Source of the DNA: Anaerolineae bacterium
GTDB lineage: Bacteria > Chloroflexota > Anaerolineae > DRVO01
DNA length: 55,860 bases
Reading direction: 5' to 3'
Assembly: GCA_013178015.1 (NCBI GenBank)
Contig: JABLXR010000039.1
Coordinates: forward strand, 1-55,860
Of this stretch, positions 1-55,860 are shown piece by piece (within the stretch, counting starts at the first letter, position 1; the number at the start of each line of letters is the position of its first letter). A program made the position numbers and the translations under genes. Below the pieces are notes generated by a model. The model had not been told where the DNA came from. It ran no database searches and saw only the letters and a program-made list of their open reading frames with translations.

Positions 1-52
1 GAAGCCGCGCCAACCCCTCCAGCAGGCTTTCCTCCCCTGTCTCATCCACCAT
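1..52 (-). CDS. possible 5' end of a minus-strand gene (partial)
   Basis: An ATG at 52-50 on the minus strand opens a frame that stays open to the window edge (about 17 codons, beginning M-V-D-E-T-G-E-E). A stop lies a short way upstream in the same frame, so this would be a true N-terminus. No strong Shine-Dalgarno is visible. It is too short to identify and could be chance. Confidence 0.2.
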   Translation of the reverse strand, partial: MVDETGEESLLEGLARL

Positions 53-256
53 CGCCCCAACCTCAGCCTCAGATTGCCACTAGCATAACATAACTGGCCG
101 CTCCTGTCAGAGCACTGAAAAGCCCTGGTAGGGGATAGGTTGTAGGTTACAGGTTACAGGGGATGCGGAAGGAAAGATGGGAGAGTGGCGCCGTGCTGGC
201 AGGCGCAGGCTTTGCTGGTGCTCTCCGCAGCTTGCCCGATGCACTGCCATCTGCCT

Positions 257-285
257 TTGCGGTGGGTTGGTGTGGGCCGTATAAT
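257..285 (+). promoter_or_regulatory. sigma-70-type promoter of secG
   Basis: TTGCGG at 257-262 and a perfect TATAAT at 280-285 are separated by 17 bp. The predicted transcription start is near 292, just ahead of the Shine-Dalgarno GGAGG at 302-306 of secG. This placement argues that the longer open frame beginning at 163 is not the real gene start. Confidence 0.75.
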
Positions 286-315
286 GCGCCCAAGTACTCC
301 CGGAGGCGTTTCTCG

Positions 316-567
316 GTGCAGCAGTTCCTTACCGGCCTGGCGCCGTTTCTGCAAATCATACAGATACTCATAGCGGCGGCCGTGGTGGTAGTAGTGGTCC
401 TTCAGGCCCGCAGCGGCGGCATGGGAAGTATCTTCGGGGGTGATTCCTCCCTCTATCGCACGCGGCGGGGGCTAGAGAAGACGCTGTACGAGGCCACTAT
501 CGGCCTTGGCATTCTCTTCGTGCTCTTCGCCTTCCTGAACGTGCTCGCAGTCAGACCCTCGTTCTAG
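316..567 (+). CDS. secG: preprotein translocase subunit SecG
   Basis: Small membrane subunit that assists protein export through the SecYEG channel. The 83-residue product has the SecG layout: a first hydrophobic helix containing the run Q-I-I-Q-I-L-I-A-A-A-V-V-V-V-V-V-L, a cytoplasmic loop with the family signature GGMGSIFGG and an R-T-R-R-G-L-E-K segment, then a second hydrophobic helix (LGILFVLFAFLNVL). I chose the GTG at 316 because GGAGG lies 9 bp upstream and a good promoter ends at 285. The frame is open back to 163, but that would add a non-hydrophobic extension across the promoter. The next gene starts 7 bp downstream, so the two are probably co-transcribed. Confidence 0.93.
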   Translation: MQQFLTGLAPFLQIIQILIAAAVVVVVVLQARSGGMGSIFGGDSSLYRTRRGLEKTLYEATIGLGILFVLFAFLNVLAVRPSF

Positions 568-573
568 TTCTGG

Positions 574-2268
574 GTGAGTGCTTCGACGCCTTACCGGTCC
601 CCTCGCTCGCGCCTCCATTGGCAGGTGGTGATCGCTGGCGTAGGCGTTCTGCTGGTGGCTGGTGTCTTGCTGCAGTCGGCCGGCGCGTATGACACAGTGC
701 TCGTGGCTGCCAGCGGCGGCACCTATGTGGAGGCGGTCACCGGTAGTCCCCGCTACCTGAACCCGGTGCTGTCACAGGGCAATCGGGTGGACGCCGACAT
801 ATCTTCGCTGGTGTTCAGCGGACTGACTCGCCTGGACGAGTGTGGCAACGTTCTGCCGGACTTGGCTCAGTCCTGGGAGGTGTCGGACGACGGGCTGAGC
901 TACACCTTCCGATTGAGGGAGGACGCCTTCTGGCACGATGGCGTCCCGGTGGTAGCAGGCGATGTGGCCTTCACCATAGGAGTGATCCAGAGCCCCGAAT
1001 TCCCCGGTCTGCCTCTCTTGGCCCGCTTGTGGAGCGATGTGAGGGTGGAGGTGATGTCGGATCGGGTGGTGCGCTTCTGGTTGCCCGAGCCCTACGCTCC
1101 CTTTCTCTCCTACACGAACCTGGGCATCTTGCCCTCTCACTTGCTGAGGGGAGTGCCTGTCGCTGAGTTGACCAGGGTGCCTTTCAACAGGCTGCCGGTG
1201 GGTTCTGGGCCATTCGAAGTGGTCGAGAGCGACCTGACGCACGTTCTCTTGGTCAAGAACCCCGACCACTACAGCCAGGAACACCCTTACCTGGATGGGA
1301 TCGAGTTCCGTTTCTACCGCGACCTGGGAGAGGCGTTGAGGGCACACGAGCGGGGTGAGGTGATGGGCATCGCAGACATCACCCCCGAGTACCTGCCCGA
1401 GGTGGCGGCCAACCAGTCTCTCAGCCTGTACTCGGCCCCACTGGCTCGGCTGGTGCTGATTCTGGTGAACCTCAAGAGCTCGGGGGCGACCTACCTGGGG
1501 GAGGAATCGCTAAGGCAGGCGCTCATGTACGGGCTCGACCGCGCCGATCTGGTGAACCGGGTGCTCGAGGGGCACGCTCTGGTAGCGCATGCTCCTTTCT
1601 CGGCCTGCTCCTGGGCCCTGGACCCCAATGGGCCCACTGTGGGCTACGACCCGCAACGCGCTCGCCACTTGCTGGATGATCTGGGCTGGGTGGACGCCGA
1701 TGGCGACGGTGTGCGGGAAAAGGAGGGGCGCCCGCTCGCGGTTCAGCTTCTGGTGACGGATGATCGGCGGGCGGTGGCGGTGGCGCGGGAGGTGGTCCGG
1801 CAGTGGAGCGCCATTGGAGTGGAGTCGAGCGTCATCCCGCTGCCTTTCAACGACCTGGTGGATGGGTACCTCCAGACACACCAGTTCGATTGTGCCTTGG
1901 TGGAGCTCTCGCTGGGGGGCGACCCGGATCCGTATGTGCTCTGGCACAGCTCGCAGTTGGAGGAGGGGGGGCAGAACTACTCTGCCTTCGTGAACCGGGA
2001 GGCTGACGGCCTGCTGGAGGCAGCCCGGAGGAACTGGGACCTGGCGATACGCAAGGAGCTGTACCACCGGTTCCAGGCGATCTTCGCCCAGCAGCTGCCG
2101 GCGCTGCCTCTGTACTACCCGGTGTACACCTACGCTGTGGACAAGGAGGTGCGCGGGGTGGAGCTGGGCCCGATGGTGGAGCCGAGCGACCGCTTCCGCA
2201 GCATCAGCAACTGGTTCGTGAACTACCGCAAAGTGCTGGTGCGGCGGAGCGGGCTCGAGGTGGAGTAG
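574..2268 (+). CDS. ABC transporter solute-binding protein, family 5 (peptide/oligopeptide type)
   Basis: Extracytoplasmic binding protein of the SBP_bac_5 family, which delivers di/oligopeptides, nickel or similar ligands to an ABC importer. The 564-residue product starts at GTG 574, has a basic N-terminus and one hydrophobic segment at about residues 17-38 (signal anchor or uncleaved signal; no lipobox Cys seen). It then shows the family pattern: YLNPVLSQGN near the start, LVFSGLTRLDE, DLAQSWEVSDDGLSYTFRL, and WHDGVPVVAGDVAFT. Length fits the family. No permease or ATPase genes are adjacent, so the partner transporter must be elsewhere. It directly follows secG with a 6-bp gap, which suggests shared transcription rather than shared function. 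Substrate cannot be assigned from sequence. Confidence 0.88.
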   Translation: MSASTPYRSPRSRLHWQVVIAGVGVLLVAGVLLQSAGAYDTVLVAASGGTYVEAVTGSPRYLNPVLSQGNRVDADISSLVFSGLTRLDECGNVLPDLAQSWEVSDDGLSYTFRLREDAFWHDGVPVVAGDVAFTIGVIQSPEFPGLPLLARLWSDVRVEVMSDRVVRFWLPEPYAPFLSYTNLGILPSHLLRGVPVAELTRVPFNRLPVGSGPFEVVESDLTHVLLVKNPDHYSQEHPYLDGIEFRFYRDLGEALRAHERGEVMGIADITPEYLPEVAANQSLSLYSAPLARLVLILVNLKSSGATYLGEESLRQALMYGLDRADLVNRVLEGHALVAHAPFSACSWALDPNGPTVGYDPQRARHLLDDLGWVDADGDGVREKEGRPLAVQLLVTDDRRAVAVAREVVRQWSAIGVESSVIPLPFNDLVDGYLQTHQFDCALVELSLGGDPDPYVLWHSSQLEEGGQNYSAFVNREADGLLEAARRNWDLAIRKELYHRFQAIFAQQLPALPLYYPVYTYAVDKEVRGVELGPMVEPSDRFRSISNWFVNYRKVLVRRSGLEVE

Positions 2269-2350
2269 TAGCCGGTTCGGGCGCTGGCACGGATCCCGCA
2301 GCTCCAGGGTGTGGGTCAGGGCCGTCCGGGGGCCGCGCGTCGGGGAGGAG

Positions 2351-2379
2351 TTGACATCCCCTCGGGGGATTGGTATCAT
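2351..2379 (+). promoter_or_regulatory. promoter of tRNA-Leu
   Basis: Perfect TTGACA at 2351-2356 and TATCAT at 2374-2379 with a 17-bp spacer. The tRNA begins at 2391, 12 bp after the -10 element. Confidence 0.85.
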
Positions 2380-2390
2380 AGCTTCGTAAC

Positions 2391-2476
2391 GCCGAAGTGG
2401 TGGAAAGGCAGACACGCAGCGTTCAGGGCGCTGTGAGCATTAGCTCATGTGGGTTCAAATCCCACCTTCGGCACCA
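2391..2476 (+). tRNA. tRNA-Leu (anticodon CAG)
   Basis: The acceptor arm GCCGAAG (2391-2397) pairs with CTTCGGC (2466-2472). The anticodon stem CAGCG/CGCTG encloses the loop TTCAGGG, giving anticodon CAG. A long class II variable arm (GAGCATTAGCTC) and the T arm GGGTTCAAATCCC are present. Discriminator A is at 2473 and CCA is encoded at 2474-2476. It has its own promoter upstream and a hairpin terminator just downstream. Confidence 0.97.
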
Positions 2477-2482
2477 GAGACG

Positions 2483-2513
2483 GCCCCAGGCTTGGCCCTG
2501 GGGCGTTTTGTTT
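2483..2513 (+). terminator. Rho-independent terminator after tRNA-Leu
   Basis: GCCCCAGG (2483-2490) pairs perfectly with CCTGGGGC (2497-2504) around a 6-nt loop and is followed by GTTTTGTTT. It lies 6 bp after the tRNA 3' end and upstream of the next ATG at 2524. Confidence 0.85.
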
Positions 2514-2523
2514 GGGGGGCAGG

Positions 2524-2904
2524 ATGGGCTTCGGGAGTCGTAGGAAGCCATCGCGTCTGGTCCGGGCCATAGTGGTGGCCATGGCGCTCATGATCATCCC
2601 CTTGGGGGTGGAGTACGCTCGCCAATCGGGGGTGAAGCGGCAATGGCTGGAGGCGGAGAAGCAACTGCTGGTGGAGAAGGCCACCGCCCAAGCGCTGCAG
2701 GCGGAGTTGGAGGAGAGGAAGGCCTACGTGCAGACGGACGCGTTCGTGGAGGAGGCGGCTCGGTCACGGTTGAGGATGGCCCGGGAGGGGGAGGTGCTGG
2801 TGGTGTTGGTGGGGAGGGCGCCCGGCCCGGCTCTGGCGCTGGACCCGCCGGCGCCGGCCACGCCTACGGTCGAGAGCTGGTGGGCGCGGCTGATCGAGAG
2901 GTAG
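2524..2904 (+). CDS. septum formation initiator family protein (DivIC/FtsB-like)
   Basis: The 126-residue bitopic protein has a short basic cytoplasmic tail (R-R-K-P-S-R), one transmembrane helix at about residues 14-31, and then a Lys/Glu/Gln-rich coiled coil (about 35-78, with V-K-R-Q-W-L-E-A-E-K and L-Q-A-E-L-E-E-R-K). It ends with the family's conserved A-R-S-R-L-R-M-A-R-E-G-E motif. DivIC/FtsB proteins join FtsL and DivIB/FtsQ in the divisome. The upstream open frame (from 2449) overlaps the tRNA and terminator, so I start at ATG 2524 behind GGGGGGCAGG. The short Pro/Ala-rich C-terminal tail is not a recognised domain. No other division genes are adjacent. Confidence 0.82.
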   Translation: MGFGSRRKPSRLVRAIVVAMALMIIPLGVEYARQSGVKRQWLEAEKQLLVEKATAQALQAELEERKAYVQTDAFVEEAARSRLRMAREGEVLVVLVGRAPGPALALDPPAPATPTVESWWARLIER

Positions 2905-2909
2905 CGCAT

Positions 2910-2938
2910 TTGACATAGGTGAGGGGACGGGGTATACT
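2910..2938 (+). promoter_or_regulatory. promoter of the tRNA-fMet / tRNA-Met pair
   Basis: TTGACA at 2910-2915 and TATACT at 2933-2938 with a 17-bp spacer. The first tRNA begins at 2950. No second promoter is evident before the tRNA at 3066, so both are probably on one transcript. Confidence 0.85.
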
Positions 2939-2949
2939 GGAAAGTGCGT

Positions 2950-3021
2950 CGCGGGGTAGAGCAGTGGCAGCTCGTCGGGCTCATAACCCGGAGGTCGTTG
3001 GTTCGAATCCAACCCCCGCTA
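2950..3021 (+). tRNA. initiator tRNA-Met (CAT)
   Basis: Acceptor strand CGCGGGG (2950-2956) pairs with CCCCGC, leaving C1 opposite T72, the unpaired first position typical of bacterial initiators. The anticodon stem has three consecutive G-C pairs (GGG/CCC) around loop CTCATAA, the other initiator hallmark. The T arm GTTGGTTCGAATCCAAC is canonical. The discriminator is A (3021), and the next bases are CCT, so CCA is not fully encoded. The C1:U72 mismatch differs from the more familiar C1:A72. Confidence 0.95.
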
Positions 3022-3065
3022 CCTGGAACTCAAGGGAGATGGCTGTTGCCATCTCCCTTGCTGAT

Positions 3066-3137
3066 GGCGACGTAGCTCAGCGGCAGAGCAGGGGACTCAT
3101 AAGCCCTTGGTCACTGGTTCAAATCCAGTCGTCGCCA
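3066..3137 (+). tRNA. elongator tRNA-Met (CAT), islet target site
   Basis: GGCGACG (3066-3072) pairs perfectly with CGTCGCC (3130-3136), with discriminator A at 3137 and no encoded CCA. The D arm is GCTC/GAGC and the T arm ACTGG/CCAGT. The anticodon loop is CTCATAA (CAT) on a GGGGA/GCCCT stem that has a G-U and an apparent A31-G39 mismatch. A tRNA-Ile with CAT anticodon (lysidine-modified) is the alternative reading. Bases 3075-3140 are repeated exactly at 5964-6029. Confidence 0.9.
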
Positions 3138-3140
3138 CTG
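3075..3140 (+). repeat. 66-bp direct repeat, copy 1 (within intact tRNA-Met)
   Basis: Runs from the tRNA D-stem GCTC through the 3' end and three bases beyond (ACTG). It is identical over all 66 bp to 5964-6029, and sequences outside the repeat differ on both sides. This is the geometry of attachment-site duplication at a tRNA gene. Confidence 0.9.
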
Positions 3141-3493
3141 TGCTGCAACCTGTTGTATGTGCTGGAAGGGCGTTCAGCTGCTGGTAGTGGCGGAGGCCCT
3201 TGCTTCCCCTCTCCGCAGTAGTGACCAACGGATTCGGTCTCCTCAACCCGAGCAACCTGCGGCGATACGTTGACACCTTGATCCTCGATCGTAGCGCTCG
3301 CGATGGAGACCTCCACTCTGCAGAAGCTCATGGGTGATGCGGGCCTCACCGTGCTTCGTGGGCACCCGGCTTGGGCAAAGGAGGACTTGCAGGCGACTCA
3401 TGAGCGCACCAGTCCGTAGGCTGCTTCTTGTAGGGAGGGAGAGCCACCCGTTGCGATGCGGCTCTGACGACCCCGCCTGAGCCAGTCCTTCTG
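3141..3493. other. gene-free stretch inside the islet
   Basis: No open frame with coding character or ribosome binding site was seen. Translations across the tRNAs into this segment are artefacts. Confidence 0.5.
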
Positions 3494-3901
3494 CTAGTAG
3501 AAGCGCCTCTTAGGCGGTGTATCGGCAGGATCTGGACGTGGCTCCCTGGGTGGCATGTCTGAGGAGCGTGGCTGGATCAGCTTGAGCCACTCACCCATGG
3601 GCGGCTGCACTCGCACCTCATCTCCCACTGCCCGTATGGTGCCGTCTTCCTCCTCGCGAGCCGGAGCTGGTACGGCCATGACATCATCCCGCGTCATTGC
3701 TATGTAAGGGTCCTTGGCCATGGCTGACAGGTCCCCTCCTTCTTGTGGGAGGTACGTAAGCTGGCCGGGCCGTAGCCGCCCGTCCAGTCGGTGTGTGCGT
3801 TTGGGAGCGATCTGAGAAGCATACTGCAGTTGGGCTTCGGTCACGTGGACGTCGGTATGATGCCCAGTAGCCCCATCCATCGTCCAGCCGGCGGCGTTCA
3901 T
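3494..3901 (-). CDS. hypothetical protein, doubtful (possible gene remnant)
   Basis: A 135-codon minus-strand frame with fairly protein-like composition: an acidic/hydrophobic middle (D-P-Y-I-A-M-T-R-D-D-V-M-A-V), a G-T-I-R-A-V-G-D-E-V-R-V segment, and a proline/arginine-rich tail ending P-P-K-R-R-F-Y. There is no clear Shine-Dalgarno before the ATG and I recognise no family. It sits inside the tRNA-bounded islet and could be the C-terminal remnant of a larger element gene. Confidence 0.3.
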   Translation of the reverse strand: MNAAGWTMDGATGHHTDVHVTEAQLQYASQIAPKRTHRLDGRLRPGQLTYLPQEGGDLSAMAKDPYIAMTRDDVMAVPAPAREEEDGTIRAVGDEVRVQPPMGEWLKLIQPRSSDMPPREPRPDPADTPPKRRFY

Positions 3902-4609
3902 GGTTCGAGCAGCGGCCTCAGATTGCCCTAGCCCGCAGATCTCGCCACGACGTAGGCGACTTGCTCATCTCTGGCCCGCTTGAGGCGTCGTTGATGAAGG
4001 AGCCGATTCCTCATGGTGCCCATGCAGCCGAAAAACTGCACCTCCGGCGGGGGATCTTGACGATGGATCCAGCTAGATATCAGTCTCCATTTCACCAGGC
4101 TGCCGAGGATGCGAACGAGGGCACACATGGCGCCTTCTGTGCTGAGTGGGGCGGTCGCCGGCGGAGTCACAGATCTGGAGTGCCGTGCCTGGATGGCGCT
4201 CTCAAGACTGGGCTTGGGGCATGGTGTCTGCATGTAGCATGGCATGCGGGCGCGCCCTGCTAGCGCCCAAGAGATCCTGAACTCGGTGCCCCGTGGGTCA
4301 CTTGCCAGCTACGCGTGGCCCACGGACATCCAGCAGTCCAGGTTGGTGTAGCGCAAGCGTGAGACGTGCGTCCGCACAGAAGGCCCTGCCCCGGCAAGAG
4401 GAGTCGGCTCCGTACGAGAGGCACCATGATCCACTTGCTCCTCCTCTGTGTCATGCCGCAGTCAGCCCTCTGCTTGTCGTCAATCAGTGCGGGCGTTTCA
4501 TTGCTCTGGTTACTCGGTCTCGCAGACTGAGGATGCCTTGACTCCGAGCGCTGCGAAACTAGGCTACACGATCGCGCGTCACGAGAGCCAGACGACGAAT
4601 GGAGGTAAC
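3902..4609. other. gene-poor stretch upstream of the DUF4268 gene
   Basis: Only short overlapping frames on both strands, none with a recognisable domain or good start signal. It may hold decayed element DNA and the promoter of the next gene. I could not define a promoter. Confidence 0.4.
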
Positions 4610-5557
4610 ATGCAGACACTTGGCCACCTCAAGAGAGTCGAACCCAGGTCAGTGTGGCAGCATGAGGCCCGTGACCTGACGCCCTGGTTACGGGACAATA
4701 TTGAGATTCTGGCGGAAGCAGTGGGCCTGGAATTGGACCTGGCAGAGAGCGAATCTCAGGTAGGCGACTACTTCGTTGATCTCTGTGCGAGAGATCTGAG
4801 CACCGGGAGACCGGTCATCATCGAGAACCAGCTGGAACCGACTGATCATAACCATCTGGGCCAGCTCATGGCCTATGCTGCTGGAAAGGAGGCGAGTGTA
4901 GTCATCTGGATCTCGCCCAGAATCCGAGATGAGCACCGCAGAACGCTGGATTGGCTGAACGAGATAACTGGCGAGGAGATATCCTTCTTTGGCATCGAAC
5001 TGCAGCTGTTTCAGATTGACGATTCCTTACCGGCACCTCACTTCAGCCTAGTGGCTCAACCCAACCAATGGCAGAAGGCGGTCGCTGCTGCGTCAGGGGG
5101 TCGGACATCAGAACGACAGCAGGCCTATGAAGCCTTCTTCACAGACGTATTGGAAAGGGCGAAGAAGGAGTGCCCCGGCCTCACGAAAGCCAGGAGAGCA
5201 TACCCTCAGAGCTGGTTGACGTTTCCAACTGGCCGTTCGGGGTTCAGCATAGCGGCGGCCTTTGGCCAGCAAGGGATCTTCCGCGTTGAGCTGTACATAG
5301 ACGTGGGGGTCAAGAATCAGAACAAAGCAGCCTTTGATTCGCTACATGAAGACAAGGGGAGCATCGAGCAGCAGATCGGGCGCGAGGTGATCTGGCAACG
5401 ACTAGATGACAGGCGGGCGTCACGTATCTACTCTGCCGTCCCAGGGGCGATTGATGATGAGGCCGCTCACCTTGAGCACCTGAAAGGCTGGGCGGTGGAG
5501 ACGGTAGCCCTCTATCGCCAAGTCTTTGGGCCGCGCGTGCAACAACTGGTTCTGTAG
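4610..5557 (+). CDS. DUF4268 domain protein, nuclease-like N-terminus
   Basis: The 315-residue protein has two parts. Residues about 1-150 resemble the restriction-endonuclease-like fold often seen in this family: W-L-R-D-N-I-E-I-L-A-E-A, then VGDYFVDLCARD, then VIIENQLEPTDHNHLGQL, with D and E-N-Q placed like a variant PD-(D/E)xK core. Residues about 165-310 match a DUF4268 domain (FFTDVLERAKKECPG, FRVELYIDVG, and a final helix L-K-G-W-A-V-E-T-V-A-L-Y). I start at ATG 4610 because GGAGGT is at 4601-4606; the frame continues upstream without a better site. Base composition looks less GC-rich than flanking genes, which fits transfer. It is the only clear cargo of the islet; a defence role is inference. 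Confidence 0.75.
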   Translation: MQTLGHLKRVEPRSVWQHEARDLTPWLRDNIEILAEAVGLELDLAESESQVGDYFVDLCARDLSTGRPVIIENQLEPTDHNHLGQLMAYAAGKEASVVIWISPRIRDEHRRTLDWLNEITGEEISFFGIELQLFQIDDSLPAPHFSLVAQPNQWQKAVAAASGGRTSERQQAYEAFFTDVLERAKKECPGLTKARRAYPQSWLTFPTGRSGFSIAAAFGQQGIFRVELYIDVGVKNQNKAAFDSLHEDKGSIEQQIGREVIWQRLDDRRASRIYSAVPGAIDDEAAHLEHLKGWAVETVALYRQVFGPRVQQLVL

Positions 5558-5963
5558 CAGAAACCAGACGGTGGTCGAGCCCCGCCCCTTGCCCTATGCA
5601 GGGCCAGGTGTCGACCCGAGCCAGCCTACCTCCTGGCGGCGAGAAGGGCTGCCACTCCTCCCAGTCTATGGACAGACTGGCACGGCGCTGCGCGCTCGAA
5701 ACCGGGCTCGGGCCTACGCCGCTGTCACAACACCTGAACACTGCTGTCATCCTTTCGCCGCCAGCGCGTTCTGCGTGCTACCGCCGGTGACGGTGGCCTT
5801 CCCGTGAACCCGTCTTCGGCCATATCCTGGCACTCCAGCCATCGCCACAACAATGCGCAAGGTGGTGGGCGATAGCAGTGTGAGCGTGGTTGTTCCGGTG
5901 ATACTGTTAGTCCTGGTCTGGCGGCTCCAGCTTGCTGGGGGTCGTACTGGCACGCCCGGTCTG
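5558..5963. other. gene-free stretch at the right end of the islet
   Basis: No convincing coding frame, tRNA or terminator was seen between the DUF4268 stop and the distal repeat. Confidence 0.5.
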
Positions 5964-6029
5964 GCTCAGCGGCAGAGCAGGGGACTCATAAGCCCTTGGT
6001 CACTGGTTCAAATCCAGTCGTCGCCACTG
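5964..6029 (+). pseudogene. tRNA-Met 3' fragment (direct repeat copy 2)
   Basis: This 66-bp copy matches 3075-3140 exactly and contains the D stem, anticodon arm (CAT), T arm and 3' acceptor strand of tRNA-Met. The first nine tRNA bases are missing: the preceding CCCGGTCTG cannot pair with CGTCGCC. It therefore cannot fold as a tRNA and is best read as the displaced old 3' end at the far junction of the islet. Confidence 0.85.
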
Positions 6030-6045
6030 CCAAGATACGTTCCTC

Positions 6046-6075
6046 GCCCCCGCCGACCGGCGGGGGCTTCACTTC
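6046..6075 (+). terminator. hairpin terminator, probably the original tRNA terminator
   Basis: GCCCCCGCCG (6046-6055) pairs perfectly with CGGCGGGGGC (6058-6067), followed by the T-containing tail TTCACTTC. It sits 16 bp past the tRNA-Met 3' fragment, where a tRNA terminator belongs, while the intact tRNA at 3066 has no hairpin after it. Confidence 0.6.
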
Positions 6076-7155
6076 AATGGCCCAGCCCGAGTGTCCTGAG
6101 CTCCCTCCGTATGCTGTCCCGCCCGATCGAACACGGACGGTGCCAGCGACCTGCAGCCAACGTGCGGACAGAGGTACGGGCCTCCCTCTGGAGAAGACTA
6201 TCAGGCACATGCCGATATGTCTTGCTCTGTCGCCCTCGGGCATCGGGCAGTAGGCCACCATTAGTGAGCGGCAGCAGACCATGTGCTTGCAGTCGGGCGG
6301 GCGGTTGGCCTCCTTGTCCTGATGGTCACTGGGTGATGGGTTATTGCTCCCGAGGACGGGCCGGCAGCAGGCCGCTCCGGATGCCGCATGGACGAGGCGG
6401 GGCGGTGACACCCAGCAATACTGCCGCCGGAGGCACTCGCTGGATGCCTCAGCACCGCCGCCGGGCAGAACGGCGGTGTGTCGGCAGGGCGAGAGAAGCA
6501 CCCACTGGGACAGAGGCGCACCTGAGAAGACGCGATCTCGCCGGCTGGAGCGAACGGTTAGCGCTGTCGCCTCCGCGATGGAGCTCGGGCGCGAGGAGCC
6601 AAGTGTGTCCGGGTGGCAGTCGCACAGGGCAGATGCGCGCAAGTGGTCTGCTCGCCGGCTGTGAGGGCAGGCTCTTGGGCCGGCCACAAGGGCAAGGCGC
6701 TAGCATCCTGGCAGGTTCCGGCTTCCCCCTGAGGGGTCCGCGCCCCCGGGCGTGGCAGGCACTTGGGGGGAGGGCGCGCGCACTCCTCGTATGATAGGCG
6801 GTAGAGATGGCCGACGGAGACCTGCTCGGATGGAAGGTGCATCAGGGGGGCGGCTGTCGCACGTGGCCATCTCCAAGGTGGGCCCGTGCACACCTCGACA
6901 GAAGGTGTACCTAAGGTGTGGTCGTCGATGGCTCGCCTAGCCCGAGCGCAGCGAAGGCCCTGAGCAGCGGCGCCGGCTGGCATCTGTTCCCCTGGTCCTG
7001 AGCCGCTACGCCTGCGGCCGCGGTAGCCGTTCCCGCACCGGTGGAGTACACTCTGGCTCGCTTGCCGAGGGGAGAATGTCGGCTAGCGGCGGCTACAAGA
7101 GGCACCGGCCGGGCAGCGGCATAATCGCCGGCGTACGGGTGCGGAGGAGGACGAC
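6076..7155. other. long gene-free stretch
   Basis: About 1.1 kb with only GC-driven overlapping frames, including one from 5853 to 6794 that begins by reading through the tRNA fragment. No domain, RNA gene or convincing start signal was found. It may be degraded DNA next to the islet. Confidence 0.5.
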
Positions 7156-7692
7156 GTGGACGATCGAGTTCTGGTAGCCTACGGCAGCAAGTACGGGGCG
7201 ACGGCGGAGATCGCCCAGCGGATCGGCGAGACACTCCGTCAAGCGGGTCTGGAGGCTGACGTCCTGCCCGCCGACAAGGTGCGAGATCTTGGCTCCTACG
7301 CGGCGGTGGTAATAGGGAGCGGCGTCTACATTGGCCGGTGGCGCAAGGAAGCCGCGCAGTTCCTGCAGGCCAACCAGGCGGCGCTGGCGGAGAAGCCGGT
7401 GTGGTTGTTCTCCAGCGGGCCCACGGGGGAGGGCGACCCCCTTGACCTGGCCCAAGGCTGGCGCCTGCCCGGCAAGCTCCAACCCGTCGCGGACAGCATC
7501 GCTCCCCGCGACGTCACCGTGTTCGGCGGGGCGCTGGACCCGGACAAGCTGAACTTCATCGAGAAGTGGGTGATTAAGAACGTCAAGGCTCCCATGGGCG
7601 ACTTCCGAAACTGGGACGCCATCACCGCCTGGGCGGAGGGCATCGCCGCCGAGCTCAAGGGACTCCGAGGGGCAGCGGCCGGGCAGCAGTAA
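7156..7692 (+). CDS. flavodoxin-domain protein (HemG-like)
   Basis: The 178-residue flavoprotein begins with the FMN-phosphate loop V-A-Y-G-S-K-Y-G-A-T-A-E-I-A (about residues 7-20) and continues with Y-A-A-V-V-I-G-S-G-V-Y-I-G-R-W and V-W-L-F-S-S-G-P-T-G, the flavin-binding strands of the flavodoxin_5 / menaquinone-dependent protoporphyrinogen oxidase group. HemG enzymes oxidise protoporphyrinogen IX, but no heme genes are nearby, so only flavodoxin-like electron transfer is safe to claim. GTG 7156 is preceded by GGAGGAGG at 7143-7150. The next gene follows after 16 bp and is probably in the same operon. Confidence 0.85.
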   Translation: MDDRVLVAYGSKYGATAEIAQRIGETLRQAGLEADVLPADKVRDLGSYAAVVIGSGVYIGRWRKEAAQFLQANQAALAEKPVWLFSSGPTGEGDPLDLAQGWRLPGKLQPVADSIAPRDVTVFGGALDPDKLNFIEKWVIKNVKAPMGDFRNWDAITAWAEGIAAELKGLRGAAAGQQ

Positions 7693-7708
7693 GTGCTAGG
7701 GGGCGAAG

Positions 7709-8329
7709 ATGAGGAGGGCCACTAGGGTCGTTGCCGCCGCGCTGGGAGCCTTCGCCGGCTTCGGCGGGCCGGAACACGGTTACTTTGAGATTCTCCGGGG
7801 CAACACCAGACCGGAAGGCCTCATGATCGAGGCCATGGGCCCGCCGTGCGATCCAGAGCAGGTCTGGAACCTGTGCGAACCAGCCATGACCGTCATCCCC
7901 AGCTTCCTGGTAACAGGCGTCGTCGCCACCATCCTGGGCCTCGTCACCATGGTCTGGGCGGTAGGCTTCGTCCACACCAGGCGCGGCGGCCCAGTGCTCA
8001 TCCTGCTTTCCGTCGCCCTGCTCCTGGCCGGCGGGGGTCTGTTTCCCCCGGTGATCGGCATGGTTGCGGGCGCTTTCGCCACTCGGATCAATGCCCCCGT
8101 GAGCCGGCCAGCAGGGAGTGTCACCCGATTCCTCGCCGCGCTCTGGCCGTGGCCCCTGGTCGCCTTCTTCGCCTGGACCTTCGGGCAGTTCGTCATCGGG
8201 CACTACTCTAACGACTTCCTGCGGCAGGCGGGCACGCTCGTCCCGGCCCTGATCGTTGGGCTGTTGGCCCTGTCTCTCCTCTCGGGGCACGCCTGCGACG
8301 TCCGCCGACATGACCTCGCCGGGGCGTAA
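7709..8329 (+). CDS. hypothetical integral membrane protein
   Basis: The 206-residue protein has an N-terminal hydrophobic stretch, a loop with G-G-P-E-H-G-Y-F-E-I-L, two Cys in P-P-C-D-P-E-Q-V-W-N-L-C-E-P, and then about four transmembrane helices (near 62-88, 94-122, 145-165 and 176-195). ATG 7709 follows AGGGGGCGAAG. I do not recognise a named family. Its position 16 bp after a flavodoxin-domain gene suggests a two-gene operon and possibly a membrane partner for redox or sensing, which is inference only. Confidence 0.75.
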   Translation: MRRATRVVAAALGAFAGFGGPEHGYFEILRGNTRPEGLMIEAMGPPCDPEQVWNLCEPAMTVIPSFLVTGVVATILGLVTMVWAVGFVHTRRGGPVLILLSVALLLAGGGLFPPVIGMVAGAFATRINAPVSRPAGSVTRFLAALWPWPLVAFFAWTFGQFVIGHYSNDFLRQAGTLVPALIVGLLALSLLSGHACDVRRHDLAGA

Positions 8330-8409
8330 GGCTCTCACTGCTCGGCCGGCGCGCCTGCTTGGGGTTTCGCCGATGGGCCCAGAGCTGCCCGCGTGGTCGC
8401 GCGGCGCCA

Positions 8410-8440
8410 ACAAAAAGGCCCGGTCCTCAGGGACCGGGCC
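8410..8440 (-). terminator. Rho-independent terminator of the Ig-like protein gene
   Basis: A perfect 10-bp stem (GGCCCGGTCC 8417-8426, GGACCGGGCC 8431-8440) with TCAG loop. On the minus strand it is followed directly by a T-run (complement of AAAAA at 8412-8416). It lies 37 bp past the stop of the minus-strand gene ending at 8477 and may also stop plus-strand transcripts. Confidence 0.85.
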
Positions 8441-8476
8441 TCTGGTGTTGCTAGCTAGCGACCGGTGAACTGGGCT

Positions 8477-8899
8477 TCAGTTCGCCACCGTCACCTGGAC
8501 GGGGGAGGAAGCGACGAAGTTGCCGGTGTTGTCCACCACCACGGCGCGCAGCCAGTAGTCGGCGTTATCCACGGCGGTGGTGTCCCAGGAGGCTAGGACG
8601 CCCTCGGCCACCTGGGTCTCGATGGCGTAGTCATCGACCACGCTGATCCAGTTGGCCCCGTCAATAGAGTACTCGACCTTGTAGTAGTTGAAGTTGTTGG
8701 ACAGGGCGGTGCCCTCGATGTCCACGGTGCCGGAGAGGGTCGCGCCAGCGGCGGGGCTGGAGATGCCGACCATGCCCCGGTCACTGGTGGTCAGCCAGTC
8801 GCCGCCATCCTGCTGAGCGAGGGCCGGGATGTAGGCGAGCACCAGTGCCATGGCGACGAGAACCAATACAAGCGGTCTGCTGGTAAGCTTTCGGACCAT
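8477..8899 (-). CDS. small secreted Ig-like domain protein
   Basis: The 140-residue product has a clear signal peptide (R-K-L, hydrophobic core, cleavage expected near A-L-A-Q at about residue 28). It is followed by one Ig-like beta-sandwich domain (about 40-138) with the pattern V-G-I-S-S-P-A-A-G-A-T-L-S-G-T-V, Y-Y-K-V-E-Y-S-I-D-G-A-N-W and Y-W-L-R-A-V-V-V-D. Such domains are also appended to penicillin-binding and surface proteins, but here the domain stands alone. A strong Shine-Dalgarno (AAGGAGGT) lies 10 bp before ATG 8899, and a strong terminator follows, so it is a well-expressed monocistronic gene. Its binding partner is unknown. Confidence 0.8.
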   Translation of the reverse strand: MVRKLTSRPLVLVLVAMALVLAYIPALAQQDGGDWLTTSDRGMVGISSPAAGATLSGTVDIEGTALSNNFNYYKVEYSIDGANWISVVDDYAIETQVAEGVLASWDTTAVDNADYWLRAVVVDNTGNFVASSPVQVTVAN

Positions 8900-8940
8900 T
8901 CTTCGATGACCTCCTTCGTTGCGGGTATTACCAAGAACGA

Positions 8941-9575
8941 TCGCTCGCGGTTGCGCAACACATCGTTTCGCTAGTTCACCTCCAAGGTAACCGGCCCCCG
9001 GTCGTAGGGTCGCACACCCCTCTGAGCGGCCGCCCGCCCAGGCGTAATCCTATCCATCGCGGCGGGCTTGTCAAATGAGCCTTTTGGCGGGGTGCCAGTG
9101 GCGATCGGAGGGTTACCGGCTGCAAACAAGACGGGTGGGCCCTGCGGCCCGGCCGCCGTCACCGCCTCGGTGTGGTGTCCCTGCGGCAGCGTCTGGGCGC
9201 CGGTGTATGGACATCAGGGCGCAGGGTCGTCGCCGGCACTGAGCCCAGGCGAACGGCGCAACTCACCCTTCGCTGCCATTGTGGGTGCTACATGCCTCTC
9301 GGTGGCCGGCTGCCGCGCTACGATGGACGCTTCTGCGGGGGCGCGCCGGTGGGGCCATGGTCACAGCGGGCGCTAGCTGGCGCTCCCAGGAGAATGGGTC
9401 GCGGTTGCGTGATGAGCGGCACCAGCGAGGAATCCCGGTTCACGCAATCGGTGATGCTTCACCTAGTCTGGCATGACGTCGGAAGGAGCGTGACCTGGGT
9501 GATGGCGCCGGGGCGCCGGCCGAGCGCCTACGGCCGGGCCAGGGTCTTCTTTCGCGCCGCACGGCCGACCGGTTG
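8941..9575. other. gene-free stretch
   Basis: No convincing coding frame or RNA gene. The right end holds the promoter of the DksA-type gene. Confidence 0.5.
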
Positions 9576-9604
9576 TTGCCATTGCCAATCGCCGATGCTA
9601 TGAT
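9576..9604 (+). promoter_or_regulatory. promoter of the TraR/DksA-type gene
   Basis: TTGCCA at 9576-9581 and TATGAT at 9599-9604 with a 17-bp spacer. The start codon is at 9794, so the transcript would carry an untranslated leader of about 180 nt, with room for RNA-level control. Confidence 0.65.
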
Positions 9605-9793
9605 TTCCGGCTACGTTAGAGGCCGAGCCCACCGCGACCGATCAGCGTTCGCTCCGCAGGTTGGGGCCTTGCGGCTCGTCCTGTGTGCCCATCGCCGGGC
9701 GCCTCTGACCGTTTGTCGGCCGCGTGGGTCCTGGAGACTGAGACATGGCATCGCCGCGGCAGCCCGGTTCTGACCATTAGGACGGAGGTCATC

Positions 9794-10153
9794 ATGGCTT
9801 CAGAAGCAGAACACGATAACGGTCGTGCTCGTCTCGAAGAGGAACGTCGGGATCTTCTAGACGAAATTCAACGACTGCGGACGCTCCTGAAGACCGAGAC
9901 GGACGCCTCTACGCAGGAAGGAGACCCCGACGTATGGGAGCATGAGCGAACGCTCGCGTTTCTAGAGGTGGCCGAGTCGCGTCTAGAAGCGGTCGAGCGG
10001 GCGCTGCGCATGGTGGAGACGGGCACTTACGGCACCTGCGAGCGATGTGGCGCGCAGATAGAGAAGGAACGGCTGCAGGCCCTGCCCGATGCCACTCTGT
10101 GCTTGAGGTGTCAGCGGGAGGTGGAACGTCTGTCAAGCCGGTCGCGGCGGTAG
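9794..10153 (+). CDS. TraR/DksA family zinc-finger protein
   Basis: The 119-residue protein has an N-terminal helical hairpin (about residues 10-73, rich in E/R/L) and a C-terminal four-cysteine zinc finger: C82-E-R-C85 and C103-L-R-C106, with the family's G-T-Y-G-x-C and A-x-P-x-A-x-x-C spacing. DksA proteins bind RNA polymerase through the secondary channel and modulate initiation, often with ppGpp. The acidic hairpin tip here reads T-E-T-D-A-S-T rather than the classical DxxDxA. I chose ATG 9794 because ACGGAGGTC precedes it by 4 bp and the upstream frame is non-conserved. It is apparently monocistronic. Confidence 0.88.
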   Translation: MASEAEHDNGRARLEEERRDLLDEIQRLRTLLKTETDASTQEGDPDVWEHERTLAFLEVAESRLEAVERALRMVETGTYGTCERCGAQIEKERLQALPDATLCLRCQREVERLSSRSRR

Positions 10154-10252
10154 CCGGAAGCGGGCAGTTCCCTGAGGTGGCGGCGTGCCCAGGCCGGCGG
10201 CCTTCGGGGTAGCCGGTTGACGGCACGCCGGGCCGGTCCTAGCATACTTCGC

Positions 10253-13000
10253 ATGCGTCTTCGCCTCCCGTGGTTGGTGCGGTACGATCCTTTCTGGGGG
10301 GTGGTGGTCGTTCTCCTCGGCGCCGCGCTGGGCGTGTCCTCTTTGGTCGTCACGCCGGGGCTGCCCAACACGGCCGATGGGCCGCTTCACCTGTTCCGGG
10401 CGTTGGAGCTCCGCTGGGCCTGGGAACAGGGAGTGCTCTACCCCCGATGGGCCCCACATTTCGCCTACGGCCTGGGCTATCCCATTTTCAACTACGTGCC
10501 GCCTCTCCTGGGATTCCTCACCGCTGGCCTGGGGCTTACAGACGTGGCGATGCAGGATGCCCTCAAGCTCGTGGCAGCGGGAGCAGTGGCCGCGGGCGGC
10601 CTGGGGACTTACCTGCTGGCCCGCAGGTTTCTGTCTCCCACCGCTGCCGCTGTCGCCGGCTTGGCCTACTGCCTGACTCCCTACCGGCTATTCGAGCTCT
10701 ACATCCAGGGCAACTATCCTCAGCTGCTTAGCACCGGTATCGCTCCCTTCTGCCTCTGGGGCCTGGCTAGGCTGAGCGCTCGTGGGGACAGGGTGGGGTT
10801 CCTCGCTCTCGCCCTCGCCATCGCCGCCATCACCGTCGCTCACAACATCAGCGTGGTGATGTTCGCACCGCTACTTGCCTGCTACGGATTGTGGCGCGTG
10901 TGGCGCCGGCGGAGTCAGCGTGTGGTGCCCATGGCGCTGGCGGTGCTGGGCGGGGTGCTGGTGGGTGCGTTCTTCTGGCTGCCAGCGCTCGCCGAAAGCA
11001 GCTACGTGCAGACCTGGCGCCTGACTCGGCATTTCTTCGACTTCCGGCAGCACTTTCTCAGTCTGGAAGAGCTGTTTGCCTTCCCCCAGGAGTTGGACTT
11101 CCGAGCCTCGAACCCCTACTTCCCCTTCAGCCTGGGCGGGCACCTGGTATTGCTGGCCCTGCCCTCCCTAGCCTGGCTTGGGCGTCAGCATGGGGAGCCC
11201 GCCCGCTTGCCGGGGAGCGGTGAGGCAGGCCGCGATGGGGCGGCGAGCGGCAGTCGACCCGAGGACGGAGTCCGCGGGCACGTGGTTTTCATGTGGTCTG
11301 CACTGCTGGGCTACGTCTGGCTCATGCTGCCCGCTTCGCAGATGGTCTGGTCCTCGGTCCCGCTTCTGGGGTACATCGAGTTCCCCCACCGGCTCCTGGG
11401 ACCGGCCTCGCTACCGCTAGCCCTCCTGGTGGGGGCGGCAGTGGAGGCGTGGGGACGCCCTGGCAGCCTGTGGGGCCGCGGGTTCTGGGGCGCAGCGGTG
11501 GTGGTAGTGCTTGTGGGGGCTGCCCCCTACGCCTTCCCCCGCAAGCCCTTTCTGGACTGGAGTGGATATCGGGCCGAGGACGTAACTGACTTCGAGATGC
11601 GGACCGGGGCCATCGGTACTACCAGCGCCGCCGAGTATACGCCCCGATGGGCCACGGAACGGCCCACGCCCGAGGTCGCGGCGGACGCGCGACGAAAGGT
11701 CACCGTGCTCGACACCGGGCCGACGTGGGCTCGGGTGCAGGTGACCGCAGAGCGTCCGGGCCCGGTCGTGCTCCCGTTCCTCTACTTCCCCGGCTGGCAG
11801 GGTCACGCGGACGATGGTCCCGTGGCGGTGTCGCCGGGAGAACTGCACGGTCTGGTAGAGATCAGCCTTCCTTCAGCTGGGGTTCAGGACGTGGAACTGG
11901 TGCTGCGGCAGACTTCTCTCCAGCGCCAGTCGTGGTGGGCCAGCCTGGCAGGTCTGGGGCTGGTGGCCCTGGGTACCCTGTCGGTCCGCAGCCGGGTAGG
12001 ATCACCGGAGGGGGATCGGACGGCGACTGAGCCCTGGCTACGCTTGTCCGCAGCGGCCCTGGGGCTGCTGGTGGTGGCCAAGGTGGCCTACCTGGAGCCG
12101 CACACCATGCTCTTCCGGCTGCAATCGCCCCCTGGCACCGTTCTCAGGACGCAACACCCTCTGGAGGTGATCTTCGCCGGCAGGATCGCGCTGCTGGGGT
12201 ACGATCTGGAACGCAGTCTGCCCCCTCAAGGCGAACCCCTGAGTGTGGTCCTATACTGGCAACCGTTGGGCGGGCTGGCCGAGGACTACCATGTCTTTGT
12301 GCACCTGGTGTCGTTGGCAGACGGGCAGGTCGTGGTGCGGTCGGAGAAGGCGGCCCCGGGAGGGGTGCCCAGCAGCAAGTGGCATCCGGCGCTGTACGTG
12401 GAGGACCGGCATCGGCTGCCTTTGCCCCAGGACCTGCTGCCGGTGCGCTACGCTCTTCGGGTCGGCCTCTACGACCCGCGGGCCGAGGCGGAGCTGGTCG
12501 GCCCGGGCGGTGAGACATCCGTTGTGCTCCAGGAGGTGCAGGTGCTCTACAACCGGCCCCTGGACATACGGCGGTTTCCCGGGAAGGAGTGGTTTGGCTT
12601 CGGAGAGAAGGTGCGTCTCCTCGGGTTCGACCTGGACCGGACCGAGCTGGCGGCCGGCCAGTCGGCCGAGCTCACCCTATACTGGCGCGCTGAGGCTCGC
12701 GTCAGCGAGCGTCTGAAGCGCTTCGTGCACCTGGTGAATGGCTCGGGCACCATTGTGGCCCAGTGGGACGAATGGCCCGTAGCAGGAGCGTATCCCACCG
12801 ACCTGTGGCTGCCCCAGCACAACATAGCCGATCCGGTGACGGTGACGGTGCCGGCGTCGGCCGGCCCGGGCGAGTACACCCTGGTGGTAGGGCTGTACGA
12901 TGCCGAGAGTTTGACTCGGCCGGAGGTCCGCCGACGGGGGACAGAGAGGGTGCCGGGGGATGCCGTGGTGCTGCCGCTGGTGGTCCGAGTGTTAGGCTGA
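10253..13000 (+). CDS. PTPS-related polytopic membrane protein (GT-C-like) with duplicated C-terminal beta domains
   Basis: A 915-residue membrane protein of the '6-pyruvoyl-tetrahydropterin synthase-related' family, which despite its name resembles GT-C glycosyltransferases. Conserved marks include the acidic loop T-A-D-G-P-L-H-L-F-R after the first helix, Y-G-L-G-Y-P-I-F-N-Y-V-P, and about ten transmembrane segments to residue ~590. The C-terminal third holds two related soluble repeats: L-L-G-Y-D-L-E-R-S ... Y-W-Q ... F-V-H-L-V, then L-L-G-F-D-L-D-R-T ... Y-W-R ... F-V-H-L-V, each ending L-R/V-V-G-L-Y-D. I prefer ATG 10253; TTG 10217 is an alternative, and neither has a good ribosome site. 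The role is probably in surface glycan assembly (inference). Confidence 0.8.
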   Translation: MRLRLPWLVRYDPFWGVVVVLLGAALGVSSLVVTPGLPNTADGPLHLFRALELRWAWEQGVLYPRWAPHFAYGLGYPIFNYVPPLLGFLTAGLGLTDVAMQDALKLVAAGAVAAGGLGTYLLARRFLSPTAAAVAGLAYCLTPYRLFELYIQGNYPQLLSTGIAPFCLWGLARLSARGDRVGFLALALAIAAITVAHNISVVMFAPLLACYGLWRVWRRRSQRVVPMALAVLGGVLVGAFFWLPALAESSYVQTWRLTRHFFDFRQHFLSLEELFAFPQELDFRASNPYFPFSLGGHLVLLALPSLAWLGRQHGEPARLPGSGEAGRDGAASGSRPEDGVRGHVVFMWSALLGYVWLMLPASQMVWSSVPLLGYIEFPHRLLGPASLPLALLVGAAVEAWGRPGSLWGRGFWGAAVVVVLVGAAPYAFPRKPFLDWSGYRAEDVTDFEMRTGAIGTTSAAEYTPRWATERPTPEVAADARRKVTVLDTGPTWARVQVTAERPGPVVLPFLYFPGWQGHADDGPVAVSPGELHGLVEISLPSAGVQDVELVLRQTSLQRQSWWASLAGLGLVALGTLSVRSRVGSPEGDRTATEPWLRLSAAALGLLVVAKVAYLEPHTMLFRLQSPPGTVLRTQHPLEVIFAGRIALLGYDLERSLPPQGEPLSVVLYWQPLGGLAEDYHVFVHLVSLADGQVVVRSEKAAPGGVPSSKWHPALYVEDRHRLPLPQDLLPVRYALRVGLYDPRAEAELVGPGGETSVVLQEVQVLYNRPLDIRRFPGKEWFGFGEKVRLLGFDLDRTELAAGQSAELTLYWRAEARVSERLKRFVHLVNGSGTIVAQWDEWPVAGAYPTDLWLPQHNIADPVTVTVPASAGPGEYTLVVGLYDAESLTRPEVRRRGTERVPGDAVVLPLVVRVLG

Positions 13001-13101
13001 AGCCCCGCTTGTAAGTAGCAGCGTGTAGGCTCGGTGTCGAGGTGGAGAGGGCGGTGGCTTCTGCGGCGGTACGTGCCCTAAGCGGGCTGTTCGACGCCGC
13101 C

Positions 13102-14340
13102 TTACAGACCCAGGGAGGTCAACCCGGCAGGTACCTTGTCCTCCGACCAGGACCGCTGCACCCCTTCGTCCTGGGTCGCGGCTGAGAGCCAGGTGTCGAG
13201 GGCGGCGGCTCTGGCTTGCTGCAGCTCGGCCTCCTCAAGGGGGCGATCATCGTCCTTGTCTACCACCTCCAGAACGTGCAGCCCCATGTAGGAGGAGACG
13301 ACCTCGCGCTCGCCCGGGGCGAGCTCAAAGGCTCGCTCCAATACGGTGGCGGGCAAAGCGCTGGACGATGCGGTGAGCCAGCCCAGTTCGCCCCCACTTT
13401 CCTTGCTCGGGTCCTGGGATAGCTCCTGGGCCAGGGCGGCGAAGTCCTCGCCTGCCTCCAGGCGGGCCAGAACCTCATCGGCTTCCTCCTGGCTGAACAC
13501 TACGATGTGCCGCACGTTCACCTGGGGCGCGCTGGTCGGCACCTCGGCCGCGAGGGCCTCCTGCAGCTTCTCTCGGAGGAGATAGGCCTTCATCAAGTCC
13601 AAGAAGGCCGCCTCGGTCATGCCCGTCCGGTCCTGCACGTACTTCAGATACTCCTGGCGCAGCTCTTGATAGGCCTCGAGGGTCATGGGGGTGGGTGTGG
13701 GCGACGGCGTAGCGGTGGGCTCGGGCGTGGCCTCCGGTGTAGGCTCGGCGTTGGGCTCGGGCGTGGACTCCGGTGTAGGCTCGGCGGTAGCCTCTTCCGC
13801 CGCCTGGGTGGCCTGGGGCTCGGTGGTGGGAGTAGGGTCAGGGTGGGGATCGTAGCCGAACCACTCCTGGACCCATTCCTCCAGCTCGTCGGGAGAGACG
13901 CTGAGCCCGCGGCGTTCTGCTTCCTGGCGCACCAGCTCGTCCTCGATCATGCTCTCCAGGACCTGCCTAGGCAGGGCGCTGGCGGAGGACTGCAGGCTCT
14001 CGATTTGCTGCTGGAGAATGTCACGCAGGATGGGGGTGCTCTCGTCTTCCGGGTCGAGCCGCAAGAGCTGGGCGCGCATCGTCTCGATCCGGTTGGCCAG
14101 ATTGAGGCCCTGATAGAGCACCATGGTCTGGTACTGCCGGGTGCTGATCGGGGTGCCGTGTACCACCGCTACCGGTTCTCTGGGCAGGGCCACACCCACT
14201 CGGTAGATTCCGATCGCTAAGATCAGCACGACGATGGAGGCCAGGACAGCCAGGCCCATCCGTACCTGCCGGTCGCGGGCCCTCGTCTCTGGCGGGATGG
14301 CCGGCACCCGGCGGGCCGGTGTTTGACGCTTCCTGCTCAT
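13102..14340 (-). CDS. SurA/PrsA-like peptidyl-prolyl isomerase (parvulin), membrane-anchored
   Basis: Extracytoplasmic folding factor. After a basic N-terminus there is one transmembrane helix (about residues 28-50), a SurA-type N-terminal chaperone region with V-V-H-G-T-P-I-S-T-R-Q-Y and S-M-I-E-D-E-L-V-R-Q-E-A-E-R-R-G, and a Pro/Thr/Glu low-complexity linker (about 165-218). A parvulin domain follows: V-N-V-R-H-I-V-V-F-S, F-A-A-L-A-Q-E-L-S-Q-D-P-S, G-G-E-L-G-W-L. The P/T/E linker inside the chaperone region is unusual for the family. ATG 14340 has GAGG six bases upstream; the frame is open to 14379. It follows rpsF-ssb-rpsR on the same strand after about 70 bp and may be co-transcribed. 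Confidence 0.86.
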   Translation of the reverse strand: MSRKRQTPARRVPAIPPETRARDRQVRMGLAVLASIVVLILAIGIYRVGVALPREPVAVVHGTPISTRQYQTMVLYQGLNLANRIETMRAQLLRLDPEDESTPILRDILQQQIESLQSSASALPRQVLESMIEDELVRQEAERRGLSVSPDELEEWVQEWFGYDPHPDPTPTTEPQATQAAEEATAEPTPESTPEPNAEPTPEATPEPTATPSPTPTPMTLEAYQELRQEYLKYVQDRTGMTEAAFLDLMKAYLLREKLQEALAAEVPTSAPQVNVRHIVVFSQEEADEVLARLEAGEDFAALAQELSQDPSKESGGELGWLTASSSALPATVLERAFELAPGEREVVSSYMGLHVLEVVDKDDDRPLEEAELQQARAAALDTWLSAATQDEGVQRSWSEDKVPAGLTSLGL

Positions 14341-14411
14341 GGGTTCCCTCATGAAGAGCAGGGCATAGGGAGCCCCCATGCCCTGCTGATGCAGTCTATA
14401 CGTAAGAGAGC

Positions 14412-14753
14412 CTACGAGGTGAAACGATGCCCGTAAGCGTAAGGCATCAGGGCCAGGTGCCGGGCGCGCTTGATGGCACGAGAGAGCTGGTGCTGGTGCC
14501 TGGCGCAGGTGCCCGTCTGCCGGCGGCCCCTGATCTTCCCCTGATCGGTGACGTAGCGCTGTAGTGTCTCGATATCTTTGTAGTCAATCTGCTTCACTTT
14601 GTCCACGCAGAAGGCGCACACGCGCCGGCGTGGGAAATAGCGTCGCTGGGGGCGGCCACGTCGCTCGGTCGAGCGCGCTTCGTCCCGCCCGGAACGTGAC
14701 TCCTCCCTGGTAGACTCCCGAGCCTCGGCCCGGTCGCCGTTGTCCTCTGCCAA
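14412..14753 (-). CDS. rpsR: 30S ribosomal protein S18
   Basis: S18 binds near the platform of the small subunit with S6. The conserved core is present at residues about 40-110: R-R-x-C-A-F-C, [22 protein letters not shown], and [15 protein letters not shown] charged Glu/Arg/Ser-rich N-terminal extension of about 35 residues precedes it. The start codon is TTG at 14753, supported by GGAGGG inside the end of ssb with about 8-nt spacing; there is no ATG before the core. It overlaps no gene and follows ssb by 2 bp. Confidence 0.95.
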
Positions 14754-14755
14754 TG

Positions 14756-15139
14756 CTAATCCCTCCAGTGATACTCGTACTCATAGCGGCCGTCGGCCCC
14801 TGGGGAGGCATCGCGTCCCAGGACTGCGGCCCTCTCGGCGATTATCTCGGTGCGGGCCATCTGGCGGCCGAGGGCATCCCGCCAGACGTGGTTCCTCAAG
14901 CGCCCTTCGAGGTAGATGTATGTGCCGACATCGAGGTCGTCGGCACAGAACTCCGCCAATTCGCGCCAGGCAACCACGTTGAACCAGTCTACTTCCTTGT
15001 GGGCGCGGGAATTGACGGGGACGCACGTTCGCGACACGGCGATGGTGAAGACGGCCACTGCGCTGCCTTCCGGTGTGTAGCGCAGTTCCGGCTTCTCCAC
15101 TACCTCACCCATGAGGGTGACCCGGTTGAGGCCCAGCAT
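14756..15139 (-). CDS. ssb: single-stranded DNA-binding protein
   Basis: A 127-residue OB-fold protein that coats single-stranded DNA during replication and repair. Motifs include [42 protein letters not shown], and [10 protein letters not shown]. It lacks the acidic D-D-I-P-F-type tail of canonical SSB and ends Y-E-Y-H-W-R-D instead, so the usual partner-binding tip is altered or another ssb exists. ATG 15139 is preceded by GAGGAGA; the longer frame to 15265 overlaps rpsF and is not needed. It is the middle gene of the classical rpsF-ssb-rpsR operon. Confidence 0.93.
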
Positions 15140-15170
15140 CTTCGTCTCCTCGGAGAACCTGCTCACGCGA

Positions 15171-15479
15171 TCAGCCGGATGGCGGCGCCGGCACATCCTC
15201 AGCCGACAGCACCAGGTACCGCAGGACGTCTTCGTTGAGGCGGAGCATTCGCTGCAAGTCCTCAATGGCGTCGGGCGGGAGTCGCAGCCGCATCGTGGTG
15301 TAGAAGCCAGCGGTGTGCTTGCGAATGGGGTAAGCCAAGCGCCTGCGGCCCCAGTCCAGCGTGCCGATCAGCTCACCCCCTGCGCCGGTGATGTAGTCGG
15401 TGACGCGCTCTCTGAGGGAGGCAAGCTGGTCCTCATCGACGCTGGGCTGGATGACAAAGGTTAACTCGTATTCGGCCAT
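15171..15479 (-). CDS. rpsF: 30S ribosomal protein S6
   Basis: The 102-residue protein starts M-A-E-Y-E-L-T-F-V-I-Q-P-S-V-D-E and contains G-R-R-R-L-A-Y-P-I-R-K-H-T-A-G-F-Y and L-R-L-N-E-D-V-L-R-Y-L-V, all typical S6 segments. S6 pairs with S18 on the 30S platform. ATG 15479 has AAAGGAG just upstream. It is the first gene of the rpsF-ssb-rpsR operon, with a promoter about 90 bp upstream. Confidence 0.96.
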   Translation of the reverse strand: MAEYELTFVIQPSVDEDQLASLRERVTDYITGAGGELIGTLDWGRRRLAYPIRKHTAGFYTTMRLRLPPDAIEDLQRMLRLNEDVLRYLVLSAEDVPAPPSG

Positions 15480-15568
15480 GGCGGCTCCTTTCCCTGGGAT
15501 TGCCCTCGGACACCGCCGAGAGCGGAAAGTGTAGGGCAGTGTTCTCTACACAATCAGTGAACAACTCG

Positions 15569-15598
15569 ACTATAGCATGTACGTTTGCGGCCTGGCAA
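15569..15598 (-). promoter_or_regulatory. promoter of the rpsF operon
   Basis: On the minus strand TTGCCA (15598-15593) and TATAGT (15574-15569) are separated by 18 bp. The predicted transcript starts near 15562 and would have a leader of about 80 nt before rpsF, a place where S6:S18 autoregulation can act in other bacteria. I did not identify the known S6:S18 motif here. Confidence 0.6.
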
Positions 15599-15599
15599 A

Positions 15600-16401
15600 G
15601 TGCAACTGCCCACGGTGGAGGCGGCCAACAGCGGCCTGGTTGTCCACCTGAGAGAACTGGATGCAGGCGACAGGCACTTCGGTCACCAGAGCGGTCTGCA
15701 GCGGTGTGGGTCTACTGCCACGCCAGGCCAGGGATGGCTCAGGCCGCGGCAGTAGAGGCGTCCTTCTCGCTTGACAGCAGCCGCTGCCCGGATGATGATG
15801 CCATTTGGCTTCAACCGCCGCAACCGCGAGCTGGTGATGCCCGGTGTGGTCAGCTCGCGGCCCTGTTGCTGAGTGTTAGCCGAAGTACTGCATGCAGCGG
15901 CGCGTGCCGAGTCCGCGACGATGCCGTCCGCCTGGCCCAAGGCAGGCCATATCCTTCACACCTAGGCCCTGCTCGCTGCCGGTGCGCGGCCCAGGGTGCA
16001 GCAAGAGTGTCTGAGGCCCTTGGCCTCTCCGGCGTCGTGGCCTTCTCTGTGAACGCGAGACCCTCGGGCAACTGGACGCGACGTGAGAGTTCGCCCGGGA
16101 GTTATGCCTTGTTCGACGCCCTGGGCGGCACTGATGGCCAGGCACCCGGGCGCGGCGGCAGCGCCTTCCAGGCAGCCAGCGTGCTCTGACAGCGTCATCT
16201 CCGGCCCCCAGGGGTTGGCAGTCTTGCTGCACGGCTCCCAGCGGGCACCTTGGGGGCCCAAGCCATCTGTGGGCTTCGGGCAGAGGAACTGACCACTGCC
16301 GCCCACTGGTCTACTGCATGCCGATGCCAGCTGGGTAGGGGGCTGCCGGCGAAGCGGTCGGCTGTATCATTGTGTGAGCGAATGTTAGTGGAGGAAGTTA
16401 G
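15600..16401. other. gene-free stretch
   Basis: About 0.8 kb between the divergent rpsF operon and the ELWxSDGT gene. Only overlapping GC-driven frames are present, with no recognisable domain. The right end carries TATCAT at 16365-16370 without a good -35. Confidence 0.45.
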
Positions 16402-19137
16402 ATGAAACGTTTGGATGTCATCTGGTCAGGTGCACTTGTGCTTTCGCTCTTGCCCGTCATACTGCCCATCTCAGCCATCAGGCCCGGCCCAACTGCGACG
16501 GCTCAGGGCCTTCCCCTTGCATCCGTCTCCCTCGTCAAGGACATCAACGCCACTGGGTCGGGCCCCATGGCCGGACCGGGGCCGATAGCTGCAGTTGGCG
16601 GGATGCTCTATCTCGTGGTGGATGATGAAGCCCATGGCCAGGAGATCTGGCGCAGCGACGGGACTCCCGGAAACGCTACCCTGGTCCGGGACATCCATCC
16701 GGGTGCCGCTGGGTCAGACATCAGCGAGTTGGCGGACTTCGGAGGTGCGCTCTACTTCCGGGCGGACGACGGCAGCCACGGCCCGGAGCTGTGGCGTAGC
16801 GACGGTACCGCTGCCGGCACCGTCATGGTCAAGGACATCAACCCCGGGCCGCCCGGATCGTCACCGACGTTCCTGAATGTAGTGGATGGCACGCTCTACT
16901 TCACCGCCGATGATGGGGTGCACGGCCCGGAGCTGTGGCGTAGCGATGGCACCGAGGTGGGCACCGTCCTGGTGGCAGATATCAACCCCGGCGCCAACGG
17001 CTCCAGCCCAGGGGAAGTTACAGGCTGGAACAGCGCCGTCTACTTCACCGCCGAGGACGGGGTGCACGGCCCGGAGCTGTGGCGCAGTGACGGCACGCCG
17101 ACCGGGACTGCCCTGGTCAAGGACATCAACCCTGGCCCCGCAGGGTCTCTCCCGGAAGGGATGACGCCCTTCCTCAGCAGGCTCTTCTTCGCCGCGACCG
17201 ATGCAGCCTCAGGCCGGGAGCTGTGGAGCACCAACGGCACCGATGCGGGCACCATGCTGGTGACAGACATAAACCCGGGCGCGGGCAGCGCGAATCCCCG
17301 TTCATTCGCCCGGTCAGACGCCTTCCTCTTCTTCAACGCTTACGAGCCGGGCACAGGCCAGGAGCTGTGGGCGCACACAGTCATTGTGGGCACGTTCCAG
17401 GTCAAGGATATCTGGCCTGGCACCACCTCTTCCGGTCCCAGTAAGCTTACCGTTGTGGGTAGTACTGTCTACTTCGGTGCCGCCAGCCCTGGTGCGGGCC
17501 AGGAGCTGTGGAAGAGCGACGGCTACCCCGCCGGCACCGTCATGGTCAGGGACGTCATACCGGGCACGGGTAACCTCAGCCTTCTCGAGCTTACGGATCT
17601 GGGCGGGGCAGTCTATTTCACCGGCGCCAGCAGCAGAGAGCTCTGGCGCAGCGACGGAACGACGGCAGGCACCATCCCGGTCACGAGCTTTTCCTCGGTC
17701 GGTGGCGGGGTGGCCGGGCTCCTCACCGTTGCCGGACCGGTGCTGTACTTCCTCGCCCTGCCTTCTCCCACCGAAGTGGGGCTCTGGAAGAGCGATGGCA
17801 CCTCAGCCGGCACAGTGGCTGTGTTCAACTTCGGCCTGGGTCCTGTCGGCTCCTATCCGGGCGCGTTGACCGGCCTCGGCGGCACTGTCTACTTCGGGGC
17901 CGACGATGGGATCCATGGATACGAGCTATGGAAGAGCGACGGCACCCCAACTGGCACCAGCATGGTCATGGACATCTATGCCGGCGACCTCGGCTCAGAC
18001 CCGGCGGAGTTGCTGCCCGTGGGCGGAATCCTCTACTTCACCGCGAGTGACCCCGTCAACGGGCGCGAGCTATGGCGCAGTGATGGCACCACCGCGGGCA
18101 CCATGATGGTGAGGGACATCTGGCCAGGCCCCGTGGGCTCAGACCCGAGTGGTCTCTCTGACCTCAATGGAACGCTGTACTTCAGCGCCCATGAGCCCGG
18201 CACGGGTGCGGAACTATGGCGGAGCGATGGCACCGCCGCCGGCACCGTGATGGTCCAGGACATCCATGCCGGCACGGGCGGTTCAAACCCGACCGACTTG
18301 CTCAACGTGAACGGCGTCCTCTACTTCGCCGCCTATGAACCTTCCTCGGGCACTGAGCTATGGCGAAGCGACGGTACCTCGGCTGGCACTGCGCTAGTCA
18401 AAGACATTGGGCCCGGTGCTGCTCTTGGTTCGTTCCCATCCGGATTCGCCAGCCTGGGAGGCATCTTGTACTTCAGTGCCAGTGACGGAATGAGCGGTCA
18501 AGAGCTATGGCGTAGCGACGGGACCACCGCTGGGACCTATATGGTGAGCGACATCAACGCGGGCCCAGGTGACTCGCATCCGGACAGCCTTACCGCGGCC
18601 GATGGCGTTCTCTACTTCGTGGCAGACGAAGGAATCAGTGGCCGGGAGGTGTGGAGAAGCGACGGTACCTCCGCCGGCACCCACCTACTCGAGGACGTGT
18701 ATCCCGGGCCGCTGTCGTCGTACCCTTCGTCGCTACTCAGCGCCAAGGGCGTGCTCTACTTCAGCGCCATCGGTCCCGGCGCTGGCCGCGAGCTGTGGAG
18801 AAGCGACGACACAGCCGGCGGCACCGCGATGGTGAAAGACGTCTACCCCGGCGCGACCGGCTCGCAGCCGGCGGAGTTGGCCAGCTTCGGCAGCGTTGTC
18901 ATCTTTGCTGCCAGCGATGGTGTCAGCGGCTACGAGCTGTGGCAGAGCGATGGTACTGAGGCCGGTACCGTTATCCTTGGGGACCTCGCCCCCGGCAGCG
19001 ACAACTCCAACCCCTCCGGGTTGGCCGTACTGGGAACACGGGTGTTCATGAGTGCCTTCGGTCCCACCACCGGCTACGAGCTCTGGGTACTGGAGTCCGT
19101 GGCTGAGACCTATCTGCCGCTCGTGTCCAGGTTCTAG
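16402..19137 (+). CDS. exported ELWxSDGT-repeat protein
   Basis: The 911-residue secreted protein has an N-terminal signal (K-R-L-D, hydrophobic core to about residue 32). After that it is almost entirely a repeat of about 47 residues: L-Y-F-x-A-x-D-G-x-x-G-x-E-L-W-R-S-D-G-T-x-A-G-T followed by V-x-D-I-x-P-G. I count 17 copies of the E-L-W-x-S-D-G-T-type motif plus a final E-L-W; two are degenerate (S-T-N-G-T and A-H-T-V-I). Repeats of this type probably form beta-propeller-like surfaces; no enzymatic motif is seen. The protein ends T-Y-L-P-L-V-S-R-F, a C-terminal motif shared with three other exported proteins in this window. ATG 16402 follows GAGGAAG. Function is unknown. Confidence 0.85.
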   Translation: MKRLDVIWSGALVLSLLPVILPISAIRPGPTATAQGLPLASVSLVKDINATGSGPMAGPGPIAAVGGMLYLVVDDEAHGQEIWRSDGTPGNATLVRDIHPGAAGSDISELADFGGALYFRADDGSHGPELWRSDGTAAGTVMVKDINPGPPGSSPTFLNVVDGTLYFTADDGVHGPELWRSDGTEVGTVLVADINPGANGSSPGEVTGWNSAVYFTAEDGVHGPELWRSDGTPTGTALVKDINPGPAGSLPEGMTPFLSRLFFAATDAASGRELWSTNGTDAGTMLVTDINPGAGSANPRSFARSDAFLFFNAYEPGTGQELWAHTVIVGTFQVKDIWPGTTSSGPSKLTVVGSTVYFGAASPGAGQELWKSDGYPAGTVMVRDVIPGTGNLSLLELTDLGGAVYFTGASSRELWRSDGTTAGTIPVTSFSSVGGGVAGLLTVAGPVLYFLALPSPTEVGLWKSDGTSAGTVAVFNFGLGPVGSYPGALTGLGGTVYFGADDGIHGYELWKSDGTPTGTSMVMDIYAGDLGSDPAELLPVGGILYFTASDPVNGRELWRSDGTTAGTMMVRDIWPGPVGSDPSGLSDLNGTLYFSAHEPGTGAELWRSDGTAAGTVMVQDIHAGTGGSNPTDLLNVNGVLYFAAYEPSSGTELWRSDGTSAGTALVKDIGPGAALGSFPSGFASLGGILYFSASDGMSGQELWRSDGTTAGTYMVSDINAGPGDSHPDSLTAADGVLYFVADEGISGREVWRSDGTSAGTHLLEDVYPGPLSSYPSSLLSAKGVLYFSAIGPGAGRELWRSDDTAGGTAMVKDVYPGATGSQPAELASFGSVVIFAASDGVSGYELWQSDGTEAGTVILGDLAPGSDNSNPSGLAVLGTRVFMSAFGPTTGYELWVLESVAETYLPLVSRF

Positions 19138-19337
19138 GGAGCCGGTAGCCGGCTGGGATTCGGTGTCGGCTGGAAGCCGCGGGCGTGGTCGTGCTCGCGG
19201 CGCAGCAAGAGGCGCGCAGACGCTCGGGCTGCCGGGTAGGAGGGGTGCCAGCCAGTAGGCCGTCTCCCGACAGGGAGCCCGGCCCCCATGTGCTCCACTG
19301 CCTGCCGCTGTAGTAGAATGAACGTTTGGTGGTGCAC

Positions 19338-21755
19338 ATGCTGGACAAGTATTTGCAGGTATTGGAATACCCCAAGGTTCTGGCGCGGCTGGCCGAGCAT
19401 ACCTCTTTCTCGGGCGGGCGTGACCTGGCGCTGTCTCTGGATGTGGCTACCGACCTGGCCGAGGCCACTCGGCGCCAGAAGGAGACCACGGAGGCTCGCC
19501 TCCTGCTGAGGGTCAAGGCGGATGTGTCGCTCGGGGGCGCACATGACGTTCGCCCGCTCCTGCAGCGGGCCGAGCGCGGCATGCGTCTGCTGCCGCAGGA
19601 ACTGCTGGACGTGGAGAGCACCCTGTCTGCCGCCCAGCCCATCTACCGTACTCTCACACGCACGGCCGGGCAGTTCCCGCTGCTGGCGTCGCTGGCCTCC
19701 CGTATCGAGGCCTGCCGTCCTGTGGTGGACGAGGTTCGGCGCTGCATCACCCCCAAGGGAGAAGTGGCGGACGCAGCCAGTCCCGAGCTAGCCCGGGCCC
19801 GCGCCGAGCTGATGGCCGCCCGAGATCGGTTGCTGCAGCGCCTTGAGCGGATGGTGACCTCGGACGAGAATGCCCCCTTTCTGCAGGAGCCCATCGTTAC
19901 TCAGCGGAGCGGCCGCTACGTCATCCCGCTGCGGGCCGAGTGCCGGGGACGGATACGCGGGATCGTGCACGATGAGTCGGCCAGTGGAGCTACGCTCTTC
20001 ATAGAGCCCCTGGCTACGGTGGAGCTCAACAACGAGCTACGCGAGGCGCAGATCCGGGAGGAGCGTGAGGTACTGAGGGTGCTCGACCGGCTCACCGGGC
20101 TGGTGGCTCAAGAGGCGGCGCTGATCGAGCGGACGGTGTCGGTGTTGGCGGAGTTCGACCTGATCTTCGCCCGGGCCCGCTACGCCGAGCAACTGCGGGC
20201 GGTGGAGCCGAACCTGGTGGGCTTCGCTCCTCGGCAGGTGCTGGATGAGGAGCGGGGGATCTACCATCCGGGGACGAGGCTCCGGCTGCTCCAGGCCCGG
20301 CATCCACTCTTGCCCCAGGACACGGTTGTGCCCATAGACGTGGCCCTGCGCCTGGGGCCTCAGGGCTACTTCGTCATCGTGATCACCGGGCCCAACACCG
20401 GGGGCAAAACGGTGGCTCTGAAGACAGTGGGGCTCCTGAGCCTGATGGCTCAGGCTGGCATGCACGTCCCCGCCGACGAGGGTACCACCCTCACCGTCTT
20501 CGACGGTGTGTACGCCGATATTGGGGACGAGCAGAGCATCGAGCAGTCGCTGTCCACCTTCTCCTCCCACATGAGCAATATCATCCACATCCTAGGCCAG
20601 GCGAGCGAGCGGAGCCTGGTGCTGCTGGACGAGCTGGGCGCGGGTACTGACCCGGTGGAGGGCTCCGCCCTGGCCCGCTCTCTGCTTGTGGAGCTGATCC
20701 AGCGCGGGGTGACTACCATGGCCACTACTCACCACCCCGAGCTCAAGGTCTTCGCCCAGGGCGAGCCGGGGGTGGCCAACGCCAGCGTGGAGTTCGACGC
20801 CCACACCCTGGCGCCCACCTACCAGCTAACCATAGGGCTGCCGGGGCGCAGCAACGCCTTCGCCATCGCGGAGCGGCTTGGCCTGCAGCGTCACATCGTC
20901 GAGCGAGCCAGGCTGCTGGTGGACCCTCAAGTGCTGCAGACGGAGGACCTCCTGCGGGAGATCAAGCTCCTACGGGATCAGTCTGAGCGGCAACTGACTG
21001 AGGCGGCCCAGATTCGGCAGCGAGCGGAGGAACAGGAGGCCGACCTGCGAGCGCGCCTGGACCAGTTGGAGCGAGAGCGAGAGCAGGTCCTGGAACAGGC
21101 GCGACAGGAAGGCCGGCGGGAGCTGGAGTCCCTTCGGGAGGAGATCGCCGCTACCCGGGCATACCTGGCCAAAGCACGCGTGGCGGAGCAGGTGAGCGAG
21201 GTGCGGCGGGTTCTCTCTGAGGCGGAGGGCCTGGCGGAGAGGGCTGCCGAGGCCGTGGCGCCCACGCCGAGCACCCTTCGTCGAACAGGCGCTGAGCCTG
21301 AAGTGGGAGACCTGGTGTGGGTGGGCAGCCTGAAGACTCAGGGCACGGTGACGGGCGTGGAGGCCGGTCACGCCGAGGTGGCCGTGGGCAGCCTGCGGCT
21401 GCGGGTGGCGCTGGACGACCTGGAGGTGCGCGAGCCCGCGGTCGAGGAAAGCATGAGCTCTGGCCGGGGGCGATCGAGGGTGGTTCAGCTGCCGGCGAGT
21501 CCGGCGGTGAAGCCGGAGTTACATCTGCGGGGAATGCGGGTGGAAGAGGCGGTGCCGGAACTGCAGCGTTACCTGGACGAGGCTTACCTGGCAGCGCTAG
21601 GGCGCGTGAGGGTAGTGCACGGGAAGGGCACCGGCACTCTGCGCCGCTTCGTGCGCGAGGAGTTGGCCCGGCATCCTCTGGTGGCCTCGGTGCGGTCGGG
21701 AGGTCCGGCCGAGGGCGGCGACGGCGTCACTGTGGTCGAACTGGTACCGCGATAG
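19338..21755 (+). CDS. mutS2: endonuclease MutS2
   Basis: MutS2 is a MutS paralogue with a C-terminal Smr nuclease domain, implicated in suppressing recombination and in rescuing collided ribosomes. The sequence shows the core helices, then the ATPase with Walker A G-P-N-T-G-G-K-T (about residue 351) and Walker B/signature L-V-L-L-D-E-L-G-A-G-T-D-P. A long coiled coil follows at about 530-630, a K-O-W-like segment with G-D-L-V-W-V, and the Smr domain (about 727-805) with L-H-L-R-G-M-R-V-E-E-A and V-H-G-K-G-T-G-T-L. I start at ATG 19338; TTG/GTG codons at 19326-19334 are in frame. The DUF1848 gene follows with a 1-bp gap, so the two are translationally close. Confidence 0.94.
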   Translation: MLDKYLQVLEYPKVLARLAEHTSFSGGRDLALSLDVATDLAEATRRQKETTEARLLLRVKADVSLGGAHDVRPLLQRAERGMRLLPQELLDVESTLSAAQPIYRTLTRTAGQFPLLASLASRIEACRPVVDEVRRCITPKGEVADAASPELARARAELMAARDRLLQRLERMVTSDENAPFLQEPIVTQRSGRYVIPLRAECRGRIRGIVHDESASGATLFIEPLATVELNNELREAQIREEREVLRVLDRLTGLVAQEAALIERTVSVLAEFDLIFARARYAEQLRAVEPNLVGFAPRQVLDEERGIYHPGTRLRLLQARHPLLPQDTVVPIDVALRLGPQGYFVIVITGPNTGGKTVALKTVGLLSLMAQAGMHVPADEGTTLTVFDGVYADIGDEQSIEQSLSTFSSHMSNIIHILGQASERSLVLLDELGAGTDPVEGSALARSLLVELIQRGVTTMATTHHPELKVFAQGEPGVANASVEFDAHTLAPTYQLTIGLPGRSNAFAIAERLGLQRHIVERARLLVDPQVLQTEDLLREIKLLRDQSERQLTEAAQIRQRAEEQEADLRARLDQLEREREQVLEQARQEGRRELESLREEIAATRAYLAKARVAEQVSEVRRVLSEAEGLAERAAEAVAPTPSTLRRTGAEPEVGDLVWVGSLKTQGTVTGVEAGHAEVAVGSLRLRVALDDLEVREPAVEESMSSGRGRSRVVQLPASPAVKPELHLRGMRVEEAVPELQRYLDEAYLAALGRVRVVHGKGTGTLRRFVREELARHPLVASVRSGGPAEGGDGVTVVELVPR

Positions 21756-21756
21756 G

Positions 21757-22749
21757 ATGGGCTCGCCCCAGGGGCCGCAGGTGGTGTGCGCCTCCAGGCG
21801 GACCGACTTGCCGGGATGCTACACCGAGTGGCTGGCCCGCGCCGTCCGGGCGGGCCAGGCCGTGGTGAGACAGCCCTACTCCGGTGAGGCGCGGCAGGTT
21901 GACCTGGCGCCCGACCGGGTACACACCATGGTTCTCCTGTCGAAGGACTTTGGCCCTCTCCTCCGAGACGAACATGGCCTGAGGACGGCCCTTGAGCAGT
22001 ACGAGCAGGTGTGCTGCCAGCTGACGGTGACCGGGCTGGGCGGCTCGCGGCTCGAGCCCGGCGTCCCTCCGCCGGAGGTGGTGCTGGCCCAGCTCGGCCC
22101 CCTGGTGGCTTGGCTGGGCGCGAAAAGGCTGACCGTCCGGTTCGATCCCATCGTTCATTGGGTCGAGGGCGACCGGGTGGTGAGCAACTTGGATCGGGCG
22201 GACGCGGTGCTAGCCGCATGCGCCCGCGCTGGGCTGAGTAGCGTGCGGCTGTCGTTCGCCACCGTGTACGCCAAGATGAAGGGGCGAGGGGTGGAATGGC
22301 ACGACCCGTCGCCTGGCGAGAAGCTGGCGATGGCGGCAGACCTAGTGATGAGGGCGAAGGCGTTGGGGCTGTCGCTGCTCGGGTGTTGCCAGCCGGAGCT
22401 GGCCCCCGCCGGAGTCATCCCGGCGGGCTGCATTGATGGGGCCGAGCTGAGCCGGTTGCACCCGCGGAGGCTGCCTGCACCCACCGGCAAGGATCGAGGC
22501 CAGCGCGCCGCCTGCCGGTGCACCCCGAGCGTAGACATCGGCTCCTACGACATGCGTTGCCCCAACGGCTGCCTCTACTGCTACGCCAACCCCCGGAGAG
22601 GGAGACACGGAGACGAGGAGAGGGGGAGGCACGGAGACGAGCTGGGGGCAGTCTCCCCCTCTCCGCGTCACCCCCTCTCCCCCTCTCCTCCTGTGACGCC
22701 CGGCTCGCCGCGTGCTAGCGAGGAGAGAGTCCCGCGAGCAGCTGGGTGA
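21757..22749 (+). CDS. DUF1848 family protein with repeat-invaded C-terminus
   Basis: The 330-residue protein begins V-V-C-A-S-R-R-T-D-L-P and contains V-R-F-D-P-I-V-H, L-S-F-A-T-V-Y-A-K-M and the Cys-rich signature C-R-C-T-P-S-V-D-I-G-S-Y-D-M-R-C-P-N-G-C-L-Y-C-Y-A-N (about residues 253-277, given here as single letters). That pattern is typical of DUF1848, whose cysteine cluster suggests an iron-sulfur site; activity is not established. After this motif the frame runs through a purine/pyrimidine repeat (22594-22698) that adds about 50 low-complexity residues, so the ancestral stop was probably near 22600. It starts 1 bp after mutS2 and converges, overlapping by 35 bp, with the next gene. Confidence 0.8.
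   Translation: MGSPQGPQVVCASRRTDLPGCYTEWLARAVRAGQAVVRQPYSGEARQVDLAPDRVHTMVLLSKDFGPLLRDEHGLRTALEQYEQVCCQLTVTGLGGSRLEPGVPPPEVVLAQLGPLVAWLGAKRLTVRFDPIVHWVEGDRVVSNLDRADAVLAACARAGLSSVRLSFATVYAKMKGRGVEWHDPSPGEKLAMAADLVMRAKALGLSLLGCCQPELAPAGVIPAGCIDGAELSRLHPRRLPAPTGKDRGQRAACRCTPSVDIGSYDMRCPNGCLYCYANPRRGRHGDEERGRHGDELGAVSPSPRHPLSPSPPVTPGSPRASEERVPRAAG
22594..22698. repeat. purine-rich tandem repeat plus pyrimidine-rich arm (hairpin-forming)
   Basis: Two imperfect copies of a 22-24 bp unit (GGAGAGGGAGACACGGAGAC-like) span about 22595-22640. A short spacer follows, then a pyrimidine-rich arm (TCTCCCCCTCTCCGCGTCAC-like) to about 22698. The two halves are partly complementary and can form a large hairpin. 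It lies in the 3' end of the DUF1848 gene. Confidence 0.65.
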
Positions 22750-23539
22750 GTGAGTCGTGGGCCAGGCGGGCTACGGTGAAGGGGTCGTCTTCCCACAGGT
22801 CGCGGCTGAAGACCTCGACGGAGCAGTAGCCCTCGTACCCTTTGCTCTGGATCAGCCCCAGCATCTCGACCAGAGGCAGGACCCCCTGGCCCGGTAGCAC
22901 TCGATCCCGGTCAGTCCAGGATTCTCGGGGCAGATTGCCGACATCGTTGACGTGCACCAGTGCCAGCAGGCTTGCATCCATGTCCTCTAGGTCGGCCATC
23001 TTGCTGATGCCGGCATAGAAGTGGAAGGTGTCAAAGAGCACCCCCAGATTGGCTCGATCCGCCCGCCGGACCAGCTCCTGAGCCGTCGGCAGCGATCCGA
23101 CCAGTCGGCTCCCCTTGATGAACTCCAGTGCGATGCTGACTTCCTGTTGCGCCGCTAGGTCGGCCACCTGGGCCAGGTTGGCGGCCGCCGTCTCGTAGGC
23201 GGAGAGGCTGGCCTCCTCGGGGCTTTCGGAGAACACCACCAGGGTATCGGCGCCCAGGGCCCGGGTCAGCATCAGGCGATGGCGCAATTGGTCCAGGATT
23301 CGTCGTCGCTCGGCGCCCGAAGAGAGAAGACAGCCGCCCTGGGCGCAGGCGGCGACAGCGCGCAAGCCGAGGCGGCGCAGCAGGTCCTGAGCCCTGTCGA
23401 GGCTGCCACCGTCGGCCAGGTAGGCTTCCAGCTTGGCCAGCCAGAGCTCCACTGACTCAAACCCCGCCTCGGCGTAGGCGCGCAAATCAGTCTCAAGGTC
23501 AGTGGTCATGGTGGTGGCCTGGTTAATGCATCCTTGCAT
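22715..23539 (-). CDS. sugar phosphate isomerase/epimerase-like TIM-barrel protein
   Basis: The 274-residue protein belongs to the xylose isomerase-like / AP endonuclease 2 TIM-barrel superfamily. It begins M-Q-G-C-I-N-Q-A-T-T-M and shows A-G-F-E-S-V-E-L-W, V-V-F-S-E, a metal-ligand-type I-A-L-E-F, L-F-D-T-F-H-F-Y-A-G, L-V-H-V-N-D, and G-Y-E-G-Y-C-S-V-E-V-F at the expected strand ends. These residues usually hold a divalent metal and isomerise keto/aldo sugars or inosose-type substrates. ATG 23539 is chosen because AAGGGGGT is just upstream; the frame extends to 23596. No sugar-catabolic genes are adjacent, so the substrate is open. Confidence 0.85.
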   Translation of the reverse strand: MQGCINQATTMTTDLETDLRAYAEAGFESVELWLAKLEAYLADGGSLDRAQDLLRRLGLRAVAACAQGGCLLSSGAERRRILDQLRHRLMLTRALGADTLVVFSESPEEASLSAYETAAANLAQVADLAAQQEVSIALEFIKGSRLVGSLPTAQELVRRADRANLGVLFDTFHFYAGISKMADLEDMDASLLALVHVNDVGNLPRESWTDRDRVLPGQGVLPLVEMLGLIQSKGYEGYCSVEVFSRDLWEDDPFTVARLAHDSLTQLLAGLSPR

Positions 23540-23682
23540 GCTGACCCCCTTGCATGGCCCCGGGCAACCGAGGACGTGGCCACCCGGGGCCATCACTCAT
23601 GCAGTGAGCTTCACCGAGGCGGCCGGCGGACACCGACCACGGGTCCTGGGATTCGGTTTGGGCCCTACGGGCCCGGCCGGCT

Positions 23683-24216
23683 TCAGGCGGCCGTTCGGCG
23701 ATGTGCGACCAGCCTCCAGAGCGCCAGCCCTCCGCCGCCCGCGAGCAGGAGCCCCGCGGCCATCAGCGCCGCCGCCCAGAGGCCAGAGCCGCCGTCACCG
23801 GTCGTGGGCAGAGCCGGAACGGGTGTGGCAGTGGCAGTGGGAGCTTCGGGCTGGGGCGTGGCGGTTGGGGGCACTGGTGTGCTAGGCACCTCGGTGGGCG
23901 CCGGCACCGGTGTCTCGGTGGGTGGGACGGGCGTGTCCGTCGGAGGAACCGGAGTGCCGGTTGGCTCCGGGGTATCGGTTGGCACCGGTGTGTCGGTGGG
24001 CGGGATGGGTGTATCTGTCGGAGGAACCGGAGTGTCTGTCGGTATCGGGGTGTCGGTAGGCACGGGCGTATCTGTCGGGGGCGGAGGCGAGGGGGTCACG
24101 GTGGGCGTCTCGCCCATTGCGGACAGCGCCGACGCGTCGTCGGCCAGGGCGAGGCTGCCGGCAGAGAGGATGAGCATCAGGACGGCGAGCAGTAGCAGGG
24201 CGTGCCTCGGTCGCAT
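23683..24216 (-). CDS. LPTTG-type surface protein with Pro/Thr-rich stalk
   Basis: The 177-residue protein has a signal peptide (about 1-25, ending A-L-A-D-D) and a long stalk (about 36-133) built on the repeat T-D-T-P-V-P/I-P. It ends in a classical sortase-type sorting signal: L-P-T-T-G at 136-140, a hydrophobic helix (about 145-168), and a basic tail A-H-R-R. It has no globular domain, so it would serve as a wall-spanning spacer or decoy. ATG 24216 has AAAGGAGA upstream. The downstream neighbour of this strand is the sugar isomerase-like gene; upstream lies the C25 peptidase, 45 bp away on the same strand. No sortase gene is present in the window. Confidence 0.8.
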   Translation of the reverse strand: MRPRHALLLLAVLMLILSAGSLALADDASALSAMGETPTVTPSPPPPTDTPVPTDTPIPTDTPVPPTDTPIPPTDTPVPTDTPEPTGTPVPPTDTPVPPTETPVPAPTEVPSTPVPPTATPQPEAPTATATPVPALPTTGDGGSGLWAAALMAAGLLLAGGGGLALWRLVAHRRTAA

Positions 24217-24261
24217 GCGGAATCTCCTTTGGGTAGTAATGAGAGTTGCTGTCTGCCGGCT

Positions 24262-27200
24262 CTAGCCGGCGTTGCGTGCTACCATGGGCAACATGGCCCA
24301 CCTGAGGGTCGAAGCCGGCGTGGGTGGCAGGCCCAGAGCAGGGTCTCCCAACACGCCGTACGTATCCACCAGGTCGCGATGCAACGGCCCAAGGGCCAAT
24401 TTACCCGCCAGCATAGCTTCGCCGATAGAGCCCCCCTGTAGCAGCGTCGCAATGACGGCTGACTGCATCTGCCGGTGCCCGGCGGCGCTGCCCATGCTCA
24501 ACGGCGAGAGAGACGCTATTGTGCCCCGGTCGGGCGCCAGAAGCAAGGCCTCGTCTAGGCTGGGAGCATTGGGATGATAGAAGACGCCGGTAAAGCAGGT
24601 CATAGAGAGGAGCACGGTCAAGGGGGTGGGGCCGAGCGCCTCGATGTCCTCGGAATGGAACAGCTTGGGGAAGGCCCACCCCCAGAACTGGCTATGGCCG
24701 GCGTAGTAGGTGAGCAGTGATCCCGCTCTCCAGACCTCGAGCAGAGCCCGGGTCCCGGCGTCGCTCTCGTTGTGGTAGAAGCCGGGTGCGGCCGTCTCCA
24801 CTGCGGAGTGGTAGACGCGTCGTAAGTCGGCGTGGGCCATGCGCTCATCGGCGGCCACCACTGCCAGGGCCGACTCGGCCATCTCATCGAAGCCGTAGTT
24901 GATAGGGGCGCCGGTACCATAGTCCCGCAGGTCGGGATCGTCGGCGGCGAATAGAGCTCGGTCCCACACTGCCAGCCCGTCGTTCTCGTATCGGGCCACC
25001 TTCTCCACTACAGCCATGGCCTCGGCTGGGGATCGGACCGGGATTCGGCCGACCAAGACGCTAGGAGGCGCGCTGCGACGGTTGGCGAACAGGTGATCCG
25101 AAGCGGCCTGGCCACCCCAGTTGGGGTCGAAGTCCTCGCCGAGGTAAGGGGGCAGATAGTTGGCCAGCCCGTGGTTCAGGCGGTTCTTGAAGTCGTACGA
25201 GCCATCGCCCACCAGCACCAGGTAGGTGAGCAGATGCTCGCCCAGTGGGTCGCGCCAGGAGTCGTAGGCCTGGTGCACGAAGGAGCGGATGGCCTCGGGG
25301 TCCAGCATGCCGCTGCTATACCGGTCGTAGATGGCCTGCGTGGTGACCACGCGCGTGGTGAGACCGGAGGCCTTCTGACGATGCTGAGCCAGCGCCTGGG
25401 CTGCCTGGACGAAGCTCGGATGGGTCACCACCAGGTACTGGGCCGCAGGTTCCAGGGCCACCGGGCTCAACCGAGCAACGGATGACACCTGCTTCAGCGC
25501 GGTAGTGGCGGTGATTGCGTAGGTGGCGGCAGTGCCAGTGCTGTCGGCGAAGGCGGCCCGCCAACCCTTGCCGGCCGGCTCGGCGCTGACCCCGGCGAGA
25601 GCCACAGGCAGAGCCGGGTCGCTCACGTCCCATACTATCAGGTCGGATGAGCCGAAGCCGGCTACCCGGTAGGTGTGAGAACCTGCCTGGCCGCGACCCA
25701 CAGTGCTTCCGGCGACCGCCCGGCCGATGGGGTAGGTCAGCCGAGGGGAGACCACCTGAGCGCGCTCGGGAATCAGACCGGCAGCGCCGTCGCTTTGGCC
25801 GGGCAGCGTGAGCCTCAGCAGGTGCAGACCGTCGGTGACGGGAACACTGAAGTTGAACGTCGCCGGCACAGCCCCCGTCCAGGTCCGAGGGCCCAGGGAG
25901 GTGTAGGGAGGTTCGGGGCTCTGAGCGGCGACAGTGGTCGCTCCCGGTCTCTTCTGGGCCACGAGGGGCAGAGCGATGGAGTAGGGGCTCTCGGCCGTGC
26001 TGGTCAGCCCGAAGTGGAACTGGATCAGATGGGGGCTGTCGGTCGTGCCCCTCAGGGTGACAGACAGGGTTCCCTGGCCTCCCACGATCGCGGGCAGCGA
26101 AGCAGCGAACCATTCCTGATCGGGCATGTCCGCCGGTGAGACGGTGGCCAGGGACCCAGCATAGAAGTGCCCATCCTCGGCCACCTCGGAGTACACCGGA
26201 TCGTAGAGATTGACGTCGGCCCATTCGCTGCGCCACGGGTCAGGATAGCGAGGGTCGTAATTGCGCAGGAGAGCGTCGGCGACGAGATAGGTGGTCTCGC
26301 CCCTGGGAGCACTGACGGGCCGGCTCTGGACGCGGAGCCCTAGCGGTCCTCCCCAGTCGAGGAGGTAGGAATTGGTGGTGCCGTAGGGGCTTTGGCGCTG
26401 CCGACCATAGAAGAGGAAGCGATCGCCAGGACCGAAAGTACCGTCGGTGTCCTGCACCAGGATGGCCACTTCCTGCGTCCCCTGGAACAGGCGCAGGCTG
26501 GCGGACGATACCCCGGCCAGGTCCAGCCCGGCAGCACGCAGGTCCTCGTAGGTGACGCCGTAGATGCCCTCTTCCGGCACCATAAGCCGGTAACGGCCCA
26601 AGGGCTCCGGGAGGCTGGCGGCAACGAGGGGCGAACTGGCGCCCCGGTGTCTGGCCAGGCCGTCGGGATTGAGCACGGCGGCGGCGAGCACGTCCCTGAA
26701 GGGGCCGGGGGCCTGGGCCGACAGCGGCGGTTCGCCGGAGGCTGGATTGGGGTACCGGAGCGCCAAGCGGGCGCTGCGGGTGACCGCCAGCAGGTTGTCC
26801 TTGGGCCGGTAGCGCACCGGGCTGCAGCTTATTTGCAGGAGGCGCCACTCCCTAACCACGTCGTCCGCCGTGATGCGACACAAGTCGGCCGGGAAGGTGT
26901 CCTGCTGATGGTAGGCAGGACCCTCCTCGCGGACATACCGAGACATCCAGCTCGCCCCAGGGACGCCTGCCTCGGACCACAGCCGGGGGGCAGGGAGCAG
27001 CGGGGCCGATAGGGGCACCGTCTCAGTCTGCTCTGCCAGCACCTCTAGGGCGACGTCGACTCCGTGCGGGACCACTACGCGGGCGCTGAGCAGGGGCAAC
27101 TCCGGCTGGCCGGGCTCTCCACCGGAGACCAGTCCGGGTACGGATACCGAGGTGTAGGAGCGGTCCTCGTACGGCAGGATGCCCAGTTCGACAGGCGGGA

Positions 27201-27360
27201 TGGATAGCTCCAACTCGAGCCCCTCGGGCCCTCGCGCGGACATAGCGAGAGCGGCAGAGGACGCAACGGCTGGAGCAGCGGTGACGGGCAGCGAAGCAAT
27301 GGCCCACATCACCAGCGCTAGGGCTACCCCCAACCTGGTCCTTGCGTTGGGGGCACTCAT
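24262..27360 (-). CDS. secreted peptidase family C25 (gingipain-like)
   Basis: The 1032-residue exported cysteine protease has a signal peptide (about 1-33), a propeptide-like N-terminal region with beta-rich repeats, then the C25 domain from about residue 645. That domain starts with Y-L-V-V-T-H-P-S-F, followed by Y-L-V-L-V-G-D-G-S-Y-D and V-L-V-G-R-I-P-V-R-S. The catalytic His sits in Y-Y-A-G-H-S (about residue 885) and the catalytic Cys in M-T-C-F-T-G (about 920). It ends W-A-M-L-P-M-V-A-R-N-A-G, a variant of the C-terminal motif seen on other exported proteins here. The same family includes gingipains and Chloroflexi/Bacteroidetes secreted proteases. It likely forms a unit with the LPTTG gene 45 bp downstream. 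Confidence 0.87.
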   Translation of the reverse strand: MSAPNARTRLGVALALVMWAIASLPVTAAPAVASSAALAMSARGPEGLELELSIPPVELGILPYEDRSYTSVSVPGLVSGGEPGQPELPLLSARVVVPHGVDVALEVLAEQTETVPLSAPLLPAPRLWSEAGVPGASWMSRYVREEGPAYHQQDTFPADLCRITADDVVREWRLLQISCSPVRYRPKDNLLAVTRSARLALRYPNPASGEPPLSAQAPGPFRDVLAAAVLNPDGLARHRGASSPLVAASLPEPLGRYRLMVPEEGIYGVTYEDLRAAGLDLAGVSSASLRLFQGTQEVAILVQDTDGTFGPGDRFLFYGRQRQSPYGTTNSYLLDWGGPLGLRVQSRPVSAPRGETTYLVADALLRNYDPRYPDPWRSEWADVNLYDPVYSEVAEDGHFYAGSLATVSPADMPDQEWFAASLPAIVGGQGTLSVTLRGTTDSPHLIQFHFGLTSTAESPYSIALPLVAQKRPGATTVAAQSPEPPYTSLGPRTWTGAVPATFNFSVPVTDGLHLLRLTLPGQSDGAAGLIPERAQVVSPRLTYPIGRAVAGSTVGRGQAGSHTYRVAGFGSSDLIVWDVSDPALPVALAGVSAEPAGKGWRAAFADSTGTAATYAITATTALKQVSSVARLSPVALEPAAQYLVVTHPSFVQAAQALAQHRQKASGLTTRVVTTQAIYDRYSSGMLDPEAIRSFVHQAYDSWRDPLGEHLLTYLVLVGDGSYDFKNRLNHGLANYLPPYLGEDFDPNWGGQAASDHLFANRRSAPPSVLVGRIPVRSPAEAMAVVEKVARYENDGLAVWDRALFAADDPDLRDYGTGAPINYGFDEMAESALAVVAADERMAHADLRRVYHSAVETAAPGFYHNESDAGTRALLEVWRAGSLLTYYAGHSQFWGWAFPKLFHSEDIEALGPTPLTVLLSMTCFTGVFYHPNAPSLDEALLLAPDRGTIASLSPLSMGSAAGHRQMQSAVIATLLQGGSIGEAMLAGKLALGPLHRDLVDTYGVLGDPALGLPPTPASTLRWAMLPMVARNAG

Positions 27361-27620
27361 GGCCTGAACACCCCTCCGCCGCCGTCTATGTCGACTCGGA
27401 CTTCGGCTGGCGCGCGGCCGTTCACAGTCACGGGATCACAGCCTCGGTATACCATCGCTTGTAGGTCTCAGCCCGGACTCTGGGCCCAGAGCGACGGGCT
27501 CGGATGCGACGAACCCATCCGCTCCCGACCGTCAGCGTCAGCCGGACTGACGCGAACCACTCGCTTGGAGCGTTCTTCACTCAGCCTGCCTCATTGCGGT
27601 GGCGAGCCTCTCGGGCCCGC
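27361..27620. other. short gene-free stretch
   Basis: Between the C25 peptidase start and the tRNA-His promoter. It should contain the peptidase promoter, which I could not define. Confidence 0.4.
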
Positions 27621-27649
27621 TTGCGCCAGCCCTTCTGCTGGCGTACAAT
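27621..27649 (+). promoter_or_regulatory. promoter of tRNA-His
   Basis: TTGCGC at 27621-27626 and TACAAT at 27644-27649 with a 17-bp spacer, 14 bp upstream of the tRNA. Confidence 0.75.
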
Positions 27650-27662
27650 GACTTAAGTTCGA

Positions 27663-27739
27663 GGTGAGCGTAGCCGAGTGGTCAAGGCACCTGGTTGTGG
27701 CCCAGGAGACCGTGGGTTCGAATCCCATCGCTCACCCCA
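27663..27739 (+). tRNA. tRNA-His (GTG)
   Basis: The acceptor GTGAGCG (27664-27670) pairs with CGCTCAC (27729-27735). The extra G-1 at 27663 can pair with C73 (27736), the histidine identity pair. The anticodon stem CCTGG/CCAGG encloses TTGTGGC with GTG. The T arm GTGGGTTCGAATCCCAT is present, and CCA is encoded at 27737-27739. Confidence 0.97.
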
Positions 27740-28048
27740 GGCGGCTGGATCGCTGGAGGTCCGGCCGCTTTGTCTTTCTGCGTGGGCGCCGTGCGTTCCT
27801 TCCGCTGTCGTTCAGTCTCGCTGACGCCACCTGCTTATGCAACGCTCTCAGTCTAGGCGCAAGTGATTAGATGAGAGGCGTGCAAGTATAAGAATATGGT
27901 AAGAGCGGATGAAGTCGCTCTACCACTCGTCCGTGCAGAGTCATTTGCAGGAAGGGTGCCGACGGATCAGGGGAAGAGCGCGGCCCGCCTCCCACGAACG
28001 GGGGACCAGAGCGCGTCCGGCCGCTGACCCTGACCTATTGCCGTCCCT
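27740..28048. other. gene-free stretch after tRNA-His
   Basis: No convincing gene or clear terminator hairpin was seen. The segment near 27870-27905 is locally AT-richer. Confidence 0.4.
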
Positions 28049-28077
28049 TTGCTGCCTCTGGCCCGCTGTGCTATTAA
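28049..28077 (+). promoter_or_regulatory. promoter of the DJ-1/PfpI-like gene
   Basis: TTGCTG at 28049-28054 and TATTAA at 28072-28077 with a 17-bp spacer, about 64 bp ahead of the start codon at 28141. Confidence 0.5.
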
Positions 28078-28140
28078 GGGAGGTGCCGGACTGCCGGCTT
28101 CCAAGATCTCACTTCCTAGCAGTGGGAGGGCTAGGCGACC

Positions 28141-28650
28141 ATGGCGCAGAAGAAGGTAGTTATCGTTCTTCCCTACCGCGGCTTCGACGCCAACACTTAC
28201 CGGACCTTGCGTCACACGCTGGAGCGGCGAGGCCACAAGGTGGTTACGGCGGGGCTGTTCCCGGGGTCGGCGGAGGCCACGGACGGGTCGTCGGTTCCGG
28301 TCGAGTTGCGGCTGCGCGACATCAAGACCTACCAGTACGACGGCTACGTGTTCCTGGGCGGGGAAGGGGTCCGCACTTTCCTGGACGACCAGGATGCTCG
28401 CAAGCTGGCCAAGGACATCTCCTACAAGGCTGTCGGGGCTACGGGAGAGGCGGTAGTGCTCTTGGCTCTGGCCGATGCCCTGAAGAAGAAGAGAGTGACA
28501 GCCCCCACGGACTGGGCAGACTTCCTGCACCGACGAGGCGTGCGGTTCACGGGCAGGCCGCTGGAGGTTGACGATAAGCTAGTCACGGCGCAGGATGGGG
28601 AGGTCGCCGAGCAATTCGCCAATGCCATGGCGGAGGCCGTGGGCGGGTAG
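28141..28650 (+). CDS. DJ-1/PfpI-like protein lacking the catalytic cysteine
   Basis: The 169-residue protein has the flavodoxin-like Rossmann fold pattern of DJ-1/PfpI: V-V-I-V-L-P-Y-R-G-F-D, L-E-R-R-G-H-K-V-V-T-A, Y-D-G-Y-V-F-L-G-G-E-G-V-R, then K-A-V-G-A-T-G-E-A-V-V-L-L. In active members the last segment is A-I-C-H-G; here the nucleophile position is Gly and the whole protein has no Cys. It is therefore unlikely to be a classical PfpI protease or glyoxalase and may be a binding or chaperone-like member. ATG 28141 follows GGGAGGG. It stands alone between its own promoter and a strong bidirectional terminator. Confidence 0.8.
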   Translation: MAQKKVVIVLPYRGFDANTYRTLRHTLERRGHKVVTAGLFPGSAEATDGSSVPVELRLRDIKTYQYDGYVFLGGEGVRTFLDDQDARKLAKDISYKAVGATGEAVVLLALADALKKKRVTAPTDWADFLHRRGVRFTGRPLEVDDKLVTAQDGEVAEQFANAMAEAVGG

Positions 28651-28674
28651 CGAGGGAAGAGGATAGGGAAAACC

Positions 28675-28710
28675 GAAGGTGAGCCCGAGCCTCTGGGCTC
28701 ACCTTCTTTA
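28675..28710. terminator. bidirectional Rho-independent terminator
   Basis: A perfect 12-bp stem (GAAGGTGAGCCC 28675-28686, GGGCTCACCTTC 28695-28706) with an 8-nt loop. It is followed by TTTA on the plus strand and by GGTTTT on the minus strand. It separates the convergent DJ-1-like and flavoprotein genes. Confidence 0.88.
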
Positions 28711-28757
28711 GGCCAGCACAACGTGGGCGGGCGTAACCGACTGAGCCCCGGGTGGGC

Positions 28758-30317
28758 CTATGCTTCCGTTACCCCGGCACGCTCTGCCGCTGCCTCGGCC
28801 GCGAGTATGCCGAACGTCAGGCAGCCCCCGGCCAGGATGCCGGTGTAGGCGCCGTACGGGTTGTCCGCTCCGCCGCTGAGGGCGCCGACGATCAACTCCC
28901 CGATGGCGTAGAGCCCGGGGATGGGGTTCTTGTCGTTGTCCAGCACCTCCGCCTTGGTGTTGACCTGCAGGCCGCCGTAGTGGAAGAGGGTCCCCATGAT
29001 GTATGGGATGCCATAGAAGGGCGGCGTCTCGATCTTGTTGATCTTGCTCGTCTTGGGGATGCGGGCGGTGGCGATGCTCCCATCATCCACGGCCTGGTTG
29101 AACTCGGCCACCGTGGTGGCCAGGTACGGGGCCACACCGGCCTGGGCGGCTAGATCCTCAATGGTGTCGGCCTTGTAGAGCGTGCCGCCATAGGACACCA
29201 ACTCCTCGAGCACGGGGGCGACGACGTCCATCTTGGCGATGGTGTCGTCAATGACCATGAGGCCCTTGACGCGGCCGGTGCGGAAGAGTTCGGCCCCGTA
29301 GGTGAAGCGGCCCAGGGACTCATCGCAGTAGCGCTCGCCCGTCTCGATTACCATGATGCCCTGGGTGCCGGCGATATCAATGTTGTAGAACCCCAGCGCA
29401 TCGTGCCATTCGTCCTCCTCCACCACTGCCGGACAAGGCCACCAGTAGGAGTAGGACATGTTCTTCATGGCGGCGCCCACTTCCAGAGCCATGCGGTGGC
29501 CGTCGCCGGTGGCGCCGGGGCAGGCCTGAACTGGGATCTCCTCCCCATGAGGTCCCATGTACTTCGCCGACATCTCGCGGTTGCGGGCGAAGCCGCCGGT
29601 GGCCAGGATGGTGGCCTTGGCTCGGATCTCAATGGCCCCATCCGGGTCGGTGGCCAGCACGCCGGCAACGGCGCCCGTCTCGTCGGTCAGGAGCTTGTGC
29701 GCCTTGGTCTCATACATGATGCGGGCACCGGCATCCTTGAGAGCTGACTCCAGGAGCCTGGCGGTCTTGTACCCGCCGAACTGACGGTAGTCACCCGGCG
29801 CCCCGGGCTTGAGGTTACCCCAGGCGAAGCTGCCGACCTTGGCCGGCTTGATCCGTCTCTCCTGACCGGGTTCCTCTTCGAACTCGACCCCCAGCTCCAT
29901 GAGCCACGCCATGCCGCGCTTCACGTTGCCCAAATAGGCGTCGATCAGCTCAGCATAGGGCTGCTGGGGCCGGCCGGCGGTCCGGGTGGCTATGATCTCC
30001 CTAAGCTCCTCCTCGGGAAGCATGGGGCTCGAGCCGGCCACATGGATAGACTGCCCGGACAGCATCATGCTGCCGCCGATCCAGTCGCCAGCGGGCATCT
30101 TGTCCATGATGACCACGTCCGCTCCCAACTGGGCGGCCTTGAGCCCCGCCACCATTCCGGCAAAGCCCATGCCGACCACGACGATATCAGCTTCCTCGGA
30201 ACGGCCTTCCTCCTGGGCGGCAGCGCCGAGCGGGAGCGAGGCGGCGGCAGCGGCGCCGGCGGTGACGGCGGCACTCTTGAGTAGTCCCCTTCGAGTAGTG
30301 CGCTTCTGGCTGGGCAT
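28758..30317 (-). CDS. Tat-exported FAD-dependent oxidoreductase (fumarate reductase/ketosteroid dehydrogenase-like)
   Basis: The 519-residue flavoprotein has a twin-arginine signal (T-R-R-G-L-L-K-S-A-A, Ala-rich core to about residue 35) and the FAD dinucleotide motif V-V-G-M-G-F-A-G (about 47-54). It also has the family's A-T-I-L-A-T-G-G-F-A-R-N-R-E and a C-terminal flavin-contact region G-L-Y-A-I-G-E-L. These enzymes (FrdA/SdhA/KstD superfamily) reduce or oxidise C=C bonds such as fumarate, urocanate or steroids; the substrate is undetermined. It lacks the N-terminal multiheme or C-terminal FMN domains of soluble periplasmic reductases, so an electron partner is needed. ATG 30317 has AAGGAGGT upstream. 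A CRP/FNR-type palindrome lies about 190 bp upstream. Confidence 0.85.
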   Translation of the reverse strand: MPSQKRTTRRGLLKSAAVTAGAAAAASLPLGAAAQEEGRSEEADIVVVGMGFAGMVAGLKAAQLGADVVIMDKMPAGDWIGGSMMLSGQSIHVAGSSPMLPEEELREIIATRTAGRPQQPYAELIDAYLGNVKRGMAWLMELGVEFEEEPGQERRIKPAKVGSFAWGNLKPGAPGDYRQFGGYKTARLLESALKDAGARIMYETKAHKLLTDETGAVAGVLATDPDGAIEIRAKATILATGGFARNREMSAKYMGPHGEEIPVQACPGATGDGHRMALEVGAAMKNMSYSYWWPCPAVVEEDEWHDALGFYNIDIAGTQGIMVIETGERYCDESLGRFTYGAELFRTGRVKGLMVIDDTIAKMDVVAPVLEELVSYGGTLYKADTIEDLAAQAGVAPYLATTVAEFNQAVDDGSIATARIPKTSKINKIETPPFYGIPYIMGTLFHYGGLQVNTKAEVLDNDKNPIPGLYAIGELIVGALSGGADNPYGAYTGILAGGCLTFGILAAEAAAERAGVTEA

Positions 30318-31054
30318 TTCGCTTACCTCCTTGTAGTTGTGGCGGCCACCACGGCCGCCCGAGAGACAAACACCGGGCCTGAGACTGGCGCTGGTGCGCT
30401 CAGGCTACATCCGGCCACCAGCGGTCTAGCGGGACAGCGTGGCAAGAACGCTGGGGCACGCTCTCGTCACGCCGCGCCGAATCCGAGCGAATCCCACGGA
30501 CTTGTGAAGTCCTTCACAGTGGGCGACGTCCTCACTATACCACCACTGAGGAGGGCAGATCATAAAGAGGCCGTTAATCGGGCATAAGAACGGGGTTAAG
30601 GGCAGCGTAAGCAGCGTTGTCGCAGGGGCGAACACACGGCGAGAAAAGCGGGAGTGGGTCTCGGAAGCTACGGGCTGACGGCGGAGCGGCAGCGCACCCA
30701 GAGTGCGCGGCCCGGTCGGGTGGGCCGCGATGGAGCAGCGGCTGCCTTAGGGGCTGGCGCTGCCTCTGGTCCCCAAGGGCCAGTGCTCCCATGTCAAGGG
30801 CGGCGATCGGACGAGCACCCTTGGGCGTGCTACCCCGGAGGATGACGGGCGGCAACACCGGAGCCGCCAGCGCGGCAGTGAGTGGGCGCTTGCTCGGCGA
30901 CATCTGGCCTTCGGCTAGTGCCGCTGCCACCAGCCCGTCTATGGTCTGGCCCGGCAGGGAAGGGCGGACCCAGGCGCTGTCGGGTGACCGGAGGCCAGAG
31001 GGAGACGGGCCACGCGTGGAAGAGTGCCGCGCGGCCCGTCCTCGGAACCGCCGG
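30318..31054. other. gene-free stretch with a CRP-like site
   Basis: About 0.74 kb between two minus-strand exported-protein genes. Apart from the palindrome at 30503-30518 and a possible TATAGT at 30539-30534 (minus strand), I see no gene. A long plus-strand frame starting at 30617 is the antisense shadow of the oxidase gene. Confidence 0.45.
30503..30518. promoter_or_regulatory. CRP/FNR-type palindromic operator
   Basis: TGTGAAG-TC-CTTCACA is a perfect 7-2-7 palindrome and also a perfect TGTGA-N6-TCACA site. A TATAGT on the minus strand (30539-30534) lies just upstream of it relative to the Tat flavoprotein gene, so the site would sit just downstream of that start point. The regulator is not in the window. 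Confidence 0.5.
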
Positions 31055-32725
31055 CTACATGCCCGGCATCGTGGGGTCCATGATCATGAGGTTGCGCATC
31101 ATGCCCATGTCCTCGTGCTCGAGGATGTGGCAGTGGTACATATACATTCCTGTATGCGGCCCGAAGTTCATGGCTATCTTGACGCGCTCGCCGGGCCAGA
31201 CGGTTACGGTGTCCTTCCAACCGCTGTCCACGAAGCCCTGGTTGACGGTGGCGTAGCTGCTGAGGGCCGACGTCGGCGTCCGCCCCACCACCTGGAACTG
31301 GACGTTGTGGATGTGCATGGGGTGAGGGATAGGACCGTTGTTGATCCACTCCCAGGCGATGGGGACGTCCTTGTAGACCATCTCGTCCTCGGCGACGGCC
31401 ATCATCTCATAGAGCCGGCCATTGATGTACCAGGTCATCATGTACATATCGAGGGTGAAGGGGACAGGTTGGCTGAAGTTGGCCACGTTGCTGGCATCCC
31501 ATCGCACCGGGAGGGCAGGCAGTGGCCCCAGAACCGGTTTGGTGGTGGCCTTGCGACCGACATTCACGGTGAGAATGTTGAAGGCGGCGCCGTTGGGCAG
31601 GGCCGATCCCATGCCGTCTCCGCCCATACCACCGCCTCCGCCGCCGTGCCTGCCGCCTCCGCCCATGCCACCACCGCCGCCTCCGCCACCGCCCATCATT
31701 CCCCCGCCGGGATCGAAGGACTGGCTCTGGAGGACGACCTGCTTACGGGCCAAGGCGGTGAAGTCAGCCCACAGGTCCGCACGCTCGCCGGGCATGAGGG
31801 TGACATAGCTTCGTTGGGCCACGGCCGGCAGCAGCCCGCCATCGGTACCGATGACTTGCAGGGGCATGCCGTTACTCCAGGCCAGCTTGAACGTGCGGGC
31901 GTTGGAGCCGTTGAGGACTCGCAGCCGGTAGGCGCGGGGTTCCAGGGAGAGGGAGGCGTCGGGCTGCCCGTTTACCAGGATGCGGTCGCCGAGGTAGCCC
32001 CACAGGTGGTGAGGCTGGTAGAGAAACTGATTGCTGGCGTCGAAGGTGCGGTCTTGGATGACGAGGGGGATGTCGTTGGCCCCAGTGCCGGCTCCCGGCA
32101 CGGCTGCCGCCTCCACCGGATCGGTCACGTAGAAGAGCCCGGCCAGGCCCATGGCCACCTGATAGGCGGTGCGCATGTGAGGATGAGGGTGGAACCACGC
32201 GGGACAGGCGGGATCGATGACCTGGAACTCGTAGACCTTGGTCTCGCCCGGACCGAAGGCCTGCATGGGTTGTCCATCGGCGTCCTCGGGGACGCGCAGC
32301 CCGTGCGGGTGAAGGACGGTCTCCTCAGGCAGGTTGTTGTGCAGGTGCAGGCGCAGCTTGGTGCCGCTCTGCACCCGGATGATGGGCCCCAGGTAGCTTC
32401 CCGGGATGGCCTCCACGGTGGCCCCCGACCCGCTCAGCAACTGGCCCTCGTACCCCCACACTCGGGTCTGGGAGCCGGGCAGAATCTGCACCCACTTCTC
32501 CGTGGCGCTGAGGGAGATCTCGGCGTCGGGGACGAAGGGTCCCATGTCCATCTGGGGTGCCACCGCCGGGGCCGAAGGCACCGCCGCCGGTCCCAGCCGC
32601 TCCCCAGCGGTGGCCAAGAGCGGCCGGGACCCAGGGGCGAACGCCCCCAGGCTGCCACCCAACGCGAAGGCGGCGCCCACCTGAGCACCACGCAAGAACT
32701 TACGGCGACTAACAATACGACTCAC
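31055..32725 (-). CDS. Tat-exported multicopper oxidase with Gly/Met-rich insertion
   Basis: The 556-residue three-domain copper oxidase starts with a twin-arginine signal (S-R-R-K-F-L-R-G-A). All copper-ligand motifs are present: H-P-H-G (139-142), H-P-H-P-H-M (179-184), H-P-M-H-I-H-N (468-474) and H-C-H-I-L-E-H-E-D-M-G-M-M (531-543), the last with a type 1 Met ligand. Between domains 2 and 3, residues about 339-373 form a Gly/Met-rich loop with one R-H. This position recalls the Met-rich loop of the cuprous oxidase CueO. Likely roles are oxidation of Cu(I), Mn(II), Fe(II) or phenolics. It is the third gene of a minus-strand cluster with a diheme peroxidase and a larger oxidase. Confidence 0.93.
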   Translation of the reverse strand: MSRIVSRRKFLRGAQVGAAFALGGSLGAFAPGSRPLLATAGERLGPAAVPSAPAVAPQMDMGPFVPDAEISLSATEKWVQILPGSQTRVWGYEGQLLSGSGATVEAIPGSYLGPIIRVQSGTKLRLHLHNNLPEETVLHPHGLRVPEDADGQPMQAFGPGETKVYEFQVIDPACPAWFHPHPHMRTAYQVAMGLAGLFYVTDPVEAAAVPGAGTGANDIPLVIQDRTFDASNQFLYQPHHLWGYLGDRILVNGQPDASLSLEPRAYRLRVLNGSNARTFKLAWSNGMPLQVIGTDGGLLPAVAQRSYVTLMPGERADLWADFTALARKQVVLQSQSFDPGGGMMGGGGGGGGGMGGGGRHGGGGGGMGGDGMGSALPNGAAFNILTVNVGRKATTKPVLGPLPALPVRWDASNVANFSQPVPFTLDMYMMTWYINGRLYEMMAVAEDEMVYKDVPIAWEWINNGPIPHPMHIHNVQFQVVGRTPTSALSSYATVNQGFVDSGWKDTVTVWPGERVKIAMNFGPHTGMYMYHCHILEHEDMGMMRNLMIMDPTMPGM

Positions 32726-32858
32726 TGTATGCCTCCATGTGTTGTCCTGACTGGTCGGATACGTAGGGGTGGACCCAATCCCAGTGGAGTTCTGGTGCTG
32801 GTCTGGTCCGGGGAGGCAGGGTTGTCTCCCCAGACCACGTGGCGCACTGACCTAGCAG

Positions 32859-34430
32859 TTACGGGCCAGACTGGACCTGCGGCAGGTAGACCGGCTTCGC
32901 GCCGAAGCCGCCCCCGCCCGAGTCGACGCTCACGCCGGACAGTGCCTGCGCCGGCTGCCCTCTCTCGAAGTATCCGTCGGAGAGCGTCGTGAGGAAGAGC
33001 TCGATATTCGTCCGGTCCATCATGCTGAAGTGCTGCAAGGCCGCGCGGTTCATATCCAGCTCGGGCTCAGGGAAGAGGTCGGGCATCGGCTGCTCCATGC
33101 CGTCTCCGGGTCCCATTCCACCTCCGCCCATCCCGTCACCGGGTCCCATTCCACCACCACCCATGTTGCCGTCCATCATTCCCCGCCAGGCGTAGAAGTG
33201 GACGATGCCGTACATGCCATCCAAGCTCTTGAAGAAGCCGTTGTGGCCGTAGGACTTGACGAAGTCCGCGCTAGGCCGCAGGTCGACGTTGCGTAGGCTG
33301 GTGACGCGGAACTTGCCCAGCTCGGGCTCGTAGACCTCCGCGGGGTAACCGGCTGCCTTCAGGAAGCCACCTAGCCCTAGGTCGATCCAGTTCGCCCCAT
33401 CGGAGTTCCAAGGTAGGGGCATGCTGTAGAACTGGTTGTCCGGGTTCTTGGGCAGGCCCAGGTTGTAGTAACCGAAGTCGGTGAATAGGGGATAGCCGTC
33501 CGGACCTGGCTGCAGTGAATGACAGGAGGCGCAGTTGCCGCGGCTGGGATCGTTGAACGCGGCCAGGCCCTGCAGTTCATTATCGGTCAGGCCGAGCCCG
33601 CGGAAGTTCTGCCAGCTGTTGGGATCCATACCTCCGCCACCACCGCCACCGCCGCCGCCACCGGGGCCCATACCGCCACCACCGCCACCGCCACCGGGAC
33701 CCATGCCACCGCCACCGCCGCCCATGCCGCCACTCCACTTGATCTGAGTGACATCCTTCCCGGCGGCAATGGCGTTGTCCCAGAACAGGTCGAACTTGGA
33801 GGTAAAGGGATTGACCTCGGCGCTTCGTTCGTAGGCGGCGACAGATCGGGCTATGCGTTCGTAGGCGCCCTGTGCGTCTCGAGCGCAGTCGAGGGACTTC
33901 GCCCCCCACACCTCCCTGAAGAGGGCGGCATAGGAGGACTGCGCTACCCGCAAACACACCAGGCGGGCATTGGGCAGGTTCTGCTCGAGCGGATTCAGGA
34001 ACGGACCCATGGCCTGCTCGGCCAGGGGGTCGCCCAGAGTCCAACCGGTGGCCCGGCCGTCCCAGAAGAGGCCACCGAACCACTGCTGCTGCTCTTCATC
34101 GTAGTAGAGGACGGGGGCATCGCCGGCATAGGCGGCGCTGGGAGGCTTGCGATTGCCGTAGCGAGTAGGCACGGCGCCTGGATACGCAGTTCCCTCCAGG
34201 TTGTCGTTGGAGTCGGGGCCGGTGAAGCCCACCTCAGGCCCATGGCAGGTGGCACATGACTGTACCGGTGGGTTGGACAGATTCGTGTCGAAGAAGATGG
34301 CCTTGCCCAGGGCTACCAATGCCTCGGGATCGGGTGCCGGACCTTGAGCGAGTGCCGTGGAGCGGCTGCCCTGGACGATGAGGCCCAGGGCGACGACGAG
34401 AGCTAGGGCGATGGGGAGCGCCTTTCTCAT
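32859..34430 (-). CDS. exported diheme cytochrome c peroxidase/MauG-like protein with Gly/Met-rich insertions
   Basis: The 523-residue secreted protein has a signal peptide (about 1-29) and two CxxCH heme-binding motifs (C59-A-T-C-H63 and C300-A-S-C-H304), the arrangement of bacterial diheme peroxidases and MauG. Y-G-N-R-K-P-P-S and F-W-D-G-R-A-T-G-W are family-like. Two low-complexity insertions, at about 234-269 (poly-Gly with M-G-P-G) and 418-449 (G-G-G-G-M-G-P-G-D-G-M repeats), are unusual and resemble the loop in the neighbouring oxidase. It ends P-V-Y-L-P-Q-V-Q-S-G-P, nearly the same tail as the next protein upstream. It probably passes electrons to or from the flanking copper oxidases (inference). 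Confidence 0.9.
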   Translation of the reverse strand: MRKALPIALALVVALGLIVQGSRSTALAQGPAPDPEALVALGKAIFFDTNLSNPPVQSCATCHGPEVGFTGPDSNDNLEGTAYPGAVPTRYGNRKPPSAAYAGDAPVLYYDEEQQQWFGGLFWDGRATGWTLGDPLAEQAMGPFLNPLEQNLPNARLVCLRVAQSSYAALFREVWGAKSLDCARDAQGAYERIARSVAAYERSAEVNPFTSKFDLFWDNAIAAGKDVTQIKWSGGMGGGGGGMGPGGGGGGGGMGPGGGGGGGGGGGMDPNSWQNFRGLGLTDNELQGLAAFNDPSRGNCASCHSLQPGPDGYPLFTDFGYYNLGLPKNPDNQFYSMPLPWNSDGANWIDLGLGGFLKAAGYPAEVYEPELGKFRVTSLRNVDLRPSADFVKSYGHNGFFKSLDGMYGIVHFYAWRGMMDGNMGGGGMGPGDGMGGGGMGPGDGMEQPMPDLFPEPELDMNRAALQHFSMMDRTNIELFLTTLSDGYFERGQPAQALSGVSVDSGGGGFGAKPVYLPQVQSGP

Positions 34431-34530
34431 AGCAGCCTCCTGCTGGTGAGGTGGTGCGTAGAGCCCTGGGGGCGTTGAGCCCTCAGGGCAGGGGTGGTGG
34501 CGTCGCGGTGGCCGCGAGCGCCCGGCGTTT

Positions 34531-34562
34531 CGTGGGGGAAGGGAGCGCTCCCTTCCCCCACG
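34531..34562. other. 32-bp perfect palindrome between oxidase and peroxidase genes
   Basis: CGTGGGGGAAGGGAGC (34531-34546) is followed directly by its exact complement (34547-34562). It lies 42 bp past the large oxidase stop and 101 bp ahead of the peroxidase start. On the minus strand it is followed by AAACG, not a T-run, so it is not a standard terminator. An mRNA-stabilising hairpin, a processing site or a protein-binding palindrome are possible. Confidence 0.75.
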
Positions 34563-34603
34563 AGCAGTTGGTGCCAGAACGGGAGTCGGAGTGAGGCCGG
34601 AGC

Positions 34604-37600
34604 CTACTCGTTACCGGTCTGCACCTGAGGCAGGTAGACACTGTTGCCGGTCCAGCCGCCGCCGCCGGGGTCGGCAGCCATCGCCGCCGCTCCGATGGTG
34701 GTGACGACATTGGACCAGGCGCCGGTGCCCAGGCCGTAGACCGCCGCGATCCGATAGTAGTAATCGGTGTTGGCTCTGGCCGAGGTGTCCACGTAGGTCC
34801 TGGCGTTAGCCGCAGCACTGAACGTGGTTACCGGATTGCTGAACGAGGGGTTCTGGGCCCGCTGGATGGTGAAGCCGGCCTGATCCCCGCTGGGCTCGTA
34901 GGTCCAGTTGAGGGTCACGGTGGCCGAGTTGCGGTTGGTCACCACCGAGATCGAAGTGATGGTGGTGGTCCCCATAGGCGCGCCGACCACGGCTGGTGCC
35001 GAGTCTATGGTTCGGTTGGGGAAGCCCCCGCCGGGCGGCACCTCGTTGATCTGCGGGTCCGAGTAGTCCCAGGTATCGCCGATCACGTTCCGAGCGATCA
35101 CCCGATAGTAGAAGGGGCCCTGGTTGGAGCGGTAGGTGGTGTCGGTGTAGGTCACCGAGTTTGCCGGCAGCACCGCCAGGGTGGCCCAGGGTCCGCCAAG
35201 ACTGTTGGCGCGCTCTACTATGTAGGCGGTCTCGGTGGAGGCATTGTCCGTCCAGGTCAGGATGGCCCGCTGGTTGTTGCCGTTGCCGGTCGTGGTGACG
35301 GTCAGGTTGGTGGGAGCGTTGGGCGCCACGCCGAAGACCAGCGAGTGCATCATGTCCATCTCTTCGTGGCTGAGGATGTGGCAGTGCCAGACGTACTCCC
35401 AGCCGAAGTTGACGTAGTGGTTGATGACCGTCACCGGTTCCGCGTCTGGGTTGAAGGCCTCGTCCTTGTAGCCGTCCGCCAGCATCATGCCTTCGGGCAT
35501 GGACGGGTCTATCAGGCGGATGCTGTTGGGCACCTCGAACGGCGTGTTGGGTGGCACCTTCGGCTTGAGGGCCACGATGGTATCCTCCAGCGGGTTCACC
35601 CTCACGGTGTCCTTCCAGCCCAGCTCGTTGGGATCGGGCGGCATGAGCAGGTTGTCCCAGGCCACCCGGTTGATGAGCTGCGCGTTGAAGAGGTGGAAGT
35701 GAATCGGGTGGGTGTCTACCCCGTTGTGGGTGATCTTCCAGATCTGGATGCCCTCAGAGGTGGTGCCCAGGAGAGTCATGGAGTCCTGGATCAGGTCCGT
35801 GGGCGGGCTGGAGTAGCCGTAGAGCATGAAGTTCTGCAGCCCGGCGATGGTGTTAGGCAACTCCAGGCCCAGGAAGCCGCTCATGCGGCCGTACTCCTTG
35901 TCGAAGGCCTCGCCCATCTCGTCCTGGATGGCCTTGGGCTCGAACTGGATGGTCCGCTCCGTCGCCAGTGAGCCGTCGGGGTTGACCGGAGTGATGCTCT
36001 TGGACGATTCGTAGATCCGCACGTACTGGGCGGCAGTGCTGGAAGAGAAGTTGGCAGCGTAGGCCGAGTTGTAGGCCGCCTGGGGGATGATGATGGGATC
36101 CTGCGACACCTCGAACACGCCGCGCTTGTCGCCCGGCCCCTTGGCCCACGCTGACCGCAGGGCGTTCACATCGTACGCCGGTGCCGGCGTCGTGTTGGCC
36201 ACCCTCACTTGCATGACGGTGCGAATGTTGGGGCCGTAGCCCGGCTGGGTGGTCGGCGTGCCGCCCGTCTCCGTGAGGTCGGGGTGGCCGGTGTAGTAGT
36301 CGTAGCGCGGGTCCAGAGCCGGGAAGGCCGCCGGGGCATCGTTGTAGAGGATGAGCGTCTTTCCCGCGAACTGGGAGAAGTCCACGATCACGTCCGCGCG
36401 CTCGGCCGGAGCCAGGAGGAGCGAGTGGTCGAGGACATTGCCCACGTTGAAGAGGGTGGCGTCCGTCTGCCAGGTGATGGGTCGAGTCCTGACCTCGACC
36501 GGCGCCGGGAGGAAGCCGCCCTCAGTGCCGATCTGGATCCAGTTCGGCCCTGCCGTGGCCGGGTCGGGCACGCCGCCCTCGCGGTTGTCGGTGGCCCAGT
36601 TCGGGATGGTAGCCGGGACCATCTTGACTTCGGTGTTGGTCCTGCCGTCGGAAGTGACGACCGTCTCGTCAGCTACGTACCACTGCAGGTTGAAGAAACG
36701 GTCGTTGGCCACGCTCAGAATGCGTAGGCGATAGGCCTTGGGCTCCACCTCCAGATAGGGGTAGGCGGTGCCGTTGACCAACGGGGTGTCCATGAAGGCT
36801 TCCATGCCCATGGATGGGTCGGGCATGTCCGGTATGTACGGCGGCTCGTAAGGGTTGTCCGGGTTGTTCGGGTCATAGTACGGGTTCGGAATGGGCGGAT
36901 GCTCGACGGGAGTGGGCGGCCAGAACCAAGGACCGTAGTGCCAGCGTCCGAAGGCACTGGCCCCGCTGGGATCCCAAGGATTCTGGGCGGGCATGTAGAC
37001 GCTGGGTAGCCACAGGTCGCCGGTCTTGGGCATTCGGTGTCCCATGGCGTCCATCGTACCGGTGCCCCACCTCCACGTCGGGTCCTGAACGGGGATGGTG
37101 AGTTCATCGACGAAGGTCTTGTCCTGGATGACCAGGGGGATCTCGTCTGCGGGGATCACTGAGACCCCGCCAGGGTTGACGCCGGAGTCGTTGGAGCCTT
37201 CGATCAGGTCCCTCTCGACCTGGTCGCGGATGATGTACCCCGCCGCCTCCCCGGCGTACACGTTGAGGCGGGTGATGCCCCAGGCGTGGTCATGGTAGAA
37301 CTGGAGCCGCGCGCTCTGGGCGTTGTTGTAGTAGAAGGTCAGCACGCCCTGAGGCGGGTTGGGGCCGCCGTCCGGCATGTCAGGGACGTTATACACGCTC
37401 ACGCCCTTGGGGTAGTCAGCCGCGTCTCCCACCGGAGTGGTCCACTGGTGCGGAGTGCCGTCGCTGATCCAGGGGACGAAGGCCCCGTGGAGGTGGACGG
37501 TGGCGCGGTTCTGGTTGTACATGCCGCCCGTGGGGCCGTGGCCGGCGCCCATGACGGTCGTGTCCACCGGGATGAAGAGGTCCCCGTCCATGCCCTTCGG

Positions 37601-38518
37601 CAGCAGGTTGTAGAACCGGATGCGGACCGGGCGGTCCCGCTGAGTGATGATCAGGGGGCCAAGGTAGTGAGGTGCGGTGACGCCGAGAGCCGGGTTCCCG
37701 TCCGGCTTCAGGATGAGGCTGCCGTCAGGATAGGTCAGGGAAACTTGAGCGCCGGGCACGGCCTCGGTAGAGAGTTGCACGTACCCGCGGAGCGTCGTTG
37801 GCGGCAGGTCGGTGTGAAGTTTCTGTGAGTGCTGTACCAAGCCGATCTCGTAGTAGTCGGCTTCCTGTCCGGAGTAGGTGACCGTCTGTGGCACTGCCAC
37901 CGGGATCATCTGGCCCAGCGTGTTGGTCTGGTTCGGGAGGGCGAGCGAGTCCACGAACTTCTTGATACCGCCCTCCAGCGTGCCACCAATGGTGGCAGTG
38001 GCGTAGGCTCCCTGGCCCTCGTCGTCTTCAATGGTCACGTAGGGGGCGCTGTAGTTGCTGCCCGGGTTGGTGATGTTGATGGCTTCGATGATGCCGCCCG
38101 CAACGACCGCCTCGGCCGTGGCGCCGGAGCCGGTCCCGTATACATCCGAGATGGTGACGGTGGGCGCGACGTAGCCGCTGCCGCCGTCTTCGACGGTGAT
38201 CTCAGAGACTGCGCCCCGCGGCATGGGGCTGTTGGCGTAGTTGGGGAAAGGCCCGAAGTAGTGGGGCGGGTCCCCGGGCATGGGCATTACCATGTCGGCC
38301 ATGGCCACACCAGGCTCAAGACCGGCCGCCCGCGCGTTCGCGGCCGCTTTCATCCGGTCGGCGGGGGTCACCGGGCGCTTGAGGATGCCGGGAGGCAGCT
38401 CCCCCGGACCAGTGCCCTGTCCCTGTGCCTGGACGGTGGCCGTGAGGCCCTTCAAGGGCAGAACCAGACCCACGCCACTGGCGAGGGCGCCCTTCAACAC
38501 TTGTCTGCGGGTGACCAT
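34604..38518 (-). CDS. large Tat-exported multicopper oxidase with C-terminal fibronectin III domains
   Basis: The 1304-residue protein starts with a twin-arginine signal (T-R-R-Q-V-L-K-G-A). Residues about 105-190 hold two G-S-G-Y-x-A-P-x-V-T-I-type repeats. Copper motifs follow: H-L-H-G (about 341), F-Y-H-D-H-A-W (about 405), H-P-I-H-F-H-L-F (about 937) and [13 protein letters not shown] (about 1045). The wide spacing makes this far longer than laccase/CueO enzymes and more like bacterial manganese- or metal-oxidising copper oxidases. Two fibronectin type III domains (about 1060-1280) come next, and the tail is [11 protein letters not shown]. It is the first gene of the oxidase cluster; ATG 38518 lies behind AGGAGG. 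The substrate is not established. Confidence 0.9.
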
Positions 38519-38949
38519 CTGCGTTTCCTCCTAACTGAGTTACCGACTGTGTAGACCAACTGGGAAAGAGCTGAGGATAGCGGACCTCTCTCGTGCGCGG
38601 CTACATCTCCCACCTCCGGTTCGGTCCCTGCCTAGCTCCAGGTGTTGCCGGAGTGGGTCAGGGGTCGGTCCCGCCGCTAGGCATGGGCCGGGCTCGGCCG
38701 ATGCTGTCGCCAAGTCAGGGTAACACACCAGGCGGGGCCAGTCTGTAAGGGCTTCTCTACAACTGCAATAGGAGAACCTCACATCTCGGCCCCTCGTCCG
38801 GCACCTGAACCCGCTGGCGGACGGGACGCCAAGAACAGTATAGCTTTCGAGATGACGGTTTCCCATCAAAGCGGCGTAGAGAATGTGTTGAACAAACGTG
38901 AAAGCGGACTTGAGAGGGGGGAGTTGTGAGCCGGCACGGACGCTAGCTT
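38519..38949. other. gene-free stretch upstream of the oxidase cluster
   Basis: It probably holds the promoter of the oxidase cluster: TATACT is present on the minus strand at 38842-38837 but without a convincing -35 at the usual distance. No gene was seen. Confidence 0.4.
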
Positions 38950-38958
38950 AGGCTCGGG

Positions 38959-39750
38959 CTAATGCCGATAGACCTCCACCGGTCCGGCCTCGCCGTCGCG
39001 GCGGATGCGGGCCACCACTTCCACGTAAGGAGCCAGGGTGGAGTGATCCAGCTTGCGCTTGAGGAGCTCGTCCACCTGGAAGATGCCGGCGGAGTTGCTC
39101 ATGACGATGTCCAGGCGCACGGGCCTGTCGGTTCCGGGCCCGATCTGGACCGACTCGATCGCCTGGGCGGAGAGGGAGTGGATGTTGACCTCGCCCGCCT
39201 GGAAGGGGATGCGCGAGCGCCCCTCGCTCATGTCCAGGGCGTCGGCCACCTTCACCACGCCCGCCTCGAGAGTGAGGGGGCGAGCGTCCCAATGGTGGGA
39301 GATGACGGCGTGGAGCACCTCAGCCGTCAGAATGGTGGCCGTGGGCTCCGGGTACAGAGCGGTGAGCAACTGACGCGCCTTGGGGTAGGCCAGGATCAGG
39401 GAATGGCGCTCATGATCGTCGCGGCTGATGGCGATCCCCAGGTCGTGGACGCAGCAGGCCAGGACCACCACCACCTCGGCGTCGCCGGCGGTGAGGCCGT
39501 AGTTGAGGACTACTCCTGGCTGGATGCCGGCGTTGACCAGCAACCGCAGGAGCCGCAGCGCGGCGTTGGCAGTGATGCGCACGTGCACCGGGCCGTGGTC
39601 GCTGAAGCCGGCCCGATCCACGGCGTTGACGTTGGCGCACTTCCACAGCTGCACCAGCTCAGCATCCTGATTGACCAGAGACACCAACTGCTGGAGCTGA
39701 GGATTGTGCCTGCTGGGCACCGCCAGATAGAAATCCTGGCTCGCTTCCAT
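38959..39750 (-). CDS. HD-domain phosphohydrolase-like protein (in phoU position)
   Basis: The protein of about 263 residues has the HD superfamily metal-site pattern: a first His in F-S-D-H-G-P-V-H, H-D in C-C-V-H-D-L-G (about residues 102-103), I-S-H-H-W-D-A, and a later D in V-V-K-V-A-D-A-L-D-M-S. HD proteins hydrolyse phosphate esters, including nucleotides, (p)ppGpp or cyclic dinucleotides. It follows pstB by about 12-18 bp and is the last gene of the pst operon, a place often taken by phoU. A link between phosphate status and nucleotide signalling is plausible but inferred. ATG 39750 is taken as start; GTG 39756 is in frame. Confidence 0.82.
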   Translation of the reverse strand: MEASQDFYLAVPSRHNPQLQQLVSLVNQDAELVQLWKCANVNAVDRAGFSDHGPVHVRITANAALRLLRLLVNAGIQPGVVLNYGLTAGDAEVVVVLACCVHDLGIAISRDDHERHSLILAYPKARQLLTALYPEPTATILTAEVLHAVISHHWDARPLTLEAGVVKVADALDMSEGRSRIPFQAGEVNIHSLSAQAIESVQIGPGTDRPVRLDIVMSNSAGIFQVDELLKRKLDHSTLAPYVEVVARIRRDGEAGPVEVYRH

Positions 39751-39767
39751 GTCCACTCTGGGGACGG

Positions 39768-40586
39768 TCAGCCGAACCGCCCCGTAATGTAGTCCTCGGT
39801 GCGCCGGTCTTGCGGGTTGGTGAAGATCCGCTTGGTGGGGCCGTACTCGACCAGGTAGCCGGCGCGATCCTCATCCATCATGAAGAAGGCCGTCTGATCG
39901 GACACCCGAGCCGCTTCCTGCATATTGTGAGTCACGATGATGATAGTGTAGTCCCGGGCCAACTGGTGCATCAACTCCTCGATCCTCAGGGTAGCGATGG
40001 GATCCAGAGCGGAGGCGGGCTCGTCCATGAGGATGATCTCTGGCCGGACGGCGATGGTGCGAGCGATGCAGAGCCGCTGCTGTTGCCCGCCAGAGAGGGC
40101 GAGCGCACTCTGCTGCAGCTTGTCCTTCACCTCGTCCCACAGGGCGGCCTTGGTGAGCGACTGCTCCACCAAGTCGTCCATGTTCCCCTGGTAGCCGTTG
40201 ATGCGTGCTCCCCAAGCGATGTTCTCATAGATGCTCTTGGGGAAGGGGTTGGGCTTCTGGAAGACCATGCCGATGCGTCTCCGCACCTCGACGGGATCTA
40301 CCTGAGGGTGATACAGATTCTGCCCGTGAAACAGCACTTCGCCCTCAGTCCGCGTCCCCGGCACCAGCTCGTTCATGCGATTGAAGGAGCGGAGGACGGT
40401 GCTCTTGCCGCATCCAGAGGGGCCGATGATGGCGGTAATCCGACGTGGGTATACCGCCAGATCCACGTGCTTCACTGCGCGGAAGCTGCCGTAGTAAATG
40501 CTGAGATCCCGAGCTTCAATGGCCCAACGGGTAGTAGGCTGCATACCGACGCGAACAGGTGCCTCTATCATGGTCGTGTCTATCAT
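39768..40586 (-). CDS. pstB: phosphate ABC transporter ATP-binding protein PstB
   Basis: The 272-residue ATPase energises the PstCA phosphate channel. It shows [10 protein letters not shown], Walker [24 protein letters not shown] (the PstB-specific Q-loop), signature L-S-G-G-Q-Q-Q-R-L, and Walker [12 protein letters not shown]. Its start overlaps the pstA stop (ATGA). PstB normally also relays the phosphate signal to PhoR through PhoU. Confidence 0.97.
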
Positions 40587-41851
40587 GAGCGCCTCTTACT
40601 GTAGTGGTTCCGCATTACGATGGCGCTGGCGTTGAGAGCCAGCAGTAGGGCCAGTAGGACTAGGATGGCGGCTGCGGCGATGTGGCGGAACTCATCCTGT
40701 GGTCGGGAAGTCCACTGGTAGATCTGGATGGGCAGGGTAGTGAACCTGGAGAAGGGACCGGTCGGATCCATGGCGATGAAGGTGGAGGCGCCCACCACGA
40801 TCAAGGGCGCCGTCTCGCCGATGGCCCGGGATACGGCCAGGATACTGCCCGTGAGGATGCCGGGAAGGGCACTGGGGAGCACATGGTACCAGATGGTCTG
40901 CCACCTGGTGGCTCCCAGCCCGTAGCTAGCTAGGCGCAACGAGCTGGGCACGGCGCGCATGGCCTCCTGGGCGTTGATGATGATCAGCGGCAGTATCAGC
41001 AGGGCTAGGGTGAGGGCGGCGGAGAGAATGGTGCGCCCGTTAGCGGTGGTCGGATCAGCGAGGCCAAAGAGGGAGCCGCTGGTGAAGGCGCCCAGCATGC
41101 GAACGAAGATGGCCAAGCCCAGCATGCCGTAGATGATGGAGGGAACGCCAGCCAAGTTGTCTATGTTGGTCTTGATGGCACGATTGATGGCGGTGTTGCC
41201 GGCGTACTCCTCTAGGTAGATGGCCGCTGCCACGCCGACGGGGAAGGCAATGATAATGGTGAGGGCAATGGTCCAGAGTGAGCCGAGAAGGGCGGTGCGC
41301 ACGCCTGCAGTCGCGGGAGTGCTGGACTGGGGGCCGGTCACGAAACTGGGATTGACCCAGGAGCGGAAGACCAGATTCGCCTCCGGGTAGGCTCGCTGCG
41401 CTGTCTCGACGATGCCAGCCCGCCTGACCAGGGAGTCAGTCAGGCTCCAGGTGGCCACGATCTCCGGCTTGACCACTCGCTCTAGCACCAGATGGTACAC
41501 GTTCTCTCGGGTGCGCTGGTCGAAAGGCAGGTCGCTCTCGAGGCGGCGCATGAGGCCGGGAGAGACGTTGACCTCCAGGATGCGGACAAGTTGCTCCTGG
41601 GAGAGGTGCTCGAGAGGGACGCCGTCCTGGGCCAGGCTGGACGGGTCAACCTGGTTCCGCACCGCCACCAGGCCAAAGGACCGGTCCAGCACAGTGTAGA
41701 GTAGAGCGGCGAGGGCGATGATGCCCACCGCCGTGCTGAGCTGGAACAGCAGGCGCCACAGGCTCCCGGTGCGCCGGCGGGCGGCGAGGTCGGACCGGAA
41801 CGGGTAGTCTGAACCTGGCTCCCAGTGCAGAGGCTCGAAGGGTTGCCTCAT
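40583..41851 (-). CDS. pstA: phosphate ABC transporter permease PstA, with long N-terminal extension
   Basis: The 422-residue permease is longer than the usual ~280-300. Residues 1-180 hold one transmembrane helix (about 33-52) and a likely extracytoplasmic segment rich in charged and helical residues (e.g. [10 protein letters not shown]). The six-helix permease then starts near [16 protein letters not shown]. It contains [26 protein letters not shown] and the EAA-like loop [15 protein letters not shown] 41851 overlaps the pstC stop by ATGA. The N-terminal domain is a feature of some pstA genes but is not explained here. Confidence 0.93.
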
Positions 41852-42819
41852 TCGTACACCTCCCGGAAGCGATTCACCACCCAACGGCTGACCACGTTGA
41901 GAGACAGGGTCATGAAGAACAGCACCAGGCCGATGGCGAAGATGCTGTTGTAGTCTACGGAGTCGTAGCTCAGGTCGCCGCCGCTGATGCGCGCAATATG
42001 CCCGGTCATAGTCTCGGCAGCCTTGAAAGGGTTGAAGGTGAAGGCGGGGCCGGCTCCGGCAGCGATGGCTACGATCATGGTTTCGCCGATGGCTCTGGAG
42101 ATGGCCACGATCACGGCGGCGGAGATGCCGGAGAGGGCGGCGGGCAGCACCACTCGCACCGAGGTCTCCAGTTTGGTGGCCCCCAGGGCGTAGGCTGCCT
42201 CGCGCAGCGACCGGGGCACAGCGCTGAGGGCGTCCTCACTCATGGAGGTGACCAACGGTAGGACCAGTATGCCCATGACGATGCCAGCGGAGGCGGTGTT
42301 GTAGATCTCCACCACGCTCTGTCCCAGAAGGGAACGGAGGAGCGGGGTCATGGCCGTGAGGGCGAAGTAACCATAGACCACGGTAGGTACCCCAGCCAGG
42401 ACTTCTAGGATTGGCTTCAGGGTGTTGCGTGCCCGCTCGGAAGCGTACTCGCTCAGGTACAGGGCCACGGCCAGCCCCAGGGGCAGGGCCACCAGCATGG
42501 CCATGGAGCTGGTCATGAGGGTGGCGTTGACCAGAGGCCAGATACCGAAGTGCCCGATGGCCGGTTGCCAGGTGGTGGAAGTGACGAACTCCCGTATGCT
42601 CACCTCGGCGCTGCGGAAGAACAGCAGCGACTCCCGGCCCAAGACATAGACGATGCCCACGGTGGTCAGAATCGAGACGACCCCGCAGAGCCGCAGAAAC
42701 GCCTGTACGGCGACCTCGCCGGGCCGCAAGCGCCGTCGCAGGTCCGGGGCGACCTCGCCGACGGAGGTGGCTATCTCTGGTGGCGCGAAGGGTGCTCCAA
42801 CGGCTATCTCCCGCTGCAT
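41848..42819 (-). CDS. pstC: phosphate ABC transporter permease PstC
   Basis: The 323-residue channel subunit has a first transmembrane helix near 43-65, a periplasmic loop with [12 protein letters not shown], and the permease core. Core motifs include [28 protein letters not shown] and the EAA loop [14 protein letters not shown] 42819 is preceded by GGAAGGAG; the frame extends to 42888 without better signals. It is the second gene after pstS, about 100 bp downstream. Confidence 0.95.
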
Positions 42820-42917
42820 GGCTCCTTCCCTAGCCGCGCGCAGGCGACAGGCAGAGCCCTGTCGGCCTGTCGCGCTGGCACTGCGCATGCGATTGCGCTT
42901 CGACCGGCGAATGTCGG

Positions 42918-43931
42918 CTACTGGCCCATGGCCGCGAGCCAGGTCTGTCTGGCCGCCCGGAGAGATTCTTCGCTAGCTGGGAAGTAACCTACGGAGGCGA
43001 TCTCCTCGTTCACGTGAGTGAGGTAGAAGTTCACGAAGGCAGCGACCTGTGGCTTCTGCCGCATGATATCAGCGGTGGTGTAGATGAAGAGTGGACGGCC
43101 CAGAGGGTAAGCGCCGCTGTCCACCGTCTGGTCGCTCGGCTCTACCCCCTCAATTGCCAGGACGCGGAGCTTGTCGGCATTCTCGGCATAGTAAGCGTAA
43201 CCGAAGTAGCCTATGGCGTAGGGGCTACCCAGCACCCCTTGTACCAGGACGTTGTCGTCCTCACTCAGCTGCTGGTTGGAGGCACCGAGTGCGCGTGCCT
43301 GGTCCCCGTCAAACACTTCCTCCACGAAGTAGTCGAAGGTGCCGCTGTCGGTTCCGGGGATGAAGCGCCTTATGGCCTCGTCAGGCCATTCTGGGTTGAC
43401 GTCGGACCATCTTTCGGCCTCGTCGGAGAAGAGCAGGGCCAGTTGCTCGATGGTCACGTCGGTGACGAACTGGTTCTCGCGGCTCACCACGACGGCGAGA
43501 GCATCCGTTCCGACGCGGATCTCAATGGGGTCTCGGCCGATGGATCGGCACGCCTCCAGCTCGGAGTCCTTGATGCGGCGGCTGGCGTTGGCGATGTCGG
43601 TCTCTCCGGCTCGGCAGAAGCGCTCGAACCCGGCCCCGCTGCCTATGCTGTCTATGGTGACGTTCCCAGTGTAGCCCTCGTCCCGGAACCTCTCGGCCAT
43701 TCTCTCAGAGAGGGGAAAGACAGTGGAGCTGCCGGCGGTAATGATGTCGCCCTGGATTTCGAGAGGATTGACCTCCGGGAGCGTGAAGTTGCCGTCGGCT
43801 GGTGCTGCGGTGGCAGGCAAGCTGGCCGGCTCGGACGTGGCGGTGGGCGCGGTCGCGGTCGCGCCGCACGCGGTGGCAGTGGCGGCGACTAGAAGCAGGC
43901 CGGCGACAGCGCTGATCATGGAGTGGCGCAT
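42918..43931 (-). CDS. pstS: phosphate-binding lipoprotein PstS
   Basis: The 337-residue substrate-binding protein begins with a lipoprotein signal whose lipobox ends T-A-T-A-C (Cys 22). A Thr/Ala/Pro linker follows, then the PstS fold: [31 protein letters not shown] and [11 protein letters not shown], the phosphate-contact loops. Its ATG follows AGGAGGAAT. A run of 11-bp repeats and a -10 element upstream mark it as the first gene of the phosphate-starvation operon. Lipid anchoring fits a monoderm-like cell envelope. Confidence 0.96.
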
Positions 43932-43989
43932 GGATTCCTCCTGAATGCGGTTGGTTGCTTGTCGGGTGCGGTCTTGTCCGCACAGGGGG

Positions 43990-43995
43990 AATGTA
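43990..43995 (-). promoter_or_regulatory. -10 element of the pst operon
   Basis: TACATT on the minus strand, exactly 10 bp after the last 11-bp Pho repeat, the spacing of activator-dependent Pho promoters in which the Pho box replaces the -35. Start is expected about 60 bp before pstS. Confidence 0.5.
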
Positions 43996-44005
43996 GCGCT
44001 GGGCG

Positions 44006-44071
44006 GTTACGGCCGGTTCATGCCTGGGTAATGCTTGTGTTAGGGCCGCGTAAGGGCTAGGTAAGGGGAGA
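44006..44071 (-). promoter_or_regulatory. Pho box array: six 11-bp direct repeats
   Basis: GTTA/GTAA-type cores recur every 11 bp on the plus strand at 44006, 44017 (TTCAT, degenerate), 44028, 44039, 44050 and 44061. On the minus strand these are T-T-A-C/T-A-A-C cores facing pstS. An 11-bp helical repeat is how PhoB/PhoP-type regulators bind. It lies between the phoR stop (44085) and pstS. Confidence 0.7.
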
Positions 44072-44084
44072 TGGCCCGCTGTGA

Positions 44085-45824
44085 CTAGGCTGCTGGCAGG
44101 GTGAAGTAGAAGGTGCTGCCAGCGCCCTCCTGGCTCTTGACCCAGATGCGGCCCCCATGCGCCTGCACGATGTGCTTAGCGATAGCCAGGCCAAGCCCTG
44201 TGCCCCCGCTGGCCCGGGCCCGGTCCGCTTTGTAGAAGCGCTCAAAGATGCGGGGGAGGTCTTTCTCCGGGATGCCGATACCTGTGTCGGCCACGGCGAT
44301 CACCACCTCATCTCCGGCGCGAATGGCGGAAACGGAGATGCGGCCCCCGGGCGGAGTGAACTTGATGGCGTTGTGCACGAGGTTGGTGATGACTTGCCGG
44401 GTGCGTTCCTGATCGGCAAGCACGGTCAGGCCGTCCGGCACCAGGTTGACAGCCACCTCGAGGCGGGCCCGCTCCGCCTGGGGTTGGAGATGCTCCAAGG
44501 GGCCGGCCAGCAGCTCCGCCACCAGTACCGGGGCCAGCCGGATGGGTACTTGCCCCGACTCGATGCGGGATAGCTCCAGCAACTCCTGCACCATCTGGGT
44601 CAGAGAGTCAACCTCGATCTCCATGCGCTGGAGGAAGTTGCGAGCGGCAGTAGGATCCTCCAGGGCGCCATCCTGAAGCGTGTCCACCAGAGCCTTGAGC
44701 GAGGCCAAGGGGGTGCGCAGTTCGTGGGAGATGTTGCTGATGAAGTCACGACGGACCGATTCCAGTCGCCGCACCTGGGTCAGGTCCTGGAGGAGCAGCA
44801 TCTCGCCGCTTAGGGGCGAGCCGGCGATGGGCGAGACCACCAGCCGCACGAACGCCCCCCGATCCGGCACTTCGATCATGGTCTCCTGCTCCTGACCTGT
44901 CTCCCGGCACCGCTTCCACGCCTCGAGCACACTGGGACTGCCGACCACTTCCATCAGGGGGCGTCCAATGGGGTCGGACTGCCAAGTCAAGTCGAGGAGA
45001 CGGACAGCGGCCGGGTTGATCAGGTGCACCACGCCCTCGGAGTCGGTGATCAGTACGCCATCGTTGAGGTGTGCCAGCACCAGGGCGATCTTGTTTCTTT
45101 CCTCGGCCAGAGCGTCCACCCGTCGGCCGAGTTCGGATGTCATCTGCCCGAAGGCATCGGCCAGGCTCTGGACCTCATCGTAGCCCTCCGCCTTCATCGC
45201 CCGCTCCGAGGAGGAGCGGTAGCTGAGCACGCGGTCGGTGAGCCGACGCAGGGGCCGGGTGATGCGGTCGGCCAGGACGAAGGAGAGGGCCATCACGAGA
45301 GCAGAGGCGCCAAGCGCAGTGGCCATGAGGGTCGTCTGCATCCGAGAGATGCCAGCGTCAATCTCCTGCAGGGAAGCAGACACCCGAATGATGGGCAGAG
45401 CGGTGTCCTTCGGATCCAGAGCGACGTAGAGCATGTTGTAGCCAGTAGTATGGCTGAAGCGGGCCGACGCTCCTGCTCCCTCGGCCAGGGCTTCCTGGAC
45501 CTCGGGCCGGGCCAGGTGGTTGTCCATGGCTGCGGGGTCGAAGTGGGAGTCGGCCAGGACAACCCCATCCCGGTTGATCAGGGTCAGGCGCGAGTCCAGC
45601 TGCTGGGACCAACGGCCGGCCACCTCCCGGAGATGGTCAGGCTCGGCGGGACCCTCGGTGAGGAAGAGGCGCACGAGAGAAGCTTCCGCCAGCAACCGGA
45701 CGCGATAGCTCTCCATAAGAGCATGGTGTAGTTCTTGGGACAGGTAGAGCCCCAGGACGGCGCTGGCGACCAGCACCACCGTCATGTAGGGCAGCGCGAT
45801 TCGCCAGCGCATACCCAGGCGCAC
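44085..45824 (-). CDS. phoR: phosphate-responsive sensor histidine kinase PhoR-like
   Basis: The 579-residue membrane kinase has a first transmembrane helix (about 9-28), an extracytoplasmic sensor loop (about 30-165), a second helix (about 167-187), a HAMP domain and a PAS domain (V-L-A-H-L-N-D-G-V-L-I-T-D-S-E-G). The HisKA box is I-S-H-E-L-R-T-P-L (His near 367), followed by the HATPase motifs N-L-V-H-N-A-I-K-F-T-P, D-T-G-I-G-I-P and G-T-G-L-G-L-A-I. Its large sensor loop fits PhoR of Firmicutes type. GTG 45824 follows AGGAGAGG. It starts 12 bp after phoB and its stop faces the Pho repeats. Confidence 0.9.
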   Translation of the reverse strand: MRLGMRWRIALPYMTVVLVASAVLGLYLSQELHHALMESYRVRLLAEASLVRLFLTEGPAEPDHLREVAGRWSQQLDSRLTLINRDGVVLADSHFDPAAMDNHLARPEVQEALAEGAGASARFSHTTGYNMLYVALDPKDTALPIIRVSASLQEIDAGISRMQTTLMATALGASALVMALSFVLADRITRPLRRLTDRVLSYRSSSERAMKAEGYDEVQSLADAFGQMTSELGRRVDALAEERNKIALVLAHLNDGVLITDSEGVVHLINPAAVRLLDLTWQSDPIGRPLMEVVGSPSVLEAWKRCRETGQEQETMIEVPDRGAFVRLVVSPIAGSPLSGEMLLLQDLTQVRRLESVRRDFISNISHELRTPLASLKALVDTLQDGALEDPTAARNFLQRMEIEVDSLTQMVQELLELSRIESGQVPIRLAPVLVAELLAGPLEHLQPQAERARLEVAVNLVPDGLTVLADQERTRQVITNLVHNAIKFTPPGGRISVSAIRAGDEVVIAVADTGIGIPEKDLPRIFERFYKADRARASGGTGLGLAIAKHIVQAHGGRIWVKSQEGAGSTFYFTLPAA

Positions 45825-45836
45825 GTGTGCCCTCTC

Positions 45837-46544
45837 CTAGGCTTCTAGCCGGTACCCCGCCCCCCGCACGGTAACGATGCGGGAAGGATGGGCCGGATCA
45901 TCTTCGAGCTTCTCACGCAAGCCTCGGATGTGGACGTCGACGGTACGCGTACCGCCGGCGAAGTCCCACCCCCAGACGCGCTCCAGGATGAGCTCGCGCG
46001 AGAGCACAATGCCCCGGTTGCGGGCCAGGAATGCCAGGAGCTCGAACTCCCGCGGAGTCAGGGCGACGGGCGAGCCCTGCCGAAGTACCTCGCGCCGGCC
46101 CAGGTCTATCACTATGTCGCGCAGGACCAGCTTCTGGGCTCGGGCGTCGGCTTCGCCATCGCCGGAATCCTGGCGGGTCATCCGGACCCGGCGGAGGTTA
46201 GCCTTCACCCGGGCCAGTAGCTCCCGCATGCTGAAAGGCTTGGTGATGTAGTCATCGGCGCCCACCTCGAGGCCTACGACCTTGTCTATCTCCTCGTCGC
46301 GGGCGGTGAGCATGATGATGGGCACGGACATCTCCTGGCGGAGAAGGCGGCAGACCTCGATGCCGTCGAGCTCGGGCAGCATGATGTCCAGGAGGACGAG
46401 ATCGGGCTGTTCCCGCCGGGCCAGTTCGAGGGCGGCAAGCCCGTCCATGGCGGTGATGACAGTATAGCCCTGGCGGGCAAGATTGTAACGAAGGGTGTCC
46501 ACCAAGGTGGGCTCGTCCTCGACTATGAGCACCTTGTCTGCCAT
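45837..46544 (-). CDS. phoB: phosphate response regulator PhoB/PhoP-like
   Basis: The 235-residue OmpR-family regulator has a receiver domain with the acidic pocket E9-D10, phosphoacceptor D53 in L-L-D-I-M-L-P-E and conserved Lys in Y-I-T-K-P-F. The winged-helix domain carries [19 protein letters not shown] and [18 protein letters not shown] 46544 has GAGGTG upstream; the frame extends to 46601 without a ribosome site. Because it is followed by phoR and then the pst operon with a repeat array, assignment to phosphate control is well supported by context. Confidence 0.93.
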
Positions 46545-46810
46545 CTGCACCTCGAGGGTAATGAGCGTACGGACAGGAATCTCGCCCAGACAGCCTAACA
46601 TACATTACGGGCAAGGCGGTATGGGAGGCAAATGATGCCGGATGGCGAGGGTGGCCGCGTGCGGCAGTGGGCACGCCCGCGAGTGAGCTGGCGGTGGCGC
46701 GCACACCTCTCTAGGGGCGAACCTTGGGTTCGCCCGTGCCGCTCAGGGGCCGGCAGAAAGCGGGCGAACGCGAGGTTCGCCCCCACGATCGTCCGGCTGC
46801 CTCGGTGGAG
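46545..46810. other. divergent intergenic region
   Basis: Lies between phoB and the Cys-rich gene. It holds a REP-like hairpin at 46712-46783 and presumably the phoB promoter, which I could not place. Confidence 0.5.
46712..46783. repeat. REP/MITE-like inverted repeat
   Basis: GGGGCGAACCT (46714-46724) is exactly complementary to AGGTTCGCCCC (46773-46783), and the inner parts (GGGTTCGCCC and CGGGCGAACG) extend the pairing. Each half can also form its own short hairpin. Similar GGGCGAACC...GGTTCGCCC units are dispersed in many bacterial genomes. Confidence 0.75.
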
Positions 46811-46840
46811 TTGATACAGGGTGACGGGATGGACTAGAAT
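46811..46840 (+). promoter_or_regulatory. promoter of the Cys-rich gene
   Basis: TTGATA at 46811-46816 and TAGAAT at 46835-46840 with an 18-bp spacer. The palindromic operator begins at the last base of the -10 and covers the expected start point near 46847. Confidence 0.7.
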
Positions 46841-46855
46841 AGAACAAATGTTCTA
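46840..46855. promoter_or_regulatory. LexA/Cheo-box-like operator
   Basis: TAGAACA-AA-TGTTCTA is a perfect 7-2-7 palindrome containing GAAC-N4-GTTC, the core of the Gram-positive-type SOS box. It overlaps the transcription start region, so a bound repressor would block the promoter. No lexA is in the window. Confidence 0.6.
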
Positions 46856-46875
46856 ATATGCGGCCAGGAGGACGC

Positions 46876-47628
46876 ATGTCGCACTCTCAACGCAATCACC
46901 GGGTGGGCCTGGCCACGCGTCTGGTCCCCATGTCCTGGCCCTGTCGCGACGATTACACCGGCAGCTTGCTGACGGTGCCGCCGGGGCTTCGTCGTAGGGA
47001 TATGTTCTGCTTTCGCTGTACCGCATCTACGTGTCTCTTGGGAGGCACACCGGCGGAGAGGCGCCTGGGAAGGCGGCGTCGGCAATGGGCCCTGCCCGAT
47101 GAGCGGGGCCTGGAGATCTACTTGGATGCTCTGCGTCTATACACTCGTCTGCTAGCGGCCGGGCGCACCTGCTGGCACTGTGCTCACCTGCGTCGGCTGC
47201 AGGGGAGCGACAACTGCTACGCCTGCGCCTATCTGGCTGCTTCCCGACCTGCTGACCAGGACAGCCAGCCGACCATCACCGCCTGGCAGGCGCAGTTGAG
47301 CCCATCGTTGGAGGTCTGCGGTGATGTGGGCTTCCAGAGGCGGAGGGGTGAAATCCCGCAGGTATTGCTGGCCGAGTGGAGGGAACTGGTGGGCGGTCGG
47401 CGCCGGGAGGCCTGTTGCGCCTGGTGCGCTCACCTGAGGCGTTTCTCTCTCGCCGGCCGGGAGCGCTTCATCTGCGCCCTGGAGGCAGAGGGCCTCTCCG
47501 AGCCCGAGGTCTGGCGGCGCGGTCGCTCCTGGAAAGTGGTGCGCGCCCGGCACGGCGGTACGACCTGGTGCAAGGGTACCCGCTGGGAGCAGGGGAATGG
47601 AACGCAGATGACGCTGATGGTACGCTGA
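46876..47628 (+). CDS. Cys-rich protein of unknown function under a Cheo-box-like operator
   Basis: The 250-residue basic protein has 14 cysteines and no signal peptide. Visible groups are C45-x2-C48-x4-C53, C99-W-H-C102 ... C114-Y-A-C117, and C181-A-W-C184 ... C200. The last two share A-H-L-R-R-L/F after the first pair, so the protein contains an internal repeat of a zinc- or iron-sulfur-binding module. I recognise no family. ATG 46876 has AGGAGG at 46866-46871; ATG 46858 is also in frame but lacks a ribosome site and lies on the operator edge. A role in the DNA-damage response is inferred only from the operator. Confidence 0.72.
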   Translation: MSHSQRNHRVGLATRLVPMSWPCRDDYTGSLLTVPPGLRRRDMFCFRCTASTCLLGGTPAERRLGRRRRQWALPDERGLEIYLDALRLYTRLLAAGRTCWHCAHLRRLQGSDNCYACAYLAASRPADQDSQPTITAWQAQLSPSLEVCGDVGFQRRRGEIPQVLLAEWRELVGGRRREACCAWCAHLRRFSLAGRERFICALEAEGLSEPEVWRRGRSWKVVRARHGGTTWCKGTRWEQGNGTQMTLMVR

Positions 47629-47700
47629 TTCACCCTGATAAGAAATAGATAATATCAAAAGAATAGCGTCCATCTGCGTAGTATAAGCGGACTCAGCGTT

Positions 47701-48855
47701 CTATCCCCCAAGGAAGTGGCGCATGCGCTCCAGAGCCTGCTCGATCTCTTCCAGGGAGGTGGCGTAGGTACAGCGAATGAACCCTGCCCCGCAGGCGCCG
47801 AAGGCGTCCCCCGGCACTACTGCTACCTTCTCCTCCCGCAGCAGGGCCTCGGCGAACTCGGACGAAGTCATACCGGTGTGGGCGATGCTGGGGAACATGT
47901 AGAAGGCACCTCGGGGTTCGGGGCAGGGCAGGCCCAGGTCCTGGAAGCCGCGGTACATGAGCTGCCGGCGCCGGTCATACTCGGCCACCATACTCTGAAC
48001 CGCCTGCTCTCCGGCCGGGGTCAGCGCCGCCTCGGCGGCATGCTGTGCCGGGGTGGGGGCGGACATGATGGTGTACTGGTGCACCTTGAGCATGGAGCGC
48101 GCCACTTCCTCCGGCGCGAGGGCGGCCCCAATGCGCCACCCAGTCATGGCGTAGGCTTTGGAGAAGGCGTACAGCACGATGGCGTGCGAGCGCAGCCCGG
48201 GCAGGCTGCCGGCGCACACGTGCTCGGCGCCGTAGATAAGACGATCGTAGGTCTCATCGGAGAGGATGAAGAAATCGTGCTCCAGCGCCAGCTGTCCCAG
48301 CCGCTGCATCTTGTCGCGGGCGATGACGGCGCCGGTAGGGTTGCTGGGATAACCTATGAGGATGGCCTTGGTGCGGGGAGTGATGACCCGCTCCACGTCC
48401 TCGGGCAGGAGCTGGAAGTCATCCTCCGCCCGGGTCTCCACCACCACCGGCGTGCCTCCGGCGAAGATGACCTCGGGTTTGTAGGCCACGAAACAGGGCT
48501 CCGGCACGATCACTTCATCGCCCGGGTTGAGGATGGCGGTGAGGGCCAGGTAGATGCCTTCGGAGACGCCTACTGTGATCACAATCTCGGAGGTTGGGTC
48601 GTACTCCACCCCATACAGGCGGGCCAGGTGTCGGGAAAGGGCGCGGCGCAGCTCGATGCGGCCGGCGTTAGCGGTGTAACCCGTATGCCCCTCGCGCAAG
48701 GAGGTGATGCCGGCGTTGAGGATGGGCTCGGGGGTGACGAAATCCGGCTGCCCGACGCCCAGGGAGATGACGTCCTCCATGGTGGCCACGATGTCGAAGA
48801 AGCGGCGGATGCCGCTGAAGGGAGCTTCCAGTACGCGAGTGGAGAGACCGGGCAT
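47701..48855 (-). CDS. class I/II PLP-dependent aminotransferase
   Basis: The 384-residue enzyme of fold type I resembles aspartate/aromatic or MalY-like aminotransferases. It has L-G-V-G-Q-P-D-F-V-T-P, Y-T-A-N-A-G-R-I-E-L-R, G-Y-P-S-N-P-T-G-A-V, L-S-D-E-T-Y-D-R-L-I-Y, and the PLP Schiff-base Lys in F-S-K-A-Y-A-M-T-G-W-R-I-G (about residue 232). The C-terminal Arg for the substrate carboxylate is expected in F-I-R-C-T-Y. ATG 48855 has GGAGGAA upstream. Substrate specificity cannot be settled. It lies alone between genes of other functions. Confidence 0.9.
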   Translation of the reverse strand: MPGLSTRVLEAPFSGIRRFFDIVATMEDVISLGVGQPDFVTPEPILNAGITSLREGHTGYTANAGRIELRRALSRHLARLYGVEYDPTSEIVITVGVSEGIYLALTAILNPGDEVIVPEPCFVAYKPEVIFAGGTPVVVETRAEDDFQLLPEDVERVITPRTKAILIGYPSNPTGAVIARDKMQRLGQLALEHDFFILSDETYDRLIYGAEHVCAGSLPGLRSHAIVLYAFSKAYAMTGWRIGAALAPEEVARSMLKVHQYTIMSAPTPAQHAAEAALTPAGEQAVQSMVAEYDRRRQLMYRGFQDLGLPCPEPRGAFYMFPSIAHTGMTSSEFAEALLREEKVAVVPGDAFGACGAGFIRCTYATSLEEIEQALERMRHFLGG

Positions 48856-49001
48856 GCTCGTGTTCCTCCGGGGGACGGGCCGCCGTGCGCGGCTCGTCAC
48901 GGTTGAGGGCCCAGTCTATTACAGAAGGCTTTCCTAGGGAAGGTGGGAACTCTGACCCGTGACTGGTGATGCGTGACCGACAGCCAGGCACCGGTCACGG
49001 C

Positions 49002-49223
49002 TTACGCCTCGCGAATCGCTGTCTCCCGGGCTAGCCACAGGCCCTCAGCTTCCCGGTAGAGCAGCTCCACCCGACGGCCGCCGGCACTGACCACGAACCG
49101 GCGGCCCTGAGGCACGATCGAACGCCCCAGGACCCGAGCCACGTCCTCCTGCCGCCCATCGCTCCACTGGATGCGCAGGGGTTCCTGGGCGTAGGTGTAC
49201 TCCGACCGGCAGGAGACGCTCAC
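49002..49223 (-). CDS. small hypothetical protein (DUF6504-like)
   Basis: A product of about 73 residues, all beta-strand-like: V-S-V-S-C-R-S-E-Y-T-Y-A-Q-E-P-L-R-I-Q-W, V-A-R-V-L-G-R-S-I, R-R-F-V-V-S-A-G-G-R-R-V-E-L-L-Y-R. The pattern resembles small DUF6504-type proteins, recalled with low certainty. I start at GTG 49223; the longer frame to 49316 overlaps the nucleotidyltransferase gene. It follows that gene by 28 bp on the same strand and may be co-expressed. Confidence 0.55.
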   Translation of the reverse strand: MSVSCRSEYTYAQEPLRIQWSDGRQEDVARVLGRSIVPQGRRFVVSAGGRRVELLYREAEGLWLARETAIREA

Positions 49224-49251
49224 CCGCTCCCACCCGCCGGCTGCTTCGCCG

Positions 49252-50292
49252 TCAGACCGAACGCCCGCGTGACTCAATCTCGGACGAGTCGCCCACGTTG
49301 AAGCGTTCGAACCCACCTCGCACCAGGGCGTGCTGGCCTACGAGACTCTCGGTGAGGACCGCCGAGTCTATGTGAGCCTCCTCGTTGACGATGGAGTCTC
49401 GCAGTATGGTGTGCTCCACCGTGGCGCCGCGAGCCATAGTGACATATGGGCCCAGGATGGAGCCCTTCACCCGACACCCTTTGCCGATGTAGACGTACGG
49501 GCCCACCACGCTGTCCTCCACCTTGGCGTCGGGCGAGATGAAAGTGGGGGGCTTGACGATGCATCCCTGGGGTCGCACCTCGTTGTGGGCGTTGTTCTGC
49601 AGCAGGTAGCGGTTGGTGTCGAGAACGGCCTCAGCGGTGCCGCAGTCCTTCCATACGTTTACGGTGCTGGCCTCCAGGTGTGTGCCGCGGTCCACCATCA
49701 GCTGAAGAGCGTCGGCGAGGTAGAACTCGCCTTCAGTGCGCAGGTTGCGGCGCTCCAGTTCGGAGATGCAGTCGAAAAGGAGCTGGTAGGGCTTGACGTA
49801 ATAGAGGCCGATGACGGCCAGGTTGGAGATGGGCTGGGTGGGCTTCTCCACGAATCGGCGGATGTAGCCGTCCGCTACGGTCACCACACCGAACCGCCTC
49901 GGGTCGTCCACCTCCTTGACGTAGATGACCCCGTCGGAGCGAGTGTGGTGGAGCTGGCTCAGGTCCGCTTCGAAGATGGTATCCACGAAGGCGATGAGCA
50001 TGGGCCCCTCGACGTGCGGCCGAGTCAGACCGATGGCGTGGGCCTGTCCCAGGAGCTCCTTCTGCTCCACGTACCGGGTGGGCAGGTTGTAGTTGGCTTC
50101 CACATAGTCCTGGATCTGGTCGCCCAAATAGCCCACCACGAAGATGATCCGATCAATGTCTATCCCGGTCAGCCGGTCGAGAATGTGGCCCAGGACGGGT
50201 TTGCCTGCCACGTTCACCAGTGGCTTCGGCTTGGTGTAGGTATGGGGGCGGAGCCGAGTGCCGAAGCCGGCCACCGGTATGACTACGTACAT
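49252..50292 (-). CDS. sugar-1-phosphate nucleotidyltransferase with left-handed beta-helix
   Basis: The 346-residue enzyme activates a sugar-1-phosphate with an NTP. The N-terminal Rossmann-like domain has V-I-P-V-A-G-F-G-T-R-L-R-P-H-T (5-19), K-P-K-P-L-V-N-V-A-G-K-P, and F-V-E-K-P-T. The C-terminal third has hexapeptide repeats (C-I-V-K-P-P-T-F-I-S, V-V-G-P-Y-V-Y-I-G, I-L-G-P-Y-V-T-M) forming a left-handed beta-helix. The family includes glucose-1-phosphate thymidylyl-/uridylyl- and mannose-1-phosphate guanylyltransferases; the exact NTP is unclear. ATG 50292 follows AGGAGGT. It may feed surface glycan synthesis. Confidence 0.88.
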   Translation of the reverse strand: MYVVIPVAGFGTRLRPHTYTKPKPLVNVAGKPVLGHILDRLTGIDIDRIIFVVGYLGDQIQDYVEANYNLPTRYVEQKELLGQAHAIGLTRPHVEGPMLIAFVDTIFEADLSQLHHTRSDGVIYVKEVDDPRRFGVVTVADGYIRRFVEKPTQPISNLAVIGLYYVKPYQLLFDCISELERRNLRTEGEFYLADALQLMVDRGTHLEASTVNVWKDCGTAEAVLDTNRYLLQNNAHNEVRPQGCIVKPPTFISPDAKVEDSVVGPYVYIGKGCRVKGSILGPYVTMARGATVEHTILRDSIVNEEAHIDSAVLTESLVGQHALVRGGFERFNVGDSSEIESRGRSV

Positions 50293-50378
50293 GTCCGACC
50301 TCCTAACTGACAGGTTATCTGGGTGAGCGATGGATAATGATGGCAAGAGGCCGGGGCCCGGTAAGGGCTCTCGGCCGC

Positions 50379-51857
50379 CTAGATGGGCGGATGGCGACGG
50401 TGCCAATCGGTGACGCGTTCGAAGGCGTCTGCCAGGCGCAGGATGGTGACTTCGTCGTATTGCCGGCCCATGATCTGGAGCCCCACTGGCATGCCATCGG
50501 CGAATCCGCAGGGAACCGACATCCCCGGCAGCCCCGCCAGGGAGAGGGCCAGGGTGAACACGTCCGCCAGGTACATTTGGAGAGGGCTGGCCACCTTCTC
50601 GCCCAGGCGGAAAGCCACCGTGGGTGCGGTGGGGGAGACGAGCACGTCGTAGTGCTCAAAGGCGCGGTCGAAGTCGCCCCGGATCAGGGTCCGAACCTTC
50701 TGCGCCTTGAGATAGTAGGCCTCATAGTAGCCGGCGGAGAGCACATAGGTGCCGAGCATGATGCGGCGCTTGACCTCAGGGCCCAGTCCGTGTCCGCGGG
50801 TGTGGCTGTAGGCCTCCCACATGGGGTTGAGGGCGCTCTCGATCTGCGAAGGGGCCTCCTCGTAGTAGCCGTAGCGGATGCCGTCGTAACGGGCTAGGTT
50901 GGCCGAGGCTTCGGCGTCGGCGACGATATAGTAAGCGGGGAGGGCGTATTCGGTATGAGGGAGGGAAACCTCCCCCACCTGAGCCCCCATGCGCTCGAGC
51001 TCTGCCACCGCCGAGCGAACGGCGGCCTCCACTTCGGGCTGCATGCCAGGGATGAAGTATTCCCGGGGCACGCCCACCCTCAGCCCGCGTATCTCCCCGG
51101 TTAGCGCGGCGGTGAAGTCGGGCACCGGCTCCATGCTGGAAGTGGAATCCCGCCGGTCGTGGCCGCAGATGGCGTTGAGGAGTAGAGCGCAGTCCCTCGA
51201 GGTGCGGCCGAAGGCTCCGATTTGGTCCAGGGAGGAGGCGAAAGCCACCAGCCCCCAGCGGGAGACGCGACCGTAGGTGGGCTTGATGCCGGGCACGCCA
51301 CAGAAGGAGGCCGGCTGGCGCACGCTGCCACCAGTATCCGACCCTAGGGCCCCGGGGGCGCAGCGGGCGGCTACGGCCGCGGCGCTGCCTCCGCTGGAGC
51401 CACCCGGCACCCGTTCGGCGTCCCATGGGTTGTGCGTGGGCCCGAAGGCGGAGTTCTCGGTGGAGGAGCCCATGGCGTACTCGTCGGTGTTGGTCTTCCC
51501 CAGGAGGACGGCGCCCGCCTCCCGCAAGCGTCGCACGGCGGTGGCCTCGAAGGGCGACCGGTAACCCTCGAGCATGCGGGAGCCGCAGGTGGTGGGAAAG
51601 TCATCGGTGCAGATGACGTCCTTGATGGCCAGGGGCACGCCCAGCAGAGGTTGACCCTCCCGCCCCTCAGCCAGCCGGGAGTCGGCCTCCCGGGCAAGGG
51701 CCAGAGAGTGCTCCGGGTCGGTGGAAAGGTAGGCGTGGATGGTGGGATTCACCCGGGCGATGCGCTCCAGGAACGCCTGGGTGACCTCGACGGAGGAGAA
51801 GGCTCGCCGCCGCAGACCCTCCGCGATCTCGGTCACCGACAGGTCGGTGAGGGTCAC
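50379..51857 (-). CDS. gatA: aspartyl/glutamyl-tRNA amidotransferase subunit A
   Basis: The 492-residue amidase-signature subunit of GatCAB releases ammonia from glutamine to convert Glu-tRNA-Gln or Asp-tRNA-Asn. The catalytic triad is visible: Lys79 (A-I-K-D), Ser154 (G-G-S-S-G-G-S) and Ser178 (S-D-T-G-G-S-V-R). Y-A-M-G-S-S-T-E-N-S-A-F-G-P-T-H-N-P-W is diagnostic of GatA rather than other amidases. Its start overlaps the gatC stop by ATGA. gatB is not in the window. Confidence 0.97.
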   Translation of the reverse strand: MTLTDLSVTEIAEGLRRRAFSSVEVTQAFLERIARVNPTIHAYLSTDPEHSLALAREADSRLAEGREGQPLLGVPLAIKDVICTDDFPTTCGSRMLEGYRSPFEATAVRRLREAGAVLLGKTNTDEYAMGSSTENSAFGPTHNPWDAERVPGGSSGGSAAAVAARCAPGALGSDTGGSVRQPASFCGVPGIKPTYGRVSRWGLVAFASSLDQIGAFGRTSRDCALLLNAICGHDRRDSTSSMEPVPDFTAALTGEIRGLRVGVPREYFIPGMQPEVEAAVRSAVAELERMGAQVGEVSLPHTEYALPAYYIVADAEASANLARYDGIRYGYYEEAPSQIESALNPMWEAYSHTRGHGLGPEVKRRIMLGTYVLSAGYYEAYYLKAQKVRTLIRGDFDRAFEHYDVLVSPTAPTVAFRLGEKVASPLQMYLADVFTLALSLAGLPGMSVPCGFADGMPVGLQIMGRQYDEVTILRLADAFERVTDWHRRHPPI

Positions 51858-52147
51858 GACTCCTCCAGGATGGCGTTGACCACGAAGTACCCATCCTCGG
51901 TGTTATGGGCGTTGGCCAGGGCTGCCTCCCGGGGAAGGCTGGGCTCGACCACGTCCTCCCGCATCACCCCGCTCTGAGGTATGACGCTGGCCGTGGGAGG
52001 TATGGCCTCGGTGTCCAGATGCTCCAGCATCTGGGCGTAATCGAGGATCTCGGACAGCTGCTCGCTGTAGGCGACGACCTCATCGTCGGTCAGCGCCAGG
52101 CGCGCCAGATGGGCGACGTGGCGCACCTCTGCGACGCTCAAGGGCAT
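51854..52147 (-). CDS. gatC: aspartyl/glutamyl-tRNA amidotransferase subunit C
   Basis: The 97-residue subunit wraps around GatA and stabilises the GatCAB complex. It shows V-A-H-L-A-R-L-A-L-T-D-D-E, L-S-E-I-L-D-Y-A-Q-M-L, the Pro-rich bridge, and M-R-E-D-V-V-E-P-S and G-Y-F-V-V-N-A-I-L-E. ATG 52147 is the family start; the open frame extends to 52219. It is the first gene of a gatC-gatA operon. Confidence 0.95.
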   Translation of the reverse strand: MPLSVAEVRHVAHLARLALTDDEVVAYSEQLSEILDYAQMLEHLDTEAIPPTASVIPQSGVMREDVVEPSLPREAALANAHNTEDGYFVVNAILEES

Positions 52148-52611
52148 GGTATCTACCACCAGGCTGCAGGAATCAGGAATCCGAGCGCCCAACCGGGTCG
52201 GGTGCGGCGAGTATAGCACCCGGCGAAGGGGGCGGCAAGGGCATGGATCTGTGGCGGGATGCCCATACTGGAGCCCTTCTGCTCTGACGTCCCACCACCA
52301 ATGGACCGTCGGGAGGGGGGTGCAGGGCGGTCCGCAGGATCGGAACGCCAGCAGGGATGATCCGGCGAACGGCTCTTACCAGTTTCTAATGGACTTGAGC
52401 CTCGTCTCTAACACCTGTGCGCTAGACTGGCACCTAGAGCAGCTTGCAGCCGGCCGTTCAGGGCGCAGCGAGGCGCTAGTACTGCGCCTCTCAGACACCG
52501 GGCCTAAGGAGAAGACAGCTATGAGGAGAGTGTACGGCAACCATGTTAGCGGGCAGCCCGGGGCGCCAGCGGCGACGCGGATCCTTCCTTGTACATGGAG
52601 AGGGGGTTGAC
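52148..52611. other. divergent intergenic region
   Basis: Separates gatC (minus) from the large repeat protein (plus) and should hold both promoters. I could not place either with confidence, and no gene was seen. Confidence 0.45.
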
Positions 52612-55600
52612 ATGACAGCAGAAGACACGATCGGTCGGTTCCGTCGCTGGGGCTACGCCTTGGCGCTATGTTGCCTACTGCTCGCCCTGGGGGTGAGCGT
52701 AGCCTGGGCGCAGTGGGCCCCGTCGGTAGTAACGGACAAGCCGGACTACGCCCCGGGCGAGACGGTGATCGTCACCGGGAGTGGGTTCACTGCTGGTGAG
52801 CAGTACGACATACCCGTGATCCGTCCGGACGGCACCATCGTCAAAGGAGACGGGTCCTTCGTACCCGGCTGGGACGTAGTCACGGCCGATGGTGTGGGGG
52901 CCTTCACCTACCTGTACCAGCTCAACGGCGTGCCGGGCGACTACGAGGTCCGCGTCTATCCTGTCGGCACCGTCGCCCTGCAGAGTGGTACCGTAGTCTT
53001 GCCCAGTGATGACCTTCTCGTGGCGAGCACCACCTTCACCGATGCAGAATCGCTGAGCCAGTGGGCGAATGGGCCTCTCGGAGGCCCCCCGGGAGGTGGA
53101 GAGTGGGTCAACGGAAACGTCAATCAGGCCAAGGCCCACTACGCCGAAGGGGACTCGGTGCCCTACCGACTCATCCTGACTGGGGTGCCCCTGGGTTCCC
53201 ACGAGGTCATCATTGAGTGGGACACAACCAAGAGCGGCAAGCACGCTCTGGACTACATCACGTCGTGGGATCGAACAGCATCAGAGGCCAATCCTTGCCT
53301 GGGCGTGCCTGGGTGTGGTCCTGGGGTCTCAAGCTCATTCCCGATTCCGCAGGATCCCAACGTCCCCTTCGCTCAGATTCCTGGCAACATCACCATCTAC
53401 AACGGCACCATCACGGGTCTGTCTGGCTACACCCTTAACGGCTCGTACGCCGGAGACAGCAGTACTCGTGTCACGATCTACTTCACCAACTCGAGTACCA
53501 CGGTGGTGCTGGCCTGGGGTGGGCACATAGGTTCTCGGCTGGACTGGGGCATAGGCAACTCGGCTAGTGCTGTCTCCGGGTCGCCGTACCACATGCGCTT
53601 CAAGGGGCTGGACGGAAAGGGCGGCAATATGGACCGCTCTCTGGCCGCCGCAGCGGTGTACTACTTCGAAGTGGCGGTCGAGAAGACGGGCGACGCCATC
53701 TCCAAGGTCGGCGATACCGTCAACTACACCTTCACCATCACCAACAACAGCGACTCAGACAGCCCAGCTCTCACCCTGCAGAGCGTGACCGACGTCGGGA
53801 CCGGCTGGCCCGGGCTGGGCGATTTGACTGCCGTGGCTTCTAGCAGCGGGTGCGGCACCCTGACACCGGGGGCTTCCTGCACCTTCGGGGCATCCTATAC
53901 CGTCGCGGCAGGGGACCCTGACCCGCTGCAAAACACCGTGACGGCGATCTACTACCCTGTGGGTGCACCCGCCAACACAGTGCAACACAGCGATTCCCAC
54001 AGCGTGGACCTGGTGCACCCGAGCATCTCGGTCACCAAGTCCGCCGATGCAGCCACGGCTTTCGTGGGCCAGGTGGTGACCTACACCATCACGGTACAGA
54101 ACACCAGCCCTGATGTGGATCTGGTCAACCTAACCGTGAGCGACTCGCTCATCGGCGACCTGTCGGCCGACTTCGTGGACGAGCTGCCCATCGGTGCTTC
54201 CGAGACTAACACATATCAGCGCACGGTCCTGGCGACCGACCCGGACCCGCTGGTGAACACGGTTACGGTGCACGCCAACCCGCGCGGTCTGCCCAATGAC
54301 ATCAGCGACACAGACTCGGCCAGCGTGGACCTGGTGGCAGCTCAGATCAGCATCGAGAAGGCCACCAACGGGTACGACGCGGACGACACACCCGGACCGG
54401 AGATCGTAGTGGGTGATCCGGTCACCTGGACCTACGTGGTGACGAACACTGGCGAGGTCGCCCTAATTGGCATCACGGTGCTGGACGACCAGGGCGTCGC
54501 CGTAACCTGCCCGAAGACCGTGCTGGCCGTGGGCGAGTCCATGACCTGCACCGCTGCGGGGACAGCGACGGCCGGCCAGTACGGCAACGTCGGCACCGTG
54601 ACTGGTTCCTACAACGGTCACACGGTTACCGACTCCGACCCCAGCCACTACTTCGGGGCTGATCCGCGAATCCAGGTAGAGAAGGAGCTATCGCAGACGG
54701 GCACAGGCGATTGGGAGGACGTAGATTCGCCTCCTGGGCCTGGGTTGGCCATTGGGTCCAGCGTCTACTTCCGCTTCGTGGTCACCAACACGGGCAACGT
54801 CACTTTGGACAACATCGCCCTGAGCGACAGCGTGTACGATACCAGTGGTTGCTCCCTCCCCGCGAGCCTGGCGCCGGGTGGGTCGTTCACCTGCGTGATT
54901 GGTCCCTTGAGCGTAGAGGCGGGCCTGCATACGAACACGGCCACGGCCTCGGGCGAGCGGGGGGAGGACAGCTACAGCGACACCGACGACGCCAACTACA
55001 CTGGGGTGATGGTGGCGATAGACATCGAGAAGGCCACCAACGGGGAGGATGCCGACGTAGCGCCTGGGCCCATGATTGCGGAGGGAGATCCGGTCAGTTG
55101 GACCTACGTAGTGACGAACACCGGTCAAGTAAGGGTGAGCGACATCGTGGTGGTGGACGACCGGGGCGTATCGGTGAGCTGCCCCAAGAGCGAGCTCGAT
55201 GCGGGCGAGTCCATGGTGTGCAGTGCTTCCGGTACGGCGGTGGTGGGCCAGTACGGGAACGTGGGCACGGTCACGGGCTGGTACTGTGGTTCTTGGGAGG
55301 TGTCCGACTCCGATCCCAGCCACTACATGGGCATCGCCAACGAGCCGGCCATAGACATCGAGAAGGCCACCAACGGGGAGGACGCCGACGACGCGCCTGG
55401 GCCGGTGATTCTGGTAGGGGACCCGGTGAGCTGGACCTACGTGGTCACCAACGCCGGCAACGTGACCCTGACCGGCATCACGGTCGAGGACGACGTGCTG
55501 GGGTTAGTGAGCTGCCCGGGGAGCCAGCTGGAGCCGGGCCAGTCCATGACCTGCGCTGCCAGCGGCATAGCGACGGCGGGCCAGTACGAGAACGTGGGCA

Positions 55601-55860
55601 CGGTGAGGGCGTACTTTGGTCAGGAGGTGCTCTCCGACAGCGACCCCAGCCACTACTTTGGGGCCGAGCCTGGGATTGGGGTAGCGAAGTACGTATCGGT
55701 GGACGGGCAGGCCAGTTGGGAGGATGCCGATGAGGCTCCTGGTCCGGCAGTGATCGTCGGCAGCGACGTGTACTTCCGCTTTGTGGTGACCAACACCGGC
55801 AACGTAGCTCTGGAGAGCATCACGCTAGAGGACGACACCTACGATCTTAGCGGCTGTGCA
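52612..55860 (+). CDS. very large secreted repeat protein (DUF11/DUF7507-type), 3' end beyond window
   Basis: A frame open for all 1083 codons to the window edge. ATG 52612 follows GAGAGGGGG. The N-terminus has a signal peptide (R-F-R-R-W-G, hydrophobic core, A-W-A-Q near residue 36), then a domain with P-G-E-T-V-I-V-T-G-S-G-F and a unique region to about residue 345. Next come DUF11-like domains (V-E-K-T-G-D, V-T-K-S-A-D). From about residue 578 a module of about 105-115 residues repeats: I-E-K-A-T-N-G-x-D-A-D, G-D-P-V-x-W-T-Y-V-V-T-N, D-S-D-P-S-H-Y. Two subtypes alternate (E-K-A-T-N-G and a V-Y-F-R-F-V-V-T-N type), with five copies by the edge. Probably a surface stalk or adhesin; any anchor lies beyond the window. 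Confidence 0.88.
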   Translation, partial: MTAEDTIGRFRRWGYALALCCLLLALGVSVAWAQWAPSVVTDKPDYAPGETVIVTGSGFTAGEQYDIPVIRPDGTIVKGDGSFVPGWDVVTADGVGAFTYLYQLNGVPGDYEVRVYPVGTVALQSGTVVLPSDDLLVASTTFTDAESLSQWANGPLGGPPGGGEWVNGNVNQAKAHYAEGDSVPYRLILTGVPLGSHEVIIEWDTTKSGKHALDYITSWDRTASEANPCLGVPGCGPGVSSSFPIPQDPNVPFAQIPGNITIYNGTITGLSGYTLNGSYAGDSSTRVTIYFTNSSTTVVLAWGGHIGSRLDWGIGNSASAVSGSPYHMRFKGLDGKGGNMDRSLAAAAVYYFEVAVEKTGDAISKVGDTVNYTFTITNNSDSDSPALTLQSVTDVGTGWPGLGDLTAVASSSGCGTLTPGASCTFGASYTVAAGDPDPLQNTVTAIYYPVGAPANTVQHSDSHSVDLVHPSISVTKSADAATAFVGQVVTYTITVQNTSPDVDLVNLTVSDSLIGDLSADFVDELPIGASETNTYQRTVLATDPDPLVNTVTVHANPRGLPNDISDTDSASVDLVAAQISIEKATNGYDADDTPGPEIVVGDPVTWTYVVTNTGEVALIGITVLDDQGVAVTCPKTVLAVGESMTCTAAGTATAGQYGNVGTVTGSYNGHTVTDSDPSHYFGADPRIQVEKELSQTGTGDWEDVDSPPGPGLAIGSSVYFRFVVTNTGNVTLDNIALSDSVYDTSGCSLPASLAPGGSFTCVIGPLSVEAGLHTNTATASGERGEDSYSDTDDANYTGVMVAIDIEKATNGEDADVAPGPMIAEGDPVSWTYVVTNTGQVRVSDIVVVDDRGVSVSCPKSELDAGESMVCSASGTAVVGQYGNVGTVTGWYCGSWEVSDSDPSHYMGIANEPAIDIEKATNGEDADDAPGPVILVGDPVSWTYVVTNAGNVTLTGITVEDDVLGLVSCPGSQLEPGQSMTCAASGIATAGQYENVGTVRAYFGQEVLSDSDPSHYFGAEPGIGVAKYVSVDGQASWEDADEAPGPAVIVGSDVYFRFVVTNTGNVALESITLEDDTYDLSGCA

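What the first reader, a model, noticed from the sequence alone, without database searches (positions are those of the whole stretch)
3075..6029. 66-bp tRNA-Met repeat bounds a gene-poor islet with a single clear cargo gene
An intact tRNA-Met at one end, an exact 66-bp copy of its 3' part at the other, and a hairpin terminator stranded just beyond the distal copy point to insertion into the tRNA gene with tRNA repair. The only clear gene inside is a DUF4268 nuclease-like protein; no integrase is visible. A minimal element without recombinase that uses tRNA-Met is unusual, although decay or trans-mobilisation could explain it.
Basis: partly seen in the sequence, partly recalled or inferred. Interest (0 to 1): 0.68.

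Follow-up and report, generated by a model that had tools for sequence, protein, structure and literature searches.

The report
Recombinase-less defence islet in tRNA-Met gene
A 2.9-kb piece of foreign DNA has inserted itself into a tRNA gene and carries one intact gene, a probable anti-phage nuclease, but no enzyme to move itself; this is a known kind of element, although the same gene turns up in similar small tRNA-bounded units in unrelated ocean bacteria.

Summary
In detail: an intact elongator tRNA-Met (3066-3138), an exact 66-bp copy of its 3' part 2,889 bp away (5964-6029), and the tRNA operon's terminator stranded beyond the distal copy (6046-6067). It is not a local duplication. In 12 of 13 readable relatives the terminator follows tRNA-Met directly. 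In a distant relative (G019) the same tRNA-Met carries the same repeat (65 bp, same right edge, left edge 1 nt off) with a tyrosine recombinase directly downstream of the tRNA. A one-contig relative (G350) has tRNA-Met, a recombinase and a 44-bp 3'-half copy about 31 kb away. The islet is therefore an att-flanked integrative element at an established tRNA-Met site. It lacks a recombinase and was probably inserted recently, because the non-functional copy is still 66/66 identical. Its one clear gene is intact and matches PADLOC candidate defence family PDC-S11 full length (E 1e-109); its predicted N-terminal fold is an EndoMS/NucS-type nuclease. In SAR11, 6 of 8 readable homologues sit in short tRNA/tmRNA-bounded units without a detected integrase. 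I cannot tell whether the islet arrived without a recombinase or lost it. Cargo-only tRNA cassettes are described, so this is a new member of a known kind.

The parts
2910..2938 (+). sigma-70-like promoter of the tRNA-fMet / tRNA-Met unit
   Evidence: consensus scan, 11 of 12 matches
2950..3023 (+). tRNA-fMet (upstream partner in the tRNA pair)
   Evidence: ARAGORN; same order in relatives
3066..3138 (+). intact elongator tRNA-Met, the integration target
   Evidence: ARAGORN, Rfam 67.6 bits
3075..3140 (+). proximal 66-bp repeat (attL), tRNA positions 10-75
3141..5963 (.). islet interior, no DNA match in 59 relatives, phages or plasmids (one 31-nt stretch in G001 aside)
3497..3952 (-). 152-codon open frame, weak coding signal, no credible homologue; possibly a gene remnant
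4601..4606 (+). GGAGGT ribosome-binding site before ATG 4610
   Evidence: sequence
4610..5557 (+). DUF4268 / PDC-S11 protein, 315 aa, predicted PD-(D/E)XK nuclease, candidate anti-phage gene
   Evidence: Pfam E 2.9e-22; PADLOC PDC-S11 E 9.8e-110; fold; conserved residues kept
5964..6029 (+). distal 66-bp repeat (attR), displaced tRNA-Met 3' part without its 5' acceptor strand
6046..6067 (+). hairpin terminator of the tRNA unit, displaced 2.9 kb from tRNA-Met
   Evidence: relatives have it directly after tRNA-Met

Best explanation
The islet is a small integrative element, or what is left of one, that entered the elongator tRNA-Met gene by site-specific recombination between the chromosomal tRNA-Met (attB) and a roughly 65-bp tRNA-Met-like site on the element (attP). 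The product is attL (the repaired tRNA, 3066-3140), 2.8 kb of element DNA, and attR (the displaced 3' part, 5964-6029) followed by the operon's own terminator. A tRNA-Met-specific tyrosine recombinase, of the kind found beside tRNA-Met elsewhere in this class, most likely did the work. None is encoded here, so the islet is now non-autonomous: it either came in with help in trans or lost its recombinase by deletion soon after. Selection has kept one cargo gene, a DUF4268 (PDC-S11) protein that probably cuts phage or other foreign DNA with its N-terminal nuclease domain. Shown: repeat, terminator displacement, matching site with recombinase in relatives, absence of recombinase, intact cargo gene, nuclease fold by prediction. 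Inferred: mechanism of entry, recent age, defence function.
For: Exact 66-bp repeat coinciding with the tRNA. tRNA-fMet, tRNA-Met, terminator in immediate succession in relatives: 12 of 13 with readable flank have a hairpin of -16 to -28 kcal/mol within 75 nt. The native upstream flank is 96% identical to the same-genus genome and window 9781-15579 is collinear with one contig of it, while the islet is absent from all relatives. G019: intact tRNA-Met, then 70 nt on a tyrosine recombinase (PF02899 E 5.6e-7), and on another contig a 65-bp 3' copy followed by a terminator. G350: tRNA-Met, recombinase, 44-bp copy about 31 kb away on one contig. DUF4268 is the last gene before an 18-bp tRNA-Arg attR in an integrase-bearing element (L158) and lies next to the end of an archaeal provirus. 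PDC-S11 match; EndoMS/NucS fold, Z 11.5; DUF4268 is known as a domain partner of GmrSD type IV restriction enzymes (PMC4619093). Foreign composition: DUF4268 GC 0.57 and GC3 0.64 against about 0.65 and 0.8.
Against: No empty site of the same species and no read-level support; one metagenome assembly. No closely related recombinase in this genome (best own match E 3.7e-5). About 1.9 kb of the islet has no recognisable origin. The element ends of G019 show no obvious similarity to those of this islet, and the G019 halves are on separate contigs. The T-tail of the distal terminator is weak. Defence activity is untested.
Confidence: 0.82

Rival explanations
1. Decay in place (a sub-version of the best explanation): an autonomous element carrying a recombinase inserted in tRNA-Met and then shrank by deletion, leaving only the defence gene and debris.
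For: The stretch next to the tRNA, where the recombinase of G019 and of integrase-bearing elements sits, is 1.4 kb of nearly non-coding DNA with an ORF fragment. Integrase-bearing elements with DUF4268 at the far end exist.
Against: The distal copy is non-functional yet 66/66 identical although syntenic DNA of the same genus is only 68-76% identical, so there was little time for slow decay. No recombinase remnant was recognised.
Confidence: 0.42
2. Trans-mobilised cargo-only cassette (the other sub-version): the islet arrived without a recombinase and was inserted by an enzyme supplied by another element or phage, as may happen in additive flexible genomic islands.
For: Six of eight SAR11 DUF4268 loci lie in 1.3-7.3-kb tRNA/tmRNA-bounded units or tandem arrays without a detected integrase. 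Recent insertion inferred from identical repeats.
Against: No helper with the right specificity is seen in this genome. SAR11 is a different group of bacteria and its cassettes need not move the same way.
Confidence: 0.42
3. Homologous recombination: imported DNA carrying a tRNA-Met 3' copy was captured through the tRNA homology, without a site-specific enzyme.
For: 66 bp of identity could serve as a recombination arm; cassette exchange around tRNAs in streamlined plankton has been described (PMC7771536).
Against: 66 bp is short for this, and G019 has the same boundaries together with a recombinase.
Confidence: 0.1
4. [quoted passage not shown]
For: Only one assembly exists and the repeat is shorter than assembler word sizes often used.
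Against: The duplicated part is exactly the tRNA-Met 3' part, matches the repeat limits of G019, and the terminator sits only at the distal copy.
Confidence: 0.05

Closest known systems
Cis-mobilizable element (CIME), the recombinase-less att-flanked relative of ICEs and IMEs
   Same: attL and attR, tRNA site, cargo, no recombinase or transfer gene recognised
   Different: No parental ICE/IME identified here; mobilisation not shown; only 2.9 kb
Gene cassettes of additive flexible genomic islands (Ca. Actinomarinales, PMC7771536; Ca. Methylopumilus, PMC10872708)
   Different: Single cassette, not an array; 66-bp repeat instead of about 20 bp in Methylopumilus; not a streamlined planktonic genome (4.6 Mb)
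Tycheposons (Prochlorococcus; described for Methylophilaceae in PMC10872708)
   Same: tRNA-bounded cargo element, tRNA-Met among the sites
   Different: Tycheposons are described with a tyrosine recombinase and as 4-200 kb; neither holds here
PDC-S11 phage-defence candidate (PADLOC-DB 2.0)
   Same: Full-length profile match
   Different: Family is predicted by genomic embedding, not shown to act against phage

Membership tests
tRNA-integrated element | Direct repeat of the 3' part of a tRNA gene at the far end, intact tRNA at the near end | tested here: met
tRNA-integrated element | Native downstream sequence displaced by the insert | tested here: met
   terminator after the distal copy only; order in relatives
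tRNA-integrated element | Empty site in a close relative | tested here: inconclusive
   G001 contig ends 1 nt after tRNA-Met; only distant relatives show the uninterrupted order
tRNA-integrated element (autonomous) | Recombinase gene inside | tested here: not met
CIME | att-flanked, no recombinase and no transfer genes | tested here: met
CIME | Mobilised in cis or trans by a related element | not testable with these tools
   needs junction reads or an experiment
Additive fGI cassette | Cassette at a tRNA ending in a partial tRNA repeat | tested here: met
   description in PMC7771536
Additive fGI cassette | Variable content between strains at the same site | not testable with these tools
   one genome of the species; G019 has a different element at the same site
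Tycheposon | Tyrosine recombinase and 4-200 kb size | tested here: not met
   2.9 kb, no recombinase; features from PMC10872708
PDC-S11 | Full-length match to the family profile | tested here: met
   residues 1-312 of 315 to profile 1-314 of 318, E 9.8e-110
PDC-S11 | Anti-phage activity | not tested
   needs an experiment
EndoMS/NucS | C-terminal nuclease domain fold | tested here: met
   Z 11.5, rmsd 2.4 over 107 residues, model 14-142 to 5gke 128-240
EndoMS/NucS | Domain of about 125 residues ahead of the nuclease domain | tested here: not met
   nuclease fold starts at residue 14; the C-terminal half is a different, DUF4268, domain

The most novel reading that the evidence does not exclude
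DUF4268/PDC-S11 genes are habitual cargo of a distinct class of minimal, recombinase-less mobile defence units that use tRNA and tmRNA genes as docking sites and are moved entirely in trans, across phyla; this islet and the SAR11 units would be independent examples.
Probability: 0.2. Interest if true: 0.65.

Novelty: new member of a known kind. Interest (0 to 1): 0.4.

Why it matters
It gives a clean, small example of how a single defence gene can be held at a tRNA site with no mobility gene of its own, and it names both a plausible type of helper (the tRNA-Met tyrosine recombinases of this class) and a comparison set (SAR11 DUF4268 units). That makes the question of trans-mobilised defence cassettes testable with two or three constructs. 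For this window alone the result is ordinary.

Tried and rejected
Islet DNA against 59 relatives, phages and plasmids: nothing useful. Viral contigs with DUF4268 and with the 152-aa frame: nothing. The one match of the 152-aa frame (G109, 36%) crosses a stop next to an rsmG-like gene and is rejected as chance. DUF4268 beside tRNA-Gly in one genus (L082-L086, L100-L108): no partial tRNA copy, constant spacing, 5' side of the tRNA, so a vertical locus and not an islet. NCBIfam has no model; PHROG 27742 has no function. No solved relative by sequence. VIA matches of the C-terminal half to secretion chaperones (Z about 8 or less) are taken as a common arrangement only. G052 and G023 partial tRNA-Met pieces were not resolvable from the contigs.

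Full report
Observation. The window carries tRNA-Leu, tRNA-fMet (2950-3023) and elongator tRNA-Met (3066-3138) in a row. A 66-bp stretch, 3075-3140, recurs without a mismatch at 5964-6029. It spans tRNA positions 10-75, that is everything from the D-arm to two bases beyond the tRNA end called by ARAGORN; the distal copy has lost the 5' acceptor strand and is scored by Rfam as a truncated tRNA. Of 46 tRNA matches in the whole genome, the distal copy is one of two that cover the model only in part.

Insertion, not duplication. In relatives the tRNA-fMet / tRNA-Met pair is followed at once by a terminator hairpin. Of 13 relatives with readable sequence, 12 have a hairpin of -16 to -28 kcal/mol within 75 nt; the exception is G002 (-10.6). 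In the window the proximal copy has only -8.0, whereas the distal copy has -23.0. The hairpin is 6046-6067; its T-tail is weak, and 6 of 60 shuffles reached -15 kcal/mol or stronger. A promoter-like site at 2910-2938 precedes the pair. The order promoter, fMet, Met, terminator is therefore interrupted by 2,889 bp. The upstream flank is 96% identical to the same-genus genome G001 and window 9781-15579 is collinear with one G001 contig, so both flanks are native; the islet is absent from every relative searched apart from one 31-nt stretch in G001. The same-species empty site could not be seen because the G001 contig stops 1 nt after tRNA-Met.

The site is an established one in this class. In G019 (another family) tRNA-Met is followed after 70 nt by a tyrosine recombinase that runs off the contig (Phage_int_SAM_1, E 5.6e-7). 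Another G019 contig holds a 65-bp copy of the same tRNA part, preceded by unrelated sequence and followed by a terminator and a conserved operon. Its right edge is identical to that of the window repeat and its left edge differs by one base. In G350, a one-contig genome, tRNA-Met is followed by a related recombinase and a 44-bp perfect copy of positions 30-73 lies about 31 kb away. Relatives of the G019 recombinase lie beside tRNA genes in most of the loci fetched, tRNA-Met in five of them counting G019. Two recombinases also lie beside tRNA-fMet (L314, L317).

No recombinase here. The genome has 10 tyrosine-recombinase places, none on this contig, and only one weak match (E 3.7e-5) to the G019 enzyme. 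The tRNA-proximal 1.4 kb, where the enzyme should be, has little coding signal; one frame (3497-3952, minus) has a modest signal and no credible homologue.

Cargo. The gene at 4610-5557 is intact, has a good ribosome-binding site and a composition foreign to the genome (GC 0.57, GC3 0.64). It matches Pfam DUF4268 and, over its full length, PADLOC PDC-S11 with E 9.8e-110. PDC families are phage-defence candidates found by genomic embedding; in a panel of 100 P. aeruginosa strains 90% of the 10 carriers of PDC-S11 were resistant strains (PMC10855318), a correlation only. DUF4268 domains also occur in GmrSD type IV restriction enzymes (PMC4619093). The structure prediction is confident (mean pLDDT 92.9). 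Residues 14-143 match the nuclease domain of EndoMS/NucS (Z 11.5), and the residues E48, D57, E72 and N73 are invariant among 36 diverse homologues, Q74 nearly so.

Age. The distal copy cannot make a tRNA and should drift, but it is 66/66 identical, while syntenic DNA of the same genus is 68-76% identical. Unless gene conversion keeps the copies alike, the insertion is young. This argues mildly against slow loss of the recombinase in place, but not against a quick deletion.

Is the arrangement recurrent? DUF4268 homologues are spread over many phyla. Among 43 non-SAR11 loci with at least 5 kb on each side, one is bracketed by a tRNA and its partial copy, and that one has an integrase (L158). 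In SAR11 it is different: only 9 of 397 genomes have the gene, but in 6 of 8 readable loci it lies between a tRNA or tmRNA gene and a partial copy of it (tRNA-Thr, -Gly, -Leu, tmRNA), against 16% of all bases in the same stretches. The smallest (L223) is 1.3 kb with DUF4268 alone; L167 and L226 are tandem arrays, L167 with a type III restriction system next door. The tRNA break points examined lie at the anticodon arm. No integrase was recognised among the unit genes scanned against Pfam; not every ORF was scanned. Two genomes share an identical DUF4268 protein at tRNA-Thr with different second genes (L193, L221).

Known or new. Cassettes inserted at tRNAs and ending in partial tRNA repeats are described for marine Actinomarinales (PMC7771536) and freshwater Methylopumilus (PMC10872708), and recombinase-less att-flanked elements are known as CIMEs (from general knowledge; not compared with a reference set here). 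The window islet is a new member of that kind. The repeated use of DUF4268 as cargo of such units is, as far as the searched papers show, not described, but the literature held is partial.

Limits. One assembly, no reads; taxon of the window not named by the tools; SAR11 genomes partly single-cell assemblies; defence function and mobility untested.

Noticed in passing
window 6581-7015: A degenerate copy of an interspersed repeat family (about 320 bp or more, terminal inverted repeat AGCTCAGGATCGGGGG, internal tandem unit of about 66 bp in some copies) with 13 or more copies elsewhere in this genome and none detected in 20 relatives; looks like a MITE.
   Followed up: partly
L223 9211-10529; L225 9365-11293; L222 8343-11754; L226 7758-13277; L221 9348-11513; L167 3107-10417: SAR11 tRNA- and tmRNA-bounded cassettes with DUF4268 and no detected integrase, two of them tandem arrays.
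   Followed up: partly
L242 4108-4739 and L241 412-473 (G019): Two halves of a recombinase-bearing element in the same elongator tRNA-Met, on separate contigs.
   Followed up: partly
L310 1204-1831 and G350:C1 about 871514-871557: About 31-kb element between tRNA-Met plus recombinase and a 44-bp tRNA-Met 3'-half copy; contents not read.
   Followed up: no
L314 3838-4529 and L317 2266-2956: Tyrosine recombinase directly downstream of initiator tRNA-fMet in two genomes.
   Followed up: no
L129 13674-14621: DUF4268 gene next to the end of an Archaeoglobus pleomorphic provirus, opposite its integrase.
   Followed up: no
L147 10001-11083 and L181 5484-6539: DUF4268 lies 20-35 bp upstream of tRNA-SeC in two metagenome records titled Chloroflexi and Dehalococcoidia.
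   Followed up: no
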